DNA of 64,000 nt, from contig JAGDVP010000018.1 of assembly GCA_023255735.1 (NCBI GenBank), positions 1 to 64,000 on the forward strand, given 5' to 3'. Made by a program: the position numbers and the translations under genes. This stretch comes from Halothiobacillus sp. (lineage in GTDB: Bacteria; Pseudomonadota; Gammaproteobacteria; Halothiobacillales; Halothiobacillaceae). How positions within the stretch are numbered: the first letter of the stretch is position 1; each line of letters begins with the position of its first letter. Of the stretch, positions 1 to 64,000 are shown piece by piece. The notes below the pieces were generated by a model. That model worked only from the letters and a program-made list of their open reading frames with translations, was not told the origin of the DNA and did not search any database.

Positions 1-228
1 TGCAGATCAAAGAACTTGCGCCTGGCATGCGCCCAGCAACCAAGCTCGGTGATCCCTTGTTTGAATAAGGCTTTGTACCCGCCATCGGCCAGCGCGTGGG
101 CGCGGCTTGGGTGATGAACCCGGTGCGCAATCAGCCGGCGGCGCAAGCTCAGCCTCTATAGCGGCCCTATCCTCGGTCACATCATCTTCGAAGAGCTGCA
201 ATTGCTCGGGGCGAATCATGACAGCCAT
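1..228 (-). pseudogene. IS66 transposase (TnpC), internally deleted and frameshifted
   Basis: The reading frame starts at 228 with an IS66 transposase N-terminus (RPEQLQLFEDD, then an acidic IEAEL stretch). It then jumps to sequence from far downstream in the family. In another frame, from about 125 to the window edge, the minus strand encodes ALADGGYKALF followed by GCWAHARRKFFDL, the conserved block around the late catalytic domain. The roughly 250 residues that normally lie between these parts are missing, and the two parts are out of frame with each other. I infer an internal deletion with loss of function. The C-terminal remainder lies outside the window, so how far the damage extends is unknown. 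Confidence 0.8.
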
Positions 229-554
229 GCCCGCAACAGATGAGCGCAGGCATCAGCCGCCGCGGCGGGGCAGTGAACATGAATCTTGATTGCGCCTTTG
301 CGAATATCCAACTGGAGCGCATCAGCCGCAAGAACCGTTGCCGGGGATTCCAGCCGGATCGGCACCAGAGTCGGGGGCAATCGGGGTACCGTAGCGACCT
401 GCCGACGAATCCAGCGCCGCAAGAGATTGACATCGACCTCATGTGCTCGGGCTATTTCATCCACCGAAGCATCAGCGCTTTGACACAAAGCCACGACCCG
501 GGCTTTAAATTCGGCTGAATACTGCCGCCTACCACTCAAACCCTGCTGATTCAT
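216..554 (-). CDS. tnpA: IS66 family accessory protein TnpA (OrfA)
   Basis: A 112-residue protein with the IS66 OrfA pattern: RRQYSAEFKARVVALC followed by a helix-turn-helix region (SVDEIARAHEVDVNLLRRW), of the kind that binds the IS ends. I chose the ATG at 554 rather than the longer frame to 593 because GAGGTGG lies 5 nt before it and the family begins about here. Its stop overlaps the start of the transposase fragment at 228, the usual coupled arrangement. No TnpB gene lies between them, so either the element belongs to a subgroup lacking TnpB or the gene is lost. The protein itself looks intact. Confidence 0.85.
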   Translation of the reverse strand: MNQQGLSGRRQYSAEFKARVVALCQSADASVDEIARAHEVDVNLLRRWIRRQVATVPRLPPTLVPIRLESPATVLAADALQLDIRKGAIKIHVHCPAAAADACAHLLRAWLS

Positions 555-616
555 TAATACCACCTCACACAATAATGTGGGTGTCATCCTCAAGATTATT
601 CAACAAGGGTTCAAGG

Positions 617-636
617 TGGGGCGGCTGGATGCTTAC
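617..636 (-). repeat. IS66 terminal inverted repeat
   Basis: Read on the minus strand from 636, the sequence is GTAAGCATCCAGCCGCCCCA. The GTAAGC start and the following C-rich block resemble known IS66 ends. The first bases outside the element (637-644, GATTTACC) would be one copy of the expected 8-bp target duplication. Confidence 0.7.
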
Positions 637-768
637 GATTTACCCATCGGCACCGTAATGAGCCGTTTGGCACGCGGCCGCCTGGCCTTGGCAAGTTTAC
701 TGATCGACAACGCGAGTGCGCCCCAAGCGCGAGCCAAAACCGAGTGCCGCCTGAGGAGAGTGATATGA
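637..768 (+). pseudogene. ECF sigma factor, C-terminal remnant cut by IS66
   Basis: The frame running into the TGA at 766-768 encodes DLPIGTVMSRLARGR, the hallmark of the helix-turn-helix in region 4 of ECF (sigma-70 type 4) factors. A non-conserved tail of about 28 residues follows. Regions 2 and most of 4 are absent because the IS66 end lies directly upstream at 636. The stop overlaps the ATG of the anti-sigma gene at 765 (ATGA), the normal coupled sigma/anti-sigma order. The remnant cannot make a working sigma factor alone; the 5' part may survive on the far side of the IS. Confidence 0.85.
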
Positions 769-1481
769 ATACCGTCCACCGCGATCCCTCCCATGAGATA
801 CCCGTGTCGATTGAAGAAATTAACGCGTTTATCGACGATGAGCTCGTTCATGAAGATCGCCAGCGCGTGCGGGAAGCCTATCAAACGGTGCCCGCACCGA
901 CCCGCATGCCAAGCAAATGGCGCATTCGTGCGCTGGCGCCCAGCGCGCTGGCCGCAATGACCCTGCTCACGGTGGGCGCGTTGGCCGGCTGGTTTGCCAA
1001 TCAAATGGCCACGGCTAATGCCGGCACCTCGGCGGTCGCTTTGCTGCAAGCGGATCTTAGCCCGCGCCATCACCCCGAGAATAATCAAGCACCGGGCGGG
1101 CTTGAAAGCCCCGCAGCGCAGCCGCGCAATGTGATTTTGCGCTTGGGCTCCGATTCGCCAGAAAAATTCCAGAAAACCCTCACCCTGGTGACGCATTTAC
1201 TCAAAACTTCGGCCCAAGACCCTGCCTTTAAGCTTGAGGTGCTCACCAATTCGGATGGGCTAAATTTTCTACGCGCAGATACCTCACCCTACGCCAAACA
1301 AATTGAAGCGTTAATCGCGCGCTACCCGAATGTGCATTTTATGGTGTGCGGCACCAGTGTAAAAAATCTCGAAAAATCGGGCAAAAAGCTCAATTTATTG
1401 CCGAATGTGAGCATTACGGAATCTGCAGTCGAGCAAGTGGCTAAGCGCATGGGCGAAGGTTGGGCTTACGCCGCTATTTAG
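765..1481 (+). CDS. Membrane anti-sigma-like protein with C-terminal DsrE domain
   Basis: A 238-residue protein in three parts. Residues 15-45 (EEINAFIDDELVHEDRQRV) resemble the N-terminal helix of anti-sigma factors, without the zinc motif. Residues 57-79 form one membrane segment. Residues about 122-238 are a DsrE/DsrF-like domain, with Cys195 in FMVCGTSVKN and a GWAYAAI end. The start at 765 is preceded by AGGAGA at 753-758 and overlaps the stop of the broken sigma gene. A single membrane helix would put the DsrE domain in the periplasm. I infer a sensor that once held its ECF sigma factor at the membrane and responded to a sulfur or redox signal. With the sigma gene interrupted, expression and function are uncertain. 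Confidence 0.75.
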   Translation: MNTVHRDPSHEIPVSIEEINAFIDDELVHEDRQRVREAYQTVPAPTRMPSKWRIRALAPSALAAMTLLTVGALAGWFANQMATANAGTSAVALLQADLSPRHHPENNQAPGGLESPAAQPRNVILRLGSDSPEKFQKTLTLVTHLLKTSAQDPAFKLEVLTNSDGLNFLRADTSPYAKQIEALIARYPNVHFMVCGTSVKNLEKSGKKLNLLPNVSITESAVEQVAKRMGEGWAYAAI

Positions 1482-1503
1482 ATGACAAACGGAAACGAAC
1501 GCC

Positions 1504-1544
1504 TCATCAAGCCCTTGATGAAGGGCGGGGCGGGCCGCCCGCCC
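1504..1544. terminator. Two hairpins between convergent genes
   Basis: TCATCAA at 1504-1510 pairs with TTGATGA at 1515-1521. GGGCGGG at 1523-1529 can pair with CCCGCCC at 1538-1544. They lie between the anti-sigma gene and the converging transaldolase gene. Neither has a T-run, so intrinsic termination is only a guess. Confidence 0.3.
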
Positions 1545-1559
1545 AACAACCACAACCGC

Positions 1560-2657
1560 TCAACTATGGGCAATGGCTGTTAAAAGATCATCGAAGGCTT
1601 CTGCGAATAAATCTAAGCCCTCATTGAGTAATTGATGGCCAATGGCGCCATCCATATCAATGCCGAGCGCCGCGAGTTTTGCCCACACGGCGGTATCTTC
1701 GGCGAAGCGGGGTTTTAACATTGAGGCGATCCGGCCATGATCGGCAAATGCGCGCAAGGTGGCCTCAGGCAAGGTGTTAATGGTATTGGGGGCGATCAGG
1801 TTTTCCACATACAGCACATCAGAATACGCGGCATTTTTGGTGCCCGTGCTCGCCCACAACAAATATTGGCTGCGCGCACCGAGCTTGGCCAATTCGGCAA
1901 ATTCGCTGCTTTCAAATACCGCTTTGTAGTGCTGATAGGCCATGCCCCCCAGCGCCAACGCGGCTTTACCGCGCAGCGACAAAGCTTGCTCGCCCCCAAG
2001 CTCATTAAGCTTTTGATCGACCAAGGTATCGACCCGGCTCATGAATAAGCTCGCCACGGCGCGCACCTCGTGCAGTTCGCCCCCCCGCGTCTTGAGCGCT
2101 TTAAGGCCGCGCAGATAGGCAGCAAACACCGCTTTAACTTGTGCCAGTGAAAACATTAAGGTGACATTCACGCTAATACCCAGCCCGATGAGCTGCTCGA
2201 ACGCTTTGATGCCTTCATCGGTGGCAGGCACTTTAATGAGCAGATTCGGGCGATCGGCCAGCGCTTTGAGACGACTACCCGCAGCTACGGTGGCAGCGGC
2301 ATTATGGGCAATGCGCGGCGATTCTTCCCAGCTCACCCAGCCATCCATGCCGGCACTTTCATCCCAAATCGGGCGCAATAAATCACAGGCTTGCTGAATA
2401 TCACTGAGCACCAGATGCTCGTACACCGATTCGATGTCGTCATATTCCTCTTTGAGCGCGGCAATATCCGCCGTGTAATACGGGCTACCCACAATCGCTT
2501 TTTTAAAAATCGAGGGGTTTGAGGTGAGCCCACGAATGCCAAAACGAGCGATGAGCTCGGCTAACTGCCCCTCATTCAATAATTCGCGCGATAAATTATC
2601 CAGCCACAAGCTTTGGCCTTGGCTGGCATATAACAGGGTTAAGTCATTTTGAGACAT
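1560..2657 (-). CDS. tal: Transaldolase
   Basis: A 365-residue transaldolase of the longer bacterial class. It moves a three-carbon dihydroxyacetone unit between sedoheptulose 7-phosphate and glyceraldehyde 3-phosphate in the pentose phosphate pathway. Visible family blocks are LWLDNLSREL near the N-terminus, GLTSNPSIFKKAI, and LLIKVPATDEGIKA, which contains the Schiff-base lysine. I chose the ATG at 2657 because AGGAGG lies just upstream; the longer frame has no better site. It is the last gene of a likely sixA - rhombosortase - tal transcription unit, with gaps of 16 and 68 nt. Confidence 0.93.
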   Translation of the reverse strand: MSQNDLTLLYASQGQSLWLDNLSRELLNEGQLAELIARFGIRGLTSNPSIFKKAIVGSPYYTADIAALKEEYDDIESVYEHLVLSDIQQACDLLRPIWDESAGMDGWVSWEESPRIAHNAAATVAAGSRLKALADRPNLLIKVPATDEGIKAFEQLIGLGISVNVTLMFSLAQVKAVFAAYLRGLKALKTRGGELHEVRAVASLFMSRVDTLVDQKLNELGGEQALSLRGKAALALGGMAYQHYKAVFESSEFAELAKLGARSQYLLWASTGTKNAAYSDVLYVENLIAPNTINTLPEATLRAFADHGRIASMLKPRFAEDTAVWAKLAALGIDMDGAIGHQLLNEGLDLFAEAFDDLLTAIAHS

Positions 2658-2725
2658 TCCATCCTCCTCCTGAATTGATTCATCCATCATCAACGAAACG
2701 CAAGGCGTAATCGAATAGCGGTTAT

Positions 2726-3289
2726 TTATCGGCGGAAAAATAACAGCGCCAAAGCGATGAGTCCACCGGCCACCGCGCCATACAGATGCGCATCAACCAA
2801 AACCGGCACGCCCAATAATTTCGCCGTGCCCAAATCGCCAACGCGTTGCTCCCAAAGAATTTTTAAGGCAAGCGCGGCGAGCAATGCCACCCCCGCCAGC
2901 CATTCGCGGTGCGAGAGCAAGCGAATGGCGCTGGCCGCAAACAGGCCGTGCAAAATACCCGATAACCCGACATACCAACCCACCTGCGGATCGAGCAGCA
3001 GCAAGCCTAACCCCACACCCAGCCCACTGCCAATGAGCACAATCAAGTAACTGCGAGCCGATTCTAAATAGGCGGCCAGCGCTGTCCAAAGCAGCAAGCC
3101 TGCGCCATCGGAGGCCAAATGCCGCCAATTGGCATGCACGAAATTCCCTGTGAACACACGCCATAGCTGCCCATGCAGAATATCGCCTCGGGCATAGCGC
3201 AGCTCGCTGCCCCAATGCAGCAGCATAATCGCGACCGCAATTAAGATAATACTCAAGGTAATCAACCACTTTTGATTCGCATCGGTCAT
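2726..3289 (-). CDS. rrtA: Rhombosortase-like rhomboid serine protease
   Basis: A 187-residue inner-membrane protein of several hydrophobic helices. The rhomboid serine motif is GLSGILHG (Ser110), and the partner histidine is in VDAHLYGAVAGG (His168). The segment HANWRHLASDG near residue 52 matches the conserved loop of the family. The short length and the GLSG-x-LHG form fit rhombosortase, the protease that processes GlyGly-CTERM proteins exported by type II secretion. A full type II secretion operon lies at 40-52 kb, which supports that reading. A general rhomboid protease is the alternative. No GlyGly-CTERM substrate is seen in this window. Confidence 0.72.
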   Translation of the reverse strand: MTDANQKWLITLSIILIAVAIMLLHWGSELRYARGDILHGQLWRVFTGNFVHANWRHLASDGAGLLLWTALAAYLESARSYLIVLIGSGLGVGLGLLLLDPQVGWYVGLSGILHGLFAASAIRLLSHREWLAGVALLAALALKILWEQRVGDLGTAKLLGVPVLVDAHLYGAVAGGLIALALLFFRR

Positions 3290-3305
3290 AGGGTGAATCT
3301 CTTGA

Positions 3306-3812
3306 TTAATCGGCCAGCGCGCGCAAAATGCCCGGCGAGAGAAACCAAATTAACTGCCCCTTGCCGGCCGCGATGCCATCGGTAAAGCGGATAAGCGCGG
3401 CGCCGCCCTTTTTGAGCGGCATGTTGCCGTTGGCCTCGCCATAAACCAGGGTTTCAAGCAGCTGGCTTAAACTCGGCTCATGGCCAATCAGCGCCATGCC
3501 TTCCACGCGCGGCTGCTTGCGTAACCAATCAATCAACAGGCTGGCCGGCACCTCGGGGGCGAGCAATGCCTCGGTTTCAAACTGCCGAATCTCAAGCGTG
3601 GGCGCTAAAATCTCGGCCGTTTGCTGGGCGCGCACTAAGGGGCTCGCAATTAAGCGCTCAACAGGCAGGGCGAGGGTCATCAAACCGCGGGCGGCATGCT
3701 GCATCCGCTCAACACCCCGGGGCGTTAAAGGCCTAAGTTCATCGGGCTGATGGGTGCGTTCAAAAATTTCCCGCGCTTCGGCGGGGGCGTGGCGAATGAG
3801 TAATACATCCAT
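3306..3812 (-). CDS. sixA: Phosphohistidine phosphatase SixA
   Basis: A 168-residue histidine-phosphatase-superfamily protein. The phosphate-accepting motif is RHA at residues 7-9 (normally RHG in mutases, RHA or RHG in SixA), and the second catalytic histidine is His111 in LIGHEPS. SixA proteins remove phosphate from histidine in phosphotransfer proteins of signalling or PTS-like systems. The size matches the family. It heads the minus-strand unit with the rhombosortase-like and transaldolase genes; I see no functional link among the three. Confidence 0.88.
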   Translation of the reverse strand: MDVLLIRHAPAEAREIFERTHQPDELRPLTPRGVERMQHAARGLMTLALPVERLIASPLVRAQQTAEILAPTLEIRQFETEALLAPEVPASLLIDWLRKQPRVEGMALIGHEPSLSQLLETLVYGEANGNMPLKKGGAALIRFTDGIAAGKGQLIWFLSPGILRALAD

Positions 3813-3975
3813 GGCGACTTAAACTCGATGCAATTTGGTATTGGCTCATGCTAACACCGAAATTTCGGCATTATCGTGACATTTTGTGCTGTTTTTCTGC
3901 CAAGGCCGCGCCGCATGCCCTAGCGCGCACCCGTTGGATGAGTGTGGCCAGCTCCGCTGGGGCGGGTTGTTCGGG

Positions 3976-5847
3976 TTAGTCGTGAAGGCTCAGCCATTCT
4001 TGCTCTAGAGCTAAATGCTCGGCGGCCAAAGCCTCGCGCTGGTGGGTTTTGGCTTGTAGCGGCGCGGGATTTGAGTTTTGATACAGCATGGGGTCAGCAA
4101 GCTCCGCGTCAATTGCCTGCAAGCTGTGCACCAGCGCACTTAAACGATGCTCGATTTCTTCTATCCGTTTTTTCAGGCGTTTATCCAAACTTGCCGCTGT
4201 TTTGGGCATGATTTTTTCTGCCACCACGGGCGCCGCTTTGACCGCATCGTTGGGTTTATTGATCACATTGGCCGCCCGGCGCTCCTCGGTGAGTGCGCGG
4301 CGATAATCTTCCAAATCGCCATCGAATGGCGCTACCTTTCCGGCATACACCCGCCAAAAGCCATCGCAAACCATCTCGATTAAGCTGCGGTCATGCGATA
4401 CCACAACCAATGCGCCCTCAAAGGTTTGCAGTGCGCTGGCCAGCGATTCACGCATTTCCAAATCCAAATGGTTGGTGGGTTCATCTAAGAGAAGCAAATT
4501 GGGCGCTTGCCAAACAAGCAGCGCCAGCGCAAGCCGCGCTTTTTCTCCGCCGGAGAAGGGCTCAATGACTTCAAACGCGCGATCACCCACAAAACCAAAG
4601 CCGCCCAAAAAGCTGCGGACTTCTTGCGTACTGGCGCGCCCGGCAATGCGCTCGAGTGCCGACATGGGCGTGTCACGCGGGTCAAGCTGCTCTAATTGAT
4701 GCTGGGCGTAATAGCCAATTTTAACGCCCGAGGAAACAAACAATTGCCCCGACATGGGCCGCTCCGCCCCGCCCAGCACCCGCATGAGTGTGGTTTTACC
4801 GGCGCCATTAGAACCCAAAAGCCCGATACGATCGCCCGCCCGCACCGTGAGCTCAATATCTTTAAGCAACACGTTGCCGTTATAACCCAAATTAATGTGT
4901 TCCATCGTGAGCAAGGGATCGGGGGCATTCGGTGCTTTCTTAAACTGAAAACTAAACGAACTATCGGCATGGGTGGCCGCCAATATCGGCAAACGCGCTA
5001 ATGCCTTAATGCGGCTTTGGGCTTGCTTGGCTTTGCTGGCCTGCGCCCGGAAACGATCAACAAACGCATTTAAATGGGCGCGTTCACGCTCGATTTTCGC
5101 TGAAAATGCCGCATTTTGCGCTTGGCGTTCGGCACGCATCGACTCAAACCCACTGTAATTACTGGTGTACACCGTGAGGGCTTTGTTCTCAATGTGCGCA
5201 ATATGCGTACACACCTGATCGAGAAAATCCCGATCGTGCGAGACCACCACTAAGCTGCCGGGATAACTAATTAACCACTGCTCAAGCCAAAATACAGCAT
5301 CTAAATCCAAATGGTTGGTGGGCTCATCGAGCAACATAATATCGCTGGGGGCCAGCAGGGCGCGCGCTAGGTTAATGCGCATCCGCCAGCCGCCCGAAAA
5401 CGAGCGCACCGGTCGATCAATCGCATCGGGCGCAAAGCCCAGCCCATCGAGCAAGCGCGCCGCCCGCGCCCGCGCAGAAAAGCCATCAATGGCATCTAAA
5501 TCGTGGTACAGCGTGGCGAGCGCCATGCCATCTTCGGCCAGTTCAGCAAGCTCAATGGCCTTGGCAATTCGGGCATATTCCGCATCGCCCGACAGCACGC
5601 TTTCGACCGCGCTCACGTCGATATCGTCCATCTCTTGCGCCACGGTGGATAAACGCTGCCCGCCCGCGCGCTCCACCTCGCCGGTATCCGGCGCGAGCTT
5701 GCCCTCCAATAGCGCCAACAAACTGGATTTGCCCGTGCCATTGCGCCCAACTAAGCCTAAGCGGTAGCCCGGCTGCAAGGTGAGATTCGCATTTTCAAGA
5801 AGGAGCTGGGTGCCGCGCCGCAGGCTAACGGATTTAAGTTGAATCAT
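3976..5847 (-). CDS. yheS: ABC-F family ATPase, YheS-type
   Basis: A 623-residue soluble protein with two ABC ATPase domains and no membrane segments. Walker A motifs are GRNGTGKSS (about residue 35) and GSNGAGKTT (about 345). Each domain has an SGG signature and a DEPTNHLDLD or DEPTNHLDLE Walker B. Between them is the charged ABC-F linker (FVDRFRAQASKAKQAQSRIKAL), and a coiled-coil-like C-terminal tail follows. Sequence and length match YheS, one of the ribosome-associated ABC-F factors that relieve stalled translation. It has its own upstream region after position 5847. Confidence 0.92.
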   Translation of the reverse strand: MIQLKSVSLRRGTQLLLENANLTLQPGYRLGLVGRNGTGKSSLLALLEGKLAPDTGEVERAGGQRLSTVAQEMDDIDVSAVESVLSGDAEYARIAKAIELAELAEDGMALATLYHDLDAIDGFSARARAARLLDGLGFAPDAIDRPVRSFSGGWRMRINLARALLAPSDIMLLDEPTNHLDLDAVFWLEQWLISYPGSLVVVSHDRDFLDQVCTHIAHIENKALTVYTSNYSGFESMRAERQAQNAAFSAKIERERAHLNAFVDRFRAQASKAKQAQSRIKALARLPILAATHADSSFSFQFKKAPNAPDPLLTMEHINLGYNGNVLLKDIELTVRAGDRIGLLGSNGAGKTTLMRVLGGAERPMSGQLFVSSGVKIGYYAQHQLEQLDPRDTPMSALERIAGRASTQEVRSFLGGFGFVGDRAFEVIEPFSGGEKARLALALLVWQAPNLLLLDEPTNHLDLEMRESLASALQTFEGALVVVSHDRSLIEMVCDGFWRVYAGKVAPFDGDLEDYRRALTEERRAANVINKPNDAVKAAPVVAEKIMPKTAASLDKRLKKRIEEIEHRLSALVHSLQAIDAELADPMLYQNSNPAPLQAKTHQREALAAEHLALEQEWLSLHD

Positions 5848-6043
5848 GGGGAGTGTCTTGGGTGAAAAAATATGCGCGAAAGGATAACGCGTTTTGCCCG
5901 AAGGCTCTATGACGTATTCACGTCGGCACTTGGGCTATAAAATCAAAAAGCACTTGAAAAATCCAAGGTTTCTTTCGGGGTTCATTTATCGAATCACTCG
6001 CCCCATTGGTTCAATAACAACGAAACAATGTCCCTTGACGCCG

Positions 6044-6601
6044 CTAAAAGAACCCCAGCCACCACAACCGCAGGCGAATGCCCCAGGGGCTGGTGATGCC
6101 GGTTTCTGCCATGGCGATACGGCCATCGGGGCCTAAGAAAAACAAGGTGGGGGTTACACCCACGCCAAATTGGCGGGCGATTTGGCCGTCGGGGTCGTTG
6201 ATGACGGTTAAGTGATTCAGTTGATTTTGCGCCAAATACGCCCGCACCTCGTCCGCGCTGCCTGATTGCAGGGCGATGGTAAAAATCTGCTCGGTTTTAG
6301 CCAAATTATTGAGCCACGGCAGCTCGACATGGCACACGCCGCACCACGTCGCCCAGAACACGATCAGAGTGGGTTTACCATCGGCCGCTATGGTTGCGGT
6401 GCCGCCATTCACTGTGGGCGCGGTGATGGCGGGCAAGGGGTGGGCGGCAAACTCGGCGGGAATGTTGGGTGCCATCAAGGCGCGCACGACCCAAAAAATG
6501 CCGATAAATATAGCCAGTTCCAGCAACCATAGCCCGCGGCGGCGTTTTTTTGCCTTGGCGGGTGGGGGTGGTTCGGGGGCGATGGGTGGGTTATCGGGCA
6601 T
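6044..6601 (-). CDS. Membrane-anchored TlpA/ScsD-like thioredoxin
   Basis: A 185-residue protein with a basic proline-rich N-terminus, one membrane helix at residues 23-42 and a thioredoxin fold after it. The redox motif is WATWCGVC (Cys87, Cys90), and the cis-proline loop is GVTPTLFFLGPDG. The domain should face the periplasm and act as a disulfide reductase or oxidase, like ScsD or TlpA. The start at 6601 was chosen from the membrane topology; upstream sequence in the same frame is proline- and arginine-rich and looks non-coding. It diverges from coaBC with a 78-nt gap. Its partner protein is unknown. Confidence 0.8.
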   Translation of the reverse strand: MPDNPPIAPEPPPPAKAKKRRRGLWLLELAIFIGIFWVVRALMAPNIPAEFAAHPLPAITAPTVNGGTATIAADGKPTLIVFWATWCGVCHVELPWLNNLAKTEQIFTIALQSGSADEVRAYLAQNQLNHLTVINDPDGQIARQFGVGVTPTLFFLGPDGRIAMAETGITSPWGIRLRLWWLGFF

Positions 6602-6679
6602 GGGGCACGGCCTGTTTTTTGATGGGGGCTGGTACACTAGCGTGCATCTTAAACGCTTTGGTTTGAAGGCAGGCAGCGC

Positions 6680-7861
6680 ATGCGGATTTTGGTTGGAATT
6701 AGCGGCGGCATTGCGGCATATAAAGCCATTACGCTGGTGCGGCGGCTGCGGGATGCGGGGTGCGAGGTGCAGGTGGTGCTTACCGAATCGGCTGCCCAGT
6801 TTGTGACCCCACTCAGCCTGCAGGCGGTATCCGGCGCGCCCGTGCGGTCGAGCTTGTTTGATGCAGCCGCCGAAGCGGGGATGGATCACATTGCGCTGGC
6901 GCGCTGGGCCGATCAGGTCATTATTGCACCTGCCTCGGCCGATGTGCTGGCGCGCATGGCCAATGGTATGGCGAACGATTTACTCACCACTTTGGTTTTG
7001 GCGACGAGCGCGCCGGTTTCCGTCGCGCCCGCCATGAACCGGCAAATGTGGGCGCATCCGGCGGTGCAGGTCAACATCGCAACGCTCAAAGCGCGCGGGG
7101 TGCGCGTAATTGGCCCCGCCTCGGGCGCTCAGGCCTGCGGCGAGCTGGGGGCGGGGCGGATGGAAGAACCGGAGGCCATCGCAAGCGCGCTGCTGGCACC
7201 GACTTCTTCAGTCAATTGGCAGGGGAAAAGGGTGGTAATTACAGCGGGCGGCACGCGCGAACCGATTGATCCGGTGCGATTTATTGCCAATCGCTCGTCG
7301 GGAAAAATGGGCTTTGCACTCGCGGCAAGCGCGCAGGCGGCCGGTGCGGCCGTCACGCTGATTTGTGGCCCGAACGCGTTGCCCACCCCCTCAGGCGTGA
7401 CACGCATTGAGGTTGAAACCGCGCTTGAAATGCAGGCTGCGGTGATGGGCGTGGCGCAGATGGATGTGTTTATCGGCGCGGCAGCGGTGGCCGATTACCG
7501 AGTAGCAGAGCCAGCCACGCATAAAATTAAAAAAATAATTGATGCCGATACACTCACGCTCACGCTCGTGAAAAACCCGGATATTATTCGCACCGTGGCA
7601 CTGCGCCAGCCCAAACCCTTCGTGGTGGGGTTTGCCGCCGAAACTGAGCAGCTCAATCACTACGCCCACCAAAAGCGCGTGGCCAAGGGGATGGATATGA
7701 TCTGCGCCAATTGGGTGGGCGATGGTTTGGCGTTCGATCAGCCCGATAACGCGCTCACCGTGCTCTGGGCAGGCGGCGAACACCGCTTGATGCGGGCAGA
7801 AAAATTCACCCTCGCCGTTCAATTAGTTGAATTAATTAACCAAGTTATGAAACAGAGCTAA
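6680..7861 (+). CDS. coaBC: Bifunctional CoaBC (PPC decarboxylase / PPC synthetase)
   Basis: A 393-residue fusion enzyme for two coenzyme A steps. The N-terminal flavoprotein half ([10 protein letters not shown], the APAMNRQMW motif) decarboxylates phosphopantothenoylcysteine. The C-terminal half, beginning at [17 protein letters not shown] about residue 185, joins cysteine to 4'-phosphopantothenate using CTP. Length is normal for the family. It is followed after 2 nt by dut and then argB on the same strand, a common gammaproteobacterial order. Confidence 0.96.
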
Positions 7862-7863
7862 CT

Positions 7864-8319
7864 ATGCACTCCATTCAAGTTAAATGGCTGGACCCCCGCT
7901 TGGGGATAAGCATCCCCCGCCCCGAGTACGCCACGGCGGGTTCAGCGGGCTTAGATTTGCGCGCGTGCTTAAGTGCGCCCTTAACTTTGGCTCCCGGTGC
8001 CACCGAGCTGATTCCCACCGGCATGGCCATGCACATTAGCGACCCGGGTTTGGCGGCGATGATTTTGCCGCGCTCCGGTCTTGGGCATAAGCACGGCATT
8101 GTTTTAGGCAATTTGGTGGGGCTGATTGATTCCGATTACCAAGGCCAGCTGTTTGTCTCCATCTGGAACCGCGGCCATACGCCGTTCACCATTGAAATTG
8201 GTGAGCGCATCGCCCAGCTCGTGGTGGTGCCGGTGGTGCAGGTGGCGTTTGAGACGGTGGATGAGTTTGGCGCCAGCCATCGCGGCACGGGTGGTTTTGG
8301 CCACACGGGTCGTGCTTAA
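7864..8319 (+). CDS. dut: dUTP diphosphatase
   Basis: A 151-residue trimeric dUTPase that turns dUTP into dUMP and pyrophosphate, keeping uracil out of DNA and supplying dTMP synthesis. All family motifs are present: GSAGLDLRA near the N-terminus, [11 protein letters not shown], the [11 protein letters not shown] block, and the C-terminal [11 protein letters not shown] arm that closes the active site. It begins 2 nt after coaBC and is probably translated from the same message. Confidence 0.96.
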
Positions 8320-9255
<936 letters not shown>

Positions 9256-9276
9256 GCGCGGGCTTGCCTGCCGATT

Positions 9277-10686
9277 TTAAGAATCCACCCCCCACTTGGC
9301 TAACCGATAGCGCAACTGGCGCAAGGTTAAGCCCAATTGGCGGGCGGCCTCGGTGCGATTCCAGCGGGTGTGTTGCAAGGCATCCAGCACTTGGCGTTGC
9401 TCTTCTGCCTCAATGGGGTTTGCGGCGGGGGTCACTGGCCAGTGATGGCGCAGGTGCTCGGCTTGCACGGCGGCGAGCGGGGGTTCATCGGCCAGCGCTT
9501 GGCGATTTAACACGGCACCCTCGGTTAAGGCCAAAGCGCGCTCTAGGCGGTTTTCCAATTCGCGCACGTTACCCTCAAAGGGTTGTGCCGCAAGCCAAGC
9601 TAAGGCATCGGGGGTAAGCGCAACGAGGGCGCGCTGCTCGCGGGCACACAGTTTGCGCAAAATATGCGTGCAAAGGGCGGGCAGGTCATCGAGCCTGGCG
9701 CGCAAGGGCGGCACCCGTAATTCAATGACATTAAGCCGATAAAACAAATCATGCCGGAACCGCCCCTCGCGCACGGCGGCGTTTAGGTCTTGGTGCGAGG
9801 CGGAGAGTATCCGAATATCAATCGGCACTTCCGCCGACTCACCCACGGGGCGCACTTTGCGCTCTTGAATGGCACGCAATAACGTCACCTGTAAGCCCAG
9901 CGGCAATTCGGCCACTTCATCAAGAAATAAACTGCCCCCTTCTGCCGCCCGAAACAAGCCGAGGTTGGCCGCATTGGCGCCAGTGAACGCGCCTTTTTTA
10001 TGGCCAAATAACTCACTTTCAATCAGCTCGGCGGGAATGGCGCCGCAATTCACCGCAACAAACGGCCCGGCCGCGCGGCCGCTATGCGCGTGGATTTGCC
10101 GCGCAACCAGCTCTTTGCCCGTGCCCGATTCACCCCAAATAAATACAGGCGCTTGCGACCTTGCAACTTTTTGCAAGGTTTCGCGCAAATTTCGCATGAG
10201 CATCGAAGTACCAATTAACGGGGAATCGCCCGGTTGCGCGGCCAAAGGCAACGCTGCTGGATCCATCGCTTGGGTGGCTGGCACGGGGATGGGCATCATG
10301 CCCTCAGCTGGCACTACGGCACGGGCTTTTAAGGCATCGCGCAGTAATCGCATTAACATGTGTTGTTCGATGGGCTTTGAGACAAAATCGAACGCGCCGG
10401 CTTTAAGCGCCCGCACGGCGGCTTCCACTTGGCCATGCGCGGTTATCACCGCCACAGGCAATAAGGGGTATTGCGCACGAATTTCATCCAGTAAATCCAA
10501 GCCATCACCATCCGGCAGGTGCATGTCGGTTAGGCAAAAACTGAGCGCAGCGCCGTGTTCCGCCAATAGGGCGCGCGCTTGGGCACAATTGGCGGCAAGG
10601 TGGCAGGTTACCGCCTCACGGCGTAGCGATAGGGCAATTAGGGTGCGAATATCGTGTTCGTCATCAACGATTAAACAAGCGGTCAT
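9277..10686 (-). CDS. pilR: NtrC-family response regulator PilR
   Basis: A 469-residue activator of sigma-54 promoters. It has a receiver domain with phospho-acceptor Asp54 (CLTDMHLPDG), an AAA+ domain with Walker A GESGTGKE and the sigma-54 contact loop GAFTGA, and a C-terminal Fis-type helix-turn-helix (NRTEAARQLGLTLRQLRYRL). The last segment is typical of PilR, which controls pilin transcription. The ATG at 10686 is used; a TTG two codons upstream is possible. It lies 15 nt after the end of pilS. No pilin gene or sigma-54 target is seen here. Confidence 0.9.
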   Translation of the reverse strand: MTACLIVDDEHDIRTLIALSLRREAVTCHLAANCAQARALLAEHGAALSFCLTDMHLPDGDGLDLLDEIRAQYPLLPVAVITAHGQVEAAVRALKAGAFDFVSKPIEQHMLMRLLRDALKARAVVPAEGMMPIPVPATQAMDPAALPLAAQPGDSPLIGTSMLMRNLRETLQKVARSQAPVFIWGESGTGKELVARQIHAHSGRAAGPFVAVNCGAIPAELIESELFGHKKGAFTGANAANLGLFRAAEGGSLFLDEVAELPLGLQVTLLRAIQERKVRPVGESAEVPIDIRILSASHQDLNAAVREGRFRHDLFYRLNVIELRVPPLRARLDDLPALCTHILRKLCAREQRALVALTPDALAWLAAQPFEGNVRELENRLERALALTEGAVLNRQALADEPPLAAVQAEHLRHHWPVTPAANPIEAEEQRQVLDALQHTRWNRTEAARQLGLTLRQLRYRLAKWGVDS

Positions 10687-10701
10687 AGTCAAAATCCATT
10701 T

Positions 10702-12441
10702 TTAGTCGAGCGGGTTTGAAGCGTGTGCAGGGGCGCGCAACCGAAAACAGGTGCCTTGCGCCGCCCCGGATAGCGCGGGGGGCGCATCGGCGCCAAGCTG
10801 AGCGCCGTTTGCCAAGGCAAGTTCTCGGCTGATATATAAACCTAACCCAACCCCGTCGGTATGGGTTGTAAAAAAAGGCTCAAAGAGCGCGGTATGCGCC
10901 GATGGCGTTAAGCCTTGGCCCGCATCGCAGACCATCAGCTCAACCCAACCCTGCGGCAAAATTTTGGCGCCTAACTGCAGCCGCACTTCGCCATCCATGC
11001 TGCGACCATGCCGCACCGCATTGCCGACGAGATTGTCCATAATTTGCCACAGGTGCGATACATCGAACACAAGATGGCAACCTTCGGGCACCGCTTGCAT
11101 TTGCCATGTCACCCGATTGGCCGCCCACTCAAACCGGTGCAGTTCGGTAAACTCTTGCAGCCATTGCGCCACATCAATGCGAGCCGGATTCACTTGCGGG
11201 CGACGCGCCACATCTAAAATCCCTTCGACCAGCGCGTTTATGCGCTCGCTTTGGCGCAAAATAATCGGGATTAACGTGTGACGTTCTTCATCTGAGCGGG
11301 CATCTGCTAATAACTCGGCGGCTTGGCGAATCGATGAGAGGGGATTGCGCACTTCATGCGCGATACTGGCGGTTAAGCGCCCCAATGAAGCGAGTTTGTT
11401 TTGCTGCACGCGGGCATCTTCGGCGGTTAAATCAATCAAAACGACCAGCGCGCGCTGGCCAAGCTCGGTGTTTAGCAAATGAAACTCAGCACGAAAGCGG
11501 TTGGGGTGTTCAAACTCCACCAAACCTGAATCGGGCGGGACGTTACCCGCTTGATAAGGCACCGCCGCCATCACTCCGCTCATGGCGCCGCCCATCGCCT
11601 CGGGCAATTGCCGCGCGACCCAAGCCGCTAAACTGTTTGCTAAATCAGGATGCGCATCCTGCAACCGCAAATGCCGTGCCAAGGTGTTATCCCCGGCCAA
11701 GGGCGGCGCTAAATCCTCTTGCCGCCGCACCGCGAGCAAACTTCGCGCGGCGCTGTTAATGTAATCCACCCGCCCGGAAGGCTCGCTAATCAACACGCCA
11801 TTAGATGACTGCTCAATAATTTGCACCGCAAGGGTGGATAAGTAACCAACCTCTTGCGTGCGCCGCTGGGTGAGTCGCTCTACTTTTTGCAGGCGTTGCT
11901 CAAACGTGGCCACCAAAATCGCCACCACGAACAAAGCAAAGCCGAGAAAGCCAGCCGCCGCAAATTGACGCTCATAATGATCCACTAAGCTCGCATACAC
12001 GGCTTCACCCAGCACCATCAGGGTGGCTAACGCCGCATAACCCATGGCCGCCGTTGCCCCAAGCAAGACCGAAGTTAAGCCCACCGAGATAATCATCAGC
12101 AAGGCAATGCCGCCCCCAGGCCCTCCCGAGGCGTGCATCACCAGCATCAAAACAATTAAATCGCCTACCGCATGCAGATGCGCTTGCACGCGAAAGGGAA
12201 GCACATGCAGCTCAAGTAAAAACTCGAACCCCATCGCCAACACAAGGTAGCTCCAGGCAACAAAGCCAAATAAATAAATATCTTGCTGGCCAAATACCTG
12301 CGGGCCACGCCCCGAAATCGAGGCCGCCACCAAGGCAAAGGCCAAAAACACTCGGTAGGCATTAACCAGCCGAATACCGCGCCAGTTATCCGGCTCTTGC
12401 CCCGCTGAATGCCGATTTATGAAGGGTGCTGATCGTGCCAT
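10702..12441 (-). CDS. pilS: Sensor histidine kinase PilS
   Basis: About 579 residues. The N-terminal part has about six hydrophobic segments (to about residue 190), followed by a PAS-like domain (ISEPSGRVDYINSAARSLL). Then come the HisKA box with the phospho-histidine in SIAHEVRNPLSS and an HATPase domain (DNLVGNAVRHG, GLGLYISRELA). This layout and the pilR neighbour identify PilS, which senses pilin state in the membrane. The ATG at 12441 overlaps the upstream gene by 25 nt; an ATG at 12465 would extend it by eight residues. Confidence 0.88.
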   Translation of the reverse strand: MARSAPFINRHSAGQEPDNWRGIRLVNAYRVFLAFALVAASISGRGPQVFGQQDIYLFGFVAWSYLVLAMGFEFLLELHVLPFRVQAHLHAVGDLIVLMLVMHASGGPGGGIALLMIISVGLTSVLLGATAAMGYAALATLMVLGEAVYASLVDHYERQFAAAGFLGFALFVVAILVATFEQRLQKVERLTQRRTQEVGYLSTLAVQIIEQSSNGVLISEPSGRVDYINSAARSLLAVRRQEDLAPPLAGDNTLARHLRLQDAHPDLANSLAAWVARQLPEAMGGAMSGVMAAVPYQAGNVPPDSGLVEFEHPNRFRAEFHLLNTELGQRALVVLIDLTAEDARVQQNKLASLGRLTASIAHEVRNPLSSIRQAAELLADARSDEERHTLIPIILRQSERINALVEGILDVARRPQVNPARIDVAQWLQEFTELHRFEWAANRVTWQMQAVPEGCHLVFDVSHLWQIMDNLVGNAVRHGRSMDGEVRLQLGAKILPQGWVELMVCDAGQGLTPSAHTALFEPFFTTHTDGVGLGLYISRELALANGAQLGADAPPALSGAAQGTCFRLRAPAHASNPLD

Positions 12442-12656
12442 TTTTGCGCGTGCTCCCAGCAACAAAACGATTGCCCATCGCGTTTAACCGATTGCTCAAC
12501 CGGCAGATACACCCCGCATTGCGCGCAGCGAACCGAATTGAGCGTTTGCACCGGCCGGCGGCCGTTTTGCTTTGGCGCAGGCCGCCCGCGCAAACGATAC
12601 GCCACATAGCCTGCCAAGCCTAAAATTACGACCACCCAAAAAAGCAATTTACCCAT
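12417..12656 (-). CDS. PP0621-like small membrane protein with Cys motif
   Basis: A 79-residue protein: one N-terminal membrane helix (residues 3-19), then a basic linker and a compact C-terminal CAQC...CC motif that could bind a metal. It resembles the small PP0621-type proteins of pseudomonads; the role is unknown. Its 3' end overlaps the start of pilS by 25 nt, so the two are probably translated together. The start at 12656 was chosen to give the membrane helix at the N-terminus. Confidence 0.7.
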   Translation of the reverse strand: MGKLLFWVVVILGLAGYVAYRLRGRPAPKQNGRRPVQTLNSVRCAQCGVYLPVEQSVKRDGQSFCCWEHAQKWHDQHPS

Positions 12657-12751
12657 GAATTCATTCAACTCAGCGGGCAAGCTTGCCCATAAAAGAAGCA
12701 TTTAAACCTGACTAGGCGAGGCGATTTGCACCGAGCATCCTTGTTTATCGT

Positions 12752-12770
12752 AACAAGAATTATTATCATT
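12752..12770. promoter_or_regulatory. Candidate Fur box
   Basis: AACAAGAATTATTATCATT matches 15 of 18 defined positions of the classical Fur box AATGATAATNATTATCATT when aligned by eye. It lies 27 nt before the start codon of the small Cys-rich gene at 12798, where a repressor would block initiation. The divergent pilS unit starts 96 nt away on the other side. Confidence 0.5.
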
Positions 12771-12797
12771 AACCAATAAACAACCCCGAGGTGCCTA

Positions 12798-13112
12798 ATG
12801 CTACACCTAAAACTCACTGCGCATGGCGATGCGCCCAGTTTACGCGTCACCGATAACAGCGGGCGAATTTTAGCCGAATTCGACGCGCCGCTGCTCGATC
12901 AATTCATTCGTGAAGGCAAGCTTTCTTCTGCGGATTTACTCGATACCAGCAGCCAAAGCCAGCACCGGCTCACCCGCCGTTTAGTTTTACTTGCCTGCGC
13001 GCAAAGCTGCAAAACCGGCATGGCCTGCTTGGCGGTTGATTGCCCGCTGCATCCGCAGCATCAGGCTAAGCCCGCGCTCGAAGGCTTAACCCGCCTTAAA
13101 ACCCTTACTTAA
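12798..13112 (+). CDS. Small Cys-rich protein of unknown function
   Basis: 104 residues, no signal peptide or membrane helix. I do not recognise the family. The N-terminal half is a short beta-like and helical region; the C-terminal half has four cysteines in CAQSC-x4-AC-x4-C, followed by a histidine-rich stretch (PLHPQHQ). Such a cluster could hold iron or zinc. A good Fur-box match directly upstream (12752-12770) suggests iron-regulated expression. It is followed after 71 nt by the phosphatase at 13184. The function as an iron-linked protein is inference. Confidence 0.6.
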   Translation: MLHLKLTAHGDAPSLRVTDNSGRILAEFDAPLLDQFIREGKLSSADLLDTSSQSQHRLTRRLVLLACAQSCKTGMACLAVDCPLHPQHQAKPALEGLTRLKTLT

Positions 13113-13183
13113 TCGGCCGCGCGCTCGCCTATCATGTGCTGACCTATTAACAGCACTCCTTCTACTCCCTTGAGGCAAACCCC

Positions 13184-14056
13184 ATGACAATGCGTCCCGC
13201 GCCCATCTCAGAGCCAACCCCCGCGCCCACCTGGGCAGCCCTCACCCCCGAACAATGGCAGGCCACCCAAGCCATGGTGCGCGCCATTGCCCAAGAGCAT
13301 ATGCAAAGTCCCGCATCCAGCGTGGCACTTAAAGCCGATGGCAGCTGGGTGACCGCCGTGGATTTAGCCGTGCAAGCGGCCATGCAGCAGTATTTGGCCG
13401 AACAATTTCCCGACACCGGCTTTTTGGGTGAAGAAATGAGCCGCCCCGCGCAAGAGGCGGCGTGGGCGGGCTGTCTTGCGGGCGAGCAGCGCCTGTGGGT
13501 GGTCGATCCCTTAGATGGCACCAGTAACTTCCGCGCTGGTTTTCCGGTATTTTCCTTAACCTTGGCACTGCTTGAGCGTGGTCGCGTGGTGGCAGGCTTG
13601 GTGTATGATCCCGTGCGCGATGAGCTATTTCACGCCCTGCGCGGCGCGGGTGCTTATCTCAATCGTATCGCGCTGGATTTATCTACCCAGCCTGATTTGC
13701 CACTGGCGCGTTGTCTGGCCACGGTTGATTTCAAACGCCTACCCAAGCCCTTGGCCTGCCGCTTAGCGAGCGATGCACCGTTTGGCTCGCAGCGCTCCAT
13801 AGGTTCGGTCGCGCTCGACTGGTGCTGGCTCGCCGCTGGGCGCATCCAAGTGTATGTGCACGGCAAGCAAAAACCGTGGGATTACGCCGCCGGCCAGCTC
13901 ATTGCCTTTGAAGCCGGCGCACTATCCGCCGAGCTCGATGGCCGCCGCGATACCCCCAATGCGCCGCTCAACTTAGCACCGCGCTCGGCGGTGGCCGCCG
14001 TGAGCACCGCATTAATGAGCGACTGGCTGGCCGTGTTATTAGAGGCGCCGCATTGA
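13184..14056 (+). CDS. Inositol monophosphatase family protein (CysQ/SuhB type)
   Basis: A 290-residue Mg-dependent sugar or nucleotide phosphatase. It has the metal-binding motifs GFLGEEM (about residue 85), WVVDPLDGTSNF (about 106) and KPWDYAAGQLIAFEAG near the C-terminus. Members hydrolyse inositol phosphates, fructose 1,6-bisphosphate or 3'-phosphoadenosine 5'-phosphate. In a sulfur-metabolising organism a CysQ-like role in PAP recycling is possible, but the sequence alone does not decide. GAGG lies upstream of the ATG at 13184. Confidence 0.85.
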   Translation: MTMRPAPISEPTPAPTWAALTPEQWQATQAMVRAIAQEHMQSPASSVALKADGSWVTAVDLAVQAAMQQYLAEQFPDTGFLGEEMSRPAQEAAWAGCLAGEQRLWVVDPLDGTSNFRAGFPVFSLTLALLERGRVVAGLVYDPVRDELFHALRGAGAYLNRIALDLSTQPDLPLARCLATVDFKRLPKPLACRLASDAPFGSQRSIGSVALDWCWLAAGRIQVYVHGKQKPWDYAAGQLIAFEAGALSAELDGRRDTPNAPLNLAPRSAVAAVSTALMSDWLAVLLEAPH

Positions 14057-14191
14057 TTCGACAAGATTTTTTGATAAAGCATGCTTATGGCGCTTCAATA
14101 AGCGCCGCGCGAATGGTTGCGCGGGTGTGTTAAGAGCCATTCCTTAGGGCAGCAAAAATGCTACCAGCGCCGCCCTAATCAATCACCTCAG

Positions 14192-14569
14192 TCAATTATC
14201 CTTCGCGCAATACCGCACGCGCGGCAGCCCGTTGTAATCGACATCCTGCGTCCAAAACGTCGCATTAAATTCTAACGCCAAGCTGTACATCACGGCGTCT
14301 GCCATGGCCAAGCCATGCGCCTTGGCGACGGCGGATGCCGCCACCGCACGCGCATCGGTCAAATCAAGCACCCGCCCCAATCGCATCACATCCAAACACG
14401 CCCCCACCAAGGCCAGCGGCAAATTGCGACTCAGCACTTTGTGCACCTCAAACAGCGCAATTGTCGGCACAAGCAGATGGGCACGATGTTCAATCGCCTC
14501 TGCAAAAAAATCGGCGCGCACCGAATCATGAAAATATTCTATCCAACCTGATGAATCGACAAGGTTCAT
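14192..14569 (-). CDS. vapC: PIN-domain ribonuclease toxin VapC
   Basis: A 125-residue PIN-domain protein. The acidic residues of the active site are present: Asp5 (MNLVDSSGW), Glu41 (ALFEVHK), Asp91 (AMADAVMY) and Asp109 (WTQDVDY). VapC toxins cut RNA, often tRNA, when the antitoxin is lost. The start overlaps the stop of the antitoxin gene by 4 nt (ATGA). The length and all catalytic residues suggest an intact toxin. Confidence 0.9.
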   Translation of the reverse strand: MNLVDSSGWIEYFHDSVRADFFAEAIEHRAHLLVPTIALFEVHKVLSRNLPLALVGACLDVMRLGRVLDLTDARAVAASAVAKAHGLAMADAVMYSLALEFNATFWTQDVDYNGLPRVRYCAKDN

Positions 14570-14793
14570 TCAAAAACCCGATCCGGCTCTTTTTCCGGCT
14601 CAATATCACCCAAATCGTAGCCTTTAAGCATGCCCCGATACGTGCTCATCGGTAGCTCGGGCTTAATCACCAATTCGGCACCCCGCACCTCAAAGCGAAT
14701 ATGCGCCCCCGGCTCAATCCCCAGCTGCCGCCGCATCGCGACCGGCAATGTCACCTGCCCCTTACTCGAAACCACTGCTTCAACGGATGCCAT
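14566..14793 (-). CDS. vapB: AbrB-type antitoxin VapB
   Basis: A 75-residue protein with the swapped-hairpin AbrB DNA-binding domain: VSSKGQVTLPVAMRRQLGIEPG, then a beta strand and an acidic tail that would wrap the toxin. The ATG at 14793 has GAGGAG about 8 nt upstream, which favours it over the longer frame to 14880. It should neutralise VapC and repress the operon together with it. A pair of direct repeats lies in its upstream region. Confidence 0.88.
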   Translation of the reverse strand: MASVEAVVSSKGQVTLPVAMRRQLGIEPGAHIRFEVRGAELVIKPELPMSTYRGMLKGYDLGDIEPEKEPDRVFE

Positions 14794-14820
14794 GATGTCA
14801 CTCCTCAAAAACCGCACGCT

Positions 14821-14874
14821 CAAAACCAAGCAAAAACCACCACCCAGAAAATACCAAAACCAAGCAAAAACCAC
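14821..14874. repeat. 20-bp direct repeat upstream of vapBC
   Basis: CAAAACCAAGCAAAAACCAC occurs at 14821-14840 and again, identical, at 14855-14874. A third partial copy (AACCAAGCAAA) follows at 14875. The repeat is 28 nt beyond the vapB start, so it could be an operator for VapBC or a simple A/C-rich duplication. Confidence 0.7.
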
Positions 14875-14996
14875 AACCAAGCAAATTAAAAATCCGCCCT
14901 CTCTTCAGCAAACCTGCCAGAGAAGCGACAAGGGAACCTGCGGCGATCAACGCACTCCAATGTGTGTTTACCCGTTAAATTTTTGCGAGGCGCTCT

Positions 14997-15842
14997 ATGA
15001 ATGCTCAAGAACAAACTTTAGTGACCCAGTTGCTTGGCAATTTACAGCAGGCGGCCAGCCAATTGCCGCCCGATGCGGTTGATTCCCAAGCTAACCTGCT
15101 TATTACTCAGGCGTTTTCTGCCAATCCCCACATGGCGTATCTGCTCACTCAGCGGCATTTGTTGCTTGAGCAAGCGCTGCACAATGCGCAAGCCCGCATC
15201 CAAACCTTAGAGCAAGCCCAAACCAATCCGCCGCGCACCGAGAGCGCAAGCTTTTTGGGCACCCCGTCCCACGGTTGGAGCAACCCCGCGCCAGCCGTCG
15301 CACCCGCCAGTGCCACGCTTAATGCTTATGGCCAACCGATTGGCCGCGCAGCCCCGCCCGTAGCGCCCACCATGGATGCCCCCGCGCAGGCAGCGATGAT
15401 GAATGCCGCCCCAGCGGCGAGCCGGGGAAATAGTTTGGGCGGTGGGTCGTTTTTAGGTACAGCCGCCGCCGCTGCCACGGGCGTGGTGGGTGGCGCGTTG
15501 TTGTTTCAAGGCATTGAGCATTTAATGGGCGGCGGGCATTCAGGTTTGATGGGCGCGGGTAACGCCTTGCCCACCGAGAACATCACCAATGTGACCGAAA
15601 ACTATTACGGCAACCAACCCAACCCCGATCTTGCCACCGCCGATAGCAGCGGGGGCTGGGATAACTCGGCTTTTAATGACCCGAATGCCGATCCCATCAA
15701 CGATCCGGCGAGCGACTCAAACATGAACTTTGATCCCACCGCCGATAACAGCAGCCTGTTTGATTCCGCCAGCACCGACGATTCTGGTGGATTCTTTGGC
15801 GGTTTATTTGGCGGCGGCAGCGGGGATGATGACTGGGTTTAA
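14997..15842 (+). CDS. DUF2076 family protein
   Basis: A 281-residue protein. The first 80 residues (NAQEQTLVTQLLGNLQQAA, then a long helix rich in Gln and Ala) match the DUF2076 pattern. The middle is Ala/Pro-rich and the last 100 residues are Asp, Ser, Asn and Gly rich, ending GGLFGGGSGDDDWV. There is no clear signal peptide; a Gly/Ala hydrophobic stretch lies near residue 155. The function is unknown. Its stop codon overlaps that of the converging selO gene by 3 nt. Confidence 0.75.
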   Translation: MNAQEQTLVTQLLGNLQQAASQLPPDAVDSQANLLITQAFSANPHMAYLLTQRHLLLEQALHNAQARIQTLEQAQTNPPRTESASFLGTPSHGWSNPAPAVAPASATLNAYGQPIGRAAPPVAPTMDAPAQAAMMNAAPAASRGNSLGGGSFLGTAAAAATGVVGGALLFQGIEHLMGGGHSGLMGAGNALPTENITNVTENYYGNQPNPDLATADSSGGWDNSAFNDPNADPINDPASDSNMNFDPTADNSSLFDSASTDDSGGFFGGLFGGGSGDDDWV

Positions 15843-17344
15843 GTCCCGCAAAAGGTGGTGAACGCGCCCGCACTGGGCGGGGCGGGTTCAGCAAATGCCG
15901 CCCACTCAGTGCGCGCGGTAAAGGGCTGTGTCACCGCCGCAAGCAGCGCGTGAAACGGGCTTAAATTCCCTGTTTTTGCGGCTTCTAAGGCGGCTTCTAC
16001 CCTATGATTTCGCGGCACATAAAGCGGGTTGACGGTATCCATACGGGCGGCAATCGCAAGCTGTGCCTGATCGGTGCCGTGTTCTTGCGCAAGCCTCGCC
16101 TGCCAACGGGTAAGCCAAGCATCAAAATCGGCTGCATAATTGAATCGCGCCCGCACTGGGGTGGTATCGCCGCGCAAAGCCATGGCCAATTCTCGAAAAG
16201 TTAAGGTGAAATCAGCCGCCTCGGTCTGCATCGCGGCGAGCAGCCAGCCGATGAGTTCGGCATCGCCCGAGTCAGCACGTTGCAACCCTAATTTGGCACG
16301 AGCCGCCGCTTGCCAATGCACGGCATACCGATCAGGAAAAGCGGCCAGCTCGGCATGAGCCAAAGCCCGCGCTTCTGCCTCATTTGAGGCCATCAGCGGC
16401 AGCAGGATTTCGGCCAGCCGCGCCAGGTTCCAGCGCGCCATCACGGGCTGATTGCCATAGGCATAGCGCCCTTGGGCATCGATGGAACTAAACACGGTTT
16501 TGGGGTGGTAGGCATCCATAAACGCACAAGGGCCAAAATCTAGCGTTTCGCCCGCGATACTGGTGTTATCGGTATTCATCACGCCATGCACAAACCCCAC
16601 CGCCATCCAGCCGGCAACCAGCTTGGCCTGCGCCTCGGCCACCGCCGTGAGTAACGCAGAATAAGGATTGGGCTGCGCACGTGCCGCCGGATAATGGCGG
16701 GCAATGGTGTAATCGGCCAGCCGTTTCACTTGCGCCGTGTCGCCGCGCGCAGCATAAAGCTCAAATGTGCCCACCCGAATATGGCTTTGGGCAACGCGGG
16801 TGAGCACCGCGCCGGGTTGCTCACCGGGGTAGGCACCCGGTCGCCAGAGCGATTCCCCGGTGGTCACCGCCGCCAATCCCCGCGTGGTGGGAATACCAAG
16901 CGCATGCAGGGCTTCGCTGACCAAATATTCGCGCAGCACGGGGCCGATCACCGCGCGGCCATCGCCGCCGCGTGAAAAACTCGTGCGCCCAGAGCCTTTC
17001 AAGGCCAGATCACGCCGCCCCAAAGGGCTTATCAACTCGCCCAAGAGCATCGCCCGCCCATCCCCCAAGAGCGGCACGAAGTTGCCAAACTGATGCCCGG
17101 CATACGCCAGCGCAATCGGGCGGGCGTTCACGGGCGGCGCATTGCCTGAAAAAATGGCGGCACCTTGCGCGCCGTTCAAACGGGCGGCATCCAGCCCTAA
17201 ATCCTGTGCCAGCGCGGTGTTTAAAACCAAAAATCGTGGTTTGGGAAAGTTGGCGGCTTGGGCGGGCGCATAAAACCCGGGCAACTCTTGCGCCAAACTG
17301 TGCTCAAAGGCAAAAGGCGGCGCGGCGGATGAGGATTGGGGCAT
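15839..17344 (-). CDS. selO: Protein adenylyltransferase SelO (YdiU)
   Basis: A 501-residue pseudokinase-fold enzyme that transfers AMP to Ser, Thr or Tyr of target proteins, linked to oxidative stress. Family blocks include RPIALAYAGHQFGNFVPLLGDGRA, the nucleotide loop GSGRTSFSRGGDGRA and the metal-site region GVMNTDNTSIAGETLDFGPC. It ends FCGT, keeping a Cys close to the C-terminus. The ATG at 17344 gives a normal length; the longer upstream frame carries no family sequence. It converges on the DUF2076 gene and diverges from the antiporter gene at 17504. Confidence 0.92.
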   Translation of the reverse strand: MPQSSSAAPPFAFEHSLAQELPGFYAPAQAANFPKPRFLVLNTALAQDLGLDAARLNGAQGAAIFSGNAPPVNARPIALAYAGHQFGNFVPLLGDGRAMLLGELISPLGRRDLALKGSGRTSFSRGGDGRAVIGPVLREYLVSEALHALGIPTTRGLAAVTTGESLWRPGAYPGEQPGAVLTRVAQSHIRVGTFELYAARGDTAQVKRLADYTIARHYPAARAQPNPYSALLTAVAEAQAKLVAGWMAVGFVHGVMNTDNTSIAGETLDFGPCAFMDAYHPKTVFSSIDAQGRYAYGNQPVMARWNLARLAEILLPLMASNEAEARALAHAELAAFPDRYAVHWQAAARAKLGLQRADSGDAELIGWLLAAMQTEAADFTLTFRELAMALRGDTTPVRARFNYAADFDAWLTRWQARLAQEHGTDQAQLAIAARMDTVNPLYVPRNHRVEAALEAAKTGNLSPFHALLAAVTQPFTARTEWAAFAEPAPPSAGAFTTFCGT

Positions 17345-17453
17345 GGGGGCTCCGAGCGCAAAAACAGGGCAATGAATGACGAGATTAGCACGCGCCCGGC
17401 CAGCGTTTTTACGAAATACCAACATTTGCACGCTTGCCATAACGATGTCTGCG

Positions 17454-17475
17454 TGAATACTGACGCCAGTATTCA
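17454..17475. promoter_or_regulatory. Perfect 9-bp palindrome in antiporter upstream region
   Basis: TGAATACTG at 17454-17462 and CAGTATTCA at 17467-17475 are exact inverted repeats separated by ACGC. They lie between selO (start 17344) and the antiporter (start 17504), 29 nt before the latter. The symmetry and place fit a regulator binding site. It is not a LexA box, because the CTGT-N8-ACAG spacing is absent. Which protein binds it is unknown. Confidence 0.55.
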
Positions 17476-17503
17476 TTTCAACCATGCCAAATGAGAATTC
17501 TTT

Positions 17504-18769
17504 ATGACCCATGCCCAATGGTTCTTGCTCGTCGGCGGGCTTTTGCTCACGATGGGGCTAACCACTACCTACCTCAAACGCCTGCCCATTACCCCGGCCA
17601 TTGTGTATTTAGCGGTCGGCGTCATCATTGGCCCCACCGTATTTAATGTATTTCATTTCAACCCATTGAAAGATTCAGCCCTGCTTGAAGCGCTCACCGA
17701 GGTGGTGGTGTTGATCTCGCTTTTTTCAGCCGGCGTAAAAATGCCCGTGCCATTCAAACTCGCGCAGTGGCGCGCGCCGATTATGCTCGCAACCGTGTCG
17801 ATGGTAGCCAGCGTGGCCTTGGTGGCGGCCTTTGCCTGCTGGGTGATGGGGCTGCCGATTGGCCTTGGCGTCTTGCTAGGCGCCATTTTAGCGCCCACGG
17901 ATCCGGTGCTCGCCACCGAAGTGCAAAGCCGCCACCCCGGCGATCGGGATCGGTTGCGGTTTACGCTCACCGCCGAAGCCGGCATGAACGATGGCAGCGC
18001 GTTTCCGTTTGTGATGCTGGGCTTAGGCTTACTCGGCCTGCATGATTTGGGCGATTATGGCCTGCATTGGTTTTGGGTGGATGTGGTGTGGGCTACGGTA
18101 GCGGCTCTGGCCATTGGGGTAGCCAGTGGTGCCGCGCTGGCTTGGATCAGCGCCAAACTGCGCACCGCGAAGCCTCGGCACGAATTACTGGATGATTTTT
18201 TAGGCTTAGGCTTAATTGGCGTGGTGTATGCCCTGTGTGTTTTTGCCGATGCCTGGGGCTTTTTAGCCGTATTTTTTGCGGCCGTAGCCCTGCGGCAAAC
18301 CGAGTTATGGTTGCAACACAAGCCGGCCACCGCGCCCGCAGCGATTGGTGCGCCCAGCGCCGAGCCGCCGCAGCCCACCGTCAGCGGCGGGGCTTTAATC
18401 TTCAAAGAGCATTTAGAGCGGCTCTCCGAAGTGGTACTCATATTGCTCATCGGCGGCACTTTGTTTACCAACTCGTGGAGCTGGCCTGTGGTCATAATGG
18501 CGGCGTTTTTATTCTTTGTTGCCCGCCCGCTCAGTGTGCTTATCGGGCTTGTTGCCACCCGTGTGCCATGGCGCACGCGCGGCATGATGGGCTGGTTTGG
18601 CGTGCGCGGCATCGGCTCGCTGTATTATTTAATGTACGCCATACAACACGGTTTGCCGGTGCCGATGGCGATGACCTTAATTCAATTCACCTTGATTGCC
18701 GTGACACTTTCCATCATTGTGCATGGCATTACCGTTAAACCTTTGATGAACCGCTTTGCGCATCACTGA
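17504..18769 (+). CDS. CPA1-type cation:proton antiporter
   Basis: A 421-residue inner-membrane protein with 11-12 hydrophobic helices. The core motif APTDPVLATEVQ (about residue 130) and the following TAEAGMNDGSAFPF are the ion-binding region of NhaP-type Na+/H+ or K+/H+ antiporters. A cytoplasmic loop of about 35 residues rich in Pro and Ala lies near residue 285. It most likely exchanges Na+ or K+ for H+ in pH or salt adaptation; the ion cannot be told from sequence. A perfect palindrome lies upstream. Confidence 0.88.
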   Translation: MTHAQWFLLVGGLLLTMGLTTTYLKRLPITPAIVYLAVGVIIGPTVFNVFHFNPLKDSALLEALTEVVVLISLFSAGVKMPVPFKLAQWRAPIMLATVSMVASVALVAAFACWVMGLPIGLGVLLGAILAPTDPVLATEVQSRHPGDRDRLRFTLTAEAGMNDGSAFPFVMLGLGLLGLHDLGDYGLHWFWVDVVWATVAALAIGVASGAALAWISAKLRTAKPRHELLDDFLGLGLIGVVYALCVFADAWGFLAVFFAAVALRQTELWLQHKPATAPAAIGAPSAEPPQPTVSGGALIFKEHLERLSEVVLILLIGGTLFTNSWSWPVVIMAAFLFFVARPLSVLIGLVATRVPWRTRGMMGWFGVRGIGSLYYLMYAIQHGLPVPMAMTLIQFTLIAVTLSIIVHGITVKPLMNRFAHH

Positions 18770-18794
18770 TGCACCAATCTTCGGAGAACCGCCC

Positions 18795-19028
18795 ATGAGC
18801 GACAACAACGCCCAAATTTTGCTCGAAAGCGTCATGAAAGCGGCCATTGATGCCGCTCGGCAGCTCAAAGAACCCGCCGCCGCAGGCGATGTCTTCTCGC
18901 AAGGCGAGATCATGGCCTATTACGACATATTAGATGTCATCAAAGAGCAAGCTGAGCTTGCCGGCATTGAATTTGACGACCTGGAACTCGCCGAGTTCGA
19001 CCCAGACGAGCTCTTGCCCGAGGAATAA
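18795..19028 (+). CDS. Small acidic protein of unknown function
   Basis: 77 residues with no membrane helix, very acidic at the C-terminus (EFDDLELAEFDPDELLPEE). I do not recognise the family. It is 25 nt after the antiporter gene on the same strand, with GGAGAA before the ATG at 18795, so it is probably co-transcribed with the antiporter. It is likely cytoplasmic, mostly helical and possibly a small regulator or accessory protein, but that is a guess. Confidence 0.65.
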   Translation: MSDNNAQILLESVMKAAIDAARQLKEPAAAGDVFSQGEIMAYYDILDVIKEQAELAGIEFDDLELAEFDPDELLPEE

Positions 19029-19046
19029 CCCCGCCTTGCGCGCCAA

Positions 19047-19092
19047 CCGCATCCTCTACCCGCATCCTCTACCCGCATCCTCTACCCGCATC
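19047..19092. repeat. 13-bp tandem repeat, 3.5 copies
   Basis: CCGCATCCTCTAC is repeated exactly at 19047-19059, 19060-19072 and 19073-19085, followed by a partial copy to 19092. It lies in the untranslated gap between the small acidic gene and the thioredoxin gene, just before its ribosome binding site. The copy number could vary by slippage between strains. Confidence 0.9.
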
Positions 19093-19104
19093 AAGGAGCC
19101 CGCT

Positions 19105-19722
19105 ATGCCCACCTGCCGCATCACCCCCATCGTTCGCCGCGCAAGCTGGCTTGGCATCACGCTTTTGCTCGCCGTGTTCGGCCGCAGCGCCTTCGCAAAC
19201 CCAGCACCCAGCCCCCAACATGTACCCGCCCAACAAGCCCCTGGCCAAACCGATGGCGTGGCCATGCTGGGCAAGGTCGCCTTTGTTGATCACCTAACCA
19301 ACCTGCCCTTGGATTTTGCCGTGATGCGGGAAAAACACCTCCCGATGATGATTTTCTTCCACGCAAGCTACTGCGGTTATTGCAATCAGGTGGATGACCA
19401 GTTTCTCATCCCCATGCGCACCGATCCCGAATTTGAAGGCCGCCTTTTGATTCGCCGCGTGAAAATTGATGCCGACACCACCTACATCGGGCTGGATGGC
19501 AAAACGCACGATTACCCCTATCTTGCCAACCAGCTCGGCGTGCGCGGCGTGCCTTATATCCTGTTTTTAGCGCCCGATGGCTCGCGCATTACCTCCATCC
19601 AAGGCACCGCCTACGATTACTACGGTTATTACTTAAGCCAAGATATTAACCTTGCCACCGACTGCGCCAAAAACCCCGGCCAACCAAAATGCGATGGCCG
19701 CAAGGATGGGGCGGGGTTGTAG
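19105..19722 (+). CDS. Periplasmic SoxW-like thioredoxin
   Basis: 205 residues. A signal peptide (hydrophobic core residues 15-26, ending SAFA) leads to a thioredoxin-fold domain with SYCGYC (Cys90, Cys93) and a cis-proline GVRGVPYILFL segment. Two further cysteines near the end (DCAKNPGQPKCDG) could form a structural disulfide. It resembles SoxW-type thioredoxins of sulfur oxidation and thioredoxin-fold stress proteins. AAGGAG at 19093-19098 serves the ATG at 19105. A strong terminator follows at 19745. A role with Sox proteins is inference; none is in this window. Confidence 0.78.
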   Translation: MPTCRITPIVRRASWLGITLLLAVFGRSAFANPAPSPQHVPAQQAPGQTDGVAMLGKVAFVDHLTNLPLDFAVMREKHLPMMIFFHASYCGYCNQVDDQFLIPMRTDPEFEGRLLIRRVKIDADTTYIGLDGKTHDYPYLANQLGVRGVPYILFLAPDGSRITSIQGTAYDYYGYYLSQDINLATDCAKNPGQPKCDGRKDGAGL

Positions 19723-19744
19723 CCCGCCTGCCCCAATACCCAAT

Positions 19745-19772
19745 AAAAAAGCCCCGCAGTGCGGGGTTTTTT
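19745..19772. terminator. Strong bidirectional rho-independent terminator
   Basis: A6 at 19745-19750, then CCCCGC at 19752-19757 pairing with GCGGGG at 19761-19766 over an AGT loop, then T6. The A and T runs on both sides would serve both the thioredoxin gene and the converging batD operon. Confidence 0.92.
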
Positions 19773-19779
19773 GCCTTCG

Positions 19780-21189
19780 CTAAGGCCGATTGCGCGCCAC
19801 ACGCCTGCCGCCCACATCCTGGCTAAAAAACACCAAAGGCAGCCAACGCACCAATTCGGCCTGCGTGGTGTGCCAATCTAAAGCGTGATTGGCGGGCGGG
19901 GCGGCAGCGAAGCAGGCGGCATCCAGCGAGTGCAACGCAGCCATAAAGCAAGGATTAGGCGCGCGCGCCATCATGCCTTGAGTTGTGGCCTCGCCGGTCA
20001 GCGCCCGCAGCACGTCTAACGCGGCTTGCGGGCTTGGGCATTGCGCCAAGCGCCGTTGGGCGGCACTGTGGCGCCGCCGCTGGGCAACCCGCCGAGACCC
20101 ATCGCGCAAGGCAAAGCCCAGAGCATAAAGCGCAACCAGCGCAAGCGCCAAGCGCCACCCCCAAAATGCTGCTGCCTGCAGCAGTTGCGCGCGCGCAGTG
20201 GGTTGCCAGTTGAGCGTTTGGGTGGGCAGCTTAGCGGCAGACAGCGCCGCGCCCGGCTCTTCCTCGTGGCTGTTGATATAAGGCAAGCGCAAGGCGGGCA
20301 GCTCGCCTGAGGTGGCATTTTGACTTTCGGGGGCGGGTAACAACGGGATGCGGATATCAAAAGTTTGTGCCAGCGGGTCATCGGCGGGAACAGGGTCGTT
20401 CGGTGATAAGCGAACCTCTGCTGCGCCAAGCGCCAACGCCTCGCTGCCAATGAGTTGCTCATCGAGCATCTCGGCCAGCGCGTGTTCGGTTAGCCCGCGG
20501 CCGGTGACGCGCAGCTGCCAATCAACCGGCTCGCCGGCATAAAGCGGCGGCAAGGGCATTTGAACCAAGCGCAAAGGGGGTGTCACAGGGATAGATTCCG
20601 GCCAAAAGGCGGGGAGCGGGCGCACGCTGAGGCTGCGCGCCACGGGAATAAAAGCGTCATTGCTGGTAGGCTCGCCCACCATTTGAAACGTCATTTCGGC
20701 AAATTCTAACGGGATGATGCCCCCTGAGAGCGCGGTAACCGCAAAGCGATACACCCGCACATTCGCCAGGCGACCATCCACCGTCTCCAACCCTTGGCTG
20801 ATGCTAATGCGGCGGGTCGTGATGCGCGCACCAAACGGGCGATGCAAGGTAAGTGAGGCGATATTTTTCGTGCGATCAATCACCGTTAAGGTCACTAAAA
20901 AAGGCGCGCGTTGCAGCAACCCCTGCGGCGGCACGGTGATTTCGGTGCGCACGCTCACCCCTTGGGGCAGCTGGCCTGCGCCATCGGTGCTATCCAGCGC
21001 CGTTGTGGGCGCCAGCGGATGCACGGGAGCAAATGGTTGCGGCGTACCGAAAGATGTGGTACCCACCGTTTGCGGCTGGTTTTGCGGCGTGGGAATATCA
21101 AAAGCCCACGCGGTGCCGAGCGCCCCCCCGAGCGCAACGCCGAGCCCGCACAAAAGCCTCAGCCAGAACCACAACGGGGGCGCGCGCAT
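19780..21189 (-). CDS. batD: BatD-like protein (oxygen tolerance family)
   Basis: A 469-residue envelope protein. An N-terminal hydrophobic segment (residues 8-30) acts as signal or anchor, large beta-sandwich repeats typical of BatD follow, and one membrane helix near residue 330 precedes a short cytoplasmic tail. BatD proteins accompany MoxR ATPases and VWA membrane proteins and are thought to help assembly or stability of envelope complexes. Its start shares one base with the batB stop (TGATG). It ends the long minus-strand operon, next to the terminator at 19745. Confidence 0.82.
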   Translation of the reverse strand: MRAPPLWFWLRLLCGLGVALGGALGTAWAFDIPTPQNQPQTVGTTSFGTPQPFAPVHPLAPTTALDSTDGAGQLPQGVSVRTEITVPPQGLLQRAPFLVTLTVIDRTKNIASLTLHRPFGARITTRRISISQGLETVDGRLANVRVYRFAVTALSGGIIPLEFAEMTFQMVGEPTSNDAFIPVARSLSVRPLPAFWPESIPVTPPLRLVQMPLPPLYAGEPVDWQLRVTGRGLTEHALAEMLDEQLIGSEALALGAAEVRLSPNDPVPADDPLAQTFDIRIPLLPAPESQNATSGELPALRLPYINSHEEEPGAALSAAKLPTQTLNWQPTARAQLLQAAAFWGWRLALALVALYALGFALRDGSRRVAQRRRHSAAQRRLAQCPSPQAALDVLRALTGEATTQGMMARAPNPCFMAALHSLDAACFAAAPPANHALDWHTTQAELVRWLPLVFFSQDVGGRRVARNRP

Positions 21190-23120
21190 CAGGGTTGCCT
21201 CGAGCGAGATGCAGCCGCAGGCGCCTCGGGCGCTAAAGCGGGGACATGGTAGGGCTGTTGGCGCAATAGGCCATCGAGCAGGGGCGCGGGCTGATCGTGA
21301 ATCAGGTTGAGTTTAGCCCGGGCGCTGGTGGCATTCGCCTCGTTGAGCTCAAAAGTTGTGGCGTTGGGCGGGGGACTGATCGCCGCACGGCCGGCTGCAC
21401 CGCCAAGCACACCTTGCGTTTTTTGAATTTCTTGATCCATTTTGCTGTGCGCGGGGTCAACAGAATAGCCATATTGCGCGATTTGAAGCCCTTGAAACTT
21501 GGGGCTGTCTTGGCTGTTTTTCGCTGCAGTTTGCAGAATTTTTTGCACGATATCGCGATTCACAAGCGCGGCATCGGCCAGAACCGTATCGACCTGAGCC
21601 GCATGAGCCTGAGCAATACCAGGAAGGCTTGAAGGCGCCGCTGCCAGGCCAAGCACATAGTTAAACGCCGCCAACGCATCGGGGTATCGCCCCGTAAGCA
21701 CCAGCGCATCGCCTAAATTAAACGCCGCCAGCGCCTGATCTTGTGGGGTGGTGGCAAGCCAGAGTGCCGTTTGCAGTTGGTTCACCGCAAACACGAAATC
21801 TGCCCGCCGCAAGGCGGCCACCCCGGCGCCCAAGCGCGCAGCAAACCCCTTGGCCGCACCAAAAGCCACCTGCGCCTCGGCGTAATCGCCTTGTTTAAGC
21901 GCCGCATTGCCGGCGGTGATTTGGGCTTGCACACCCCTTTGATTAAGCCAAGCGGCTGAGTCACCGGCCCATGCGGGCGCAGGCAGCACAGAGGCCACCA
22001 TTGATACGGCCAGCACCATCATCAGCACGGCGGGCACTGAGGTGATGCGGGGCGGCAGAGTTGCCACCAACACCCCAATCGCCGCAAGCCAGGTCAACAA
22101 CAAGGGCAAGGCATGCAATGAGCGAGTTTGGCCACCTAGGGCGAACTTGGGGGCTAAGTTGGGCAGGGCGGCGACGGCTTCCCGCACGAAATGCTCATCG
22201 CTCGGCACGGTGCCTGTGATACCCGCGGCGCCCCCAGTGATTTTTGCCAGTTCAGCGACGCGGGCGGGGGCGGGTGTGCTGGTGATGAAGGTGCCTTCAG
22301 CGGTTTTCATGGGCAGACCATCTTGAAGCAAGGGGCCGCCCTGCTGAGCTTGGGTGAGCGCAATGAGCCGAATATGGGCTTGATTTAAGGCCTCGGCACC
22401 GGCCAGCTGCTGGCTGCCAAGCGCACCCGCAAAACTTTGCGCATCGCCACTGGTAAGCCATATAACCGCCCCGCCCTGCATCTCGGGCATTTGGGCGATC
22501 CAGTTAAAGGCGGTGCTAGGGCGGGGGATTGCCAGCGGATGGGGCAATGCCGCAATTTGTTTAAGATAAAAAGGCAGCAACTGAGGGTCGGCGGCAGGCG
22601 GCAACAGCAAGCCGGCCTCATCGGCATAAACCATTAACCCCAGACGGCGATCGGGGAAGTTTTGGGCAAGCAACCCCACTAAAGTTACCGCGCGTGCCAG
22701 CCGATTAGGCGAAACATCGGCCACGCTCATGGCGGCAGAATCATCGATCAAAAACATGAGCGGCGGGCGGGTTTGCAGTGCTTCATCGGCGGCTTTGGGC
22801 ACGCGCGGATCGGCCAAACTCAAACCCAAACCCAGCCAAAACACCCAAGATAACCCCCACACGACGCGACGGCGTGTTTGATGCGCCTTTGAGGAGGCAA
22901 AGACCAGCGCCCAAGGTTGCAGCGGCGTATCGGCATAATGGCGCAGCGTTTGACGCCGCCGCCACTGCGCGATGAGCAACAGCAAGGGCAGCACCCAAAG
23001 CGCTAAAAAGGCCGGTTGCGCCAATTGCGGCCACACCCAGCCGCCACGAACAGATTGCGCCACCCACACCAGCACATCATGCATCCCCAGCGCTGTCGCA
23101 AAATCAGCGGGCAGGCTCAT
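21189..23120 (-). CDS. batB: BatB-like VWA protein fused to TPR (BatC) domain
   Basis: A 643-residue protein with an N-terminal pair of membrane helices, a periplasmic von Willebrand A domain (about residues 90-290), a further membrane helix near 335-370 and a TPR region (about 395-515) of the kind found in BatC. A Gln/Pro-rich tail ends it. The metal-ion-dependent adhesion motif reads DDSAAMS where DxSxS is expected, so the second serine is replaced by alanine. Batlike VWA proteins work with the MoxR ATPase. Start and stop overlap neighbours by 4 nt and 1 nt. Confidence 0.82.
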   Translation of the reverse strand: MSLPADFATALGMHDVLVWVAQSVRGGWVWPQLAQPAFLALWVLPLLLLIAQWRRRQTLRHYADTPLQPWALVFASSKAHQTRRRVVWGLSWVFWLGLGLSLADPRVPKAADEALQTRPPLMFLIDDSAAMSVADVSPNRLARAVTLVGLLAQNFPDRRLGLMVYADEAGLLLPPAADPQLLPFYLKQIAALPHPLAIPRPSTAFNWIAQMPEMQGGAVIWLTSGDAQSFAGALGSQQLAGAEALNQAHIRLIALTQAQQGGPLLQDGLPMKTAEGTFITSTPAPARVAELAKITGGAAGITGTVPSDEHFVREAVAALPNLAPKFALGGQTRSLHALPLLLTWLAAIGVLVATLPPRITSVPAVLMMVLAVSMVASVLPAPAWAGDSAAWLNQRGVQAQITAGNAALKQGDYAEAQVAFGAAKGFAARLGAGVAALRRADFVFAVNQLQTALWLATTPQDQALAAFNLGDALVLTGRYPDALAAFNYVLGLAAAPSSLPGIAQAHAAQVDTVLADAALVNRDIVQKILQTAAKNSQDSPKFQGLQIAQYGYSVDPAHSKMDQEIQKTQGVLGGAAGRAAISPPPNATTFELNEANATSARAKLNLIHDQPAPLLDGLLRQQPYHVPALAPEAPAAASRSRQP

Positions 23121-24088
23121 GCGCGCCCTCCTTGGTCACGAATCAAAAGCCCCTGCGCGGCCAAAAGCAATGCGGCGGTCAGCAAGAGCAAGCCTGCGTA
23201 TAAAGGCCACTGTTGGCGTTCGGTGGGACGCGCGGATATCGGGGTTTCGCTCGCGGCAATTTGGTTGGCAACCGCATTCATGGCCGCCAAATCGCCCGCC
23301 AGAATGGGCTTGCCGCCGGTGAGATCGGCCAATTGAGCCAGGCTTGGCTGGCCATCATCCGGGGTGCTGCCAACAGGCGCGAGATTCACGGTATAAATGT
23401 GAATATCGTGCGCGTGCGCCAATGCCAAGGCTTCCGCCGGTGTCATCAGGCCGCCGGTGCTAAAGCCATCGGTCCACACCACCAAAAGCGGCGCGGGCTG
23501 CCCAGCTTGGCTTGTGGCGGCAATGTGGGAAATCGCGACGGCCAAGCCATCGCCAAGCGCCGTGTCGGAGCCATTAATGCCGGCGGTGAGTTGCCGGACC
23601 CAATAGGTGATGACCGCATGATCGGCCGTCATGGGCACAAGCGTACCGGCTGAGCCTGTGACCACCACCACCGAAAATCGATCGTGCGGACGCGCGGCAA
23701 TAAAACGCAGCAACCCTTGGCGCATCGCCGCCATACGGGAGATAAACTGGCCGTTTTCGGTGGGAAAATCCTCGGCTTGCATACTGGGGCTGGCATCCAC
23801 TACGAGCAAAATCGAACGCGCGGGCGGGGGCGCGGGGATAAAATCGCCCTGCCATGTGGGGTCGGTTAGCGTCAAAACCAGGGCAGCATAGGCCGCAAGC
23901 CAAAGCCCGGGCACCCAACGCGCCGCGCGTGAGGGCCTTAAGGGTGCATCAAGGCCAGTTATGAGGGGATGGCGCAGCATGATCGACGCCGCGCGCGCCG
24001 AAACCAATCGGCGCAAAGGCGCCCATAACCACGGCAACGGTATCAGCGCCAAAAGCCACAACGGGGCGGCAAGCGACAGGGCGCTCAT
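23117..24088 (-). CDS. batA: BatA-like VWA membrane protein
   Basis: A 323-residue protein with two N-terminal membrane helices (LWLLALIPLPWLW; YAALVLTLTD), a VWA domain with canonical DxSxS (LVVDASPSMQAED) and a C-terminal membrane helix followed by a short basic tail. I chose the ATG at 24088, which shares a base with the upstream stop (TGATG); the longer frame has no family sequence. It should work with the BatB protein and the MoxR chaperone as part of a membrane VWA-AAA+ system. Confidence 0.82.
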   Translation of the reverse strand: MSALSLAAPLWLLALIPLPWLWAPLRRLVSARAASIMLRHPLITGLDAPLRPSRAARWVPGLWLAAYAALVLTLTDPTWQGDFIPAPPPARSILLVVDASPSMQAEDFPTENGQFISRMAAMRQGLLRFIAARPHDRFSVVVVTGSAGTLVPMTADHAVITYWVRQLTAGINGSDTALGDGLAVAISHIAATSQAGQPAPLLVVWTDGFSTGGLMTPAEALALAHAHDIHIYTVNLAPVGSTPDDGQPSLAQLADLTGGKPILAGDLAAMNAVANQIAASETPISARPTERQQWPLYAGLLLLTAALLLAAQGLLIRDQGGRA

Positions 24089-24603
24089 CACGCGCGCACC
24101 GCGTTCGGCGCAATCGCGGCACGCGGCACACACCGCGATTGCCGCGCCATGTGGGATAGCAGCGCTTGCCAGGTCTCTGGCGGGGCGGGCAGGCCAAAGC
24201 GCAGGCGATCGAGCTTCGCGATTAAATCTTGCCACGGTGGGGGTAATCTCGCTCGGTCCACCGCAGGCTGCATCGCAAAATAACGCGCCAGCGCCCACAT
24301 GAGCGCAGGCCCCACTGATTGCGGCACGGCCTCGGGCGCCCGACGGATGAGTTTTGATAACCTTTTAAGTTGAAACCGCAGCACCCGCCCTCGCCAATCG
24401 CGCGCCAGCCAGAGCCCTATGATGATGAGCATCCCCGCCATCAGCCCCGCCAAAATTAAGGCGATGCTGTGCTGCTGCCACAGCGAACCTATGGCCACCT
24501 GCATCTGTTCGGCTGGGGTTGTGGGCGGTGCAATCCAAATATCCACCAAGCCCTTGGGCACTAAATCTGGCAGGCTGCCAGGCGGGTGAATCAGCGGCCT
24601 CAT
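24088..24603 (-). CDS. DUF4381 family membrane protein
   Basis: A 171-residue protein with one central membrane helix (about 45-65) and a helical cytoplasmic C-terminal half with RLPPPWQDLIAKLDRLRFG. It fits DUF4381, which is nearly always found between DUF58 and BatA genes of MoxR operons. The function is unknown. The ATG at 24603 overlaps the DUF58 stop by 4 nt (ATGA) and its own stop shares a base with batA. Confidence 0.75.
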   Translation of the reverse strand: MRPLIHPPGSLPDLVPKGLVDIWIAPPTTPAEQMQVAIGSLWQQHSIALILAGLMAGMLIIIGLWLARDWRGRVLRFQLKRLSKLIRRAPEAVPQSVGPALMWALARYFAMQPAVDRARLPPPWQDLIAKLDRLRFGLPAPPETWQALLSHMARQSRCVPRAAIAPNAVRA

Positions 24604-25586
24604 GGCGATGGCTCCGTGCCGCCATAACGAAGCTGAGTGGCGCATTGCGTGAAAAGCGCCTGCACGCTGGTGGGGGTTGAAACCGCGCTCACGCGCCCGC
24701 CCACCACCATGGCCAAATCACGCACGGCGTCGAGCCGCTGTGCAAAGCGGGCAGCCAGTTCCGCCCGCAGAGCCGATTGATGCGTATCGAGCCGCACGGG
24801 GTGCGAAGGCGGCGAGGCTGCAAAGGTAACGGTACCGAGATCGGGGAGCTCGACCTCCGCCGGATCAAACAGCGTAAAAAACCAAAGCTGGTGGCGTTCG
24901 GCCAGTGGCAGCCAGCCTTGCAAGTGAGGGTCGGCGGCAAAATCGGCCTGAAAATCCCCCAGCACGATAATCAGCTGCCCGGCAGGCAAACTATGCGCTA
25001 AACGCTGGCGAAAACCCGCCCAATCAATCGCGTGCAGGGCGGCGGGCTGATCTAGCCACGCGGCCAGTTCATGCAGGGTATTGAGCAAGCGCGCGCGACT
25101 GGTGCTGGGGTGGCGCGGGCTTTGGTCGCTAAGCCCGGGGGTGTGCAAACCTACCGCTAAATTTTGGTGCAAGGCTGCCGCCGTGAGCAAATGCGCCAAC
25201 GTTAAGGCTTGCGTGATTTTGAGCTGGTAGCGCGTGCCAAAAAACATCGACTCGCTGGTATCGAGCACAATATGACACTGGCGCTGCGCCGGTTCGCGGA
25301 AAATGCGCACCATAGGCTCGGTCGTGCGCGCTGAAATACGCCAATCGATGAGTGAGGCCGGCTCGCCCGGCTGATAGGCGCGCAAGAGCTCAAAGTCCAT
25401 CCCTTGCCCCAGCCGAGCCGCACGCTGATCGCCCGGCAAAAGCACCGATACCGGCGGGTTCTCGGTGGTTAAATCGGGCAGCTCGGCGCCCAATTGCCAA
25501 GCTTCAGAGGTCGCTTGCGCAGTGGGCGCCACACTGGCCTTAGGCGACACGGGGCGGGTTTTAGCAGAAAAAAATGCGCGAAACAC
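24600..25586 (-). CDS. DUF58 domain (VWA-like) protein
   Basis: A 328-residue cytoplasmic protein. The DUF58 signature is in the middle: LRAYQPGEPASLIDWRISART, then IVLDTSESMFFGTRYQLKI, which keeps the DxSxS metal motif. The arginine-rich start and the P/A-rich N-terminal 30 residues are outside the domain. DUF58 proteins are encoded with MoxR ATPases and are thought to act as their adaptors. It lies 2 nt after moxR and overlaps DUF4381 by 4 nt. Confidence 0.85.
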   Translation of the reverse strand: MFRAFFSAKTRPVSPKASVAPTAQATSEAWQLGAELPDLTTENPPVSVLLPGDQRAARLGQGMDFELLRAYQPGEPASLIDWRISARTTEPMVRIFREPAQRQCHIVLDTSESMFFGTRYQLKITQALTLAHLLTAAALHQNLAVGLHTPGLSDQSPRHPSTSRARLLNTLHELAAWLDQPAALHAIDWAGFRQRLAHSLPAGQLIIVLGDFQADFAADPHLQGWLPLAERHQLWFFTLFDPAEVELPDLGTVTFAASPPSHPVRLDTHQSALRAELAARFAQRLDAVRDLAMVVGGRVSAVSTPTSVQALFTQCATQLRYGGTEPSP

Positions 25587-25588
25587 GA

Positions 25589-26563
25589 TTAAGGCAGCGC
25601 AATTTCAGTACACAAGCGATTAATCAACTGATCGCGATTGAGCCCCGATACCAGCGCTTTGGGGCTTAATATCAGGCGATGGCGCAGCACATCGGGCGCG
25701 AGGGTGAGTAAATCATCCGGCACAATAAAGTCGCGACCATTGAGCCAAGCATAAGCTTGCGCCGATTGCACCCACGCCTGCGCCCCGCGCGGCGAGGCAC
25801 CCACCAGCACCATGCCGGCGAGCGATTCGAGCCCCAAAGCGGCCTTTTCAGGCGCGCGGGTGGCGGCCACCACATCCACCACCCAGCGCTGCAAGGCGGG
25901 GTCACAATGCACGGCTTTAACCGCATCCCGCGCCGCCAGCACTTCATCAACGGTAATCCCCGTGCCGCCCGCAGCCGGTGCGCCGAGCGTGCCCGCCAGC
26001 GTGCGCGCCAAAATAGCGTACTCATCTTGGCGCTCAGGATAGGTGAGCGCCACATGCAGCATAAAGCGATCTAACTGCGCTTCGGGCAAGGGATACGTGC
26101 CGGATTGCTCCAGCGGATTTTGTGTTGCCATCACTAAAAATAACGCGGGCAATTGGCGGGTCTCCCCCGCGACCGTCACCTGCCGCTCGGCCATGGCTTC
26201 AAGCAAGGCCGATTGCACTTTGGCCGGCGCGCGGTTAATTTCATCGGCCAAAATTATCTCGTTGAATAACGGTCCCGGCGCAAACGAAAACGTGCGCGTT
26301 TCGGGGTGATAAACCTCATTGCCCAGTAAATCGGCGGGCAACAAGTCGGGGGTAAATTGCACCCGCTTAAAGCGCGCATGCACCCCATCAGCCAACGCTT
26401 TAACCGCCGTGGTTTTCGCCAACCCCGGCAAGCCCTCAACCAGTAAGTGCCCGCCGGTGAGCAACCCAATAAGCAAACGATCAACTAAATCACGCTGCCC
26501 CACAATGTACTGGGCTAAATGGGCGCGCAGGGCGTGCATCGCGGTGGGTTCGGTCATAGTCAT
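25589..26563 (-). CDS. moxR: MoxR family AAA+ ATPase
   Basis: A 324-residue AAA+ protein. Walker A is GLPGLAKTT (about residue 40), Walker B is ILADEINRAPAKVQ, and the sensor region follows with ATQNPLEQSGTYPLPEAQ, the MoxR signature. These ATPases act as chaperones that insert metal cofactors or mature VWA-containing complexes. I use the ATG at 26563 because it overlaps the ArsR-rhodanese stop by 4 nt (ATGA); an ATG at 26557 is the alternative. The gene is second in a tight minus-strand operon after the sulfur-sensing regulator. Confidence 0.93.
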   Translation of the reverse strand: MTMTEPTAMHALRAHLAQYIVGQRDLVDRLLIGLLTGGHLLVEGLPGLAKTTAVKALADGVHARFKRVQFTPDLLPADLLGNEVYHPETRTFSFAPGPLFNEIILADEINRAPAKVQSALLEAMAERQVTVAGETRQLPALFLVMATQNPLEQSGTYPLPEAQLDRFMLHVALTYPERQDEYAILARTLAGTLGAPAAGGTGITVDEVLAARDAVKAVHCDPALQRWVVDVVAATRAPEKAALGLESLAGMVLVGASPRGAQAWVQSAQAYAWLNGRDFIVPDDLLTLAPDVLRHRLILSPKALVSGLNRDQLINRLCTEIALP

Positions 26564-27228
26564 ACCTGTTGATTTTGTTCGTATTCGACGGGGTGCCCCG
26601 CCTGTTTCCACTCAGGAAAGCCTGATTCTAACCGATGGGCGGTAAACCCCTGCGCGCGCAGTGCCGCGACCGCCTCAAATGAAAAGGTGCAATACGGCCC
26701 ACGGCAATAGGCGATCACTTCTCGCCCGGCATCCAATCGGGCAATTTGTTCGTGCAAATGCGCTGGGCTGATATTCACCGCGCCAGGCACATGGCCTGCG
26801 GCATATTCCTCCGGCGGGCGCACATCTAAAATGGTCACCAAGCCCGATTGCGCACGCGCCAGTAATTCATCAACCGAAACCGGCGCCAAGCTATCGCGCG
26901 CGGTTAAGTGCAAAGACACCATCTCGCGCACTTCAGCCAAATGGCGCTCGGCCAGGCCATGCAGCACGGCCATCAGGGTAATTACCTCATCATCGGCCAG
27001 CGCATAAAAAATCTGTTTGCCTTGACGCTCGGCACACACCAAGCCCGCTTGTTGCATTTTTTGCAGATGCTGCGAGGTATTGGCTATCGACAGCCCACTC
27101 ACCGAAGCCAAAGCATCAACCGAGCGTGCACCTTGCGCCAAATAATCGAGTAATTCAAGCCGCCGTCCGCTGCCCAGCACCTTGCCCATCCGCGCGAATT
27201 GATCGTTTAAATCTTGCTTGAAGGCCAT
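26560..27228 (-). CDS. ArsR-type regulator fused to rhodanese domain
   Basis: A 222-residue fusion. Residues 10-90 are an ArsR winged helix-turn-helix (SVDALASVSGLSIANTSQHL; KMQQAGLVCAERQGKQIFY). Residues 115-215 are a rhodanese domain with the catalytic loop CRGPYC (Cys175, Cys180). Such proteins can bind persulfide sulfur on the rhodanese cysteine and change DNA binding. Cys65 in the winged-helix part is a possible second thiol. It is translationally coupled to moxR by ATGA. A perfect inverted repeat at 27275-27296, 47 nt upstream, is a likely autoregulatory operator. Confidence 0.9.
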   Translation of the reverse strand: MAFKQDLNDQFARMGKVLGSGRRLELLDYLAQGARSVDALASVSGLSIANTSQHLQKMQQAGLVCAERQGKQIFYALADDEVITLMAVLHGLAERHLAEVREMVSLHLTARDSLAPVSVDELLARAQSGLVTILDVRPPEEYAAGHVPGAVNISPAHLHEQIARLDAGREVIAYCRGPYCTFSFEAVAALRAQGFTAHRLESGFPEWKQAGHPVEYEQNQQV

Positions 27229-27274
27229 GGTGTCTCGTGTAATGTGTCGAAGGGCTTAGATAACTTATTGTCAT

Positions 27275-27296
27275 CATTCAATCACATCGTTGAATG
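27275..27296. promoter_or_regulatory. Candidate ArsR operator, site 1
   Basis: CATTCAA at 27275-27281 and TTGAATG at 27290-27296 are perfect inverted repeats with an 8-nt spacer. The site lies just before the start of the ArsR-rhodanese gene (27228, minus) and after the stop of the MBL-YeeE gene. The same arms and spacing recur at 28814. Confidence 0.65.
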
Positions 27297-27321
27297 ACTG
27301 GTCAAGCAATTCGATACCGTT

Positions 27322-28656
27322 TCAATGCGGTACACGCAAAGCGACTGGGGGCGTATTAATGCGTCGTAATAATGGAATACGGGTAGCCCCCTGCGGGCAC
27401 AGTCGCGGGCGACAACGGCGCGAGCCCACCACCGAGCCGATTAATACCGCGCCGAGCCAGCCCACCCGGTTTTTGCGCAGCGGCAACCAGCGCCAAGCCG
27501 CGAACAGCAAGCCTGCGGCAATTACCACTGCCATGATGCGATAGGTGAGCGTGCCGCCACCAAGGATGCTCGCCAAATCCTGATGGGCAATGCCCCAATG
27601 CGTTAAGTTCACACTCAGCATTCCCACCCACGGCGCGAACGCCACGGAGAACAACTCCGTGCGCGTCATCGCATACGCACTCAAAGCCATCACGATTACC
27701 GCCACCAACGCCTGCATATTGCCTTGGGTAAATTTAACGAGGCTACGCACCGGACAACCCCGCGCCAGCACCATACCGACCCCAAAAATCAGCCCGCCTA
27801 AAATATATTGCCCCCAAGCAAAATCGGGTGTGCGGTAGGGTGTTTTGGTTTGATTCAAATCCACAGAGGTCCATGCCTGCACCGCGAGGGTGGCCAAAAT
27901 TGCGACCCCAATCGCCCCAAGATAGACGGCAAAACGGCGGCCATCGCGCACGATTATCTGCATTTCCTCAACTTCAGGCAGCACGGTATCGCACACTTGG
28001 GCGACAAAATCTTCGCGCTTGCCGATCAAACTGCGATTAAATTTTTTCTCAAAACCGATGGTCGAGCACGGCTTGCCGCTGATGCCGCCGCCGCACACAC
28101 TGCCTACCTGAGCGCCGGGTAAAATTTCCAGATAATCCGGCTGGCTCAAAATACGGCCAAAGATTGAATCATGGAGTTTTCCGGCCATCTCGGTGGCGCG
28201 GCCATGCAAATCGAGCCGCCCCACACCACCTACAAACAGCGTGTGGCCGGTCAACATAAACCACGGCGCATCGCCACGGGAGTGATCTGTCACCGCTAAA
28301 CAAAGGCTGTCGTCGGTGTGTCCCGGCGTGTGGATAACCTGCGCTGCGACATTCCCCACCCGCAAAATCTGACCATCGCCCAAAGGCAAAAATTCAAACG
28401 GCAAACCTTGATTGCATTCATGTAAACCATATTCACCGCCCGCCAATTGAGCCAAACGCCGCCCGCCGGACACATGATCGGCATGAATATGGGTGTCAAT
28501 CACATAGCGAATGCGCACCCCGCGCGCCTCGGCCATTGTTATAAACGCAGCCTCATCCCCTGCATGCACATCCACTGCGATGGCCAATCCAAGGCCTGCA
28601 CAACCAAACAGATAGGCCAATGAAGATTTGGCACAAGCCACTTGCTCAAGAAACAT
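27322..28656 (-). CDS. Persulfide dioxygenase-like MBL fused to YeeE/YedE domain
   Basis: A 444-residue fusion. Residues 1 to about 230 are a metallo-beta-lactamase domain with THIHADH (55-61) and HTPGH (His113), the segment LTGHTLFVGGVGRLDL, and LEILPGAQVGSVCG with SGKP, as in sulfur dioxygenase relatives. Residues about 245-405 are membrane helices with GMVLARGCPVRSLVKF, the Cys signature of YeeE/YedE sulfur transporters. The usual bridging aspartate is His138 here. The YeeE part is about half the usual length and its last 35 residues are arginine-rich, not hydrophobic. GGGGAGAG precedes the ATG. I infer persulfide oxidation coupled to sulfur movement across the membrane. Confidence 0.82.
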   Translation of the reverse strand: MFLEQVACAKSSLAYLFGCAGLGLAIAVDVHAGDEAAFITMAEARGVRIRYVIDTHIHADHVSGGRRLAQLAGGEYGLHECNQGLPFEFLPLGDGQILRVGNVAAQVIHTPGHTDDSLCLAVTDHSRGDAPWFMLTGHTLFVGGVGRLDLHGRATEMAGKLHDSIFGRILSQPDYLEILPGAQVGSVCGGGISGKPCSTIGFEKKFNRSLIGKREDFVAQVCDTVLPEVEEMQIIVRDGRRFAVYLGAIGVAILATLAVQAWTSVDLNQTKTPYRTPDFAWGQYILGGLIFGVGMVLARGCPVRSLVKFTQGNMQALVAVIVMALSAYAMTRTELFSVAFAPWVGMLSVNLTHWGIAHQDLASILGGGTLTYRIMAVVIAAGLLFAAWRWLPLRKNRVGWLGAVLIGSVVGSRRCRPRLCPQGATRIPLLRRINTPPVALRVPH

Positions 28657-28813
28657 GATTCGCTCTCCCCTAATTCGACCCCAAATAAATCAAAACGGAA
28701 AATCAACGCCAAACACCACCCCAAAACAGCATCCCAGAGCACAGAAATAACCCCCCGCAAACACAGCGTTAAAGCATCGTCTGAAACTCGGGCATTGCAC
28801 CGCAATGTGCAAA

Positions 28814-28841
28814 CATTCAATCGTTTAATTTAATGTATAGT
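28814..28841. promoter_or_regulatory. Candidate ArsR operator, site 2, next to a -10 box
   Basis: CATTCAA at 28814-28820 and TTTAATG at 28829-28835, 8 nt apart, form the same inverted repeat as site 1 with a single mismatch. TATAGT at 28836-28841 immediately follows and could be the -10 box for the MFS gene, so bound protein would cover the promoter. The divergent MBL-YeeE gene (start 28656) shares this upstream region. Confidence 0.6.
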
Positions 28842-28887
28842 CAAGTGCCAGCATACTCTTTTCGTCCTATTTTTTTGGAGCTGGCGC

Positions 28888-30152
28888 ATGAGCACATCCG
28901 GTTTGAATCCCGTGCACGGCATTCGTGCGAATTGGCCGCAATTTATGCTGCATTTAATTCAGGTATTTTTTGTCGGTGCCACCGTCGGTATGACGCGCAC
29001 GGTGCTGCCCGTGCTGGCGCAAACCGATTTCGGCTTGGCTGCGCATTCCTTTCTCGCCCTCAGTACGTTTGTGATTGTATTTGGCTTGGTGAAATCCATG
29101 CTGAACTTGGTGGCGGGCGGCTTGAGTGATCGTTTCGGGCGCAAACGAATACTCATAGCCGGTTGGTTAGCCGCTCTACCCATCCCATTTTTGATTTTGC
29201 TGGGGCAAAGCTGGGGCTGGATTATTCTGGCCACGATGTTTTTGGGCGTGAATCAAGGCTTGGCGTGGTCGATGGCGCTCAATAGCAAGCTGGATTTAAC
29301 CCGCTCCGATCAACGCGGCTTGGTCAACGGTCTAAACGAATTTGCAGGCTATGGAGGCGTGGCGCTGGCGGGCGTGTTCGCCGCATTTCTAGCGCACTGG
29401 ATCGGCGCGCGCATGGGGCTGTTTTGGTTTTCTCTGGCCGTCATTAGTGTGGCACTCACACTCGGGCTCTGGGTTGTTCGAGAAACACGGCCATGGGCAT
29501 TAGCGCATCTTTCACAGGCGCCAGAGGCCGCAAAAAATCCAAACCGCGAACCCTACGCGCTATTTTTTGGCAGGCCAGCATCCAGCACCCGGGCTTACTC
29601 GCGTTGAATCAGGCGGGTCTTGTCGAAAAATTTACCGATTCGATTGTGTGGCTGTTTTTTCCGATCTTCTTTTTGGCGCATGGATTAAGCTTGGCGGCAG
29701 CCGGATCTTTAATCGCCATTTATGGCGTAACCTGGGGTGCGGGGCAACTCATTACCGGGCCATTATCCGACAAAATTGGCCGAAAACCCTTGATTGTCGA
29801 GGGTATGTGGCTGTGCGGTGCGGGGGTTTTGGCGGTGCATTTCACCGATTCGGTGGTGGTGTGGAGTATCGAACTGGCACTCATAGGCTTTAGTATGGCG
29901 ATGCTCTACCCCACACTGGGCGCGGCGGTGGCAGATTTAACTGTGCCCAGCGAGCGCGCCTCGGTGCTGGGCGTGTACCGCTTTTGGCGTGATTTGGGTT
30001 ATGCCGTCGGCGGCTTGCTCTTGGGGTTAGCCGCGCAAATGAGTGGCCACCTAAGCCTGCCGTTTTGGCTCGTGGCGATCGCCATGTTTTTATCCGGGGT
30101 GTATTTGTGGCTTAAATTAACGCCACAACAGGTCTTAACTCCTAACACCTGA
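28888..30152 (+). pseudogene. MFS transporter interrupted by a -1 frameshift
   Basis: The first frame (28888-29607) encodes six to seven MFS helices with GGLSDRFGRKRILIAGW. The second (usable from about 29532) carries the C-terminal half with GPLSDKIGRKPLIVEGM. The frames join at 29532-29538, an A AAA AAT heptamer. One extra A would restore a 421-residue protein reading on into the C-terminal half. So this is a point indel in a six-A run, a sequencing error, or programmed -1 frameshifting on a canonical slippery site. The substrate is unknown. It is divergent from the MBL-YeeE gene and under a shared candidate operator. Confidence 0.85.
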
Positions 30153-30252
30153 TAGCGCTCGTTCAGCCCTATGCAACGCCCGCGCACTTGCGGTTAAAGC
30201 GCGACTGGGTGATGATAAGCCCAAACTTTACTCTGCATGGAATGCTCACAGT

Positions 30253-30906
30253 ATGTGGCCCTTTACCTTAATCTTGAATCGTATTCGTTTAGCCGCGCAA
30301 TCAACGGGGCTCGGCGCAAATAAACCAGCTGCCCTCGGAGTTGCGGGGTTGCTGCTTATTGGCATAAGCGCACAATCCGCCTTCGCTGATTTGTACCGCT
30401 GGACATCCCCCAACGGCGATGTGCATTACAGCGATAACATGCCCTCATCTCAAGCTGAACATGGCTACGATTTAATTAATCCGGCCACTGGTGCGGTGTT
30501 AAAGCATTTTAATCGGGCGAAAACCCGTGAAGAAATTGCCGCCGAGGTGGCGGCGGAACAGGCGCGCCAGGCGTCAATCAAAGCAGAAGAAGATCAGGCA
30601 CGCAAAGATCGCGTGCTGCTGGCTTTATATGCAACGATGGATGATTTGAATCGGGCGCGAAAACAGCGGTTATCTGAGTTAGATGCGCTGATCGGCCAAA
30701 CGCGCGAATCACTTAAACGCACACAAGATCGCAGCTTATCAGCGACGCCTGCGGAGGCTTTGGCCGCACAACGGGATGTTATTCAGCTCAAAAAAAATCT
30801 CGCGGATTTAGAAGATCGGCGGGATGTGGCTCGTGCTCAATTTGCCAGCGATGAGCATAGGCTCTTGCAACTGCTCGCAAAAAAGCCGCCTAATCGCACC
30901 CCATAA
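30253..30906 (+). CDS. DUF4124 domain periplasmic protein
   Basis: A 217-residue protein. After a signal-like segment (GVAGLLLIGISAQSAFA, residues 29-46), DUF4124 starts with DLYRWTSPNGDVHYSDNMPS. The rest is a long charged coiled coil (residues about 95-205). The function of DUF4124 is unknown; proteins of this type sit in the envelope. The N-terminus is longer than usual before the signal core, so the true start may be internal. It converges on phoR with 16 nt between stops. Confidence 0.75.
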   Translation: MWPFTLILNRIRLAAQSTGLGANKPAALGVAGLLLIGISAQSAFADLYRWTSPNGDVHYSDNMPSSQAEHGYDLINPATGAVLKHFNRAKTREEIAAEVAAEQARQASIKAEEDQARKDRVLLALYATMDDLNRARKQRLSELDALIGQTRESLKRTQDRSLSATPAEALAAQRDVIQLKKNLADLEDRRDVARAQFASDEHRLLQLLAKKPPNRTP

Positions 30907-30922
30907 GGCCAATCACGTCCGC

Positions 30923-32341
30923 TTAAGGCGTTTGGGTGCCGGCGGGTGCCAACGGGCGGTGGTGCTCTGCGCGCGCGGCGGGGAAGGTCACCTGGAACAC
31001 GCTCCCTTTTTGGGGCTGGCTTGTAATGTGCAAATACGCCTCGTGGCGCAACATCACATGCTTGACGATCGCTAACCCCAGACCCGTGCCACCGCGCGTG
31101 CGCGAACGCGCCACATCAATGCGGTAAAACCGCTCGGTTAAACGCGGAATATGGCGCGGCTCAATGCCGATGCCGGTATCTTGCACCTCAAACACGGGGC
31201 AACCTTCGGCACTTTCAAACCAACGAATGGTAATCATGCCACCGCCCGGCGTGTACTTCACGGCATTAAAGATTAGGTTTGAAAGCGCCGAATGCAGCTC
31301 ACGCATAATCCCCACAAGCCACAAGCCGCGATCAATCGCCATCACAATTTGATGCTGCTCTGCGCCGGAAAGTAGCTGGGCATCGTGGGCAATGGTACCA
31401 AGCAAGCTCGCCATATCGATGGCTTCGAAATACTCCTCATCGGGGCGCGTGGTTTCCAGCCGCGAGAGCAGCAATAAATCTTCCACAATGCGGCGCATCC
31501 GCTCCGATTGCTGGTGCATATTGGTGAGAATCCGGAACATCTCGCCGTGGGGGTCTTCCTCGCTATCAAGCAAGGTTTCAAGATACCCCGCCAGCACCGT
31601 GAGCGGCGTGCGCAATTCGTGCGAGACATTGGCGACAAAATCTTGCCGCACGCCCTGCAGCCGATACAGCGCGGTCACATCACGGCCAATGAGTAAATCC
31701 CGATCCTCACCATAAGGCTCTCGGCGCAGGTTGAGCGCGCGCTGCTCATCACCGGGCGACTGAAGCTCCAACCCCCGCCCGGAATCGACATCATTTAACC
31801 AATGTGCAAAGGCAGGGTCACGAATCAGGTTGTCAATCCGCAACCCCACATCGCTGCGGTTTAGGTTTAAAAGCTCACAGGCGGCATCGTTGAGCCATTC
31901 AATTTCACGCAAGGGTGTTAACACCACCATGGCATCTGGCACTGACATGGCCGAGTGGTGATACCGCTTAAGCAAGCTGGTCAATTTACGTTGACGCCGC
32001 CCCCAGGCTTGACGAATCCGCCTCTGCCGATCGGCAATCAAACCCGGCAAACCATACACAATGGCGCCGCGCTGATGCTTGCGCGCACCGCGTGCCACCC
32101 GCATTAATCGGTACAAGAGAGAGAGGTTATACCCCGCCAACGCCACGGCCAGCGCCCAGCTTACATGGGCTTGCACGCCATAAACAACGCCCCCCAATAA
32201 AACAAACAGCGCAACCAGCGCCAGCTCTTGCCGCCAACGCGCCGCGCTCAGCCGCAGGGTGCGCCGCCGATGTGAACTCGGTGCCGGGGCTGGTTGGGTT
32301 AGTTTGGGTGATAACGGCGATGAGGGTTGAGATTGGGACAA
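30923..32341 (-). CDS. phoR: Phosphate regulon sensor kinase PhoR
   Basis: About 472 residues with two N-terminal membrane helices (ALVALFVLLGGVVYGV; WALAVALAGYNL), a PAS domain, the phospho-histidine box DFVANVSHELRTPLTVL, and HATPase motifs (NLIFNAVKYTP, DTGIGI, GTGLGLAIVKH). It follows phoB, as in most gammaproteobacteria. No ATG exists upstream in frame; the longest frame starts at a GTG at 32509 inside the phoB 3' end. I placed the start at a TTG (32341), which leaves a 36-nt tail before the first helix; this is uncertain. Confidence 0.88.
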   Translation of the reverse strand: MSQSQPSSPLSPKLTQPAPAPSSHRRRTLRLSAARWRQELALVALFVLLGGVVYGVQAHVSWALAVALAGYNLSLLYRLMRVARGARKHQRGAIVYGLPGLIADRQRRIRQAWGRRQRKLTSLLKRYHHSAMSVPDAMVVLTPLREIEWLNDAACELLNLNRSDVGLRIDNLIRDPAFAHWLNDVDSGRGLELQSPGDEQRALNLRREPYGEDRDLLIGRDVTALYRLQGVRQDFVANVSHELRTPLTVLAGYLETLLDSEEDPHGEMFRILTNMHQQSERMRRIVEDLLLLSRLETTRPDEEYFEAIDMASLLGTIAHDAQLLSGAEQHQIVMAIDRGLWLVGIMRELHSALSNLIFNAVKYTPGGGMITIRWFESAEGCPVFEVQDTGIGIEPRHIPRLTERFYRIDVARSRTRGGTGLGLAIVKHVMLRHEAYLHITSQPQKGSVFQVTFPAARAEHHRPLAPAGTQTP

Positions 32342-32477
32342 GGCAAAACACTCAAAAGACCACAAGATGAAACTGGGAGGGCAAGGCCGCGTGAGCAAAA
32401 CCGAGCGGCCTCTAATCAAACCGAACCCTGTGGCGTGCTTAAAATTGGTCAGAAAACTTGCGTGGCAAATGAGTACG

Positions 32478-33173
32478 TTAGGCCTTGCTGGACAACCGAT
32501 AACCCACACCCCGCACGGTTTGAATTAAGCCATCAAAACCACTCGGTGTGAGGGCTTTGCGCAAGCGCAGAATATGCACATCCACGGTCCGCTCTTCCAC
32601 ATAGGCATTGCGCCCCCAAATGCGATCCAGCAACTGCGTGCGGCTAAATACGCGCTCGGGATGCGTCATAAAGAAGGTGAGCAGGCGAAACTCGGTAGGC
32701 CCCACCTCTAAATCCACATCGCCACCGGTCACGCGATGACTTTCCGGATCCAGTTTAAGCCCGGCCACTTCAATCAAGCCACCTTCACTCTCGGGTGAGG
32801 CGCGCCGCAGCACGGCTTTAATCCGCGCCATCAGCTCCCTCGGGGAAAACGGCTTGGTGATGTAATCATCTGCCCCTGCCTCAAGGCCGCTGACTTTATC
32901 TTCCTCTTCGCCGCGCGCGGTGAGCATCACAATCGGCACGTCGCGCGTGAGCTCATCACGCTTCATGCGGCGGGCAAATTCGATACCGCTGGCGCCGGGC
33001 AGCATCCAATCGAGCAGCACCAAATCGGGCAGCTTGACTGACAGCTGTTCAAACGCTTCAGCCACATCGCCCGCCTCGACTAAATCATAGCCCGCACGCC
33101 CCAAGGCGAAGGCAACCATTTCCCGAATGGGTTTTTCATCTTCAACAATTAGAATGGTTTTGCGCAAGGCCAT
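32478..33173 (-). CDS. phoB: Phosphate response regulator PhoB
   Basis: A 231-residue OmpR-type regulator. The receiver domain has VEDEKPIRE, phospho-acceptor Asp in VLLDWMLPG (about residue 53), the T in VMLTARG and the lysine in [11 protein letters not shown]. The C-terminal winged helix ([24 protein letters not shown], then [15 protein letters not shown]) is characteristic of PhoB. The ATG at 33173 gives the standard length. A Pho-box-like site lies upstream at 33220-33245, as expected for autoregulation. Confidence 0.93.
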
Positions 33174-33219
33174 GGTGCGTACTCGTGTTGCAATGTGATT
33201 ACCATTTAATATCAACCGC

Positions 33220-33245
33220 ATGACACGATTGTGACAATATGACAA
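33220..33245 (-). promoter_or_regulatory. Candidate Pho box upstream of phoB
   Basis: On the minus strand, TTGTCAC and GTGTCAT are direct 7-mer repeats 4 nt apart (33220-33237), the spacing of the Pho box consensus (CTGTCAT repeats). A third TTGTCAT copy overlaps at 33239-33245. The site is 47 nt before the phoB start and between phoB and the divergent nadC. Confidence 0.6.
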
Positions 33246-33379
33246 TCATACAGAACACGGCGCCTAGAAGCGAAAACTGCAACAAAATAGCGCGCAATCG
33301 CAATAAATTCGTCGCGCTATGCTGGTCTTGCTGCCAGCCAATCGGTAGAGTTAACATCCTGCAACTTGGAAATGACCTC

Positions 33380-34216
33380 ATGATTGATGCTCAGTATATC
33401 GCCGATGACGTGAGCCGCGCTTTGGCGGAAGACATGGGTGCCGGTGATGTTTCTGCCCGCTTAATTCCGATGGAGCTTGTGATGCGCGGGCGGATTGTGG
33501 CGCGTGAAAACTGCATTCTTGCGGGTTTGGCTTGGGCTGAAGCGGCTTTTCGACGAGTGTCGAATCGCATCGAAATCACCTGGCATGTTCATGATGGCAA
33601 CCCAGTGGCCGCAGGGGATTACCTCTGCACGATTAAAGGCCCGGCGCGGGCCTTGCTCACGGCCGAACGCACTGCGTTAAATTTTCTGCAAACCTTAAGC
33701 GGCACCGCCACGACCACGCGCGCCTATGTGGATGCCGTCGCCGGCACGGGTGCCAAAATATTAGACACCCGCAAAACCCTACCAGGGCTACGATTGGCAC
33801 AAAAATATGCCGTAACCTGCGGTGGCGGGCAAAATCACCGCCTAGGCTTATTTGATATGGTGCTCTTAAAAGAAAACCACATTATGGCGGCGGGGTCGAT
33901 TAGCGCGGCGGTTCACCAAAGCCGAATCATTAACCCAGATATTCCGCTTGAGGTTGAAGTGGAAACCTTAGCCCAGCTCGAAGAGGCGCTCTCGGTCGGC
34001 GTTACCCAGATTTTGCTGGATAATTTTGATTTGAACGGTTTGCGCGCCGCCGTTGCGATGAATCAAAATCGCGCGCAGTTAGAATCCTCCGGCAATGTCG
34101 ATTTATCCACCGTGGCAAGCGTCGCACAAACGGGCGTTGATTTTATTTCCATCGGCGCGCTCACAAAGCATGTACGCGCGATTGATTTATCGTTACGCTT
34201 TGATTCGGCCGACTAA
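33380..34216 (+). CDS. nadC: Nicotinate-nucleotide pyrophosphorylase (QPRTase)
   Basis: A 278-residue enzyme joining quinolinate to PRPP to make nicotinate mononucleotide in NAD synthesis. Motifs: EDMGAGDVSA near the N-terminus, LLTAERTALNFLQ, DTRKTLPGLRLAQKYAV, and LGLFDMVLLKENHI. The ATG at 33380 gives a normal length; the longer frame lies within the PhoB upstream region. It is transcribed divergently from phoB. Confidence 0.94.
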   Translation: MIDAQYIADDVSRALAEDMGAGDVSARLIPMELVMRGRIVARENCILAGLAWAEAAFRRVSNRIEITWHVHDGNPVAAGDYLCTIKGPARALLTAERTALNFLQTLSGTATTTRAYVDAVAGTGAKILDTRKTLPGLRLAQKYAVTCGGGQNHRLGLFDMVLLKENHIMAAGSISAAVHQSRIINPDIPLEVEVETLAQLEEALSVGVTQILLDNFDLNGLRAAVAMNQNRAQLESSGNVDLSTVASVAQTGVDFISIGALTKHVRAIDLSLRFDSAD

Positions 34217-34229
34217 GGCGCGAGCTGAA

Positions 34230-34577
34230 TTACTTAAATTGGTAGTAATTAACATTTAAATAATTTGTGACGGCCTCGTTCTCTTCTTCAAACCAAGCGA
34301 TATTAAAATGATTAGCGCAGCTTGCCACCATCGTGCGCAAACTCGCCAAATTTTGGATTTTTTTACCCCGGCGCGATTCATAAAAAGCCGCATCATGGGG
34401 GGCGGTATGGCAACCAGCGCAGTGCTCGGCGTGTAATTGGGCGCCCCAATTGGGATCGTGCGCCTCGGCGGCGGCGCTGTGATGCGCGGCTAAACCTGCC
34501 AAGGCCACAAAGCAAATGCCCAGCAGCCGGGCTTTGGCCGGGCGGCAAGATGAGACGGAAGATGAGGCTGAATTCAT
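34230..34577 (-). CDS. Small c-type cytochrome
   Basis: A 115-residue exported protein. A signal peptide (core residues 16-30, ending AAA) precedes a single haem-attachment motif CAGCH about residue 52. The remainder is a short helical domain with EENEAVTNYLN near the C-terminus, as in small class I cytochromes c. TAGGAG precedes the ATG at 34577. It may carry electrons in periplasmic respiration or sulfur oxidation; its partners are not in the window. It is convergent with nadC. Confidence 0.82.
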   Translation of the reverse strand: MNSASSSVSSCRPAKARLLGICFVALAGLAAHHSAAAEAHDPNWGAQLHAEHCAGCHTAPHDAAFYESRRGKKIQNLASLRTMVASCANHFNIAWFEEENEAVTNYLNVNYYQFK

Positions 34578-34788
34578 AGTGGCTCCTAAGAACGAGGGTT
34601 TTTGATGCCTGCCGCTTACTGCGGTGTTCAATCGCCTCGGTTAATGCATTCAAGTGATTTTTTTACGCTACCCTTTGAGTTTAGCCCCACAATTATCATA
34701 CCCCGATTAAACTTTCTGATATGACCAAACCTAAATCAATGATTCTAAAACAGAATATACTAATTTACGCGACGCAGATGCCCCTATC

Positions 34789-35133
34789 ATGATGACGTTA
34801 TTTGGTATCCCAACCTGCGACACCGTGAAAAAAGCCCGCGCATGGCTTGATCAACACGCGATTGCCTATCAATTTCATGATTATAAAAAAGCCGGTGTGC
34901 CCGAAGATTTGCTGGATCGCTGGCTGGCCGAATTTGGTTGGGAAGCGGTCATTAATCGGCGGGGCACCGCGTGGCGAGCGCTGCCGCCATCCGAGCGCCT
35001 AGCCATGGATGCCGCTGACGCCCGCCGCGCGGCACGCCATAACCCAAGCCTAATTAAACGCCCCATCTTGGTGTCTGACACCGCAACTTGGGTGGGTTTT
35101 GAGCCAGAGCGCTGGCAGAGGGAAGTAAAATAA
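34789..35133 (+). CDS. yffB: Spx/ArsC-like protein YffB
   Basis: A 114-residue protein of the ArsC/Spx fold: [17 protein letters not shown] at the N-terminus and KRPILVSD in the C-terminal half. Only one cysteine sits in the ArsC position. YffB proteins lie directly before dapE in many gammaproteobacteria, as here, where the stop and the dapE start share bases (TAATG). The biochemical role is not settled; arsenate reduction is unlikely. Confidence 0.88.
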
Positions 35134-36296
35134 TGTCGATTGATACCCAAAATGCCACCGTGTTATTGGCGCAAGATTTAATCCGCCGCGCATCCATTAC
35201 CCCCGATGATGCCGGTTGCCAGAGTTTATTGGCGCAACGCTTATCGGCGGCAGGCTTTGCCATTCAGCGTTTGCGTTTTGGCGAGGTCGATAATCTTTGG
35301 GCCACTTATGGCACCGAAGGCAAGCTCTTTTGCTTTGCAGGCCACACCGATGTGGTGCCCACGGGCGATGCCGCCGCTTGGCGCCAGCCGCCGTTTGCCG
35401 CGACCATTGCCGAGGATGTACTCATTGGCCGGGGCAGCGCCGATATGAAAGGTTCCATCGCCGCCATGGTGACCGCAGTTGAGCGCTTTTTGGGCGCAAA
35501 CCCAAGCCCGCCGTTTCGTATCGCCTTTTTAATCACCAGCGATGAAGAGGGCGTGGCCATTAATGGCACGGTTAAAGTCGTCGAGTGGCTCAAAACCCAG
35601 CGTGAACAGATCGATTGGTGCTTGGTGGGCGAGCCTTCCAGCCGATTGGCCTTGGGCGATGAATATAAAATCGGCCGGCGCGGCTCAATCACCGGCAACT
35701 TGGTCATTCACGGCAAACAAGGGCATGTCGCTTACCCGCATTTGGCGGATAACCCGGTGCACCGCGCCGCACCGTTTTTGGCTGAACTCACGGCGATTGA
35801 ATGGGACAAGGGCAATGCGCACTTTCCGCCCTCCACCCTGCAAATTGCCAATATCCACGCCGGCACCGGTGCGAATAATGTGATTCCCGGCGCGCTCAAC
35901 ATTCAGTTTAATATCCGCTTTAACACCGAAAGTACGGTTGAAAACATCCAAACCCGTGTGGCCGATTTGCTGGCACGCCATCAATTGCGTTACACCCTCG
36001 ATTGGTCGCTCTCCGGTCAGCCGTTTCTCACCCGCACGGGCGATTTTGTTGAAGCCGTTGAAGCCGCCGTCATGACCGTTACCGGCACAAAACCTGTGCC
36101 CTCAACGGCAGGCGGCACCTCGGATGGCCGATTTATTGCCCCCACCGGCGCCGAAGTGATTGAATTAGGCCCGCTCAACGCCACCATCCATCAAATCGAT
36201 GAGCAGGTGCCGGTGGCGCATTTAATCGATTTATCCAAAATTTATGAAGCCTTGCTCAATCAGCTCAACACACGCCAAACGCACCATGACCGGTAA
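35133..36296 (+). CDS. dapE: Succinyl-diaminopimelate desuccinylase
   Basis: A 387-residue zinc-dependent peptidase-family enzyme that removes succinate from N-succinyl-LL-diaminopimelate on the lysine and peptidoglycan path. Metal ligands are visible in [33 protein letters not shown] and the C-terminal [11 protein letters not shown] with IHQIDEQVP. It overlaps yffB at the start codon. murJ follows after 45 nt, another cell-wall gene. Confidence 0.95.
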
Positions 36297-36341
36297 CTGG
36301 GTTATCGCAGGCAGCCGAACCATCGTGCGGGCGACTCGCGC

Positions 36342-37916
36342 ATGAGCATGCTGCGTTCCACCGCGGTGATCGGCAGCATGACGATGATCTCGCGCGTGCT
36401 CGGCTTTGTGCGCGATATGCTCATGGCGCGGGTATTTGGCGCCAGCCCCGCCACCGATGCGTTTTTTGTGGTCTTCAAAATACCCAATTTTTTGCGCCGG
36501 CTATTTGCTGAAGGGGCGTTTGCGCAAGCCTTTGTGCCAGTGCTCTCGGAATATCGCGAGAAAAATACCCAAGCGGAACTCAAAGACTTTATCGACCACA
36601 TGTTTGGCACGTTAGCAGCCGTGCTCATTGTGGTGGTGGGTTTAGGCATTAGCGCCGCGCCACTGGTTATATCGCTGTTTGCGCCCGGCTTCTCAGATGA
36701 CCCGATGCAGCGGGCTTTGGCGGCGCACATGCTGTGGATTACCTTCCCGTATTTATTTTTTATTTCACTCACCGCCTTTGCCGCCAGCACATTGAACGCC
36801 TTTGGCCGTTTTGCCATGCCCGCACTCGCGCCCATTTGGCTCAATATCACCCTGATTATCGCCACCTTGTTTGCCGCCCCTTGGTTCAAAGAGCCGGTCA
36901 TGGCGCTGGCTTGGGGCGTGTTCCTTGCCGGTATTTTGCAGTTGTTTTTCCTTTTGCCTTTTTTAGCGCGCTTAGGGTTGTTGCCGCGCCCGCGCTTTGG
37001 CCGCCATGCCGGGGTGCGTAAAACCATTCGCCTGATGGTGCCGGCCATGTTTGGCGCTTCCATCACGCAAATTAATTTACTGGTCGATACCATTTTGGCC
37101 TCAATGCTGGCGGTGGGGAGCGTGTCTTGGCTGTATTACAGTGATCGGCTGGTCGAGTTACCGCTTGGCGTGTTTGGGGTAGCCATTTCCACCGTGATTT
37201 TGCCCAAGCTCGCGCGCGCGTTCAGCCGAACCGACCATCAAAACTTTTCGAGCACGCTCAATTGGGCGATTAAATTTACCGTGTTATTGGGCTTGCCCAT
37301 TTGCGCGGGGTTGGTTGTGCTGGCGCAACCGATGCTGGCCACGTTATTTGAATACGGCTCGTTTAATGCCTTTGATACCCACATGGTGGCGCTCGCGATG
37401 TCGGCCTATGCGCTGGGCTTGCCTGCTTTTTTGCTGATCAAAATTTTCGCCCCCGGGTTTTATGCGCGGCAAGATACCCAAACCCCAGTCAAAATTGGTT
37501 TGGTCGCCGTGGGTGCCAATTTGCTGTTCAAAGCCCTCATCGTGCTGCCGTGGATGTTTTTATTGGGTGGTTATGCCGCGCATGTGGGGCTTGCGCTCAC
37601 CACCGCCATGGCCGCTTGGGTGAACCTCGGGTTACTCGCGTTTTTTTTGCACAAACGCGCCGCTTGGAAACCCGACCCCGCTTTGTGGCGCTTTATTCGC
37701 CAAGTCTTCGCCGCCACCTTGATGATGACCGCGATGTTAATTTGGTTGCGACCCGCTGCCAGCGACTGGACGCAAGCCACCGCCTTAAGCCGCATCGGTT
37801 GGCTGCTCGGGCTCATTGGCGGCGGCATTAGTGTGTTTGCCCTAGCCGCTGCAATAGTAGGCCTGCACCCCAAGCGCTTATGGGCGGGCTTACAAAATAC
37901 CGATCCCCTGCCTTAA
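36342..37916 (+). CDS. murJ: Lipid II flippase MurJ
   Basis: A 524-residue MOP-superfamily membrane protein with about 14 helices that moves lipid II across the inner membrane for peptidoglycan assembly. The N-terminal signature SRVLGFVRDMLMARVFGAS and the segment FVVFKIPNFLRRLFAEGAF are typical of MurJ. Length is normal. It lies on the same strand just after dapE. Confidence 0.94.
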   Translation: MSMLRSTAVIGSMTMISRVLGFVRDMLMARVFGASPATDAFFVVFKIPNFLRRLFAEGAFAQAFVPVLSEYREKNTQAELKDFIDHMFGTLAAVLIVVVGLGISAAPLVISLFAPGFSDDPMQRALAAHMLWITFPYLFFISLTAFAASTLNAFGRFAMPALAPIWLNITLIIATLFAAPWFKEPVMALAWGVFLAGILQLFFLLPFLARLGLLPRPRFGRHAGVRKTIRLMVPAMFGASITQINLLVDTILASMLAVGSVSWLYYSDRLVELPLGVFGVAISTVILPKLARAFSRTDHQNFSSTLNWAIKFTVLLGLPICAGLVVLAQPMLATLFEYGSFNAFDTHMVALAMSAYALGLPAFLLIKIFAPGFYARQDTQTPVKIGLVAVGANLLFKALIVLPWMFLLGGYAAHVGLALTTAMAAWVNLGLLAFFLHKRAAWKPDPALWRFIRQVFAATLMMTAMLIWLRPAASDWTQATALSRIGWLLGLIGGGISVFALAAAIVGLHPKRLWAGLQNTDPLP

Positions 37917-38003
37917 TAGGCTGCGGCGCGGGCACTGATGCTGCTAACCTATGGGGTAGCGCCATGCCAATCACCGCAACAACCCCACATTGAAGGGATG
38001 TTT

Positions 38004-39230
38004 ATGCCCGCTCCCATCACCGCCGCCTCAACGCCGCCCTTGGCCACCGCCACCCAATACCGCGTGCTGGGCGCGATTAGTGTGTCGCATTTTTTGAACG
38101 ACATGATGCAATCGCTCATGATCTCGATTTATCCCTTGTTCAAAAGCAATTTTGATTTAAGTTTTGCGCAAATCGGCTTAATCACCCTCTGCTTTCAGCT
38201 CACCGCCGCTATTTTGCAGCCGCTCATTGGGCAAGCCATTGATAGACGCCCCATGCCTTATTCGTTGGTGTACGGCATGGGCTTTACCTTCAGCGGGCTT
38301 ATTACCTTGGCCTTAGCGCCCAGCTATGGTTTTTTGTTGGCGGGCGCGGCGTTGGTGGGCATAGGCTCATCGATTTTTCACCCCGAATCCTCGCGCGTGG
38401 CGCGCATGGCCGCCGGTGCGCGCCCCGGCTTAGCACAATCCATCTTTCAGGTGGGGGGCAATGGCGGCACCGCAGCGGGGCCCTTGCTCGCCGCCTTAGT
38501 TGTGATTCCGCACGGGCAAATCAGTATTTCTTGGTTCAGCATCGCCGCCCTGCTGGCCGTCCTGGTGCTTTATCAGGTAGGGAAATGGGCCGCCGCGCAA
38601 CACCGCAAACCCAAAACGGCACGTCAACTGCCACCCGTGCACCTATCACGCCGCTTGCGGCTTTGGCTTTTGGCCGCGTTACTCACCTTAATGTTCTCCA
38701 AGTTTTTGTACTTGGCGAGCATGAATAACTACCTCACCTTCTACCTGATTCACAGGTTTAATCTCAGTGTGCCCGATGCGCAATTGCATTTGTTTGTTTT
38801 GCTGTTTGCCGTGGCCGCCGGCACCTTGCTCGGTGGGCCCATTGGCGATCGCATTGGCCGCCAACGGGTCATTATGTTGTCCATTTTAGGCGTTGCGCCC
38901 TTCACCCTCTTGTTGCCGCATGTGGGGCTTGCGGCGCAATCCATGCTGCTTTTAGTGATTGGTTTTGTGCTGGCTTCCGCCTTTCCGGCCATGGTGGTGT
39001 ACGCCCAAGAGCTATTCCCCGAGCGAATCGGCGCCATCTCAGGGTTATTTTTTGGCTTTGCATTTGGCACCGCAGGAATTGGTGCGGCGGTGCTAGGTCA
39101 ACTCGCTGATCGCTTTGGCATTGCCCACTTGATTTTGGTGTGCAGCTTTTTGCCGCTGATTGGCTTTTTGGCCTTATTTTTACCTAACCTGCGCGCCCAA
39201 CAAGAACCCGCAAGCATCGCGCGGACTTAA
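38004..39230 (+). CDS. MFS transporter, Fsr (fosmidomycin resistance)-like
   Basis: A 408-residue membrane protein with 12 predicted helices. HFLNDMMQSLMISIYPLFK at the start and GSSIFHPESSRVARMAAG in the loop match the Fsr branch of the major facilitator superfamily. Such exporters expel fosmidomycin or related compounds. GAAGGGA precedes the ATG at 38004; an ATG two codons upstream is also possible. It is 88 nt after murJ. Confidence 0.88.
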   Translation: MPAPITAASTPPLATATQYRVLGAISVSHFLNDMMQSLMISIYPLFKSNFDLSFAQIGLITLCFQLTAAILQPLIGQAIDRRPMPYSLVYGMGFTFSGLITLALAPSYGFLLAGAALVGIGSSIFHPESSRVARMAAGARPGLAQSIFQVGGNGGTAAGPLLAALVVIPHGQISISWFSIAALLAVLVLYQVGKWAAAQHRKPKTARQLPPVHLSRRLRLWLLAALLTLMFSKFLYLASMNNYLTFYLIHRFNLSVPDAQLHLFVLLFAVAAGTLLGGPIGDRIGRQRVIMLSILGVAPFTLLLPHVGLAAQSMLLLVIGFVLASAFPAMVVYAQELFPERIGAISGLFFGFAFGTAGIGAAVLGQLADRFGIAHLILVCSFLPLIGFLALFLPNLRAQQEPASIART

Positions 39231-39235
39231 TGCCG

Positions 39236-39958
39236 CTATTTTGACGATGAGGTGTGTTTGCGCGCAGCAATTTCATCCCAGTCGATGTTATTGCAGGCTT
39301 CGCAATGCTCCTTGTGCACGCCCAGTTTAACCAGCAGCCAATGAATTTTGCAGCCCATGCAAAACCCCAAAACGGCTTCAAGCCACATAAAAGCAATGCA
39401 CACAAAAATCAGCAAGGGAATCCAAAACGCCATGTAGTTGGCGGTTTCAGGGAGCAAATGATGCCCCGCGAGGGTATTGACCCAAGTGGCCAGCGTGCTG
39501 GGGTTAAAGAAGGCCAAGCACAGCATAATCATAATCGAGCCCAGCCCCCACGCGTAGCGCTTAGGCGTTAAGGGCTTCCAGACCGCCGGTTGTTTGCGCG
39601 CTAAAAAGCTGGCAATCAAAATCGTGGGCGATAGGCGCGAGCTCCACACGAATAAGCCGGCCAGCATTTCAAACAGGCCATACAGCAAAGCCCAAGTTTG
39701 GTAGGTGTAATCCCAAGTGCGGCGAATGACGTTCGCCGAATAAATAATATGCCCATCCCAATCGGTGTCGAGGGTGTCTTTGATGGTGTCGCCATCGACA
39801 ATCCAGTGGCCACCAAAAATGGCCGACCACAGCGTGAGCCCCATGTAGAGCGGAATAACCAACAAAAACCCGGCGCGTATGCGAACGGCCGTATCGTTAA
39901 TCATCACGGGGGATTCTTTGGGATCACGAAACCAAAGATTTTTAATCACTTGCCACAT
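39236..39958 (-). CDS. DUF4395-like membrane protein
   Basis: 240 residues with four or five membrane helices. The ARKQPAVWKPLTPKRYAWGLG loop and the C-terminal LEAVLGFCMGCKIHWLL segment resemble DUF4395. Cys pairs FCMGC and HCEAC lie at the membrane edge, so it could bind a metal or take part in thiol chemistry. Similar genes sit near sulfur and thiol redox genes elsewhere. The ATG at 39958 has AGGAG upstream. Its function is unknown. Confidence 0.7.
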   Translation of the reverse strand: MWQVIKNLWFRDPKESPVMINDTAVRIRAGFLLVIPLYMGLTLWSAIFGGHWIVDGDTIKDTLDTDWDGHIIYSANVIRRTWDYTYQTWALLYGLFEMLAGLFVWSSRLSPTILIASFLARKQPAVWKPLTPKRYAWGLGSIMIMLCLAFFNPSTLATWVNTLAGHHLLPETANYMAFWIPLLIFVCIAFMWLEAVLGFCMGCKIHWLLVKLGVHKEHCEACNNIDWDEIAARKHTSSSK

Positions 39959-40131
39959 TTGAGCGCTCCTGAATTTATTATTCGCACAGTTTATGGGCAA
40001 CAGCATGAGCCAATTGATTAGCAAGTTCTAATTGAGCTTTCTTATGCCAGATTGTTAAGCCCGATACTCGGGATTAGCACCTGCCGGCCCGCGCGGTCTG
40101 TTCATTCGGCCAACGCCGCTTGGAAAACGCC

Positions 40132-40971
40132 TTAATACCGCCCGGGCAAAACGCCGCTGATGGCAATTGCCCCGGTGGCATCGGGGCGCCCGAGCAACTT
40201 AAGCTGTTCGGCTAAGGCGGCGCTTGCTTGCGCGCTTGGCTTCAAGCTGCCCGCAATGGCGGGCGCGGTGATAATGGGCCAGCCGCTCGTGACAACAAGT
40301 TCACCACTTAAAGGCGCGGTGGCGCTCGCTTGGGGGGTGAGCGTTAGGGTGAGCTGCGCTTGATCCAATCGGGCTACCGCTTGAATATCACCCAACGCCA
40401 GCGGCGCGGTGGTGGTGATTTGCGCATTTTGCCACAGGGCGGTGCCGGCCGCCGCGGTGAGCGCCCAGCCGGTGGGCACCCGATTAAGCTGTGCATTGCC
40501 TTGTAATTGCACCGTACCGCCCAACGGCCAAGCGGTGAGTAATTTCAAGAGCGGGCTTGCCGCCGAGAGCTGCGCTTGCAGCGCGGTTAGGCGGATTTGC
40601 TGGGGCGTCGTGGCGACGAGCGCACTTGCCTCAACCCCGGCGCCTTGAATCTTTACCTGCCAAGTGGGCTTGAGCATAAACAATGAGCTTAACTGCAATT
40701 GGGTTGTTACCTGCAAGGGGGCAATTTGTGGGGCGCCAAGCTGCCACTGCCCGTGCCAAAAAGTGCCCGCGATGGGCACAAGCGACACCCCGGCGGGCAG
40801 GGCTTGCGCCGGCACGCGCAGCAAGGTGAGCGGCGCGGTCAACGCTAGGGTCACGATAAAACTCAATACAAGGCTGCTAAGCGCCAGCCAAAAAAAACGC
40901 CGCCGCTCAGCTTGTTGGGGTTTTGGGCTGTGTGCCGCGCGTTCACGGCGAGGTGCTCGGGCGAGGTTCAT
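40132..40971 (-). CDS. gspN: Type II secretion protein GspN
   Basis: A 279-residue protein: cytoplasmic basic N-terminus, one membrane helix (residues 26-48) and a large periplasmic domain of beta repeats, as in GspN. It is dispensable in many systems. Its ATG overlaps the gspM stop by 4 nt (ATGA), and it is the last gene of the gsp operon. Confidence 0.85.
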   Translation of the reverse strand: MNLARAPRRERAAHSPKPQQAERRRFFWLALSSLVLSFIVTLALTAPLTLLRVPAQALPAGVSLVPIAGTFWHGQWQLGAPQIAPLQVTTQLQLSSLFMLKPTWQVKIQGAGVEASALVATTPQQIRLTALQAQLSAASPLLKLLTAWPLGGTVQLQGNAQLNRVPTGWALTAAAGTALWQNAQITTTAPLALGDIQAVARLDQAQLTLTLTPQASATAPLSGELVVTSGWPIITAPAIAGSLKPSAQASAALAEQLKLLGRPDATGAIAISGVLPGRY

Positions 40972-41504
40972 ACGCCCGCCCGCCGCCCTAATTGAATGGA
41001 GGCATCCACAAGCCCGGTTTTGCTGCCTGGCTGCGGGGTAATTTCTAATTGCACCACGCCAAAACCTGCGCTACTAGCCTCTGCCAACCAGCGCAGCAAA
41101 GAATCAAACGGCACGGCTGAAAACTTTAACTGCACGCGCTCGCGGCCATCTGCGTCATTGGCGACCGGTTGGCGCTGGGTGAGTTGCGGCTCAATCCCCA
41201 TGGCGCGCGCTGCTTGCTCTACCCACACCATTAAGGCAACCGATTGGGTTTGGCTGGCCTTGGCAGGCGCGCCGGCACGCATTAATGTTTGTTTGGCCTC
41301 TTGGGTGAATGCGGCCAGCTTTTGGGTACTTTCTAGCTGCAACGTGGCCGATTTGGCGGCTTGCTGTATGGGGCTCCAAATGAGCTGATAGGCAAGTAAC
41401 AGCGATATGACTAGCATAGCTAGGCGTAACGTGCGTTGCTCTTGCGGGGTGCGTTGCCGCCAAAAGGCTCGAACCGCTTGGATCATTGGGGTTGCAGGGT
41501 TCAT
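40968..41504 (-). CDS. gspM: Type II secretion protein GspM
   Basis: A 178-residue bitopic inner-membrane protein: one helix (residues 28-44) and a periplasmic ferredoxin-like domain. It partners GspL in the inner-membrane assembly platform. The start overlaps the gspL stop by 4 nt. Length and order (L, M, N) support the call; sequence conservation is low in this family. Confidence 0.87.
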   Translation of the reverse strand: MNPATPMIQAVRAFWRQRTPQEQRTLRLAMLVISLLLAYQLIWSPIQQAAKSATLQLESTQKLAAFTQEAKQTLMRAGAPAKASQTQSVALMVWVEQAARAMGIEPQLTQRQPVANDADGRERVQLKFSAVPFDSLLRWLAEASSAGFGVVQLEITPQPGSKTGLVDASIQLGRRAGV

Positions 41505-42754
41505 TGGATTTGCTCCACACCGATGCGCATATGCGCGACGCCGGCATCGACGCCGGCATCAATTTGGCTCACGGCAAAGCCATTGGCCGCCGTGGGCGAG
41601 GGTTTTAGTTGCTCGAACAATTTTTGCAGCACCGTATATTTTTCTGCCACTAACGAGAGGGTGAGTTTTTGCTCACGCCATTGCATTGATTCAATCGCCA
41701 ATTTCGGATCCTCGGGCAGGGCTGCGTGGTAGGCGGCACCAAAATAAGCCAGCATGGGCAATAAGCCATCCGACGCAGCACCCGCACTGCGCGCATCGAG
41801 CGCTTGCTGCAATTGCACTTGAATATTCACAACCCGGGTCACATTGGGCAGGGCGGCATGAAAATCGCGCTCGATTTGCTGATTTAATTGTTGAATGAGC
41901 CGATCTTTCTTCCAAGTATCAATGCTCTGATTGATTAACGTTAAGCCCAGCACCGCCAGCAAAACGCCCGCCGCTTGCCGCCAGCGGCGCAGGCTTTTTT
42001 GCTGTCCCGCCGCGCGGGGGGATTCGATCGCAGATAAGGGCTGATTCGCACTCAAGCCTGCGCGCCAAAGGCGGCACCAATCAGCCAAGGCAGGCTCGGG
42101 CTGCGTGTTAAATTGGATGGCCGGCGGCCAATTGGGTGGCTGCGCGGCCACCATGTGCAAGGTCACCCGCGCGGGGGGTTGCTCAAGACGCGTGAGAATG
42201 CGCGCCAATTGCTCAGCCGGATTGGCGCCCGCTATCACGGGAAAGGCCATGCCCTCGTGCGCGCCGGTCAGCACGCTCAAGCTGCCACTGGCCGGCTCTG
42301 CCCACACCGCAAACTCGCCCGGTTCAGGTACAGGCAACACAGCGGCGGCGGCGAGCATCTGCGTGGGCGCCAGTCCAAGCTCTGCTAACGCCGCGAGCAC
42401 TTGGTCCCTTAAGGGTGCGTTCACTAAGAGCACCGGCCAAAGGCCAGGGGCTTGCGGGCGCAACCCCAACACCGATACTAATTGCTCGGGTTCATCTAAG
42501 GCTAAATCTTCCAGCGCGAACGGCAGGGCTTGCAGCGCTTTTTCCCGCGAGGTGCCGGGGATGGATACCTGCATCCGGCTGCATCCGGCATTGGGCAGTA
42601 AAACGCACAGGGGTCGCGCGCGGCGCTCGGGGCGCTCGGCCAGCCAATCCGCAAACGCGGTCCAATTGCCACGCATCGGCTCTGCAGCGGGCGCGCACCA
42701 CAGCAATTGGGTCACGGTAAGATCGGTTACAAACAGGATAATAGAGTCAGACAT
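41501..42754 (-). CDS. gspL: Type II secretion protein GspL
   Basis: A 417-residue inner-membrane protein. The cytoplasmic N-terminal domain has an actin-like fold (KALQALPFALEDLALDEPEQL), one membrane helix lies near residues 255-275, and a periplasmic domain follows. GspL binds the GspE ATPase on the inside and GspM outside. It overlaps gspK by 28 nt at its start and gspM by 4 nt at its end. Confidence 0.9.
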   Translation of the reverse strand: MSDSIILFVTDLTVTQLLWCAPAAEPMRGNWTAFADWLAERPERRARPLCVLLPNAGCSRMQVSIPGTSREKALQALPFALEDLALDEPEQLVSVLGLRPQAPGLWPVLLVNAPLRDQVLAALAELGLAPTQMLAAAAVLPVPEPGEFAVWAEPASGSLSVLTGAHEGMAFPVIAGANPAEQLARILTRLEQPPARVTLHMVAAQPPNWPPAIQFNTQPEPALADWCRLWRAGLSANQPLSAIESPRAAGQQKSLRRWRQAAGVLLAVLGLTLINQSIDTWKKDRLIQQLNQQIERDFHAALPNVTRVVNIQVQLQQALDARSAGAASDGLLPMLAYFGAAYHAALPEDPKLAIESMQWREQKLTLSLVAEKYTVLQKLFEQLKPSPTAANGFAVSQIDAGVDAGVAHMRIGVEQIQ

Positions 42755-43668
42755 GCGTGATCACTCAGGGCAATAAGGCGGGCATTGCCCGAACTTGGGC
42801 GTTCAATCATCGCGTACCGATGACGGGTCACGGTATCCATCGAAACCGTGACGGCAACTAAAAAAAATTGGCTATTCACCGATAAACCATCGGGCTGGGT
42901 AACGCGCCCGCCAAACAAGGGTCCGGCCAGAAAATCCGCCACCGAACCGATATTTTTAGGCGGTGTTTTAGGATTTGCTGACGGCAAATTAGCCGTATTC
43001 GCACCCAAGGCCTGCAACACGGTGGGCGAGGCGCTATTGAGGTTGATGGGCGTGCCCACAGGCAAGGCCGTGACAAACGGTGCCAAGCTCTGGTAATACG
43101 CCGGGGTTACGCCGGCCAGTTGCCGCAACTCGGTGACTGAAAACATCGCTTGCCCCGCGGGCATTTGGCCTGCTCGGGCGGCGCTGCTGCTAAAGCCTAA
43201 ATCGAGCGAGCGGCTTGGGTCAATGAACCCGATGATTTCGTTGCTGATATCGGGGCTTAAATTCAACACGCGCAGTAAATTTTGAAAGCGCTCTTGTTCG
43301 AGCACATTGACTTTACCCTCTCGCGTGATGAGGTTATTGAGATTAAACCGGCCTTGCATGTCGGTGATCCGCACGGAGATGGTGGCGCCATCGATGGGAA
43401 TACTCGCCAAGGGCCGCGCCCACGCATCCGAAGGGCCATCGATGCTGCGATCATCTTGATTGAGCAAAGCTTCGGCCAAAATAAAAGCGCTGTTGGCCAG
43501 TTCATCGGCGCGCGCGCCATTTTCAAAGGCGGCGGTGGCATTAAAGGCATTTTGGTTGCGGGTGATTAGGGTTGCGGCCAGCCCCGTGGCAATAGCCAAA
43601 ACGAGCAAGGCAACAATCAGCGCCACCCCGCCTTGGCGCTTGGGATGAGCATGATGCCAAAGCCTCAT
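42727..43668 (-). CDS. gspK: Minor pseudopilin GspK
   Basis: A 313-residue minor pseudopilin with the prepilin leader RQGGVALIVALLVLAIATG. Glu at position +5 of the mature protein is absent, as usual for GspK. The large C-terminal domain contains the FNLNNLI and GFIDPS segments and helix-rich repeats. GspK forms the tip complex with GspI and GspJ. It overlaps gspJ by 4 nt. Confidence 0.92.
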   Translation of the reverse strand: MRLWHHAHPKRQGGVALIVALLVLAIATGLAATLITRNQNAFNATAAFENGARADELANSAFILAEALLNQDDRSIDGPSDAWARPLASIPIDGATISVRITDMQGRFNLNNLITREGKVNVLEQERFQNLLRVLNLSPDISNEIIGFIDPSRSLDLGFSSSAARAGQMPAGQAMFSVTELRQLAGVTPAYYQSLAPFVTALPVGTPINLNSASPTVLQALGANTANLPSANPKTPPKNIGSVADFLAGPLFGGRVTQPDGLSVNSQFFLVAVTVSMDTVTRHRYAMIERPSSGNARLIALSDHACLTLLSCL

Positions 43669-44342
43669 GGTGCACGCCCACCCACTTCATTATCGACGGT
43701 GTTTGCCGGCGGCGGCGGGGTTACGGGGGCGGGCAGAGGCCAATCAGCCACCGGCGCCACCGTCATGCGCAAAGGCGGCATGTTTTTGAGGCTAATTTGC
43801 ACTTCTATGGCTTTGGGTAAGCCCGCCGAGGGCTCATTGATGGGCGGCCAATCGCTCATCGCTTGATTATTCATATCAAAAAACACAAGGTTAATTTTTT
43901 GCACACCGCGCAGCAGTATCTGCCAATCGGGGTCGGCGGCACTGTTGCCAATCGCCCCATCCACCGGGATAAATTGCGCACGTTCTAAATTGCCCTGCTC
44001 AAGCCGCCAACGCACCAGCATTAACTGCGATTGGGCAGCATCCCAGGGATTGGCGGCGCCTAGGCGGGTTAGGGTTAATAAATTCATGCCACCACCGGCA
44101 AATTCCGGCACCTCGCCGCCTAAGGCATCGCGCGCGGCACGATCAATCGAAAACGTTAAATCGCTGCGCATCTGGCGCAAGCCCGCTTGCATTTGCGCCA
44201 GCTGTTCCGTTTGATCTTGCACAATCGCACTTTGTTTTATCACCGTATTCAAACCGCCGTAGGCCATCACCCCGACCACTGCAAAAATCGCAATCGCCAC
44301 CAGCAATTCAAGCAAGGTAAACCCCCGTGTGCGCCGCTTCAT
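43665..44342 (-). CDS. gspJ: Minor pseudopilin GspJ
   Basis: A 225-residue minor pseudopilin. The N-terminus RTRGFTLLELLVAIAIFAV shows the Gly-Phe cleavage site and Glu+5 of class III prepilins. The family segment LAQMQAGLRQMRSDL follows. It forms the pseudopilus tip with GspI and GspK. Its ends overlap gspI and gspK by 4 nt each. Confidence 0.92.
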   Translation of the reverse strand: MKRRTRGFTLLELLVAIAIFAVVGVMAYGGLNTVIKQSAIVQDQTEQLAQMQAGLRQMRSDLTFSIDRAARDALGGEVPEFAGGGMNLLTLTRLGAANPWDAAQSQLMLVRWRLEQGNLERAQFIPVDGAIGNSAADPDWQILLRGVQKINLVFFDMNNQAMSDWPPINEPSAGLPKAIEVQISLKNMPPLRMTVAPVADWPLPAPVTPPPPANTVDNEVGGRAP

Positions 44343-44797
44343 GGCATCTTGCTCGGCGTTTGTGGCGCAGCGGGGGTCGGAGTTTGGGTTTGGGGCGTGG
44401 CTGGCGAATTATTCGGGCGCGCGGGCGGCGGCGGATAAAAATAGGTGATGATGCTGGCTTGCCCTTCATACGGCGCCGGCGTTTTCACAAAATAGCTCAC
44501 CTTGAGCACGCCGGGAATTTGCCCGGCCTCCACGGTTTGGCGCACCGGCCAATTTTGCCCCTCGATGACCACCACACTATTTTGGGTGCCCACCTCGGGC
44601 GCCACCGCGGCCAGTTGCAGGCGGGCGCACAAATCTTCGGCGATCACCGTGGCGGCGGTATCGGCACGTAGGGAGCGCAGCATTTGCGCGCTCTGGCCGC
44701 TGACTTTAATCACCGCGCCCAATGCAATGGCCAAAATCACGAGCGCTACCAGCACTTCCAGCAAGGTAAACCCTTGACTTTGGGCGGGCCGGCTCAT
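44339..44797 (-). CDS. gspI: Minor pseudopilin GspI
   Basis: A 152-residue minor pseudopilin with a prepilin N-terminus SQGFTLLEVLVALVILAIAL and a short periplasmic domain. The C-terminal 30 residues are rich in Pro and Thr and look unstructured, longer than in typical GspI. Starts and stops overlap gspH and gspJ by 4 nt. Confidence 0.9.
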   Translation of the reverse strand: MSRPAQSQGFTLLEVLVALVILAIALGAVIKVSGQSAQMLRSLRADTAATVIAEDLCARLQLAAVAPEVGTQNSVVVIEGQNWPVRQTVEAGQIPGVLKVSYFVKTPAPYEGQASIITYFYPPPPARPNNSPATPQTQTPTPAAPQTPSKMP

Positions 44798-45492
44798 GGC
44801 AGCGCTCCTAGGTCTTGCGCCCGTTCGGGCGCGGGGCGTAAATCAATTGCTTGCTGAGGACTTAGCGCGTTGCGTTGCGTGGAGGCGCCGGCCACCCTAA
44901 TCGTGGGCTTACCCGAATTTAAGCTCAAAGGTGCCGACCACACGCCCCCGGGGGTAACCGCTAAAATGGCGGTAATCCGAGGGTCGGCGGCATCAAAGGC
45001 TGAAGCGCCACTCGGTTTTGGGGCAACCAAGACGCAACCCTGCGGCCAGTTAAGCGTGCTTAAGGGTTTGGCGCGTAACCGCACGGCCTCGGCTTGGGCG
45101 GCACCCGAGGCGGATGGGGTGCTCATTGAAGGATTGGGCACCTCAGTTTTATCGGCAGAATTTTGGGTTGCATTAGAACCCGCACCAGCGCGCGCGATTG
45201 GGGCGGGGGATTCTGCAGCTAACGTAATGGCCGTTGGCGCGGGTGCTTCATTTAGGATATACACCGTGCTGCCCGTCAAATTGGCATTAACCGCTTGCGT
45301 GGCTAACCATGATTGCAATTGCGCGCGGCAGGCATTCACGGAATCGGGCGCGGTGCGATTCATGCTCACCACCACAAAGCCCACCAGAATGCCGATGATT
45401 ACGATCACCACAATCAGCTCAATTAAGGTAAACCCACCAACGCTGCCCCTGCCGTTCGGGCTTGCCCCAAATCGATTCAGGTTAGCAGCCAC
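44794..45492 (-). CDS. gspH: Minor pseudopilin GspH
   Basis: A 232-residue minor pseudopilin. VGGFTLIELIVVIVIIGIL is the leader and helix. The globular part is interrupted by an extended Ala/Pro/Ser/Thr linker (about residues 85-135), making the protein longer than the usual 150-190 residues. The call rests on position between gspG and gspI and on the leader. Confidence 0.85.
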   Translation of the reverse strand: MAANLNRFGASPNGRGSVGGFTLIELIVVIVIIGILVGFVVVSMNRTAPDSVNACRAQLQSWLATQAVNANLTGSTVYILNEAPAPTAITLAAESPAPIARAGAGSNATQNSADKTEVPNPSMSTPSASGAAQAEAVRLRAKPLSTLNWPQGCVLVAPKPSGASAFDAADPRITAILAVTPGGVWSAPLSLNSGKPTIRVAGASTQRNALSPQQAIDLRPAPERAQDLGALP

Positions 45493-45507
45493 GCGCCATC
45501 ACCGGCT

Positions 45508-45981
45508 TTATTGGCCGTTCGATGGCAGGGCGCCACCGGGCGCGGCACCGCTTTCTTGCCAGTTACCGATGTCGGCGTTGGCGCCCACACCCCCGGGTTG
45601 GCCATCGGCACCTAAACTATAAATATCAAACGCGCCATGCTGGCCGGGGCTTAAGTACAGGTACGGATGCCCCCACGGATCAATGGGCAGGCGATCTAAA
45701 TACCCGCCCTGACGCCAGTTTTTGGCATTAGCGGGCGGTTTAATTAACGCATCTAAGCCCTGATCGGTGGTGGGATAACGTAGATTATCGAGCTTGTAGA
45801 GATTCAACGCCGAGCTTATGGCCACAATATCCTGCTTGGCTTTAGCAATGCGCGCGTCATCGGGGCGATCCATAATTTTCGGCACCACAATGGTGGCTAA
45901 AATCGCCAAAATCACTACCACGACCATCACTTCAATTAAGGTAAAGCCAGACATCCGGCCACGTTTGGGGAATACATTCAT
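45508..45981 (-). CDS. gspG: Major pseudopilin GspG
   Basis: A 157-residue major pseudopilin. The prepilin site is in [19 protein letters not shown]. The conserved [25 protein letters not shown] and [13 protein letters not shown] segments, and the GADGQPGG calcium-binding loop, are all present. GspG makes the body of the pseudopilus. The ATG at 45981 is preceded by GAGATG; a start at a downstream ATG would leave a shorter leader. Confidence 0.94.
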
Positions 45982-45982
45982 C

Positions 45983-47206
45983 TCAATGCACCATTTGGTT
46001 GAGGTCAAAAATCGGAATCAGGATGGCCAGCACAATCATCAACACCACACTGCCCATCACCAAGATCAGCAAGGGCTCAAATAGCCCCAGCAAAGCGTTA
46101 ATTAACGTATCTAACTCGCGCTCTTGTTGCACGGCGGCACGCTCCAGCATGTTACCCAAGGCGCCGCTTTGCTCACCGGCGGCGATGAGCTGGAGCATCA
46201 TCGGCGGAAATAAGCGCGAATGCTCCAGCGAACGGGCAATCGGCGCGCCTTCCCGCACGCGATCGGCCGCCTGTAAAATCGCGCGGCGCATCGGCTCTGA
46301 GGCCACCACTTCACCACTGATGGCCAGCGCTTTGAGCATGGGCACACCGGCGGCACTCAAAATACTTAACGTGCGGGCAAACCGCGCGGCATTAAAGCCA
46401 CGAATCAGGCGTCCAATCAGCGGTAATTTCAATTGAATTTGCGCCCAGCGGAAGGCAAACGCGGGTCTGCGCAACGCCCAAGCAAACCCAACGCCCAAAG
46501 CCACAAAACCTAAAATAATCCAAGGCCATTGCTCGCGCAGAAAACTGCTTACGGCAATTAAGCCTCGGGTCAGCGGCGGCAAGGTTTGCTTCATTTGCAC
46601 GAACACTTGCACCACTTGCGGCACCACATAGGTAACCAAACCAATCACCACCGTGAGGGCGACCAAGGTGAGCAGCGCGGGGTAAAACAGCGCCATTTGC
46701 ACTTTTTGTGTGGTGGCTTGTCGCCCTTCGGTGTAATCGGCTAGGCGCTCTAACACGGCGGGTAGATGCCCCGATTCCTCGCCCGCCGCCACGGTGGCGC
46801 GGTATAAATCATTAAAGGCGCGCGGAAAGGCGGCCAAGCCCTGCGCGAAGCTTTGGCCTTCCACCACACGCGCCCGCACGGCGGTGATAATGCGCCGGAT
46901 GCGGGGCGTTTCGGTTTGACGAATAATGCCGCCTAAAGCGGCATCAATCGGTAAACCGGCGGCAATTAACGTGGAAATTTGGCGCGTAAAGAGCGCAAGT
47001 TCAGTTGGGTTTAAGGTTTGAAAGCGACTGGCAAAGCGGGGCTTACCGCTGGCCGACAGCGTCTCACTTGCCACCGCCTCAATCGTGAGTGGTGCCAAAC
47101 CTTGATCGCGCAACAAACCGCGCGCGCCACGGGCGCTATCGCTTTCAATCACGCCTTTGCGGGTTTTGCCGGCCGCATCTAATGCGCTGTATTCAAAGGC
47201 GGGCAT
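45983..47206 (-). CDS. gspF: Type II secretion inner-membrane protein GspF
   Basis: A 407-residue polytopic protein with two GspF domains (each with a charged cytoplasmic part) and three membrane helices (about 175-195, 230-250, 375-400). Motifs include [18 protein letters not shown] and the repeat of [18 protein letters not shown]. It anchors the platform for the pseudopilus. It is 6 nt after gspE. Confidence 0.93.
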
Positions 47207-47212
47207 GGTTTT

Positions 47213-48709
47213 CTACCCCGACGCCGTGACGCGAAGCAACTCTTCGGTGCTGGTAACACCCGCCAACACGAGCTCAACCCCATACTGGTGTATCGAGGGG
47301 CTGTGTTGGCGCACCTGTGCTTCAAGCGTCGATTCCGCAGCGCCTTCGTGAATCAGATGGCGCGCGGCGGCATCAATCGCAATCAGCTCATAAATGCCGG
47401 TGCGACCCAAATAACCCTGCCCGCGCTGGCGCGCCGATTCTTCGACGCGATACAAGGTGGGTGGCTGCTCGGCATTTAACCCCAAAAGCGCACATTCGGC
47501 CGCATCGGGCAGATAGGGCTCCGTGTAGCGGGCATCGAGCCTGCGCACGAGCCGCTGCGCCAGCACGCCAATTAAACTCGACGACAATAAAAAAGGCTCC
47601 ACGCCCATATCGCGCAGCCGGGTAATGGCGCCCACGGCCGAGTTGGTGTGCAAGGTGGATAACACCAAATGGCCGGTTAAGCTCGCTTGCACCGCAATTT
47701 CGGCGGTTTCGACATCGCGAATCTCGCCCACCATTACCACATCTGGGTCTTGACGCAAAATCGCCCGTAGGCCGCGCGCAAACGTCATCTCCACTTTGGG
47801 ATTGACTTGCGTTTGCCCGACACCATCCAAGTAATACTCAATGGGGTCTTCGACGGTTAAGATATTGCGCTCGCGGGTGTTGATTTCAGATAACGCGGCG
47901 TACAGGGTTGTGGTTTTGCCAGAACCGGTGGGGCCGGTCACAAGCAAAATGCCATGCGGGCGATGAATCAAGGCATTCAGGCGGGTTTGTAAAGCGCGGG
48001 TTAGCCCCAAATTATCGAGGGTGAGTCGGCCGGCTTCTTTATCCAGCAAGCGCAATACCACGCGCTCGCCCTGCCCTGAGGGCAAGGTAGACACCCGTAC
48101 ATCGACCGGGCGGCCTGCCAAGCGCAACGAGATGCGCCCATCTTGCGGCACCCGTTTTTCAGCAATGTCTAAATTGGCCATCACCTTAATGCGGGAAACA
48201 ATCACCCCTGCTACGGCGCGCGGCGGCTGCAGCACTTCTCGCAGCATGCCATCGACGCGAAAACGCACCACCATGCGGGTCTCAAAGCTTTCGATATGAA
48301 TATCGGAGGCACCCTCGCGCACCGCTTCGGACAGCAGGGCATTAATCAAACGAATAATCGGCGCTTCGTCATCGGCCTCAAGCAAGTCGATCGGCGCGTT
48401 GAGCGTGTGCGCCAGCGCATCTAATCCGCCATCGCCCAAATCATCGACCATGGTTTGCGCCACACTCGAACCGCCCTCATAAGCGCGCGCCAACCGACGT
48501 TCAAACTCATCGGCCTCAAGCCAATCGAGTGTAAAGCCACAGGGTAATTTTCGCCCCAGCTCCGCCAGCACAGAAACCCCAAGGGGTTTGCAATGCCGCA
48601 CCACCCAAGCTGATTTTTTTTCGCCCGCGTTCGATTCAGCCCCGGGTTGCGGCTCGACCAGCACCCCAAATCGGCGCGCATAACTGTAGGAGATTTGTGG
48701 CGTTTGCAT
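47213..48709 (-). CDS. gspE: Type II secretion ATPase GspE
   Basis: A 498-residue AAA-like secretion ATPase. Walker A is GPTGSGKTTT, the Asp box is ILTVEDPIEYYLDG, Walker B is PDVVMVGEIRD, and a His box follows. The N-terminal domain precedes these and should bind GspL. The tetracysteine metal motif seen in many GspE proteins is not visible. The ATG at 48709 lies 13 nt after gspD. Confidence 0.95.
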   Translation of the reverse strand: MQTPQISYSYARRFGVLVEPQPGAESNAGEKKSAWVVRHCKPLGVSVLAELGRKLPCGFTLDWLEADEFERRLARAYEGGSSVAQTMVDDLGDGGLDALAHTLNAPIDLLEADDEAPIIRLINALLSEAVREGASDIHIESFETRMVVRFRVDGMLREVLQPPRAVAGVIVSRIKVMANLDIAEKRVPQDGRISLRLAGRPVDVRVSTLPSGQGERVVLRLLDKEAGRLTLDNLGLTRALQTRLNALIHRPHGILLVTGPTGSGKTTTLYAALSEINTRERNILTVEDPIEYYLDGVGQTQVNPKVEMTFARGLRAILRQDPDVVMVGEIRDVETAEIAVQASLTGHLVLSTLHTNSAVGAITRLRDMGVEPFLLSSSLIGVLAQRLVRRLDARYTEPYLPDAAECALLGLNAEQPPTLYRVEESARQRGQGYLGRTGIYELIAIDAAARHLIHEGAAESTLEAQVRQHSPSIHQYGVELVLAGVTSTEELLRVTASG

Positions 48710-48722
48710 CAGGCAAGCCTGC

Positions 48723-50900
48723 TCATAGCGCCGCGTTGGTTGCCAAAGCCGGCTCAAACTGCCCCTTGGCGGTGGTTTGACGAGCCCGATCCTGATCCAG
48801 TAATTGCTGCATGTTACCCGGCAACGGGATGGGCAGATTGCGCTGGAAGCTGCGCTCGGGCGGCAAAACCGACCAATTACGCGGCTCGATTAACGAGCGG
48901 TCATCATAGGTTTTTTGTTGGCTATCGCGGATCATCTGATATTGCGATTGGCTGAATTTAGCGAGCTTGCCATTATCGTTAATCACCAAGGGGCGAATAA
49001 AAATCATTAAATTACGTTTCGTGGTGCTCGCGGTGCGGTAGCGGAATAAATTGCCAATCACCGGAATATCGCCCAAGCCCGGCACGCTTTGCTGATTGGC
49101 ATTCGATGAGTCATCAATCAAACCGCCGAGCACCACCACATCGCCATCATCAACCTGCACCGTGGTGGTGACGTTCCGCTTATTGGTAATTAAGCCTGCC
49201 GAGGTTTGCGCGGCGCTATCTAAGCTTGAAACCTCTTGTTCTATTTTCAAACGCACCGTGCCATCGGGGCTGATGGTTGGCGTTACTTTAAGCTTTACGC
49301 CAATATCTTCGCGGGTAATGGTTTGAAAGGGATTGGTGGGCGAGGTGGCCGAACCCGTTTGCGCGTAAGAGCCCGTCACAATCGGGATATTTTGCCCCAC
49401 CACGATGCTGGCCTCTTGGTTATCCAATGTGAGCAAGCTCGGGGTTGAAAGAATATTATTGCCCGCGTCCCCAGCCAAGGCCGAAACCAAGAGCGCAAAA
49501 TCGGTGCCGCCCTGACCAAACCGCCCCACGCCCACATTGCCGCCATCGCCCAAAGCGCCGGCCAACCCCAGTGCCAAGGCATTGGATGGGGTGGCGGTGC
49601 CGGCCGCCGCTGCCGTGCTCGCCACGCTGGAGAGCAAGCCATTGAAGGTGGAAATACCGATCGGCACGGTGCCGTTATTGCCACCGACCAGAAATTGCGT
49701 GCCGATTTTTTGGGTCAGGCCGCTCGACACTTCCGCAATAATGGCTTCTACCAGCACCTGCTGGCGCCGCACATCAAGCTGTCCAATCACCGACTCAATC
49801 GACTGCATCCGATTAGGCGATGCCGTTACCACCAGCGCATTGAGCGATTTATCTGCCATCACATCCAACTTGTTATCTTGCGGATTACCCGCCGCGCCCT
49901 TGGCACCTGCCACACCCGCCGCAGCCGTGCTATCGCCGGTGGATTTCACAATGCCTTTCAATACATTGGCTAAATCTTCAGCGTTGGCATACTTCAAGCG
50001 AAACACCCGCGTGTTGCCGTAATTGGTTTCAGGCATATCTAAATTGAGGATAATCGCCCGCATTTTGGCGCGCGCCACCGCATCCCCGCTCAGCAAAATG
50101 CTGTTGGTACGTTCATCGACCGCGAACACCGGCACGGTAGAAAAAGTGCCCCCGCCGCCCGCCCCGCCCGGTGCCATTGCCGCATTCGCGCCGACACTGG
50201 CACCCGCGCCGGCACCACTGGCGCCAAATAATGCCTTTAACGTAGCGGCCACCGCATCGGCGGAAGCGCGTTTTAAGCGGATAATTTCCACATCGCCCAC
50301 GGCCGGTTGATCAACCTTTGCCAAAATTTCTTTTAAGCGATTAATGTTCGCGGCACGATCTGTGATGATCAGCGAGTTGGAATCCGGCGCCACCGACAGC
50401 GCCGCCTGCTGCGGCATAATTTGGCGCAGCACCGTCAGCATAGGCGCGGCGGGCACAAAGCGCAGGCGCACCACTTCAGTCACCATCTGATCGCCTTCAA
50501 CCGCCGAACTTGGGTTTACCGGCTGGTTATCTGAGCGGGCATTAATTTCCGGCACAATTTTAATAATGTCGCCCGCGGGCACCGCCGCAAAGCCATTGAC
50601 TTGCAAAATAGATAAGAACACATCGTAGAGTTTTTGCGGGCTCATCGGCTGGGCGGAAATCACCGTGACCCGCGCCTTAACCCGCGGATCGACAATAAAA
50701 TTTTTGCCCGTCACCTTCGAGACCGCCTCGATTAAGGCGTTAATATCCATGTCGCGAAAATTCAGCGTCACTTGATTATTTTCAACCTGAGTGACCCCCG
50801 GCGGCGCATCGGTTGCGGCCAGCGCCCCATGGCCAGGCACCATACACGCCAACATCATCCCTAAAAGCCACCCCTGCGGGCGATTCACATGAGCCATCAT
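48723..50900 (-). CDS. gspD: Type II secretion outer-membrane secretin GspD
   Basis: A 725-residue secretin. After a signal peptide (core residues 11-27, ending ALA) come N0 (NQVTLNFRDMDINALIEAV), N1-N3 domains and the secretin barrel (PSLLTLDNQEASIVVGQNIP, VPGLGDIPVIGNLF). A Gly/Ala-rich insert lies in a periplasmic N domain near residue 240. It forms the outer-membrane channel. The ATG at 50900 overlaps the gspC stop by 4 nt. Confidence 0.95.
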   Translation of the reverse strand: MMAHVNRPQGWLLGMMLACMVPGHGALAATDAPPGVTQVENNQVTLNFRDMDINALIEAVSKVTGKNFIVDPRVKARVTVISAQPMSPQKLYDVFLSILQVNGFAAVPAGDIIKIVPEINARSDNQPVNPSSAVEGDQMVTEVVRLRFVPAAPMLTVLRQIMPQQAALSVAPDSNSLIITDRAANINRLKEILAKVDQPAVGDVEIIRLKRASADAVAATLKALFGASGAGAGASVGANAAMAPGGAGGGGTFSTVPVFAVDERTNSILLSGDAVARAKMRAIILNLDMPETNYGNTRVFRLKYANAEDLANVLKGIVKSTGDSTAAAGVAGAKGAAGNPQDNKLDVMADKSLNALVVTASPNRMQSIESVIGQLDVRRQQVLVEAIIAEVSSGLTQKIGTQFLVGGNNGTVPIGISTFNGLLSSVASTAAAAGTATPSNALALGLAGALGDGGNVGVGRFGQGGTDFALLVSALAGDAGNNILSTPSLLTLDNQEASIVVGQNIPIVTGSYAQTGSATSPTNPFQTITREDIGVKLKVTPTISPDGTVRLKIEQEVSSLDSAAQTSAGLITNKRNVTTTVQVDDGDVVVLGGLIDDSSNANQQSVPGLGDIPVIGNLFRYRTASTTKRNLMIFIRPLVINDNGKLAKFSQSQYQMIRDSQQKTYDDRSLIEPRNWSVLPPERSFQRNLPIPLPGNMQQLLDQDRARQTTAKGQFEPALATNAAL

Positions 50901-51757
50901 CGTAAAGAATCCAAATTAATCGTCACACTCATCGGCTGGCCGCCGCGCTCAAGCATCACATTTAAAGGCTGGCCAGAACTCAATAAAGGCATCACCCGGG
51001 GCAGCAAGGCCGGGTCTGTTATGGGCATACCATCGACCGAGGTTAATACATCACCCGGCTCTAAGCCCAGTTGTTGCATAAACGCCTCCTGCCCCGGCAC
51101 CGGGCGAAGGGTATAGCCTGTTAACGCGCCATTTTCTTGTAAGGGCGCCACAGTCACAAAGCGCAGCAACGATTGCGGATTTTGCATCACCTGCGCTGCA
51201 TCCACTCGGGCGCCTGTCGCGGCATTTGCAACCGCAGGCACTCCGCCCAAAACAGCAAGCGATGCACTCGGGGGCGGCGCCTGATTGAGCGAGGCGGGCT
51301 TGGGGAAGGCGATCGCCTCAAGGCGACCTTGATTAGAAATCAGCACCCGATCCGGCTCAATCGCATAGATCAATACCTGCGAAGTGACCTTATCGCCCAC
51401 TTGCAACAAGCGAACCTCACCCCCCACCCGCAGCATAACCAAAGGCGGCTTTGAGCCCGCGATAATGCCCTCTAACTGCAACCCCAGGCTTGAGGGCTGA
51501 ACGGCGGTGGCATTCTGCGCCATCGGTTGCGCCGCATAGCCAAACAACCGCCAACGAGAAATGTCCGCCGCGAGGGTTTGCGGGGCGGTTACCACCGCTG
51601 AGGGCGCGGCAATAGGCGCCCCTCCGACAGGCTGCGAAAGGGGGGCTATCACAAGCCACACACTGCGCGCCAAAAGCATTCCAGCAAAACCCAGCAAAAC
51701 GAGTATGAGCCCATTAGGTAGCCAGATTGCGCGGCGATTCAACCAAGAATTTGTCAA
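50897..51757 (-). CDS. gspC: Type II secretion protein GspC
   Basis: A 286-residue bitopic protein: one membrane helix (residues 16-36), a periplasmic HR domain (ISRWRLFGYAAQ, LQLEGIIAGSKPPLVML) and a C-terminal PDZ domain (GLEPGDVLTSVDGMPI). It links the inner-membrane platform to the secretin. The frame opens with TTG at 51757; no ATG exists before residue 27, which lies within the membrane helix, so a TTG start is likely. It heads the operon. Confidence 0.9.
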   Translation of the reverse strand: MTNSWLNRRAIWLPNGLILVLLGFAGMLLARSVWLVIAPLSQPVGGAPIAAPSAVVTAPQTLAADISRWRLFGYAAQPMAQNATAVQPSSLGLQLEGIIAGSKPPLVMLRVGGEVRLLQVGDKVTSQVLIYAIEPDRVLISNQGRLEAIAFPKPASLNQAPPPSASLAVLGGVPAVANAATGARVDAAQVMQNPQSLLRFVTVAPLQENGALTGYTLRPVPGQEAFMQQLGLEPGDVLTSVDGMPITDPALLPRVMPLLSSGQPLNVMLERGGQPMSVTINLDSLR

Positions 51758-52095
51758 AATAAAACCCGAACTAACCGCGCCATATTGCTTGATATCCCGT
51801 TAAATAATCAGACCGCGCTTGCCCACATTCACCGCGCCAAGCAAGCACTGGTCGCCGCCACGAACTGCCCAAAAAACAATACAAGAGTGTACTGATAATT
51901 CAATCACAATATTGATGATTTTCTAGTGGCCCGCGCGCATTTTCCACCCTAAAGCGGTGGCGCAGTATGAATTGGGCATATGAACAGGTTATGACGAACC
52001 CGCTTGGCGTTGTTTTACAAGGAACTCTTCAGATAAATTCTTTGCATGAACGCAGAAATGAATGCGCGCTTTGCGCTTAAGACTCGGTGCAAAAT
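51758..52095. other. Intergenic region between gspC and PAP2 gene
   Basis: 338 nt with no plausible gene on either strand and no clear hairpin terminator for the PAP2 unit. It presumably holds the promoter for the gsp operon. A TTGACA lies at the gspC start but belongs to the coding frame. I see no repeat or RNA gene. Confidence 0.5.
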
Positions 52096-52659
52096 TCAAG
52101 CGATAGCAGAAACCAACCATAAGCTGGCAGCAGCCAACAGGGCACCAATGGCCGCGCCAACCAACACATCCGACAAATAATGCAAGCCCAGCACCATACG
52201 CGATAAGGCCACCAGCACCGCAAACGGAATCACAACCCAAGCAAGCGCTGGGGCAAATACACTAATTTGAATCGCAAAATTCACCGCGTGCAGCGTATGC
52301 CCCGAAGGGAAGCTGTACTGATCCAGTGGGGTGACGCTTAAAACCAAGCCATCGTGCGCTGCCTGCGGGCGCGGGCGGGCGGTAAAGCGCTTGATGCTGG
52401 CATAAATAACCAAGCCCACTCCCGCCGATAACATCATCACACTCATCGGCAACCAAGCGGATGGCCCACCAAACAAAGCCAGTAAAGCGGCCAACGTATA
52501 CCAAGCCACGCCATCGCCTAACCGACTGCTAATCGCAAAAATACGCCGCAACCCCCGGATCGCATTGACATGGTTTAGGCGGTACATAACCACCTCTTCC
52601 CAATGCAAATATTTATTTAGGATAAAGCGCCCACGCACAGAACGGCTTGAAATAGACAT
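52096..52659 (-). CDS. PAP2 family membrane phosphatase
   Basis: A 187-residue membrane protein with the three phosphatase motifs: KRFTARPRP, PSGHTLH and SRMVLGLHYLSD. It may dephosphorylate a lipid phosphate, such as phosphatidic acid or undecaprenyl diphosphate. GGAGG precedes the ATG at 52659, which starts 1 nt after the stop of the glycosyltransferase gene, so the two are co-transcribed, perhaps for a lipid-linked sugar. Confidence 0.88.
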   Translation of the reverse strand: MSISSRSVRGRFILNKYLHWEEVVMYRLNHVNAIRGLRRIFAISSRLGDGVAWYTLAALLALFGGPSAWLPMSVMMLSAGVGLVIYASIKRFTARPRPQAAHDGLVLSVTPLDQYSFPSGHTLHAVNFAIQISVFAPALAWVVIPFAVLVALSRMVLGLHYLSDVLVGAAIGALLAAASLWLVSAIA

Positions 52660-52660
52660 A

Positions 52661-53860
52661 TCAACCTCCCGGTTTTCCCCGATTCGCCAACTCGCCCGGC
52701 ACCGCCTTGGGCTGGCTCCATGTCGAGGCCGCATGGGTGGCGACAACCTCGTACAAGTACTGCTCAAACTTCTTGGTTATGAGCGACCAATCAAATGATG
52801 CGGCCGTTTCATGCGCTTTAGCACCCGTTAAGCCCACGCCGTCTATCGCGCGCGCGCGCGCAATTTTAACAAAGCCCGCCTCATCGTCACAATCCGCCAA
52901 GTACCCATTGATCCCATGGCGAATCAGTCGACATCCTGCCGCATAATTAAAACTAATACAAGATAAGCCACTGGCCATCGCTTCCAACACGACATTGCCA
53001 AAAGTTTCGCTTTTGCTCGGAAAAACAAAGAGATCGGCACTGGCATAATGCCGCGCCAACAGTTCGCCCCGTTGCATGCCTGCGAAAATCACCCACGGCA
53101 ATGCGCGCGCGAGACGGGCACGCTCCGGCCCATCGCCCACAACCACCGCGACCAAATCGGGGCGGGCTGCGCGCATCGCGTTAAAAGACTCGATGAGCAG
53201 ATCAAGATTTTTTTCAGCCGCCAATCGCCCCACGTGTAACGCCACCAACGGTTCACCCAGAGGTTTTACCTCGGAAAGATGAACCCAATGCGCGCGCAAC
53301 CGCTCATCCCGCCGCTTGGGATTAAATAACCGCGTATCCACCCCGCGCCCCAGCACGGTTAGGCGATCAAATCCCATGCCGCCAAGCTCAGAGGCCTGCT
53401 GATCGGTCGGGATAAACGTGAGTGCAGTTCGGTTATGAAACCAACGCAAATAACGTATCGCCGGCACAGCCAGCCAGCCCATTCGGTAATGCCGCATGTA
53501 GGTATGAAAATTCGTGTGCAGCGATGAAGTCACCGCAATGCCCAAACGATGCGCCATACGCAGCGCCGAAAACCCCAGAGGACCTTCGGTCGCCACATGC
53601 ACCAAATCGGGGCGGTTCTGCTGCCATGATTTGAGTAGCTGCCTTGAGGCGGGCAACCCCAAGCGCACGGCCGGATAAAAGGGCAGTGCGAAACCCGCCA
53701 CCTCGATGCCATCGCGCAGCTCGCGGGATGTGGCCGCGCGAGGACAAACCACCTGCACGCGATGACCTGCTGCAATCAGTGCGGCATGCAACTGCGATAG
53801 CGTAGTGGCCACCCCGTTGATATCAGGATAAAAAGTTTCGGTTACCAGACTGATCAACAT
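52661..53860 (-). CDS. GT4-type glycosyltransferase
   Basis: A 399-residue family-4 glycosyltransferase. The N-terminal half contains TETFYPDINGVATTLSQL and LPFYPAVRLGLP; the C-terminal half has VGRLAAEKNLDLLIESF and FPSKSETFGNVVLEAMASG with the E-x7-E nucleotide-sugar motif. It resembles enzymes that add sugars to diacylglycerol. With the adjacent PAP2 phosphatase it could make a glycolipid; the acceptor and sugar are inferred. The ATG at 53860 is used. Confidence 0.88.
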   Translation of the reverse strand: MLISLVTETFYPDINGVATTLSQLHAALIAAGHRVQVVCPRAATSRELRDGIEVAGFALPFYPAVRLGLPASRQLLKSWQQNRPDLVHVATEGPLGFSALRMAHRLGIAVTSSLHTNFHTYMRHYRMGWLAVPAIRYLRWFHNRTALTFIPTDQQASELGGMGFDRLTVLGRGVDTRLFNPKRRDERLRAHWVHLSEVKPLGEPLVALHVGRLAAEKNLDLLIESFNAMRAARPDLVAVVVGDGPERARLARALPWVIFAGMQRGELLARHYASADLFVFPSKSETFGNVVLEAMASGLSCISFNYAAGCRLIRHGINGYLADCDDEAGFVKIARARAIDGVGLTGAKAHETAASFDWSLITKKFEQYLYEVVATHAASTWSQPKAVPGELANRGKPGG

Positions 53861-54275
53861 CGTCGGCCCCAAGATTTGAGTAATACGCACCAGACATAAA
53901 TACGCTTGAATCCAACCTTAGAAGGATGAAATGACAAGCCCGTGACGAATTGTTGAACAACGTGTAACAACAATGGCAGCCCAAAGCAAAACCGGCGCAT
54001 GGGCATCATTTTGAGAAGTGATTTCAAGCTTGCGCTCATCTTGGCGCGACGTCAAAGCGGGAGTTGGGGTGCGGCTTTGCAAAAGCACTGCCTTGGCACT
54101 TAAAAAATAACCCCATAGCCGCGCCATTGAGTGAATCCGCGTTTAAATCCGGGGATAACACCAAACAGTATCCATGAACCTCGTCAACCATGAGGTGCAA
54201 ACACGTTCAATAGGGCGCATATTTAGTTTGCTGCGCTATCATTACCCCCTAATTTCCACCGCAAAGGCTGCGTTT
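53861..54275. other. Intergenic region, no gene seen
   Basis: 415 nt between divergent glycosyltransferase and methyltransferase genes. The frame open before the methyltransferase has no family sequence. No clear promoter, repeat or RNA could be picked out. The region holds the two divergent promoters presumably. Confidence 0.5.
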
Positions 54276-54890
54276 ATGTCTGATTTTTGGAATCAAAAAT
54301 TCTCGAGCGCCGATTATTTTTATGGCGATCAACCCAATGACTTTCTTCGCTCGCAGATATTTCGCCTAAAACCCGGTGCGCGCGTGCTGGTCGTTGGCGA
54401 TGGCGAGGGGCGAAATGGTGTTTGGCTGGCAGAGCAGGGCTTTAAGGTAACCTCGATTGATTATTCCTCAGTTGGCTGCGAGAAATCCCGCAAGCTGGCG
54501 GCTCAAAGAGGGGTTTCTCTTACAACCGAGTGCGCGGATCTTCTCAGTTGGGCATGGCCTGTCGCAGAATTTGACGCGGTGGTCTCCATCTTTTTGCATT
54601 TTTTACCCGACGATCGCCTCCTCATTCATCGCGCCATCGAAGCGGCGCTCGCGCCTGAAGGCTGGTTGGTGATTGAGCTTTTTCACCCAAAGCAGCTCGG
54701 CTACTCGAGTGGCGGGCCAAAAAACCGCGATATGCTGCTTTCCCCCGATGAACTTGAAGCGGATTTTCCGGCCTTAGACTGGTGGCTGATCACCGAAGGC
54801 TGCACCCGTTTAACCGAAGGCCGTGGGCACGCGGGCATGGGGTATATCAGCCATGCCGTCGGACAAAAGCCTGCCCAAGCTGAACGTTAA
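54276..54890 (+). CDS. Class I SAM-dependent methyltransferase
   Basis: A 204-residue methyltransferase. SAM motif I is VLVVGDGEGRNGVWLAEQG, followed by VTSIDYS and an acidic FDAVVSIFLHF segment. The TehB-like form FWNQKFSSADYFYGDQPNDF at the N-terminus relates it to tellurite-resistance-type methyltransferases. The substrate is unknown. The ATG at 54276 was chosen because family similarity begins there. Confidence 0.85.
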   Translation: MSDFWNQKFSSADYFYGDQPNDFLRSQIFRLKPGARVLVVGDGEGRNGVWLAEQGFKVTSIDYSSVGCEKSRKLAAQRGVSLTTECADLLSWAWPVAEFDAVVSIFLHFLPDDRLLIHRAIEAALAPEGWLVIELFHPKQLGYSSGGPKNRDMLLSPDELEADFPALDWWLITEGCTRLTEGRGHAGMGYISHAVGQKPAQAER

Positions 54891-54923
54891 GCCGATCATG
54901 AACTGAGGAATCACCAACTCGCA

Positions 54924-54961
54924 AATGACTATTGTTCGCATTTGGCTTCGCGTGCTATAGT
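54924..54961 (+). promoter_or_regulatory. feo operon promoter with Fur-box-like site
   Basis: A -35 TTGTTC at 54932-54937 and a -10 TATAGT at 54956-54961 are 18 nt apart. AATGACTATTGTTCGCATT (54924-54942) overlaps the -35 and matches about 14 of 18 positions of the Fur consensus. This fits iron repression of feoA-feoA-feoB-feoC. Confidence 0.6.
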
Positions 54962-55010
54962 CCAATCATTCGGTTTGCCCACAACCCTTGATACAATTAA
55001 GGTGGCTCTT

Positions 55011-55325
55011 ATGTTTTCAGCTTCTCATTGGTTTGCTCGGAGTACCCCCCCGTTGGCCTCGCCCGCTCAAGCGCCCCGCCCCGCCCCATCTTCGGCCAGC
55101 TTTGGTATTGGCTTAGCATCGCTTGGGGCGTGCGTGCGGGTTACAGGCTTAACGGGCGAATTCCCCGCGCTGGCCAAGCGGCTTGAGGGCATGGGCATTC
55201 ACCCGGGCAGTGAGCTCGAAGTTATTCAGCGCGAAGCCGGTGCGCTCATTGTGCGCGTGGGGAATACTCGCGTGGCTTTGGGTGCCGGCATGGCGCATAA
55301 AATTTTGGTAACCCCTTGCGTATGA
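55011..55325 (+). CDS. feoA: FeoA-domain protein, long form
   Basis: A 104-residue protein. The FeoA SH3-like fold is at the C-terminal 75 residues (ASLGACVRVTGLTGEFPALAKRLEGMGIHPGSELEVIQREAGALIV). The first 30 residues are Pro/Ala/Ser-rich and look unstructured. FeoA binds FeoB and supports Fe(II) uptake. AAGGTGG precedes the ATG. It overlaps the second FeoA gene by 4 nt (ATGA). Confidence 0.88.
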   Translation: MFSASHWFARSTPPLASPAQAPRPAPSSASFGIGLASLGACVRVTGLTGEFPALAKRLEGMGIHPGSELEVIQREAGALIVRVGNTRVALGAGMAHKILVTPCV

Positions 55326-55570
55326 ATGCGCCCGTCACCTTGCTTGATTTAAAACCGGGCGATCACGGCGTGGTGCAAAGCTTCGCGCCCGGCAATGCCG
55401 AGTATCGGCGCAGGCTTTTGGCCATGGGGCTTACGCCCGGCACGACTTTTTCAGTGACCCGCGTGGCGCCTTTGGGCGATCCCATTTTGCTTCGGGTACG
55501 CAATTCTGCGCTCAGCCTGCGCAAAGATGAGGCCGCGCAGCTTTGTATCACCCGGGTCGATAGCGCTTAA
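55322..55570 (+). CDS. feoA: FeoA-domain protein, short form
   Basis: An 82-residue FeoA: LLDLKPGDHGVVQSF, then RRLLAMGLTPGTTFSVTRVAPLGDPILL. It starts at the ATG at 55322, coupled to the preceding FeoA. A 58-nt gap separates it from feoB. Duplicated feoA genes occur in several bacteria; the two forms may have different partners. Confidence 0.9.
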   Translation: MNAPVTLLDLKPGDHGVVQSFAPGNAEYRRRLLAMGLTPGTTFSVTRVAPLGDPILLRVRNSALSLRKDEAAQLCITRVDSA

Positions 55571-55628
55571 CCCTCTCAAAAACCGCTGCATCGCTTTGGC
55601 TTAACTTAAAATTGTACTGTGAGCACTT

Positions 55629-57962
55629 ATGGCCACCTATACCGTCGGCTTAATCGGCAACCCCAACTGCGGCAAGACCACGCTTTTTAACGCGCTCACG
55701 GGCTTAAAGCAAAAAGTCGGTAACTGGCCGGGGGTCACGGTTGATCGCAAAACCGGCAATTTTGAGGTGGGCGCCGATCAGATCGAGCTCGTAGATTTGC
55801 CCGGCACCTATTCGCTGGATGCCGCCTCCAGCGCCTCGCTGGATGAAGCCATTGCACGAGAATATGCGCTCTCGGGCGAGGCCGATGTCATCATCAACAT
55901 CTTGGATGCCAGCAATCTGGAGCGCAATTTATATCTCACCACCCAGCTGCTGGAAATGCGCGTGCCGCTAATTCTTGCGGTCAATATGTTGGATTTAGCG
56001 CAACAGGCAGGCATTGAGATTGATTTTGCCGCATTAGAACAGCGCATCGGCTGCCCCGTGGTGCCCATTACCGCCGCTAAAAAGCAAGGCTTAGATGAAC
56101 TCAAGCGCCGCCTGATTAAGCGCGCAGCGCAGGCTCATGAACCCGGCATTAAAATTGAGTACGCAGCGCTCATCGAAACGGCGCTGCGCGAACTCTGCCC
56201 GCTGGTTGAGCCATTTGCTCATGCGCACAAAGTCGATAAGCGCTGGATGGCGGTCAAATTGCTAGAAAGCGACCGCTTAACGCTGGCCACCGTTGATGAT
56301 GCCTTGCGCGCCGCAACCGTGCAGGCACAAGCCAACATTCGCGCACATCTCGATGAAGAGCCCGATGTCTTCATTGCCGATGCCCGCTACACCTTCATCC
56401 ACCAACTCACCCACGGTGCCGTGACCCAGCGCGGCCAACTGCGGCGCTCGCTCACCGACCGGATTGATGCGATTGTGCTGAACCGGTTTCTCGGTATTCC
56501 CGTATTTTTGCTCATGATGTATTTGCTGTTTGTGATGAGCTTTAACGGCGGCAGTATTTTCCTTGATTTTTTCGATCAAACCGCCCACACCGTGTTTGTG
56601 AGCGGGTTTGCGCATCTGCTGCATCTTGTGGGCGCGCCTGAATGGCTGATAACCTTCCTCGCCACCTCCGTTGGCGGGGCGATTCAACTGGTGGCCACTT
56701 TTATAGCCCCGATCGGCATGACGTTTTTATTCCTCTCCCTGCTCGAAGATTCCGGCTACATGGCGCGCGCCGCCTTTGTGATGGATCGGTTCATGCGCAA
56801 AATTGGCCTGCCGGGTAAAGCCTTCGTGCCCATGATTGTCGGCTTTGGCTGCAATGTGCCCGCCGTGATGGCCACACGCACGCTCGAAGACCCGCGAGAA
56901 CGGCTCATTTCCGCCCTCATGCAGCCGTTTATGTCGTGCAGCGCACGGCTTGTAATCTACATGGCGTTTGTGGCCGTGTTTTTCCGCGAAAATGGCGGCC
57001 AAATTGTGTTCGGCTTGTATGTGCTTGGCATTGTGCTCGCCATTTTAACGGCGCTGCTGCTGAAAAAAACCGCCCTGCGCGGCGAAGCCACCCCATTTAT
57101 CATGGAGCTCCCCACCTATCACTTGCCCACCCTGCGCGGCTTGCTGCTCACCACATGGGAGCGACTATCGGTCTTCATCCTGCGCGTGGGTCAGGTCATT
57201 ATCGTGGCCTCAGTCATCGTCACCCTGCTCTCAAGCTTCAGCCCAAGCTTAAAACCCTTAGACGAGGGTGAAGTGGGCGCATCCATCTTGGGTAGCATTG
57301 GCAAAACCATCACCCCCGTCTTTCACCCCATGGGCATCACCGATGACAACTGGCCCGCCGCCGTCGGCCTGCTTTCGGGCGTGGTGGTGAAAGAAATTGT
57401 CATGGGCACCCTAAACGGCGTGTACACCCGCATGGACGCCGGTGACGAAGCGCAAACCCCGCCCGCACAGCCCGCAGCCTTCGATTTCTGGGGCGATTTG
57501 GGTAAAGCCGCCACCACCATTCCCGCCAACGCCAGCGCCTTTGCCCACGGCTTTTTTGACCCACTCGGCTTCGGCGCGGTCGAAGAAGCGAAAAACAGCA
57601 ATCTGCAACAAGCCGCCGAACAACAAAAGCTCAACACCCAAACCCTCGCCCGCATGGGGAGCCTGTTTACGTCGTCGGCAGCGATTGCCTACCTCATCTT
57701 CATCTTGCTCTACATTCCCTGCGTGAACACCATGGCGGCCATTTATCGGGAAACCGGCAGCCGCGCATGGACACTTTTTTCCATTGTATGGGGCATTGGG
57801 CTCGCCTACAGCTTGGCCGTTTTGTATTACCAGTTTGCCAACTTCAGCGCCCACCCCACCCAAGCGCTCTTCTGGCTTGGGGGCATTGCAGCCGCACTAA
57901 TTGCCGCCATTTGGGCGTTGCGGCGAAACGGCCTTCAGCGTGCCAAACGCAGCGCCACTTAA
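55629..57962 (+). CDS. feoB: Fe(II) transporter FeoB
   Basis: A 777-residue inner-membrane iron transporter. The N-terminal G domain has GNPNCGKTTLF (G1), GNWPGVTVDRKTG (G2), DLPGTYSL (G3) and VNMLD (G4), then the helical GDI domain. Two Gate motifs lie in the membrane half (MIVGFGCNVPAVMATRTLEDPRE; MPFMSCSARL-type segment). A periplasmic insert of about 60 residues (DAGDEAQTPPAQ region) lies near residue 605-675. It should import ferrous iron. Confidence 0.96.
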   Translation: MATYTVGLIGNPNCGKTTLFNALTGLKQKVGNWPGVTVDRKTGNFEVGADQIELVDLPGTYSLDAASSASLDEAIAREYALSGEADVIINILDASNLERNLYLTTQLLEMRVPLILAVNMLDLAQQAGIEIDFAALEQRIGCPVVPITAAKKQGLDELKRRLIKRAAQAHEPGIKIEYAALIETALRELCPLVEPFAHAHKVDKRWMAVKLLESDRLTLATVDDALRAATVQAQANIRAHLDEEPDVFIADARYTFIHQLTHGAVTQRGQLRRSLTDRIDAIVLNRFLGIPVFLLMMYLLFVMSFNGGSIFLDFFDQTAHTVFVSGFAHLLHLVGAPEWLITFLATSVGGAIQLVATFIAPIGMTFLFLSLLEDSGYMARAAFVMDRFMRKIGLPGKAFVPMIVGFGCNVPAVMATRTLEDPRERLISALMQPFMSCSARLVIYMAFVAVFFRENGGQIVFGLYVLGIVLAILTALLLKKTALRGEATPFIMELPTYHLPTLRGLLLTTWERLSVFILRVGQVIIVASVIVTLLSSFSPSLKPLDEGEVGASILGSIGKTITPVFHPMGITDDNWPAAVGLLSGVVVKEIVMGTLNGVYTRMDAGDEAQTPPAQPAAFDFWGDLGKAATTIPANASAFAHGFFDPLGFGAVEEAKNSNLQQAAEQQKLNTQTLARMGSLFTSSAAIAYLIFILLYIPCVNTMAAIYRETGSRAWTLFSIVWGIGLAYSLAVLYYQFANFSAHPTQALFWLGGIAAALIAAIWALRRNGLQRAKRSAT

Positions 57963-57989
57963 CCGCCGCCCAAGCGAGCGAGGCCCACC

Positions 57990-58358
57990 ATGCAGCCCAA
58001 TACCATCCCCCGCGTACTCACCCCAAGCCATGTTAAACACTATCTCAAACAGCGCGGCATAGCGCCTTTAAGCGATGTCATTAACCGATTCGACGCGCCG
58101 CCCGATGCCGTGATCGCCATCCTAGAATTTTGGCAACAACGCGGCATGGTTCATAAAATTTCCGCGCAACCCGCCGCCCATTGCGGCACGGGCGGCTGCG
58201 GATCCGGCCATTGCAGCGCGCCCTCCCTTGCGGGCGGCTGTCAAACCCCCACCCCCAGCAACGACTTATTTGAATGGCAAGAACCCAGCGCCCCGCCCAT
58301 AAGCTTAGATATCCTCAGCGATTTTGATGCCTCTTGGCTGCCGCCCCTGCCCAAATAA
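57990..58358 (+). CDS. feoC: FeoC-like winged-helix protein with Cys cluster
   Basis: A 122-residue protein. A winged-helix N-terminus (PSHVKHYLKQRGIAPLSDVINRF) is followed by a short cysteine loop (CGTGGCGSGHC, then GGC) that could hold an Fe-S cluster, as in FeoC. A longer acidic tail than in enterobacterial FeoC follows. It ends the feo operon, 27 nt after feoB. Confidence 0.85.
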   Translation: MQPNTIPRVLTPSHVKHYLKQRGIAPLSDVINRFDAPPDAVIAILEFWQQRGMVHKISAQPAAHCGTGGCGSGHCSAPSLAGGCQTPTPSNDLFEWQEPSAPPISLDILSDFDASWLPPLPK

Positions 58359-58382
58359 CCACATCCCGCCCACCCATAAAAA

Positions 58383-58402
58383 AAGCCCCAAAATCGGGGC
58401 TT
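58383..58402. terminator. Hairpin after feoC
   Basis: AAGCCCC at 58383-58389 pairs with GGGGCTT at 58396-58402 across a 6-nt loop. On the minus strand it is followed by seven Ts, so it would stop minus-strand transcription well; for feoC the T-run is short. Confidence 0.65.
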
Positions 58403-58880
58403 ACTCGTTGTTTACTCGAATTAATCTCACCCAATCACGGACTTTCCAAGGCGCACTCACGAATTAACCGCACGACCAAAGAGAAACAAGGTGTCGGGAT
58501 GAAAAAACCAGCACAGCTGGCATAAACAATTGGTTGCGCAAGAACGAACCCCAATCTTGTTGATGCAACCCAAAAAACGCGGGCTACGTGAATGAAACCC
58601 GCCCAGAGCGCCATTTCCCGAGAGCCCGCGCGGACGTGTGTCGTGGTGCGTATGACAATGAAAGACCTGACCCCGTTTTCCCTTCGCGTTCGATCAGCCA
58701 CTTGGTGAACTGCTTTAACAGCCCATACTCGCCGACCCAATCTTCCGTTTTTTCTAGTCAGCCAACAGGCGGTCAATCAGTTCGTTGCTTACGGTCACAA
58801 TGACGTTCTCATGAAAGGCGGCAGTCTCCTGCCAAATAACCGTTTACACAAAAATTCTTACACCCTCCGCCCCACCATAA
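58403..58880. other. Remnant-bearing intergenic stretch
   Basis: Between the feoC hairpin and the cbpA terminator lie 478 nt. The only coding trace is the IS256 fragment at 58683-58798. Small frames elsewhere have no recognisable sequence. Confidence 0.6.
58683..58798 (-). pseudogene. IS256-type transposase N-terminal remnant
   Basis: On the minus strand, SNELIDRLLAD, then after one stop and one lost base KKTEDWVGEYGLLKQFTKWLIERE. This follows the start of IS256 (Mutator-type) transposases. The rest of the protein and any terminal repeats are missing. It is a dead fragment, flanked by sequence with no gene. Confidence 0.7.
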
Positions 58881-58903
58881 AAAACCGGCACTCGGCCGGT
58901 TTT
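58879..58903 (-). terminator. Rho-independent terminator of cbpA
   Basis: AAAACCGGC at 58881-58889 and GCCGGTTTT at 58895-58903 form a perfect 9-bp stem with a 5-nt loop. On the minus strand a run of Ts follows, 27 nt after the cbpA stop. Confidence 0.85.
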
Positions 58904-58929
58904 AGGTTTGCATTGCAAGGCTTCTTATA

Positions 58930-59817
58930 TTACGTGCGCGGTTCAAAGGGCAGGGTTAATTTCATCTCTTGATAAAACGCCCGCGCTTCATCGGTTTTTG
59001 CCGGTGGCGTATGAATCATAATCGTCACGACATAATCCCCGCCCGCTAAACCGCGCCCGCGCACCCGTAAGCGTGCGCCGGATTGCGAGCCTGCCGGAAT
59101 CGTCATGTTAATTTTGCCCCCCGTCGGGGTGGGCACATTCACTTTTTCGCCTAAAGCGGCTTCCCACGGGGTGACGGCTAAATCGTATAACACATTATTT
59201 TCATCGAGCTTAAACAGGCTATCGCTTGCTAACTGCGCCACCAAATACAAATCACCCGCCGGCCCGCCATTCACGCCCGCGCCGCCTTGGCCGGTCAGCC
59301 GAATACGTTTACCCGGCGCAAACGCTTTCGGAATGGTTATTTTGAGGTTTTTTCGCCCCGTTTCTGGGTGGTCGATGGTGAGCGATTTAGCGCCGCCTTC
59401 AATCATCTCTTGAACGCTTAATGGCAATGCCATCTCAAAATCCGCGCCCCGAGCCACACGGGCACGGCGCCCACCCCCTTGCTCAAACCCCCGATCACCG
59501 AACAAGCTGCTAAAGAAATCAGAGAACCCCGCGCCGCCATACTGCCCGCCAAATTGGCTCGGATCAAACCCCGGCGGCGGTCGAAAATCCTCACCCGCGC
59601 GGTAGTTGGAGCCTAGGGTGTCGTAGCGCTGGCGCTTTTCTGGGTCGCTTAGCACATCATAAGCTTCGTTAATTTCTTTAAATTTTTCTTCAGCGCCGGC
59701 CTCTTTGTTGCGATCAGGATGAAATTTTTGCGCCGCCTTGCGAAAGGCTTTTTTAATTTCTTCTTGTGTTGCGCTGCGCTCAACACCGAGCGTGGCGTAA
59801 TAATCGTGGAATTTCAC
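58930..59817 (-). CDS. cbpA: DnaJ-class co-chaperone CbpA
   Basis: A 295-residue J-domain protein. The J domain is at residues 5-68 with HPDRNKE. A Gly/Phe-rich linker follows and the two C-terminal substrate domains lie at about 120-290 ([33 protein letters not shown]). The zinc-finger of DnaJ is absent, which makes it CbpA-like. It should stimulate DnaK. Confidence 0.93.
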
Positions 59818-59920
59818 AGGGGTTACCTCATCAGCACCAAATAACTAATGTAAAGATGTGGGGCGGTTTTGGCCATTTTTCAAGCCAAGCTTGCGGCGGC
59901 GCTACGCCCGAGCCAAATGC

Positions 59921-59944
59921 AAAAAACCCGCCGAAAGGCGGGTT
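59921..59944 (-). terminator. Terminator of the L36 gene
   Basis: AACCCGCC at 59925-59932 and GGCGGGTT at 59937-59944 around a GAAA loop. On the minus strand a run of six Ts follows, downstream of the L36 stop. Confidence 0.88.
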
Positions 59945-59988
59945 AAGCACCGTGGATGACAAGCACCCGACCCAAGCTAAACAAGGGC

Positions 59989-60114
59989 TTAACGCTGACG
60001 CGCCTTAAAACGGGGATTGGTTTTGTTGATAACATAAACCTTGCCACGACGACGCACAATCTGGCAATCTTTGTGCCGTGTCTTGGCAGATTTAAGAGAA
60101 GATAAAATTTTCAT
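59989..60114 (-). CDS. ykgO: Ribosomal protein bL36, alternative (zinc-independent) form
   Basis: A 41-residue protein: starts [20 protein letters not shown], then [16 protein letters not shown] and ends KARQR. This is the longer paralogue of RpmJ in which the zinc-binding Cys set is lost; only one cysteine (residue 17) remains. Such copies are often made in zinc shortage, replacing the zinc form. It is monocistronic between cbpA and the divergent rdgB. AAATGA-T-TCATTT, a short palindrome at 60189-60201, lies 75 nt upstream. Confidence 0.92.
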
Positions 60115-60291
60115 AAGAGCCTCAGCCTAATCGAATTCGAACCAAAAATAGGTTGGGCAAGTTAGCGCAAAGCCGTGCTAAATGCAAGAAATGATTCATT
60201 TTACTTAAAAGCTCGCCCTTGGGCGGCCAGGCAATCAGTAGCCGCCTTCACTTATACTAATGGCCAATATTTCACTTAGGAATGCGCACCC

Positions 60292-60915
60292 ATGTCGCAG
60301 ATAGTTATCGCCAGCCACAATCAAGGCAAATTACGTGAGTTTGACGCGATGCGTCTGTTGATGAGCGATGAGTTTTCTGCTTTGAAGGCGCTGGAATTTA
60401 TCCCCATCACCCGCTGGGCGGGCGATCCGCCCGATGAAACCGGCGATAGTTTTATTACTAACGCGTTAATTAAAGCGCGAGCGGCGGCGGCATTGAGTGG
60501 CTTGCCGGCCATTGCGGATGATTCTGGGCTTGAGGTTGCCGCGCTGGGTGGCGCACCGGGGATTTTTTCCGCTCGCTACGCAGGTATTAACGCGACCGAT
60601 CAAGATAACAATGCCTTGCTGTTAGCAGAGTTGGCCGCCGCCCCAAGCAAAAATCGCTCGGCTCAATTTGTGTGTGCTTTGGTTTTTGTTCGGCATGCCA
60701 CAGACCCGGCTCCCTTAACAGCCTATGCCACTTGGGCAGGCGAGATTTTAACGGCGCCTCAAGGCGAGCGGGGCTTTGGTTATGACCCGTTATTTTTCCT
60801 GCCGGATTTTGGCAAGAGCGCCGCCGAGCTTCCGGCCGATTTAAAAAACCGGATTAGCCATCGGGCATTCGCGCTGGCTCAACTTCTTACCCAATTGGGA
60901 TCGCATCCGCTCTAA
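60292..60915 (+). CDS. rdgB: Non-canonical purine NTP pyrophosphatase RdgB
   Basis: A 207-residue Ham1-family enzyme that removes dITP and XTP from the pool. Motifs: IASHNQGKLREF, the metal site ADDSGLEVAALGGAPGIFSARYAG, and GERGFGYDPLFFLP. Length is normal. Its stop overlaps the hemW start (TAATG). Confidence 0.95.
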   Translation: MSQIVIASHNQGKLREFDAMRLLMSDEFSALKALEFIPITRWAGDPPDETGDSFITNALIKARAAAALSGLPAIADDSGLEVAALGGAPGIFSARYAGINATDQDNNALLLAELAAAPSKNRSAQFVCALVFVRHATDPAPLTAYATWAGEILTAPQGERGFGYDPLFFLPDFGKSAAELPADLKNRISHRAFALAQLLTQLGSHPL

Positions 60916-62084
60916 TGCAACTGCTTCAATTTACCGAAAACCCACCGCTCGCGCTTTATATTCATTTGCCTTGGTGCGTTGAAAAATGCCCCTATTGCGA
61001 TTTTAACTCGCACGGACTTAAAGGCGGCACGCTGCCAGAGCGCGCCTATATTGATGCGCTCTTGCGCGATGTGGAATGCGAGTTACCGCTGATTTGGGGG
61101 CGCCCCATTGAAACGATCTTTCTGGGCGGCGGTACGCCCAGCCTATTTAGCCCCGAGGCGATCGACCGGCTGTTTAGCGGCTTGCGTGCCTTGCTGGATT
61201 TACGATTTTGCCGCGAGGTCACCATTGAGGTCAACCCGGGCACCGAGATGGCAGGCCAGCTCGCAGATTATCGCGCCGCCGGCATTACACGCGCCTCGAT
61301 TGGTGTACAAAGCTTCAATGAAGCCCATTTGAAGCGACTGGGGCGCATTCACGATGCCCGCGCCGCCTATCGTGCGATTGAATCGGCGCATGCAGCAGGG
61401 CTTGCTAGTTTTAATATTGATTTGATGTTTGGTTTGCCCGATCAAACGCAAGCAGAGGCGCTCACCGATCTGCAAATAGCGATCGCCCTTAACCCACCGC
61501 ATTTATCTTGGTATCAGCTCACACTTGAGCCCAATACGCCGTTTGCCGCCTTTCCACCCGCGCTGCCCCATGACGATACGCTCGATGCCATGCAATCTGA
61601 TGGGCTCAAACACCTCGCGGCCGCAGGGTTTGAGCATTATGAAGTGTCCGCCTTCGCAAAGCCCAATCATCAGTGCCAACATAATCGCAATTACTGGGAA
61701 TTTGGCGATTATTTGGGTATTGGCGCCGGTGCGCACGGCAAAATCACTCTAGCCGCTGAAAACCGAATTGAGCGCCGAGTGCGCACGCGTCACCCATCGG
61801 CGTATTTATCCAGCCTTGGCACAAAGGCTACCGTTAGCGCGCACACCGTACCCACTCAAGAACTACCGTTTGAATTTATGCTGAACGCCCTGCGGCTGAT
61901 GGACGGCTTTAATGTGCCGCTATTCTCCGCGCGCACAGGCCTCCCCATCAAAGCAATTAGTGAGACACTCCAACAATTGGAGCGCGAGCAACTCATCGAT
62001 TGGCAAATGACGCGCATCAAACCCACCGCCCGCGGCACCCGTTACCTCAACGATGTGTTGCAACGCTTTATTCCAAACGATTAG
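60915..62084 (+). CDS. hemW: Radical SAM haem chaperone HemW
   Basis: A 389-residue radical SAM protein. The Fe-S motif is in WCVEKCPYCDFNSH (CxxxCxxC). FLGGGTPSLFS and TIEVNPGT follow. HemW delivers haem to haemoproteins and is related to HemN but lacks its decarboxylase role. The gene follows rdgB directly, a widespread arrangement. Confidence 0.93.
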   Translation: MQLLQFTENPPLALYIHLPWCVEKCPYCDFNSHGLKGGTLPERAYIDALLRDVECELPLIWGRPIETIFLGGGTPSLFSPEAIDRLFSGLRALLDLRFCREVTIEVNPGTEMAGQLADYRAAGITRASIGVQSFNEAHLKRLGRIHDARAAYRAIESAHAAGLASFNIDLMFGLPDQTQAEALTDLQIAIALNPPHLSWYQLTLEPNTPFAAFPPALPHDDTLDAMQSDGLKHLAAAGFEHYEVSAFAKPNHQCQHNRNYWEFGDYLGIGAGAHGKITLAAENRIERRVRTRHPSAYLSSLGTKATVSAHTVPTQELPFEFMLNALRLMDGFNVPLFSARTGLPIKAISETLQQLEREQLIDWQMTRIKPTARGTRYLNDVLQRFIPND

Positions 62085-62094
62085 TACCGCCCGG

Positions 62095-63510
62095 CTATTT
62101 CGGCTTCTTTTTTGGGCGCTGCCAACCGGCTCGGTTCATTTGGCGCGCCCGCGCGATCGCTAAATGCCCCGCAGGGACATCGTGCGTAATGGTTGAACCG
62201 GCCCCGATGGTGGCTCCATCGCCAACCTGCACCGGCGCGACAAGCTGTGTGCTTGAACCCACAAACACGGCATCACCAATTAATGTTTGGTGCTTATTTG
62301 CCCCATCATAATTGCAGGTAATTGTGCCCGCGCCGACATTACAATCGGCGCCCATCGTGGTGTCACCCACGTAAGATAAATGATTGATTTTTGAGCCCGC
62401 ACCAATGCGGCTGGCTTTAATCTCCACAAAATTACCCACTCGGCTATTCGCCGCCAGATGCGTGCCGGGGCGCAGGCGGGCAAACGGCCCCACTTCAACC
62501 CCCGCGGCAAGCTGCGCCCCATCTAAGTGGCTAAATGCCCGCACCCGAACCCCATCGCCTAAGGTCACATTGCGCAGCACACAGTGAGACTCAATGATGA
62601 CATTGCAGCCCAGCGTCACTACGCCTTCGAGCACCACATTGACATCAATCAAATTATCCAAGCCGCTGACCACTTCACCGCGAATATCCACCCGGCTCGG
62701 ATCGACCAGCGTTGTCCCCGACAGCGCAAGCCGTTGTGCTTGGCGTAACTGCCATGCCCGCTCCATTTCTGCTAATGCCCAGCGATCATTAATGCCCGTA
62801 ACCAACAAGGGATCAGGTTCCATGCGCGTGGTAATCGCCTTATGTTCTGCCCGAGCCAAGCCCACAATATCCGTTAAATACAACTCGCCCTGCGCATTAT
62901 GCGGCGCCAATTGGGGTAACCAAGCCGCCAAATCACCCAAACGCGCGATAAGAATGCCAGTATTAATCTCATTAACGTCAAGCTCATCAGCCGAGGCATC
63001 CCGATGCTCTCGAATGGCCACCATATTGCCTGCCGCATCCCGAATAATCCGGCCATAACCCGTCGGATCATCCACCTGCGTTGACAGAACGCCGAGCGCG
63101 CTCGCTTGCGCCGCAACAATAAGCGGCGCCAATACCGACACCGATAATAAAGGTACATCGCCGTACAGCACCAACACCCGATCATTGGGGGTGGTAGCAT
63201 CGCCGACACCCTGTAAATCAGCGACCGCACAAGCCACCGCATGCCCCGTGCCCAATTGCTGCGCTTGCACGACCCAATTCACATGAGGCCTCGAGCAAGC
63301 CGCTTGAATGGCGGCCGCCTCAAAACCGATCACAACGCGAATCGAAACCGGATTAAGCAACTCTGCCACATCCAAAACCCGCGCCAACATACTGCGCCCC
63401 GCCACAGGATGCAGCACTTTAGGTAATTTTGATCGCATTCGGGTGCCCTTGCCGGCGGCCAAAATCACCACATGCAGTCTCAAATTGCGTACATTTGCCT
63501 TATCCGACAT
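62095..63510 (-). CDS. glmU: Bifunctional GlmU (UDP-GlcNAc synthesis)
   Basis: A 471-residue enzyme that acetylates glucosamine 1-phosphate and attaches UMP. The N-terminal uridylyltransferase has LAAGKGTRMRSKLPKVLHPVAG-like sequence, and the C-terminal half is a left-handed beta-helix with many hexapeptide repeats and NFVEIKASRIGAGSKINHL. GAGGTGG precedes the ATG at 63510. It lies after atpC, as in many gammaproteobacteria, but a terminator intervenes. Confidence 0.95.
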   Translation of the reverse strand: MSDKANVRNLRLHVVILAAGKGTRMRSKLPKVLHPVAGRSMLARVLDVAELLNPVSIRVVIGFEAAAIQAACSRPHVNWVVQAQQLGTGHAVACAVADLQGVGDATTPNDRVLVLYGDVPLLSVSVLAPLIVAAQASALGVLSTQVDDPTGYGRIIRDAAGNMVAIREHRDASADELDVNEINTGILIARLGDLAAWLPQLAPHNAQGELYLTDIVGLARAEHKAITTRMEPDPLLVTGINDRWALAEMERAWQLRQAQRLALSGTTLVDPSRVDIRGEVVSGLDNLIDVNVVLEGVVTLGCNVIIESHCVLRNVTLGDGVRVRAFSHLDGAQLAAGVEVGPFARLRPGTHLAANSRVGNFVEIKASRIGAGSKINHLSYVGDTTMGADCNVGAGTITCNYDGANKHQTLIGDAVFVGSSTQLVAPVQVGDGATIGAGSTITHDVPAGHLAIARARQMNRAGWQRPKKKPK

Positions 63511-63520
63511 AACCACCTCA

Positions 63521-63546
63521 ATAAAAAAGGAGCCGAAGCTCCTTAA
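63521..63546 (-). terminator. Terminator after atpC
   Basis: AAGGAGC (63527-63533) and GCTCCTT (63538-63544) flank a CGAA loop. On the minus strand six Ts follow. It would end the ATP synthase operon before glmU. Confidence 0.88.
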
Positions 63547-63605
63547 AATCAAATAAGAATCAACCGCGTGGTTTGCGCAAAAGATTCACGACGAGCAATT
63601 CATCG

Positions 63606-64000
63606 TTAGTGACGTCCGCCGCCCAAGCCTCGCATGGAACGCACCCATTTCAAGCGCTCAGCCGCTTCAATCATAATGGACTGCGCCGAGGTGAAGTCCA
63701 GTTGCCCACGCTGCTCATAATCATGCATGTAGACACTTTCTTCAGCCAACTTCGCTTCGAGTTCATTGGCGTCAATCCCATGGGCATCCGCTTCCGTCAA
63801 TGCCCAGTCAGCAATCACGCTCACTACCATCGGCTGAACTTCGAGCACACCAAAACCCACGTAATAACGAACAACCGAGCCATCTAGGAGATGCACACGC
63901 ACCTCACCGGGACGAAGTATCGCCAACGTTTGGGTGTGCAAGGGGGTAATACCCATCTCACCCGCTTCCGTAGGAATCGATACAAAAGTCGCCTCCCCGC
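63606..64000 (-). CDS. atpC: ATP synthase epsilon subunit, partial at window edge
   Basis: The open frame runs from the edge to the stop at 63606, about 131 residues. The sequence FVSIPTEAGEMGITPLHTQTLAIL, RPGEVRVHL, GVLEVQPMVVSVIADWAL is the beta-barrel of the epsilon subunit, and a helical C-terminus follows. Only the first residues are outside the window. It is part of an F-type ATP synthase operon on the minus strand. Confidence 0.92.
   Translation of the reverse strand, partial: GEATFVSIPTEAGEMGITPLHTQTLAILRPGEVRVHLLDGSVVRYYVGFGVLEVQPMVVSVIADWALTEADAHGIDANELEAKLAEESVYMHDYEQRGQLDFTSAQSIMIEAAERLKWVRSMRGLGGGRH

Follow-up and report, generated by a model that had tools for sequence, protein, structure and literature searches.

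We consider it probable that two inverted repeats in the window (the whole 64-kb stretch of DNA that was analysed) are operators of the adjacent ArsR-rhodanese fusion protein (ArsR-Rhd), which would act as an autorepressor of sulfur-detoxification genes and be relieved by sulfane sulfur on its rhodanese loop. Site 1 (27275–27296, CATTCAATCACATCGTTGAATG) was a perfect 7-8-7 inverted repeat (CATTCAA-N8-TTGAATG), and site 2 (28814–28835, CATTCAATCGTTTAATTTAATG; CATTCAA-N8-TTTAATG) paired at six of seven arm positions. An earlier note on this DNA had described two inverted repeats of the same arm length and spacing at 27275 and 28814, the first before arsR-rhodanese and the second between an MBL-YeeE gene and an MFS gene. 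Both repeats were found at exactly these positions, and the gene map agreed. A 444-aa MBL-YeeE ORF stops 93 bp from where arsR-rhd starts, and site 1 lay in this gap, ending 46 bp short of the arsR-rhd ATG. Site 2 lay within the 231-bp gap between the MBL-YeeE ORF (minus strand) and the divergent MFS gene (plus strand). The arsR-rhd gene (26560–27228, minus strand) encodes the proposed repressor, a 222-aa fusion of an ArsR-type winged helix and a rhodanese (Pfam HTH_5 and Rhodanese). Directly downstream of it were genes for a MoxR AAA ATPase, a DUF58 protein, a 185-aa protein and two vWA proteins (21189–26611, minus strand). The 185-aa protein had no match in a Pfam profile search. The MoxR/DUF58/vWA genes are a probable co-transcribed target.

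The support that we regard as decisive for the predicted sites came from their conservation in relatives. Counterparts of predicted operator 1, in the arsR-rhd promoter, were present in the related loci L004, L005 and L006. Predicted operator 2, in the PDO-YeeE/MFS promoter region, had counterparts in L142 (CATTCAATCATTTAATTGAATG) and L143 (CATTCAATCATTTAATTGAATA), both of which keep the consensus, whereas one arm base is off consensus in the window. The family set consisted of 27 genomes taken as Halothiobacillaceae (Halothiobacillus, Guyparkeria), and ArsR-Rhd orthologues (at least 63% identity) were found in 21 of them. The strict motif occurred in 19 of the 21 genomes with ArsR-Rhd and in none of the six without it, three of which were only 64–81% complete (Fisher p 9.5e-5, not corrected for phylogeny). 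The window genome, the source of the motif, is one of the 19; without it the count was 18/20. Counting the window genome, the 27 genomes held 35 strict places, 25 of them at ArsR-Rhd, PDO, YeeE or MoxR loci. The remaining 10 were elsewhere, and none of the four inspected (L156, L157, L158 and L160) could be assigned; the reversed control gave three places.

The same footprint was observed well beyond the family. ArsR-Rhd homologue loci were the best 80 of 387 matches; among these, the closest named relatives (94% identical) were in Halothiobacillus MAGs, and most homologues were 53–62% identical to the ArsR-Rhd of the window. In 95 distinct ArsR-Rhd upstream regions of 150–200 bp each (L001–L003, repeated upstreams and those shorter than 150 bp were left out), ATTCAA-N8-TTGAAT was matched at at least 10 of 12 letters in 84 and at all 12 in 49, and a good site was absent in 11. 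The reversed pattern reached 10 letters in 0/95, and shuffled sequences did so about once per 95. By their record titles, the loci with this site ahead of arsR-rhd included Gammaproteobacteria, Betaproteobacteria and Magnetococcales. In most loci the site started approximately 50–66 bp ahead of the matched protein start, and in some 110–234 bp ahead. Outside the family, arm positions were 86–100% conserved and most flanking positions <60%, with two just past the site at 77 and 71%. When 85 sites were aligned, the outer pair was T/A (TATTCAA...TTGAATA) in 46 of the 70 sites whose protein was at most 62.5% identical, and C/G in 13 of the 15 that belonged to closer proteins. Both sides of the outer pair appear to co-vary in this single lineage contrast, as expected for a dimer site. 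Five ArsR-Rhd paralogues of approximately 40% identity were also inspected, and three had a 7-8-7 palindrome of other letters approximately 36–47 bp upstream. It was perfect (7/7) in L107 and in the paralogue of genome G004 (L171), a score reached in 16/2000 shuffles, and had six of seven pairs in L108, with shuffles reaching at least six in 331/2000; no palindrome stood out upstream of L072 and L078. By comparison, the footprint and the co-occurrence in the family lend strong support to the reading, already put forward in the earlier note, that the repeats are operators for one dimer, most simply ArsR-Rhd.

Both genes named there as flanking site 2 were present, but MBL-YeeE is a deletion product and the MFS gene is frameshifted in this assembly. 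The 444-aa ORF (27322–28656, minus strand) consisted of a persulfide-dioxygenase-like (PDO-like) MBL domain (27946–28656), joined by a deletion to a YeeE remnant (about 27424–27945, minus strand; roughly residues 34–215 of 371) and an unrelated tail. The gene order in L142 and L159 was PDO, yeeE, MerR (opposite strand), a cation-efflux gene and arsR-rhd. In the window, the end of PDO was fused to the start of YeeE, with 27945–27949 matching L142 at both 7129 and 7470, and the C-terminal part of YeeE, MerR and the efflux genes were missing. The window ORF covered positions 13–155 of the 310 in the Sulf_transp profile, short of the full domain of a TsuA/YeeE thiosulfate transporter, whereas the L142 gene covered 2–310. 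Among the 14 PDO-bearing genomes, such a long frame (455 aa) was found only in the window, the others having 250–291 aa; the PDO-like gene of genome G006 contained one stop. Judged by these relatives, PDO-YeeE is not ancestral; it arose by deletion from a PDO-like gene and a separate YeeE gene. The MFS transporter gene (28888–30152, plus strand) was split into two overlapping ORFs (28888–29607 and 29493–30152) that were mutually out of frame, and was in a single frame in L142 and L143. Either true loss or faulty assembly may account for the deletions and the MFS frameshift. A reading of the PDO-YeeE ORF as a pseudogene was not adopted, as no clear relaxation was seen (dN/dS of its PDO part 0.13–0.19 against three relatives and 0.11–0.16 among those relatives). 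Between L142 and L159, dS was about 0.07 for PDO and YeeE and about 1.5 and 1.8 for arsR-rhd and moxR, respectively, so the PDO/YeeE cassette was probably exchanged between species. The stretch 27297–27425 was single copy in its own genome; 27273–27309 matched L159, and about 27310–27422 had no match in the three relatives compared.

The PDO-like gene was present in 14 of the 27 family genomes. A site matching 11 or all 12 of the core letters preceded it in 13/13 upstreams (the window's included), and the contig ended there in the fourteenth genome (G003). In G006, G004 and loci L009–L012, the operator stood before the PDO/YeeE part and none stood directly before arsR-rhd; L009–L012 (titled Halothiobacillus sp. 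or Guyparkeria) had a second site before yeeE-arsR-rhd. MoxR orthologues (at least 60% identity) were found in 22/27 genomes, namely all 21 with ArsR-Rhd and G017. MoxR lay beside or close to arsR-rhd in 18 genomes; in three more, it was unlinked or the two were on different contigs. The unlinked MoxR operons of G006 (CATTCAATAAACCACTAGAATG, 13/14 letters) and G010 (CATTCAACCAAACGCTTGAATG, 14/14) had their own site, and that of G004 came after the 40%-identical paralogue of ArsR-Rhd, which had a palindrome of different letters, CATTCCA-N8-TGGAATG. The MoxR locus of G017, which is without ArsR-Rhd, had no match above 10/12. The recurrence of the site at PDO-like, YeeE and MoxR operons supports the candidate sulfur regulon suggested in the earlier note.

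Outside the family, the site usually lay between arsR-rhd and a divergent fatty-acid-hydroxylase family gene, which was followed by a VTT-rhodanese gene. The tallies of neighbours in 78 loci (eight from whole genomes, and including the loci that supplied queries) were 60 for fatty-acid-hydroxylase, 50 for VTT-rhodanese, 24 for DsrE, eight for TSUP, five for MoxR and two for PDO. Sulfur genes among the neighbours were PDO-like MBL, YeeE, VTT-rhodanese, DsrE and TSUP genes. The fatty-acid-hydroxylase type, the commonest neighbour outside the family, is not evidently a sulfur gene, and the same applies to MFS and MoxR. The PDO-like protein of L142 aligned to 3tp9, 3r2u and ETHE1 (4chl), with HxHxDH and HTPGH kept. 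In this putative enzyme, the Asp that 3tp9 and 3r2u carry in the aligned GD-x-x-FVG motif, presumably a metal ligand, is replaced by His.

ArsR-Rhd scored above the cut-offs for ArsR/SmtB proteins (HTH_5, PF01022, residues 22–64, 29.9 against 22; NF033788, 67.7 against 55) and for rhodanese (PF00581, residues 118–209, 64.9 against 22.2), with the loop cysteine present. Its AlphaFold2 model (pLDDT 90.3, pTM 0.84) had a fold matching ArsR structures, and ArsR and rhodanese structures were matched separately. No ArsR-rhodanese fusion was named among the PDB matches listed (best 60 of 77 by sequence, 50 by structure), where sulfurtransferase 1yt8 matched residues 48–215. Among these matches, the best relative of the ArsR half was Mb0332 of Mycobacterium bovis, represented by fragment 1–100 (2kko, E 4e-20 by sequence; 3gw2, 43% identity and TMt 0.90 by structure). 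We take Mb0332 to be Rv0324 of M. tuberculosis, which presumably carries a C-terminal rhodanese. Rv0324 has been discussed for drug tolerance, and its operator and persulfide chemistry are not named in the available part of that report (PMC9480834).

The only invariant cysteines in 66 aligned ArsR-Rhd proteins (65 from the 80 loci, themselves the best 80 of 387 matches, plus that of the window) were C175 and C180. They lie in a loop that read CRGPHC in 43 proteins, CRGPYC in 16, CRGAYC in four, CRGAWC in two and CRGRYC in one; we take CRGPxC, with C175, to be the rhodanese catalytic loop. Residues 1–110 contained no cysteine in 48/66 and one in 18/66, and 41/66 had C175 and C180 as their sole cysteines over the whole aligned protein. 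C65 of the window was found in 1/66 proteins and the neighbouring C66 in 12/66. If sensing is by thiols, the conserved candidate is the rhodanese loop.

In the mechanism that we propose, an ArsR-Rhd dimer would bind ATTCAA-N8-TTGAAT inside promoters and block RNA polymerase, the operator filling the −35/−10 spacer and supplying the −10 or, at the MFS promoter, the −35. Repression would cover arsR-rhd together with the MoxR/DUF58/vWA operon downstream of it, the PDO-like/YeeE gene or genes and the MFS transporter. Rising sulfane sulfur (persulfide, polysulfide) would be taken up on the loop C175-R-G-P-Y-C180 of the rhodanese, where it would probably form a persulfide or a C175-Sn-C180 bridge, whereupon the ArsR half would release the DNA and the detoxification genes would be expressed. 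A tetrasulfide between two cysteines is described for SqrR (PMC9995734, part of the text), which by analogy suggests a Cys-Sn-Cys bridge in ArsR-Rhd. The model is supported by comparison, through site conservation, site–regulator co-occurrence, promoter geometry, the same target genes and the invariant cysteine pair; we infer that the protein binds, that it represses and does not activate, that the promoters function as drawn, what the inducer is and how the allosteric signal travels. It is rather unlikely that the sites are ArsR-Rhd operators answering to an inducer other than sulfane sulfur (arsenate, chromate, metals, oxidants), or that the rhodanese acts catalytically. The rhodanese part did give a weak match to ChrE (41.3 bits against a cut-off of 120), and the fatty-acid-hydroxylase, MFS and MoxR neighbours would suit another inducer. 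However, sulfur-handling neighbours were many, both in the family and beyond, and metal coordination by a thiol site of the ArsR domain is unlikely because no cysteine is conserved there.

The geometry of the promoters fits the proposed repression. A putative sigma70-type arsR-rhd promoter (27276–27305, minus strand) consisted of TTGACC (27300–27305), 18 bp and TTGAAT (27276–27281), the latter an operator arm; CTTGAC was kept in the arsR-rhd upstreams of L004, L005 and L006. The putative promoter of the PDO-YeeE ORF (28815–28844, minus strand) consisted of TTGACT (28839–28844), 18 bp and TTGAAT (28815–28820), again an operator arm. In 13/13 PDO upstreams, 3–4 bases separated the end of TTGAC from the operator; the resulting layout was TTGACN-(17 or 18)-TTGAAT, in which the far operator arm would be the second hexamer (−10). 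For the divergent MFS genes, the other operator arm would serve as the −35. The candidate promoter in the window (28829–28857, plus strand) had TTTAAT (28829–28834), 17 bp and CATACT (28852–28857). The −35 candidate was TTGAAT in L142–L145, TTGATT in L146 and TTTAAT in the window. CATACT, the likely −10, stood at 17 bp in the window and in L142–L146, with TAGGAT instead in L147. Since the PDO and MFS promoters would use opposite arms, one bound dimer would block both divergent promoters. A consensus promoter scan of 26500–29000, which demanded an A as the second base of the second hexamer, gave no promoter (shuffles gave 2.0); TTGAAT matches TATAAT at 4/6 positions. The TATAGT that had been pointed out beside site 2 was present (28836–28841) but not conserved, L142 having TTTAGTCAAG and L143 TAAAGTCAAG there, and was rejected as a promoter element. 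It overlaps the far strand of TTGACTATA, and the conserved element is GTCAAG (CTTGAC, the minus-strand −35).

A role of the sites as activator boxes or as architectural elements, with ArsR-Rhd activating rather than repressing, is improbable. An ArsR-family protein, HlyU, is described as an activator (PMC10509353, part of the text), and many loci outside the family had a TATAAT-like box upstream of the site, a layout unlike that of the family. Against this, the operator was in a blocking position in 13/13 PDO upstreams, filling the putative −35/−10 spacer and reaching the −10.

Repression by ArsR-Rhd would have parallels among known regulators. Persulfide-sensing regulators are assigned to three families (ArsR, CsoR and Fis type), all with dithiol chemistry, in the available part of one account (PMC10509353). 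In the available part of another, the Acinetobacter BigR operon is yeeE-yedE-pdo2 and BigR of A. baumannii has the ArsR-domain cysteine pair C34/C100 (PMC7315123). Like BigR, SqrR and YgaV, ArsR-Rhd would be an ArsR-type regulator of PDO, YeeE or rhodanese genes, and it has a palindromic site at its own promoter. Unlike BigR and SqrR, it has no ArsR-domain dithiol, its conserved cysteines being in the fused rhodanese loop. The SqrR site is likewise written with ATTC and GAAT, but as ATTC-N8-GAAT in the text available (PMC9774250), whereas the ArsR-Rhd site is ATTC-N12-GAAT. The score against the BigR equivalog NCBIfam model was 40.7 bits (cut-off 155). By the tests made (score, cysteines and half-site spacing), ArsR-Rhd is not a member of BigR/SqrR. 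The second-best NCBIfam model for ArsR-Rhd was the ArsR/SmtB-type TsoR (NF045707; 51.3 bits, residues 9–99), a stand-alone model of 99 positions whose cut-off of 115 was not reached. The same NCBIfam list included a TsoB model, for a rhodanese/DsbD fusion-like protein. ArsR-Rhd also resembles two ArsR-type repressors of Hyphomicrobium denitrificans, sHdrR and SoxR, which control sulfur oxidation in response to sulfane sulfur and whose relatives are said to act on YeeE-family transporter genes too. SoxR differs in its length of 124 aa and in a response that bridges two conserved cysteines, and the parts available of these reports (PMC10451225, PMC12423496) name no rhodanese fusion.

That another regulator binds the sites is improbable, whether a MerR protein whose gene is close by in relatives or an ArsR protein of BigR/SqrR type from elsewhere in the genome. 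In L142/L006 a MerR gene separated the two sites, and in L159/L004 and L005 one separated YeeE from site 1. None was found in the window or in the other site-bearing family loci searched, and MerR was rejected as the binder. A BigR-like ArsR protein was encoded on the same contig (C22:85933–86262) and scored 75.4 bits against the BigR model, below the cut-off of 155; SqrR sites share the ATTC and GAAT letters. However, the other three PF01022 places of the genome had no match of at least 12/14 in the 3–7 kb around them, the SqrR spacing differs as given above, and the site follows the presence and position of ArsR-Rhd.

The window alone held 128 repeats of 7-8-7 geometry with at least six of seven pairs, 10 of them perfect, and three repeat pairs, sites 1 and 2 among them, agreed at 13/14 arm letters. 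Such a pair was present in 27/30 simulated 64-kb sequences, so pair statistics from the window, not significant post hoc, were dropped as proof, which must be comparative. A genome-wide motif search, proposed in the earlier note as a check, found that the strict motif was not common at unrelated genes of the window genome. With at most one mismatch, CATTCAA-N8-TTGAATG occurred in the 2.06-Mb genome only at sites 1 and 2, and CATTCAA-N8-TTKAATG at these and at 31264, inside a histidine-kinase gene. The 12-base core ATTCAA-N8-TTGAAT had eight places with at most one mismatch, of which the other six overlapped ORFs, one (L116) at the extreme 5' end of its ORF. With at most two mismatches there were 141 places (58 in the reversed control); as such loose matches are common, the strict form alone is informative. 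Those simulations speak for a chance likeness between two AT-rich promoter palindromes, but this is hardly credible, since both sites are conserved in other species and the motif in 84/95 upstreams.

No report of an ArsR-rhodanese operator was found in a literature search of titles and abstract openings, in which subscription papers and preprints were not covered. We tentatively suggest, as a possibility somewhat short of even, that ArsR-Rhd represents a further class of sulfane-sulfur sensor. With a DNA-binding domain that is mostly free of cysteines and a conserved pair in a sulfurtransferase loop, the enzyme loop (CRGPxC, possibly through a C175-Sn-C180 bridge) would be the switch. Its regulon in three proteobacterial groups would then join persulfide oxidation, sulfur transport, VTT-rhodanese membrane proteins and the MoxR/vWA chaperone operon of the family. 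The operator is precise enough for target prediction in sulfur oxidisers, including tube-worm endosymbiont genomes (L064, L065, L067, L071, L077, L081), and in the Halothiobacillaceae it would place the MoxR/vWA operon under likely sulfur control.

MoxR/DUF58 operons unlinked from arsR-rhd were found in two other genomes, at loci L155 (3013) and L148 (1594), the latter also including vWA genes. Since each of these operons has an operator of its own, they point to a MoxR/vWA chaperone system under sulfur control. Two further loci in relatives, L160 (2988) and L157 (2985), also had one-mismatch sites. The genes close by were an MBL gene (34% to the query) and a homologue of YeeE (35%), possible further members of the regulon. 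Outside the window's family, the commonest divergent neighbours of arsR-rhd, within about 2 kb across L014–L083, were genes for a member of the fatty-acid-hydroxylase family and for a fusion of VTT (TVP38-like) and rhodanese domains.

Between the corresponding regions of two relatives (L142 and L159), the synonymous divergence of PDO-yeeE was >20-fold below that of the adjoining arsR-rhd and moxR, which suggests a recent exchange of the cassette. Compared with both regions, the PDO and YeeE genes of the window were fused at a deletion joint (27945–27949), and the C-terminal part of YeeE, the MerR gene and the cation-efflux gene were absent. A second joint coincided with a stretch of approximately 113 bp (about 27310–27422), which was present as a single copy in the genome and had no match in any of the three relatives compared. 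In the PDO-like MBL protein (L142, 7450–8181; window, 27946–28656), the aligned GD-x-x-FVG motif has His in place of the Asp of the related structures 3tp9 and 3r2u. In addition, the copy in the window read GRLDL, against GRPDL in the three relatives compared. The MFS transporter of the window (28888–30152) comprised two mutually out-of-frame ORFs, unlike the single frame in the relatives L142 and L143, reflecting either an assembly error or a real frameshift.

The ArsR-Rhd paralogues at L107, L108 and L171 (approximately 40% identical) were accompanied by palindromes of the same geometry but with other letters, namely CACTCTA-N8-TAGAGTG, TACTCCA-N8-TGGAGTG and CATTCCA-N8-TGGAATG, respectively. 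These palindromes constitute a natural set for decoding the specificity of the recognition helix.
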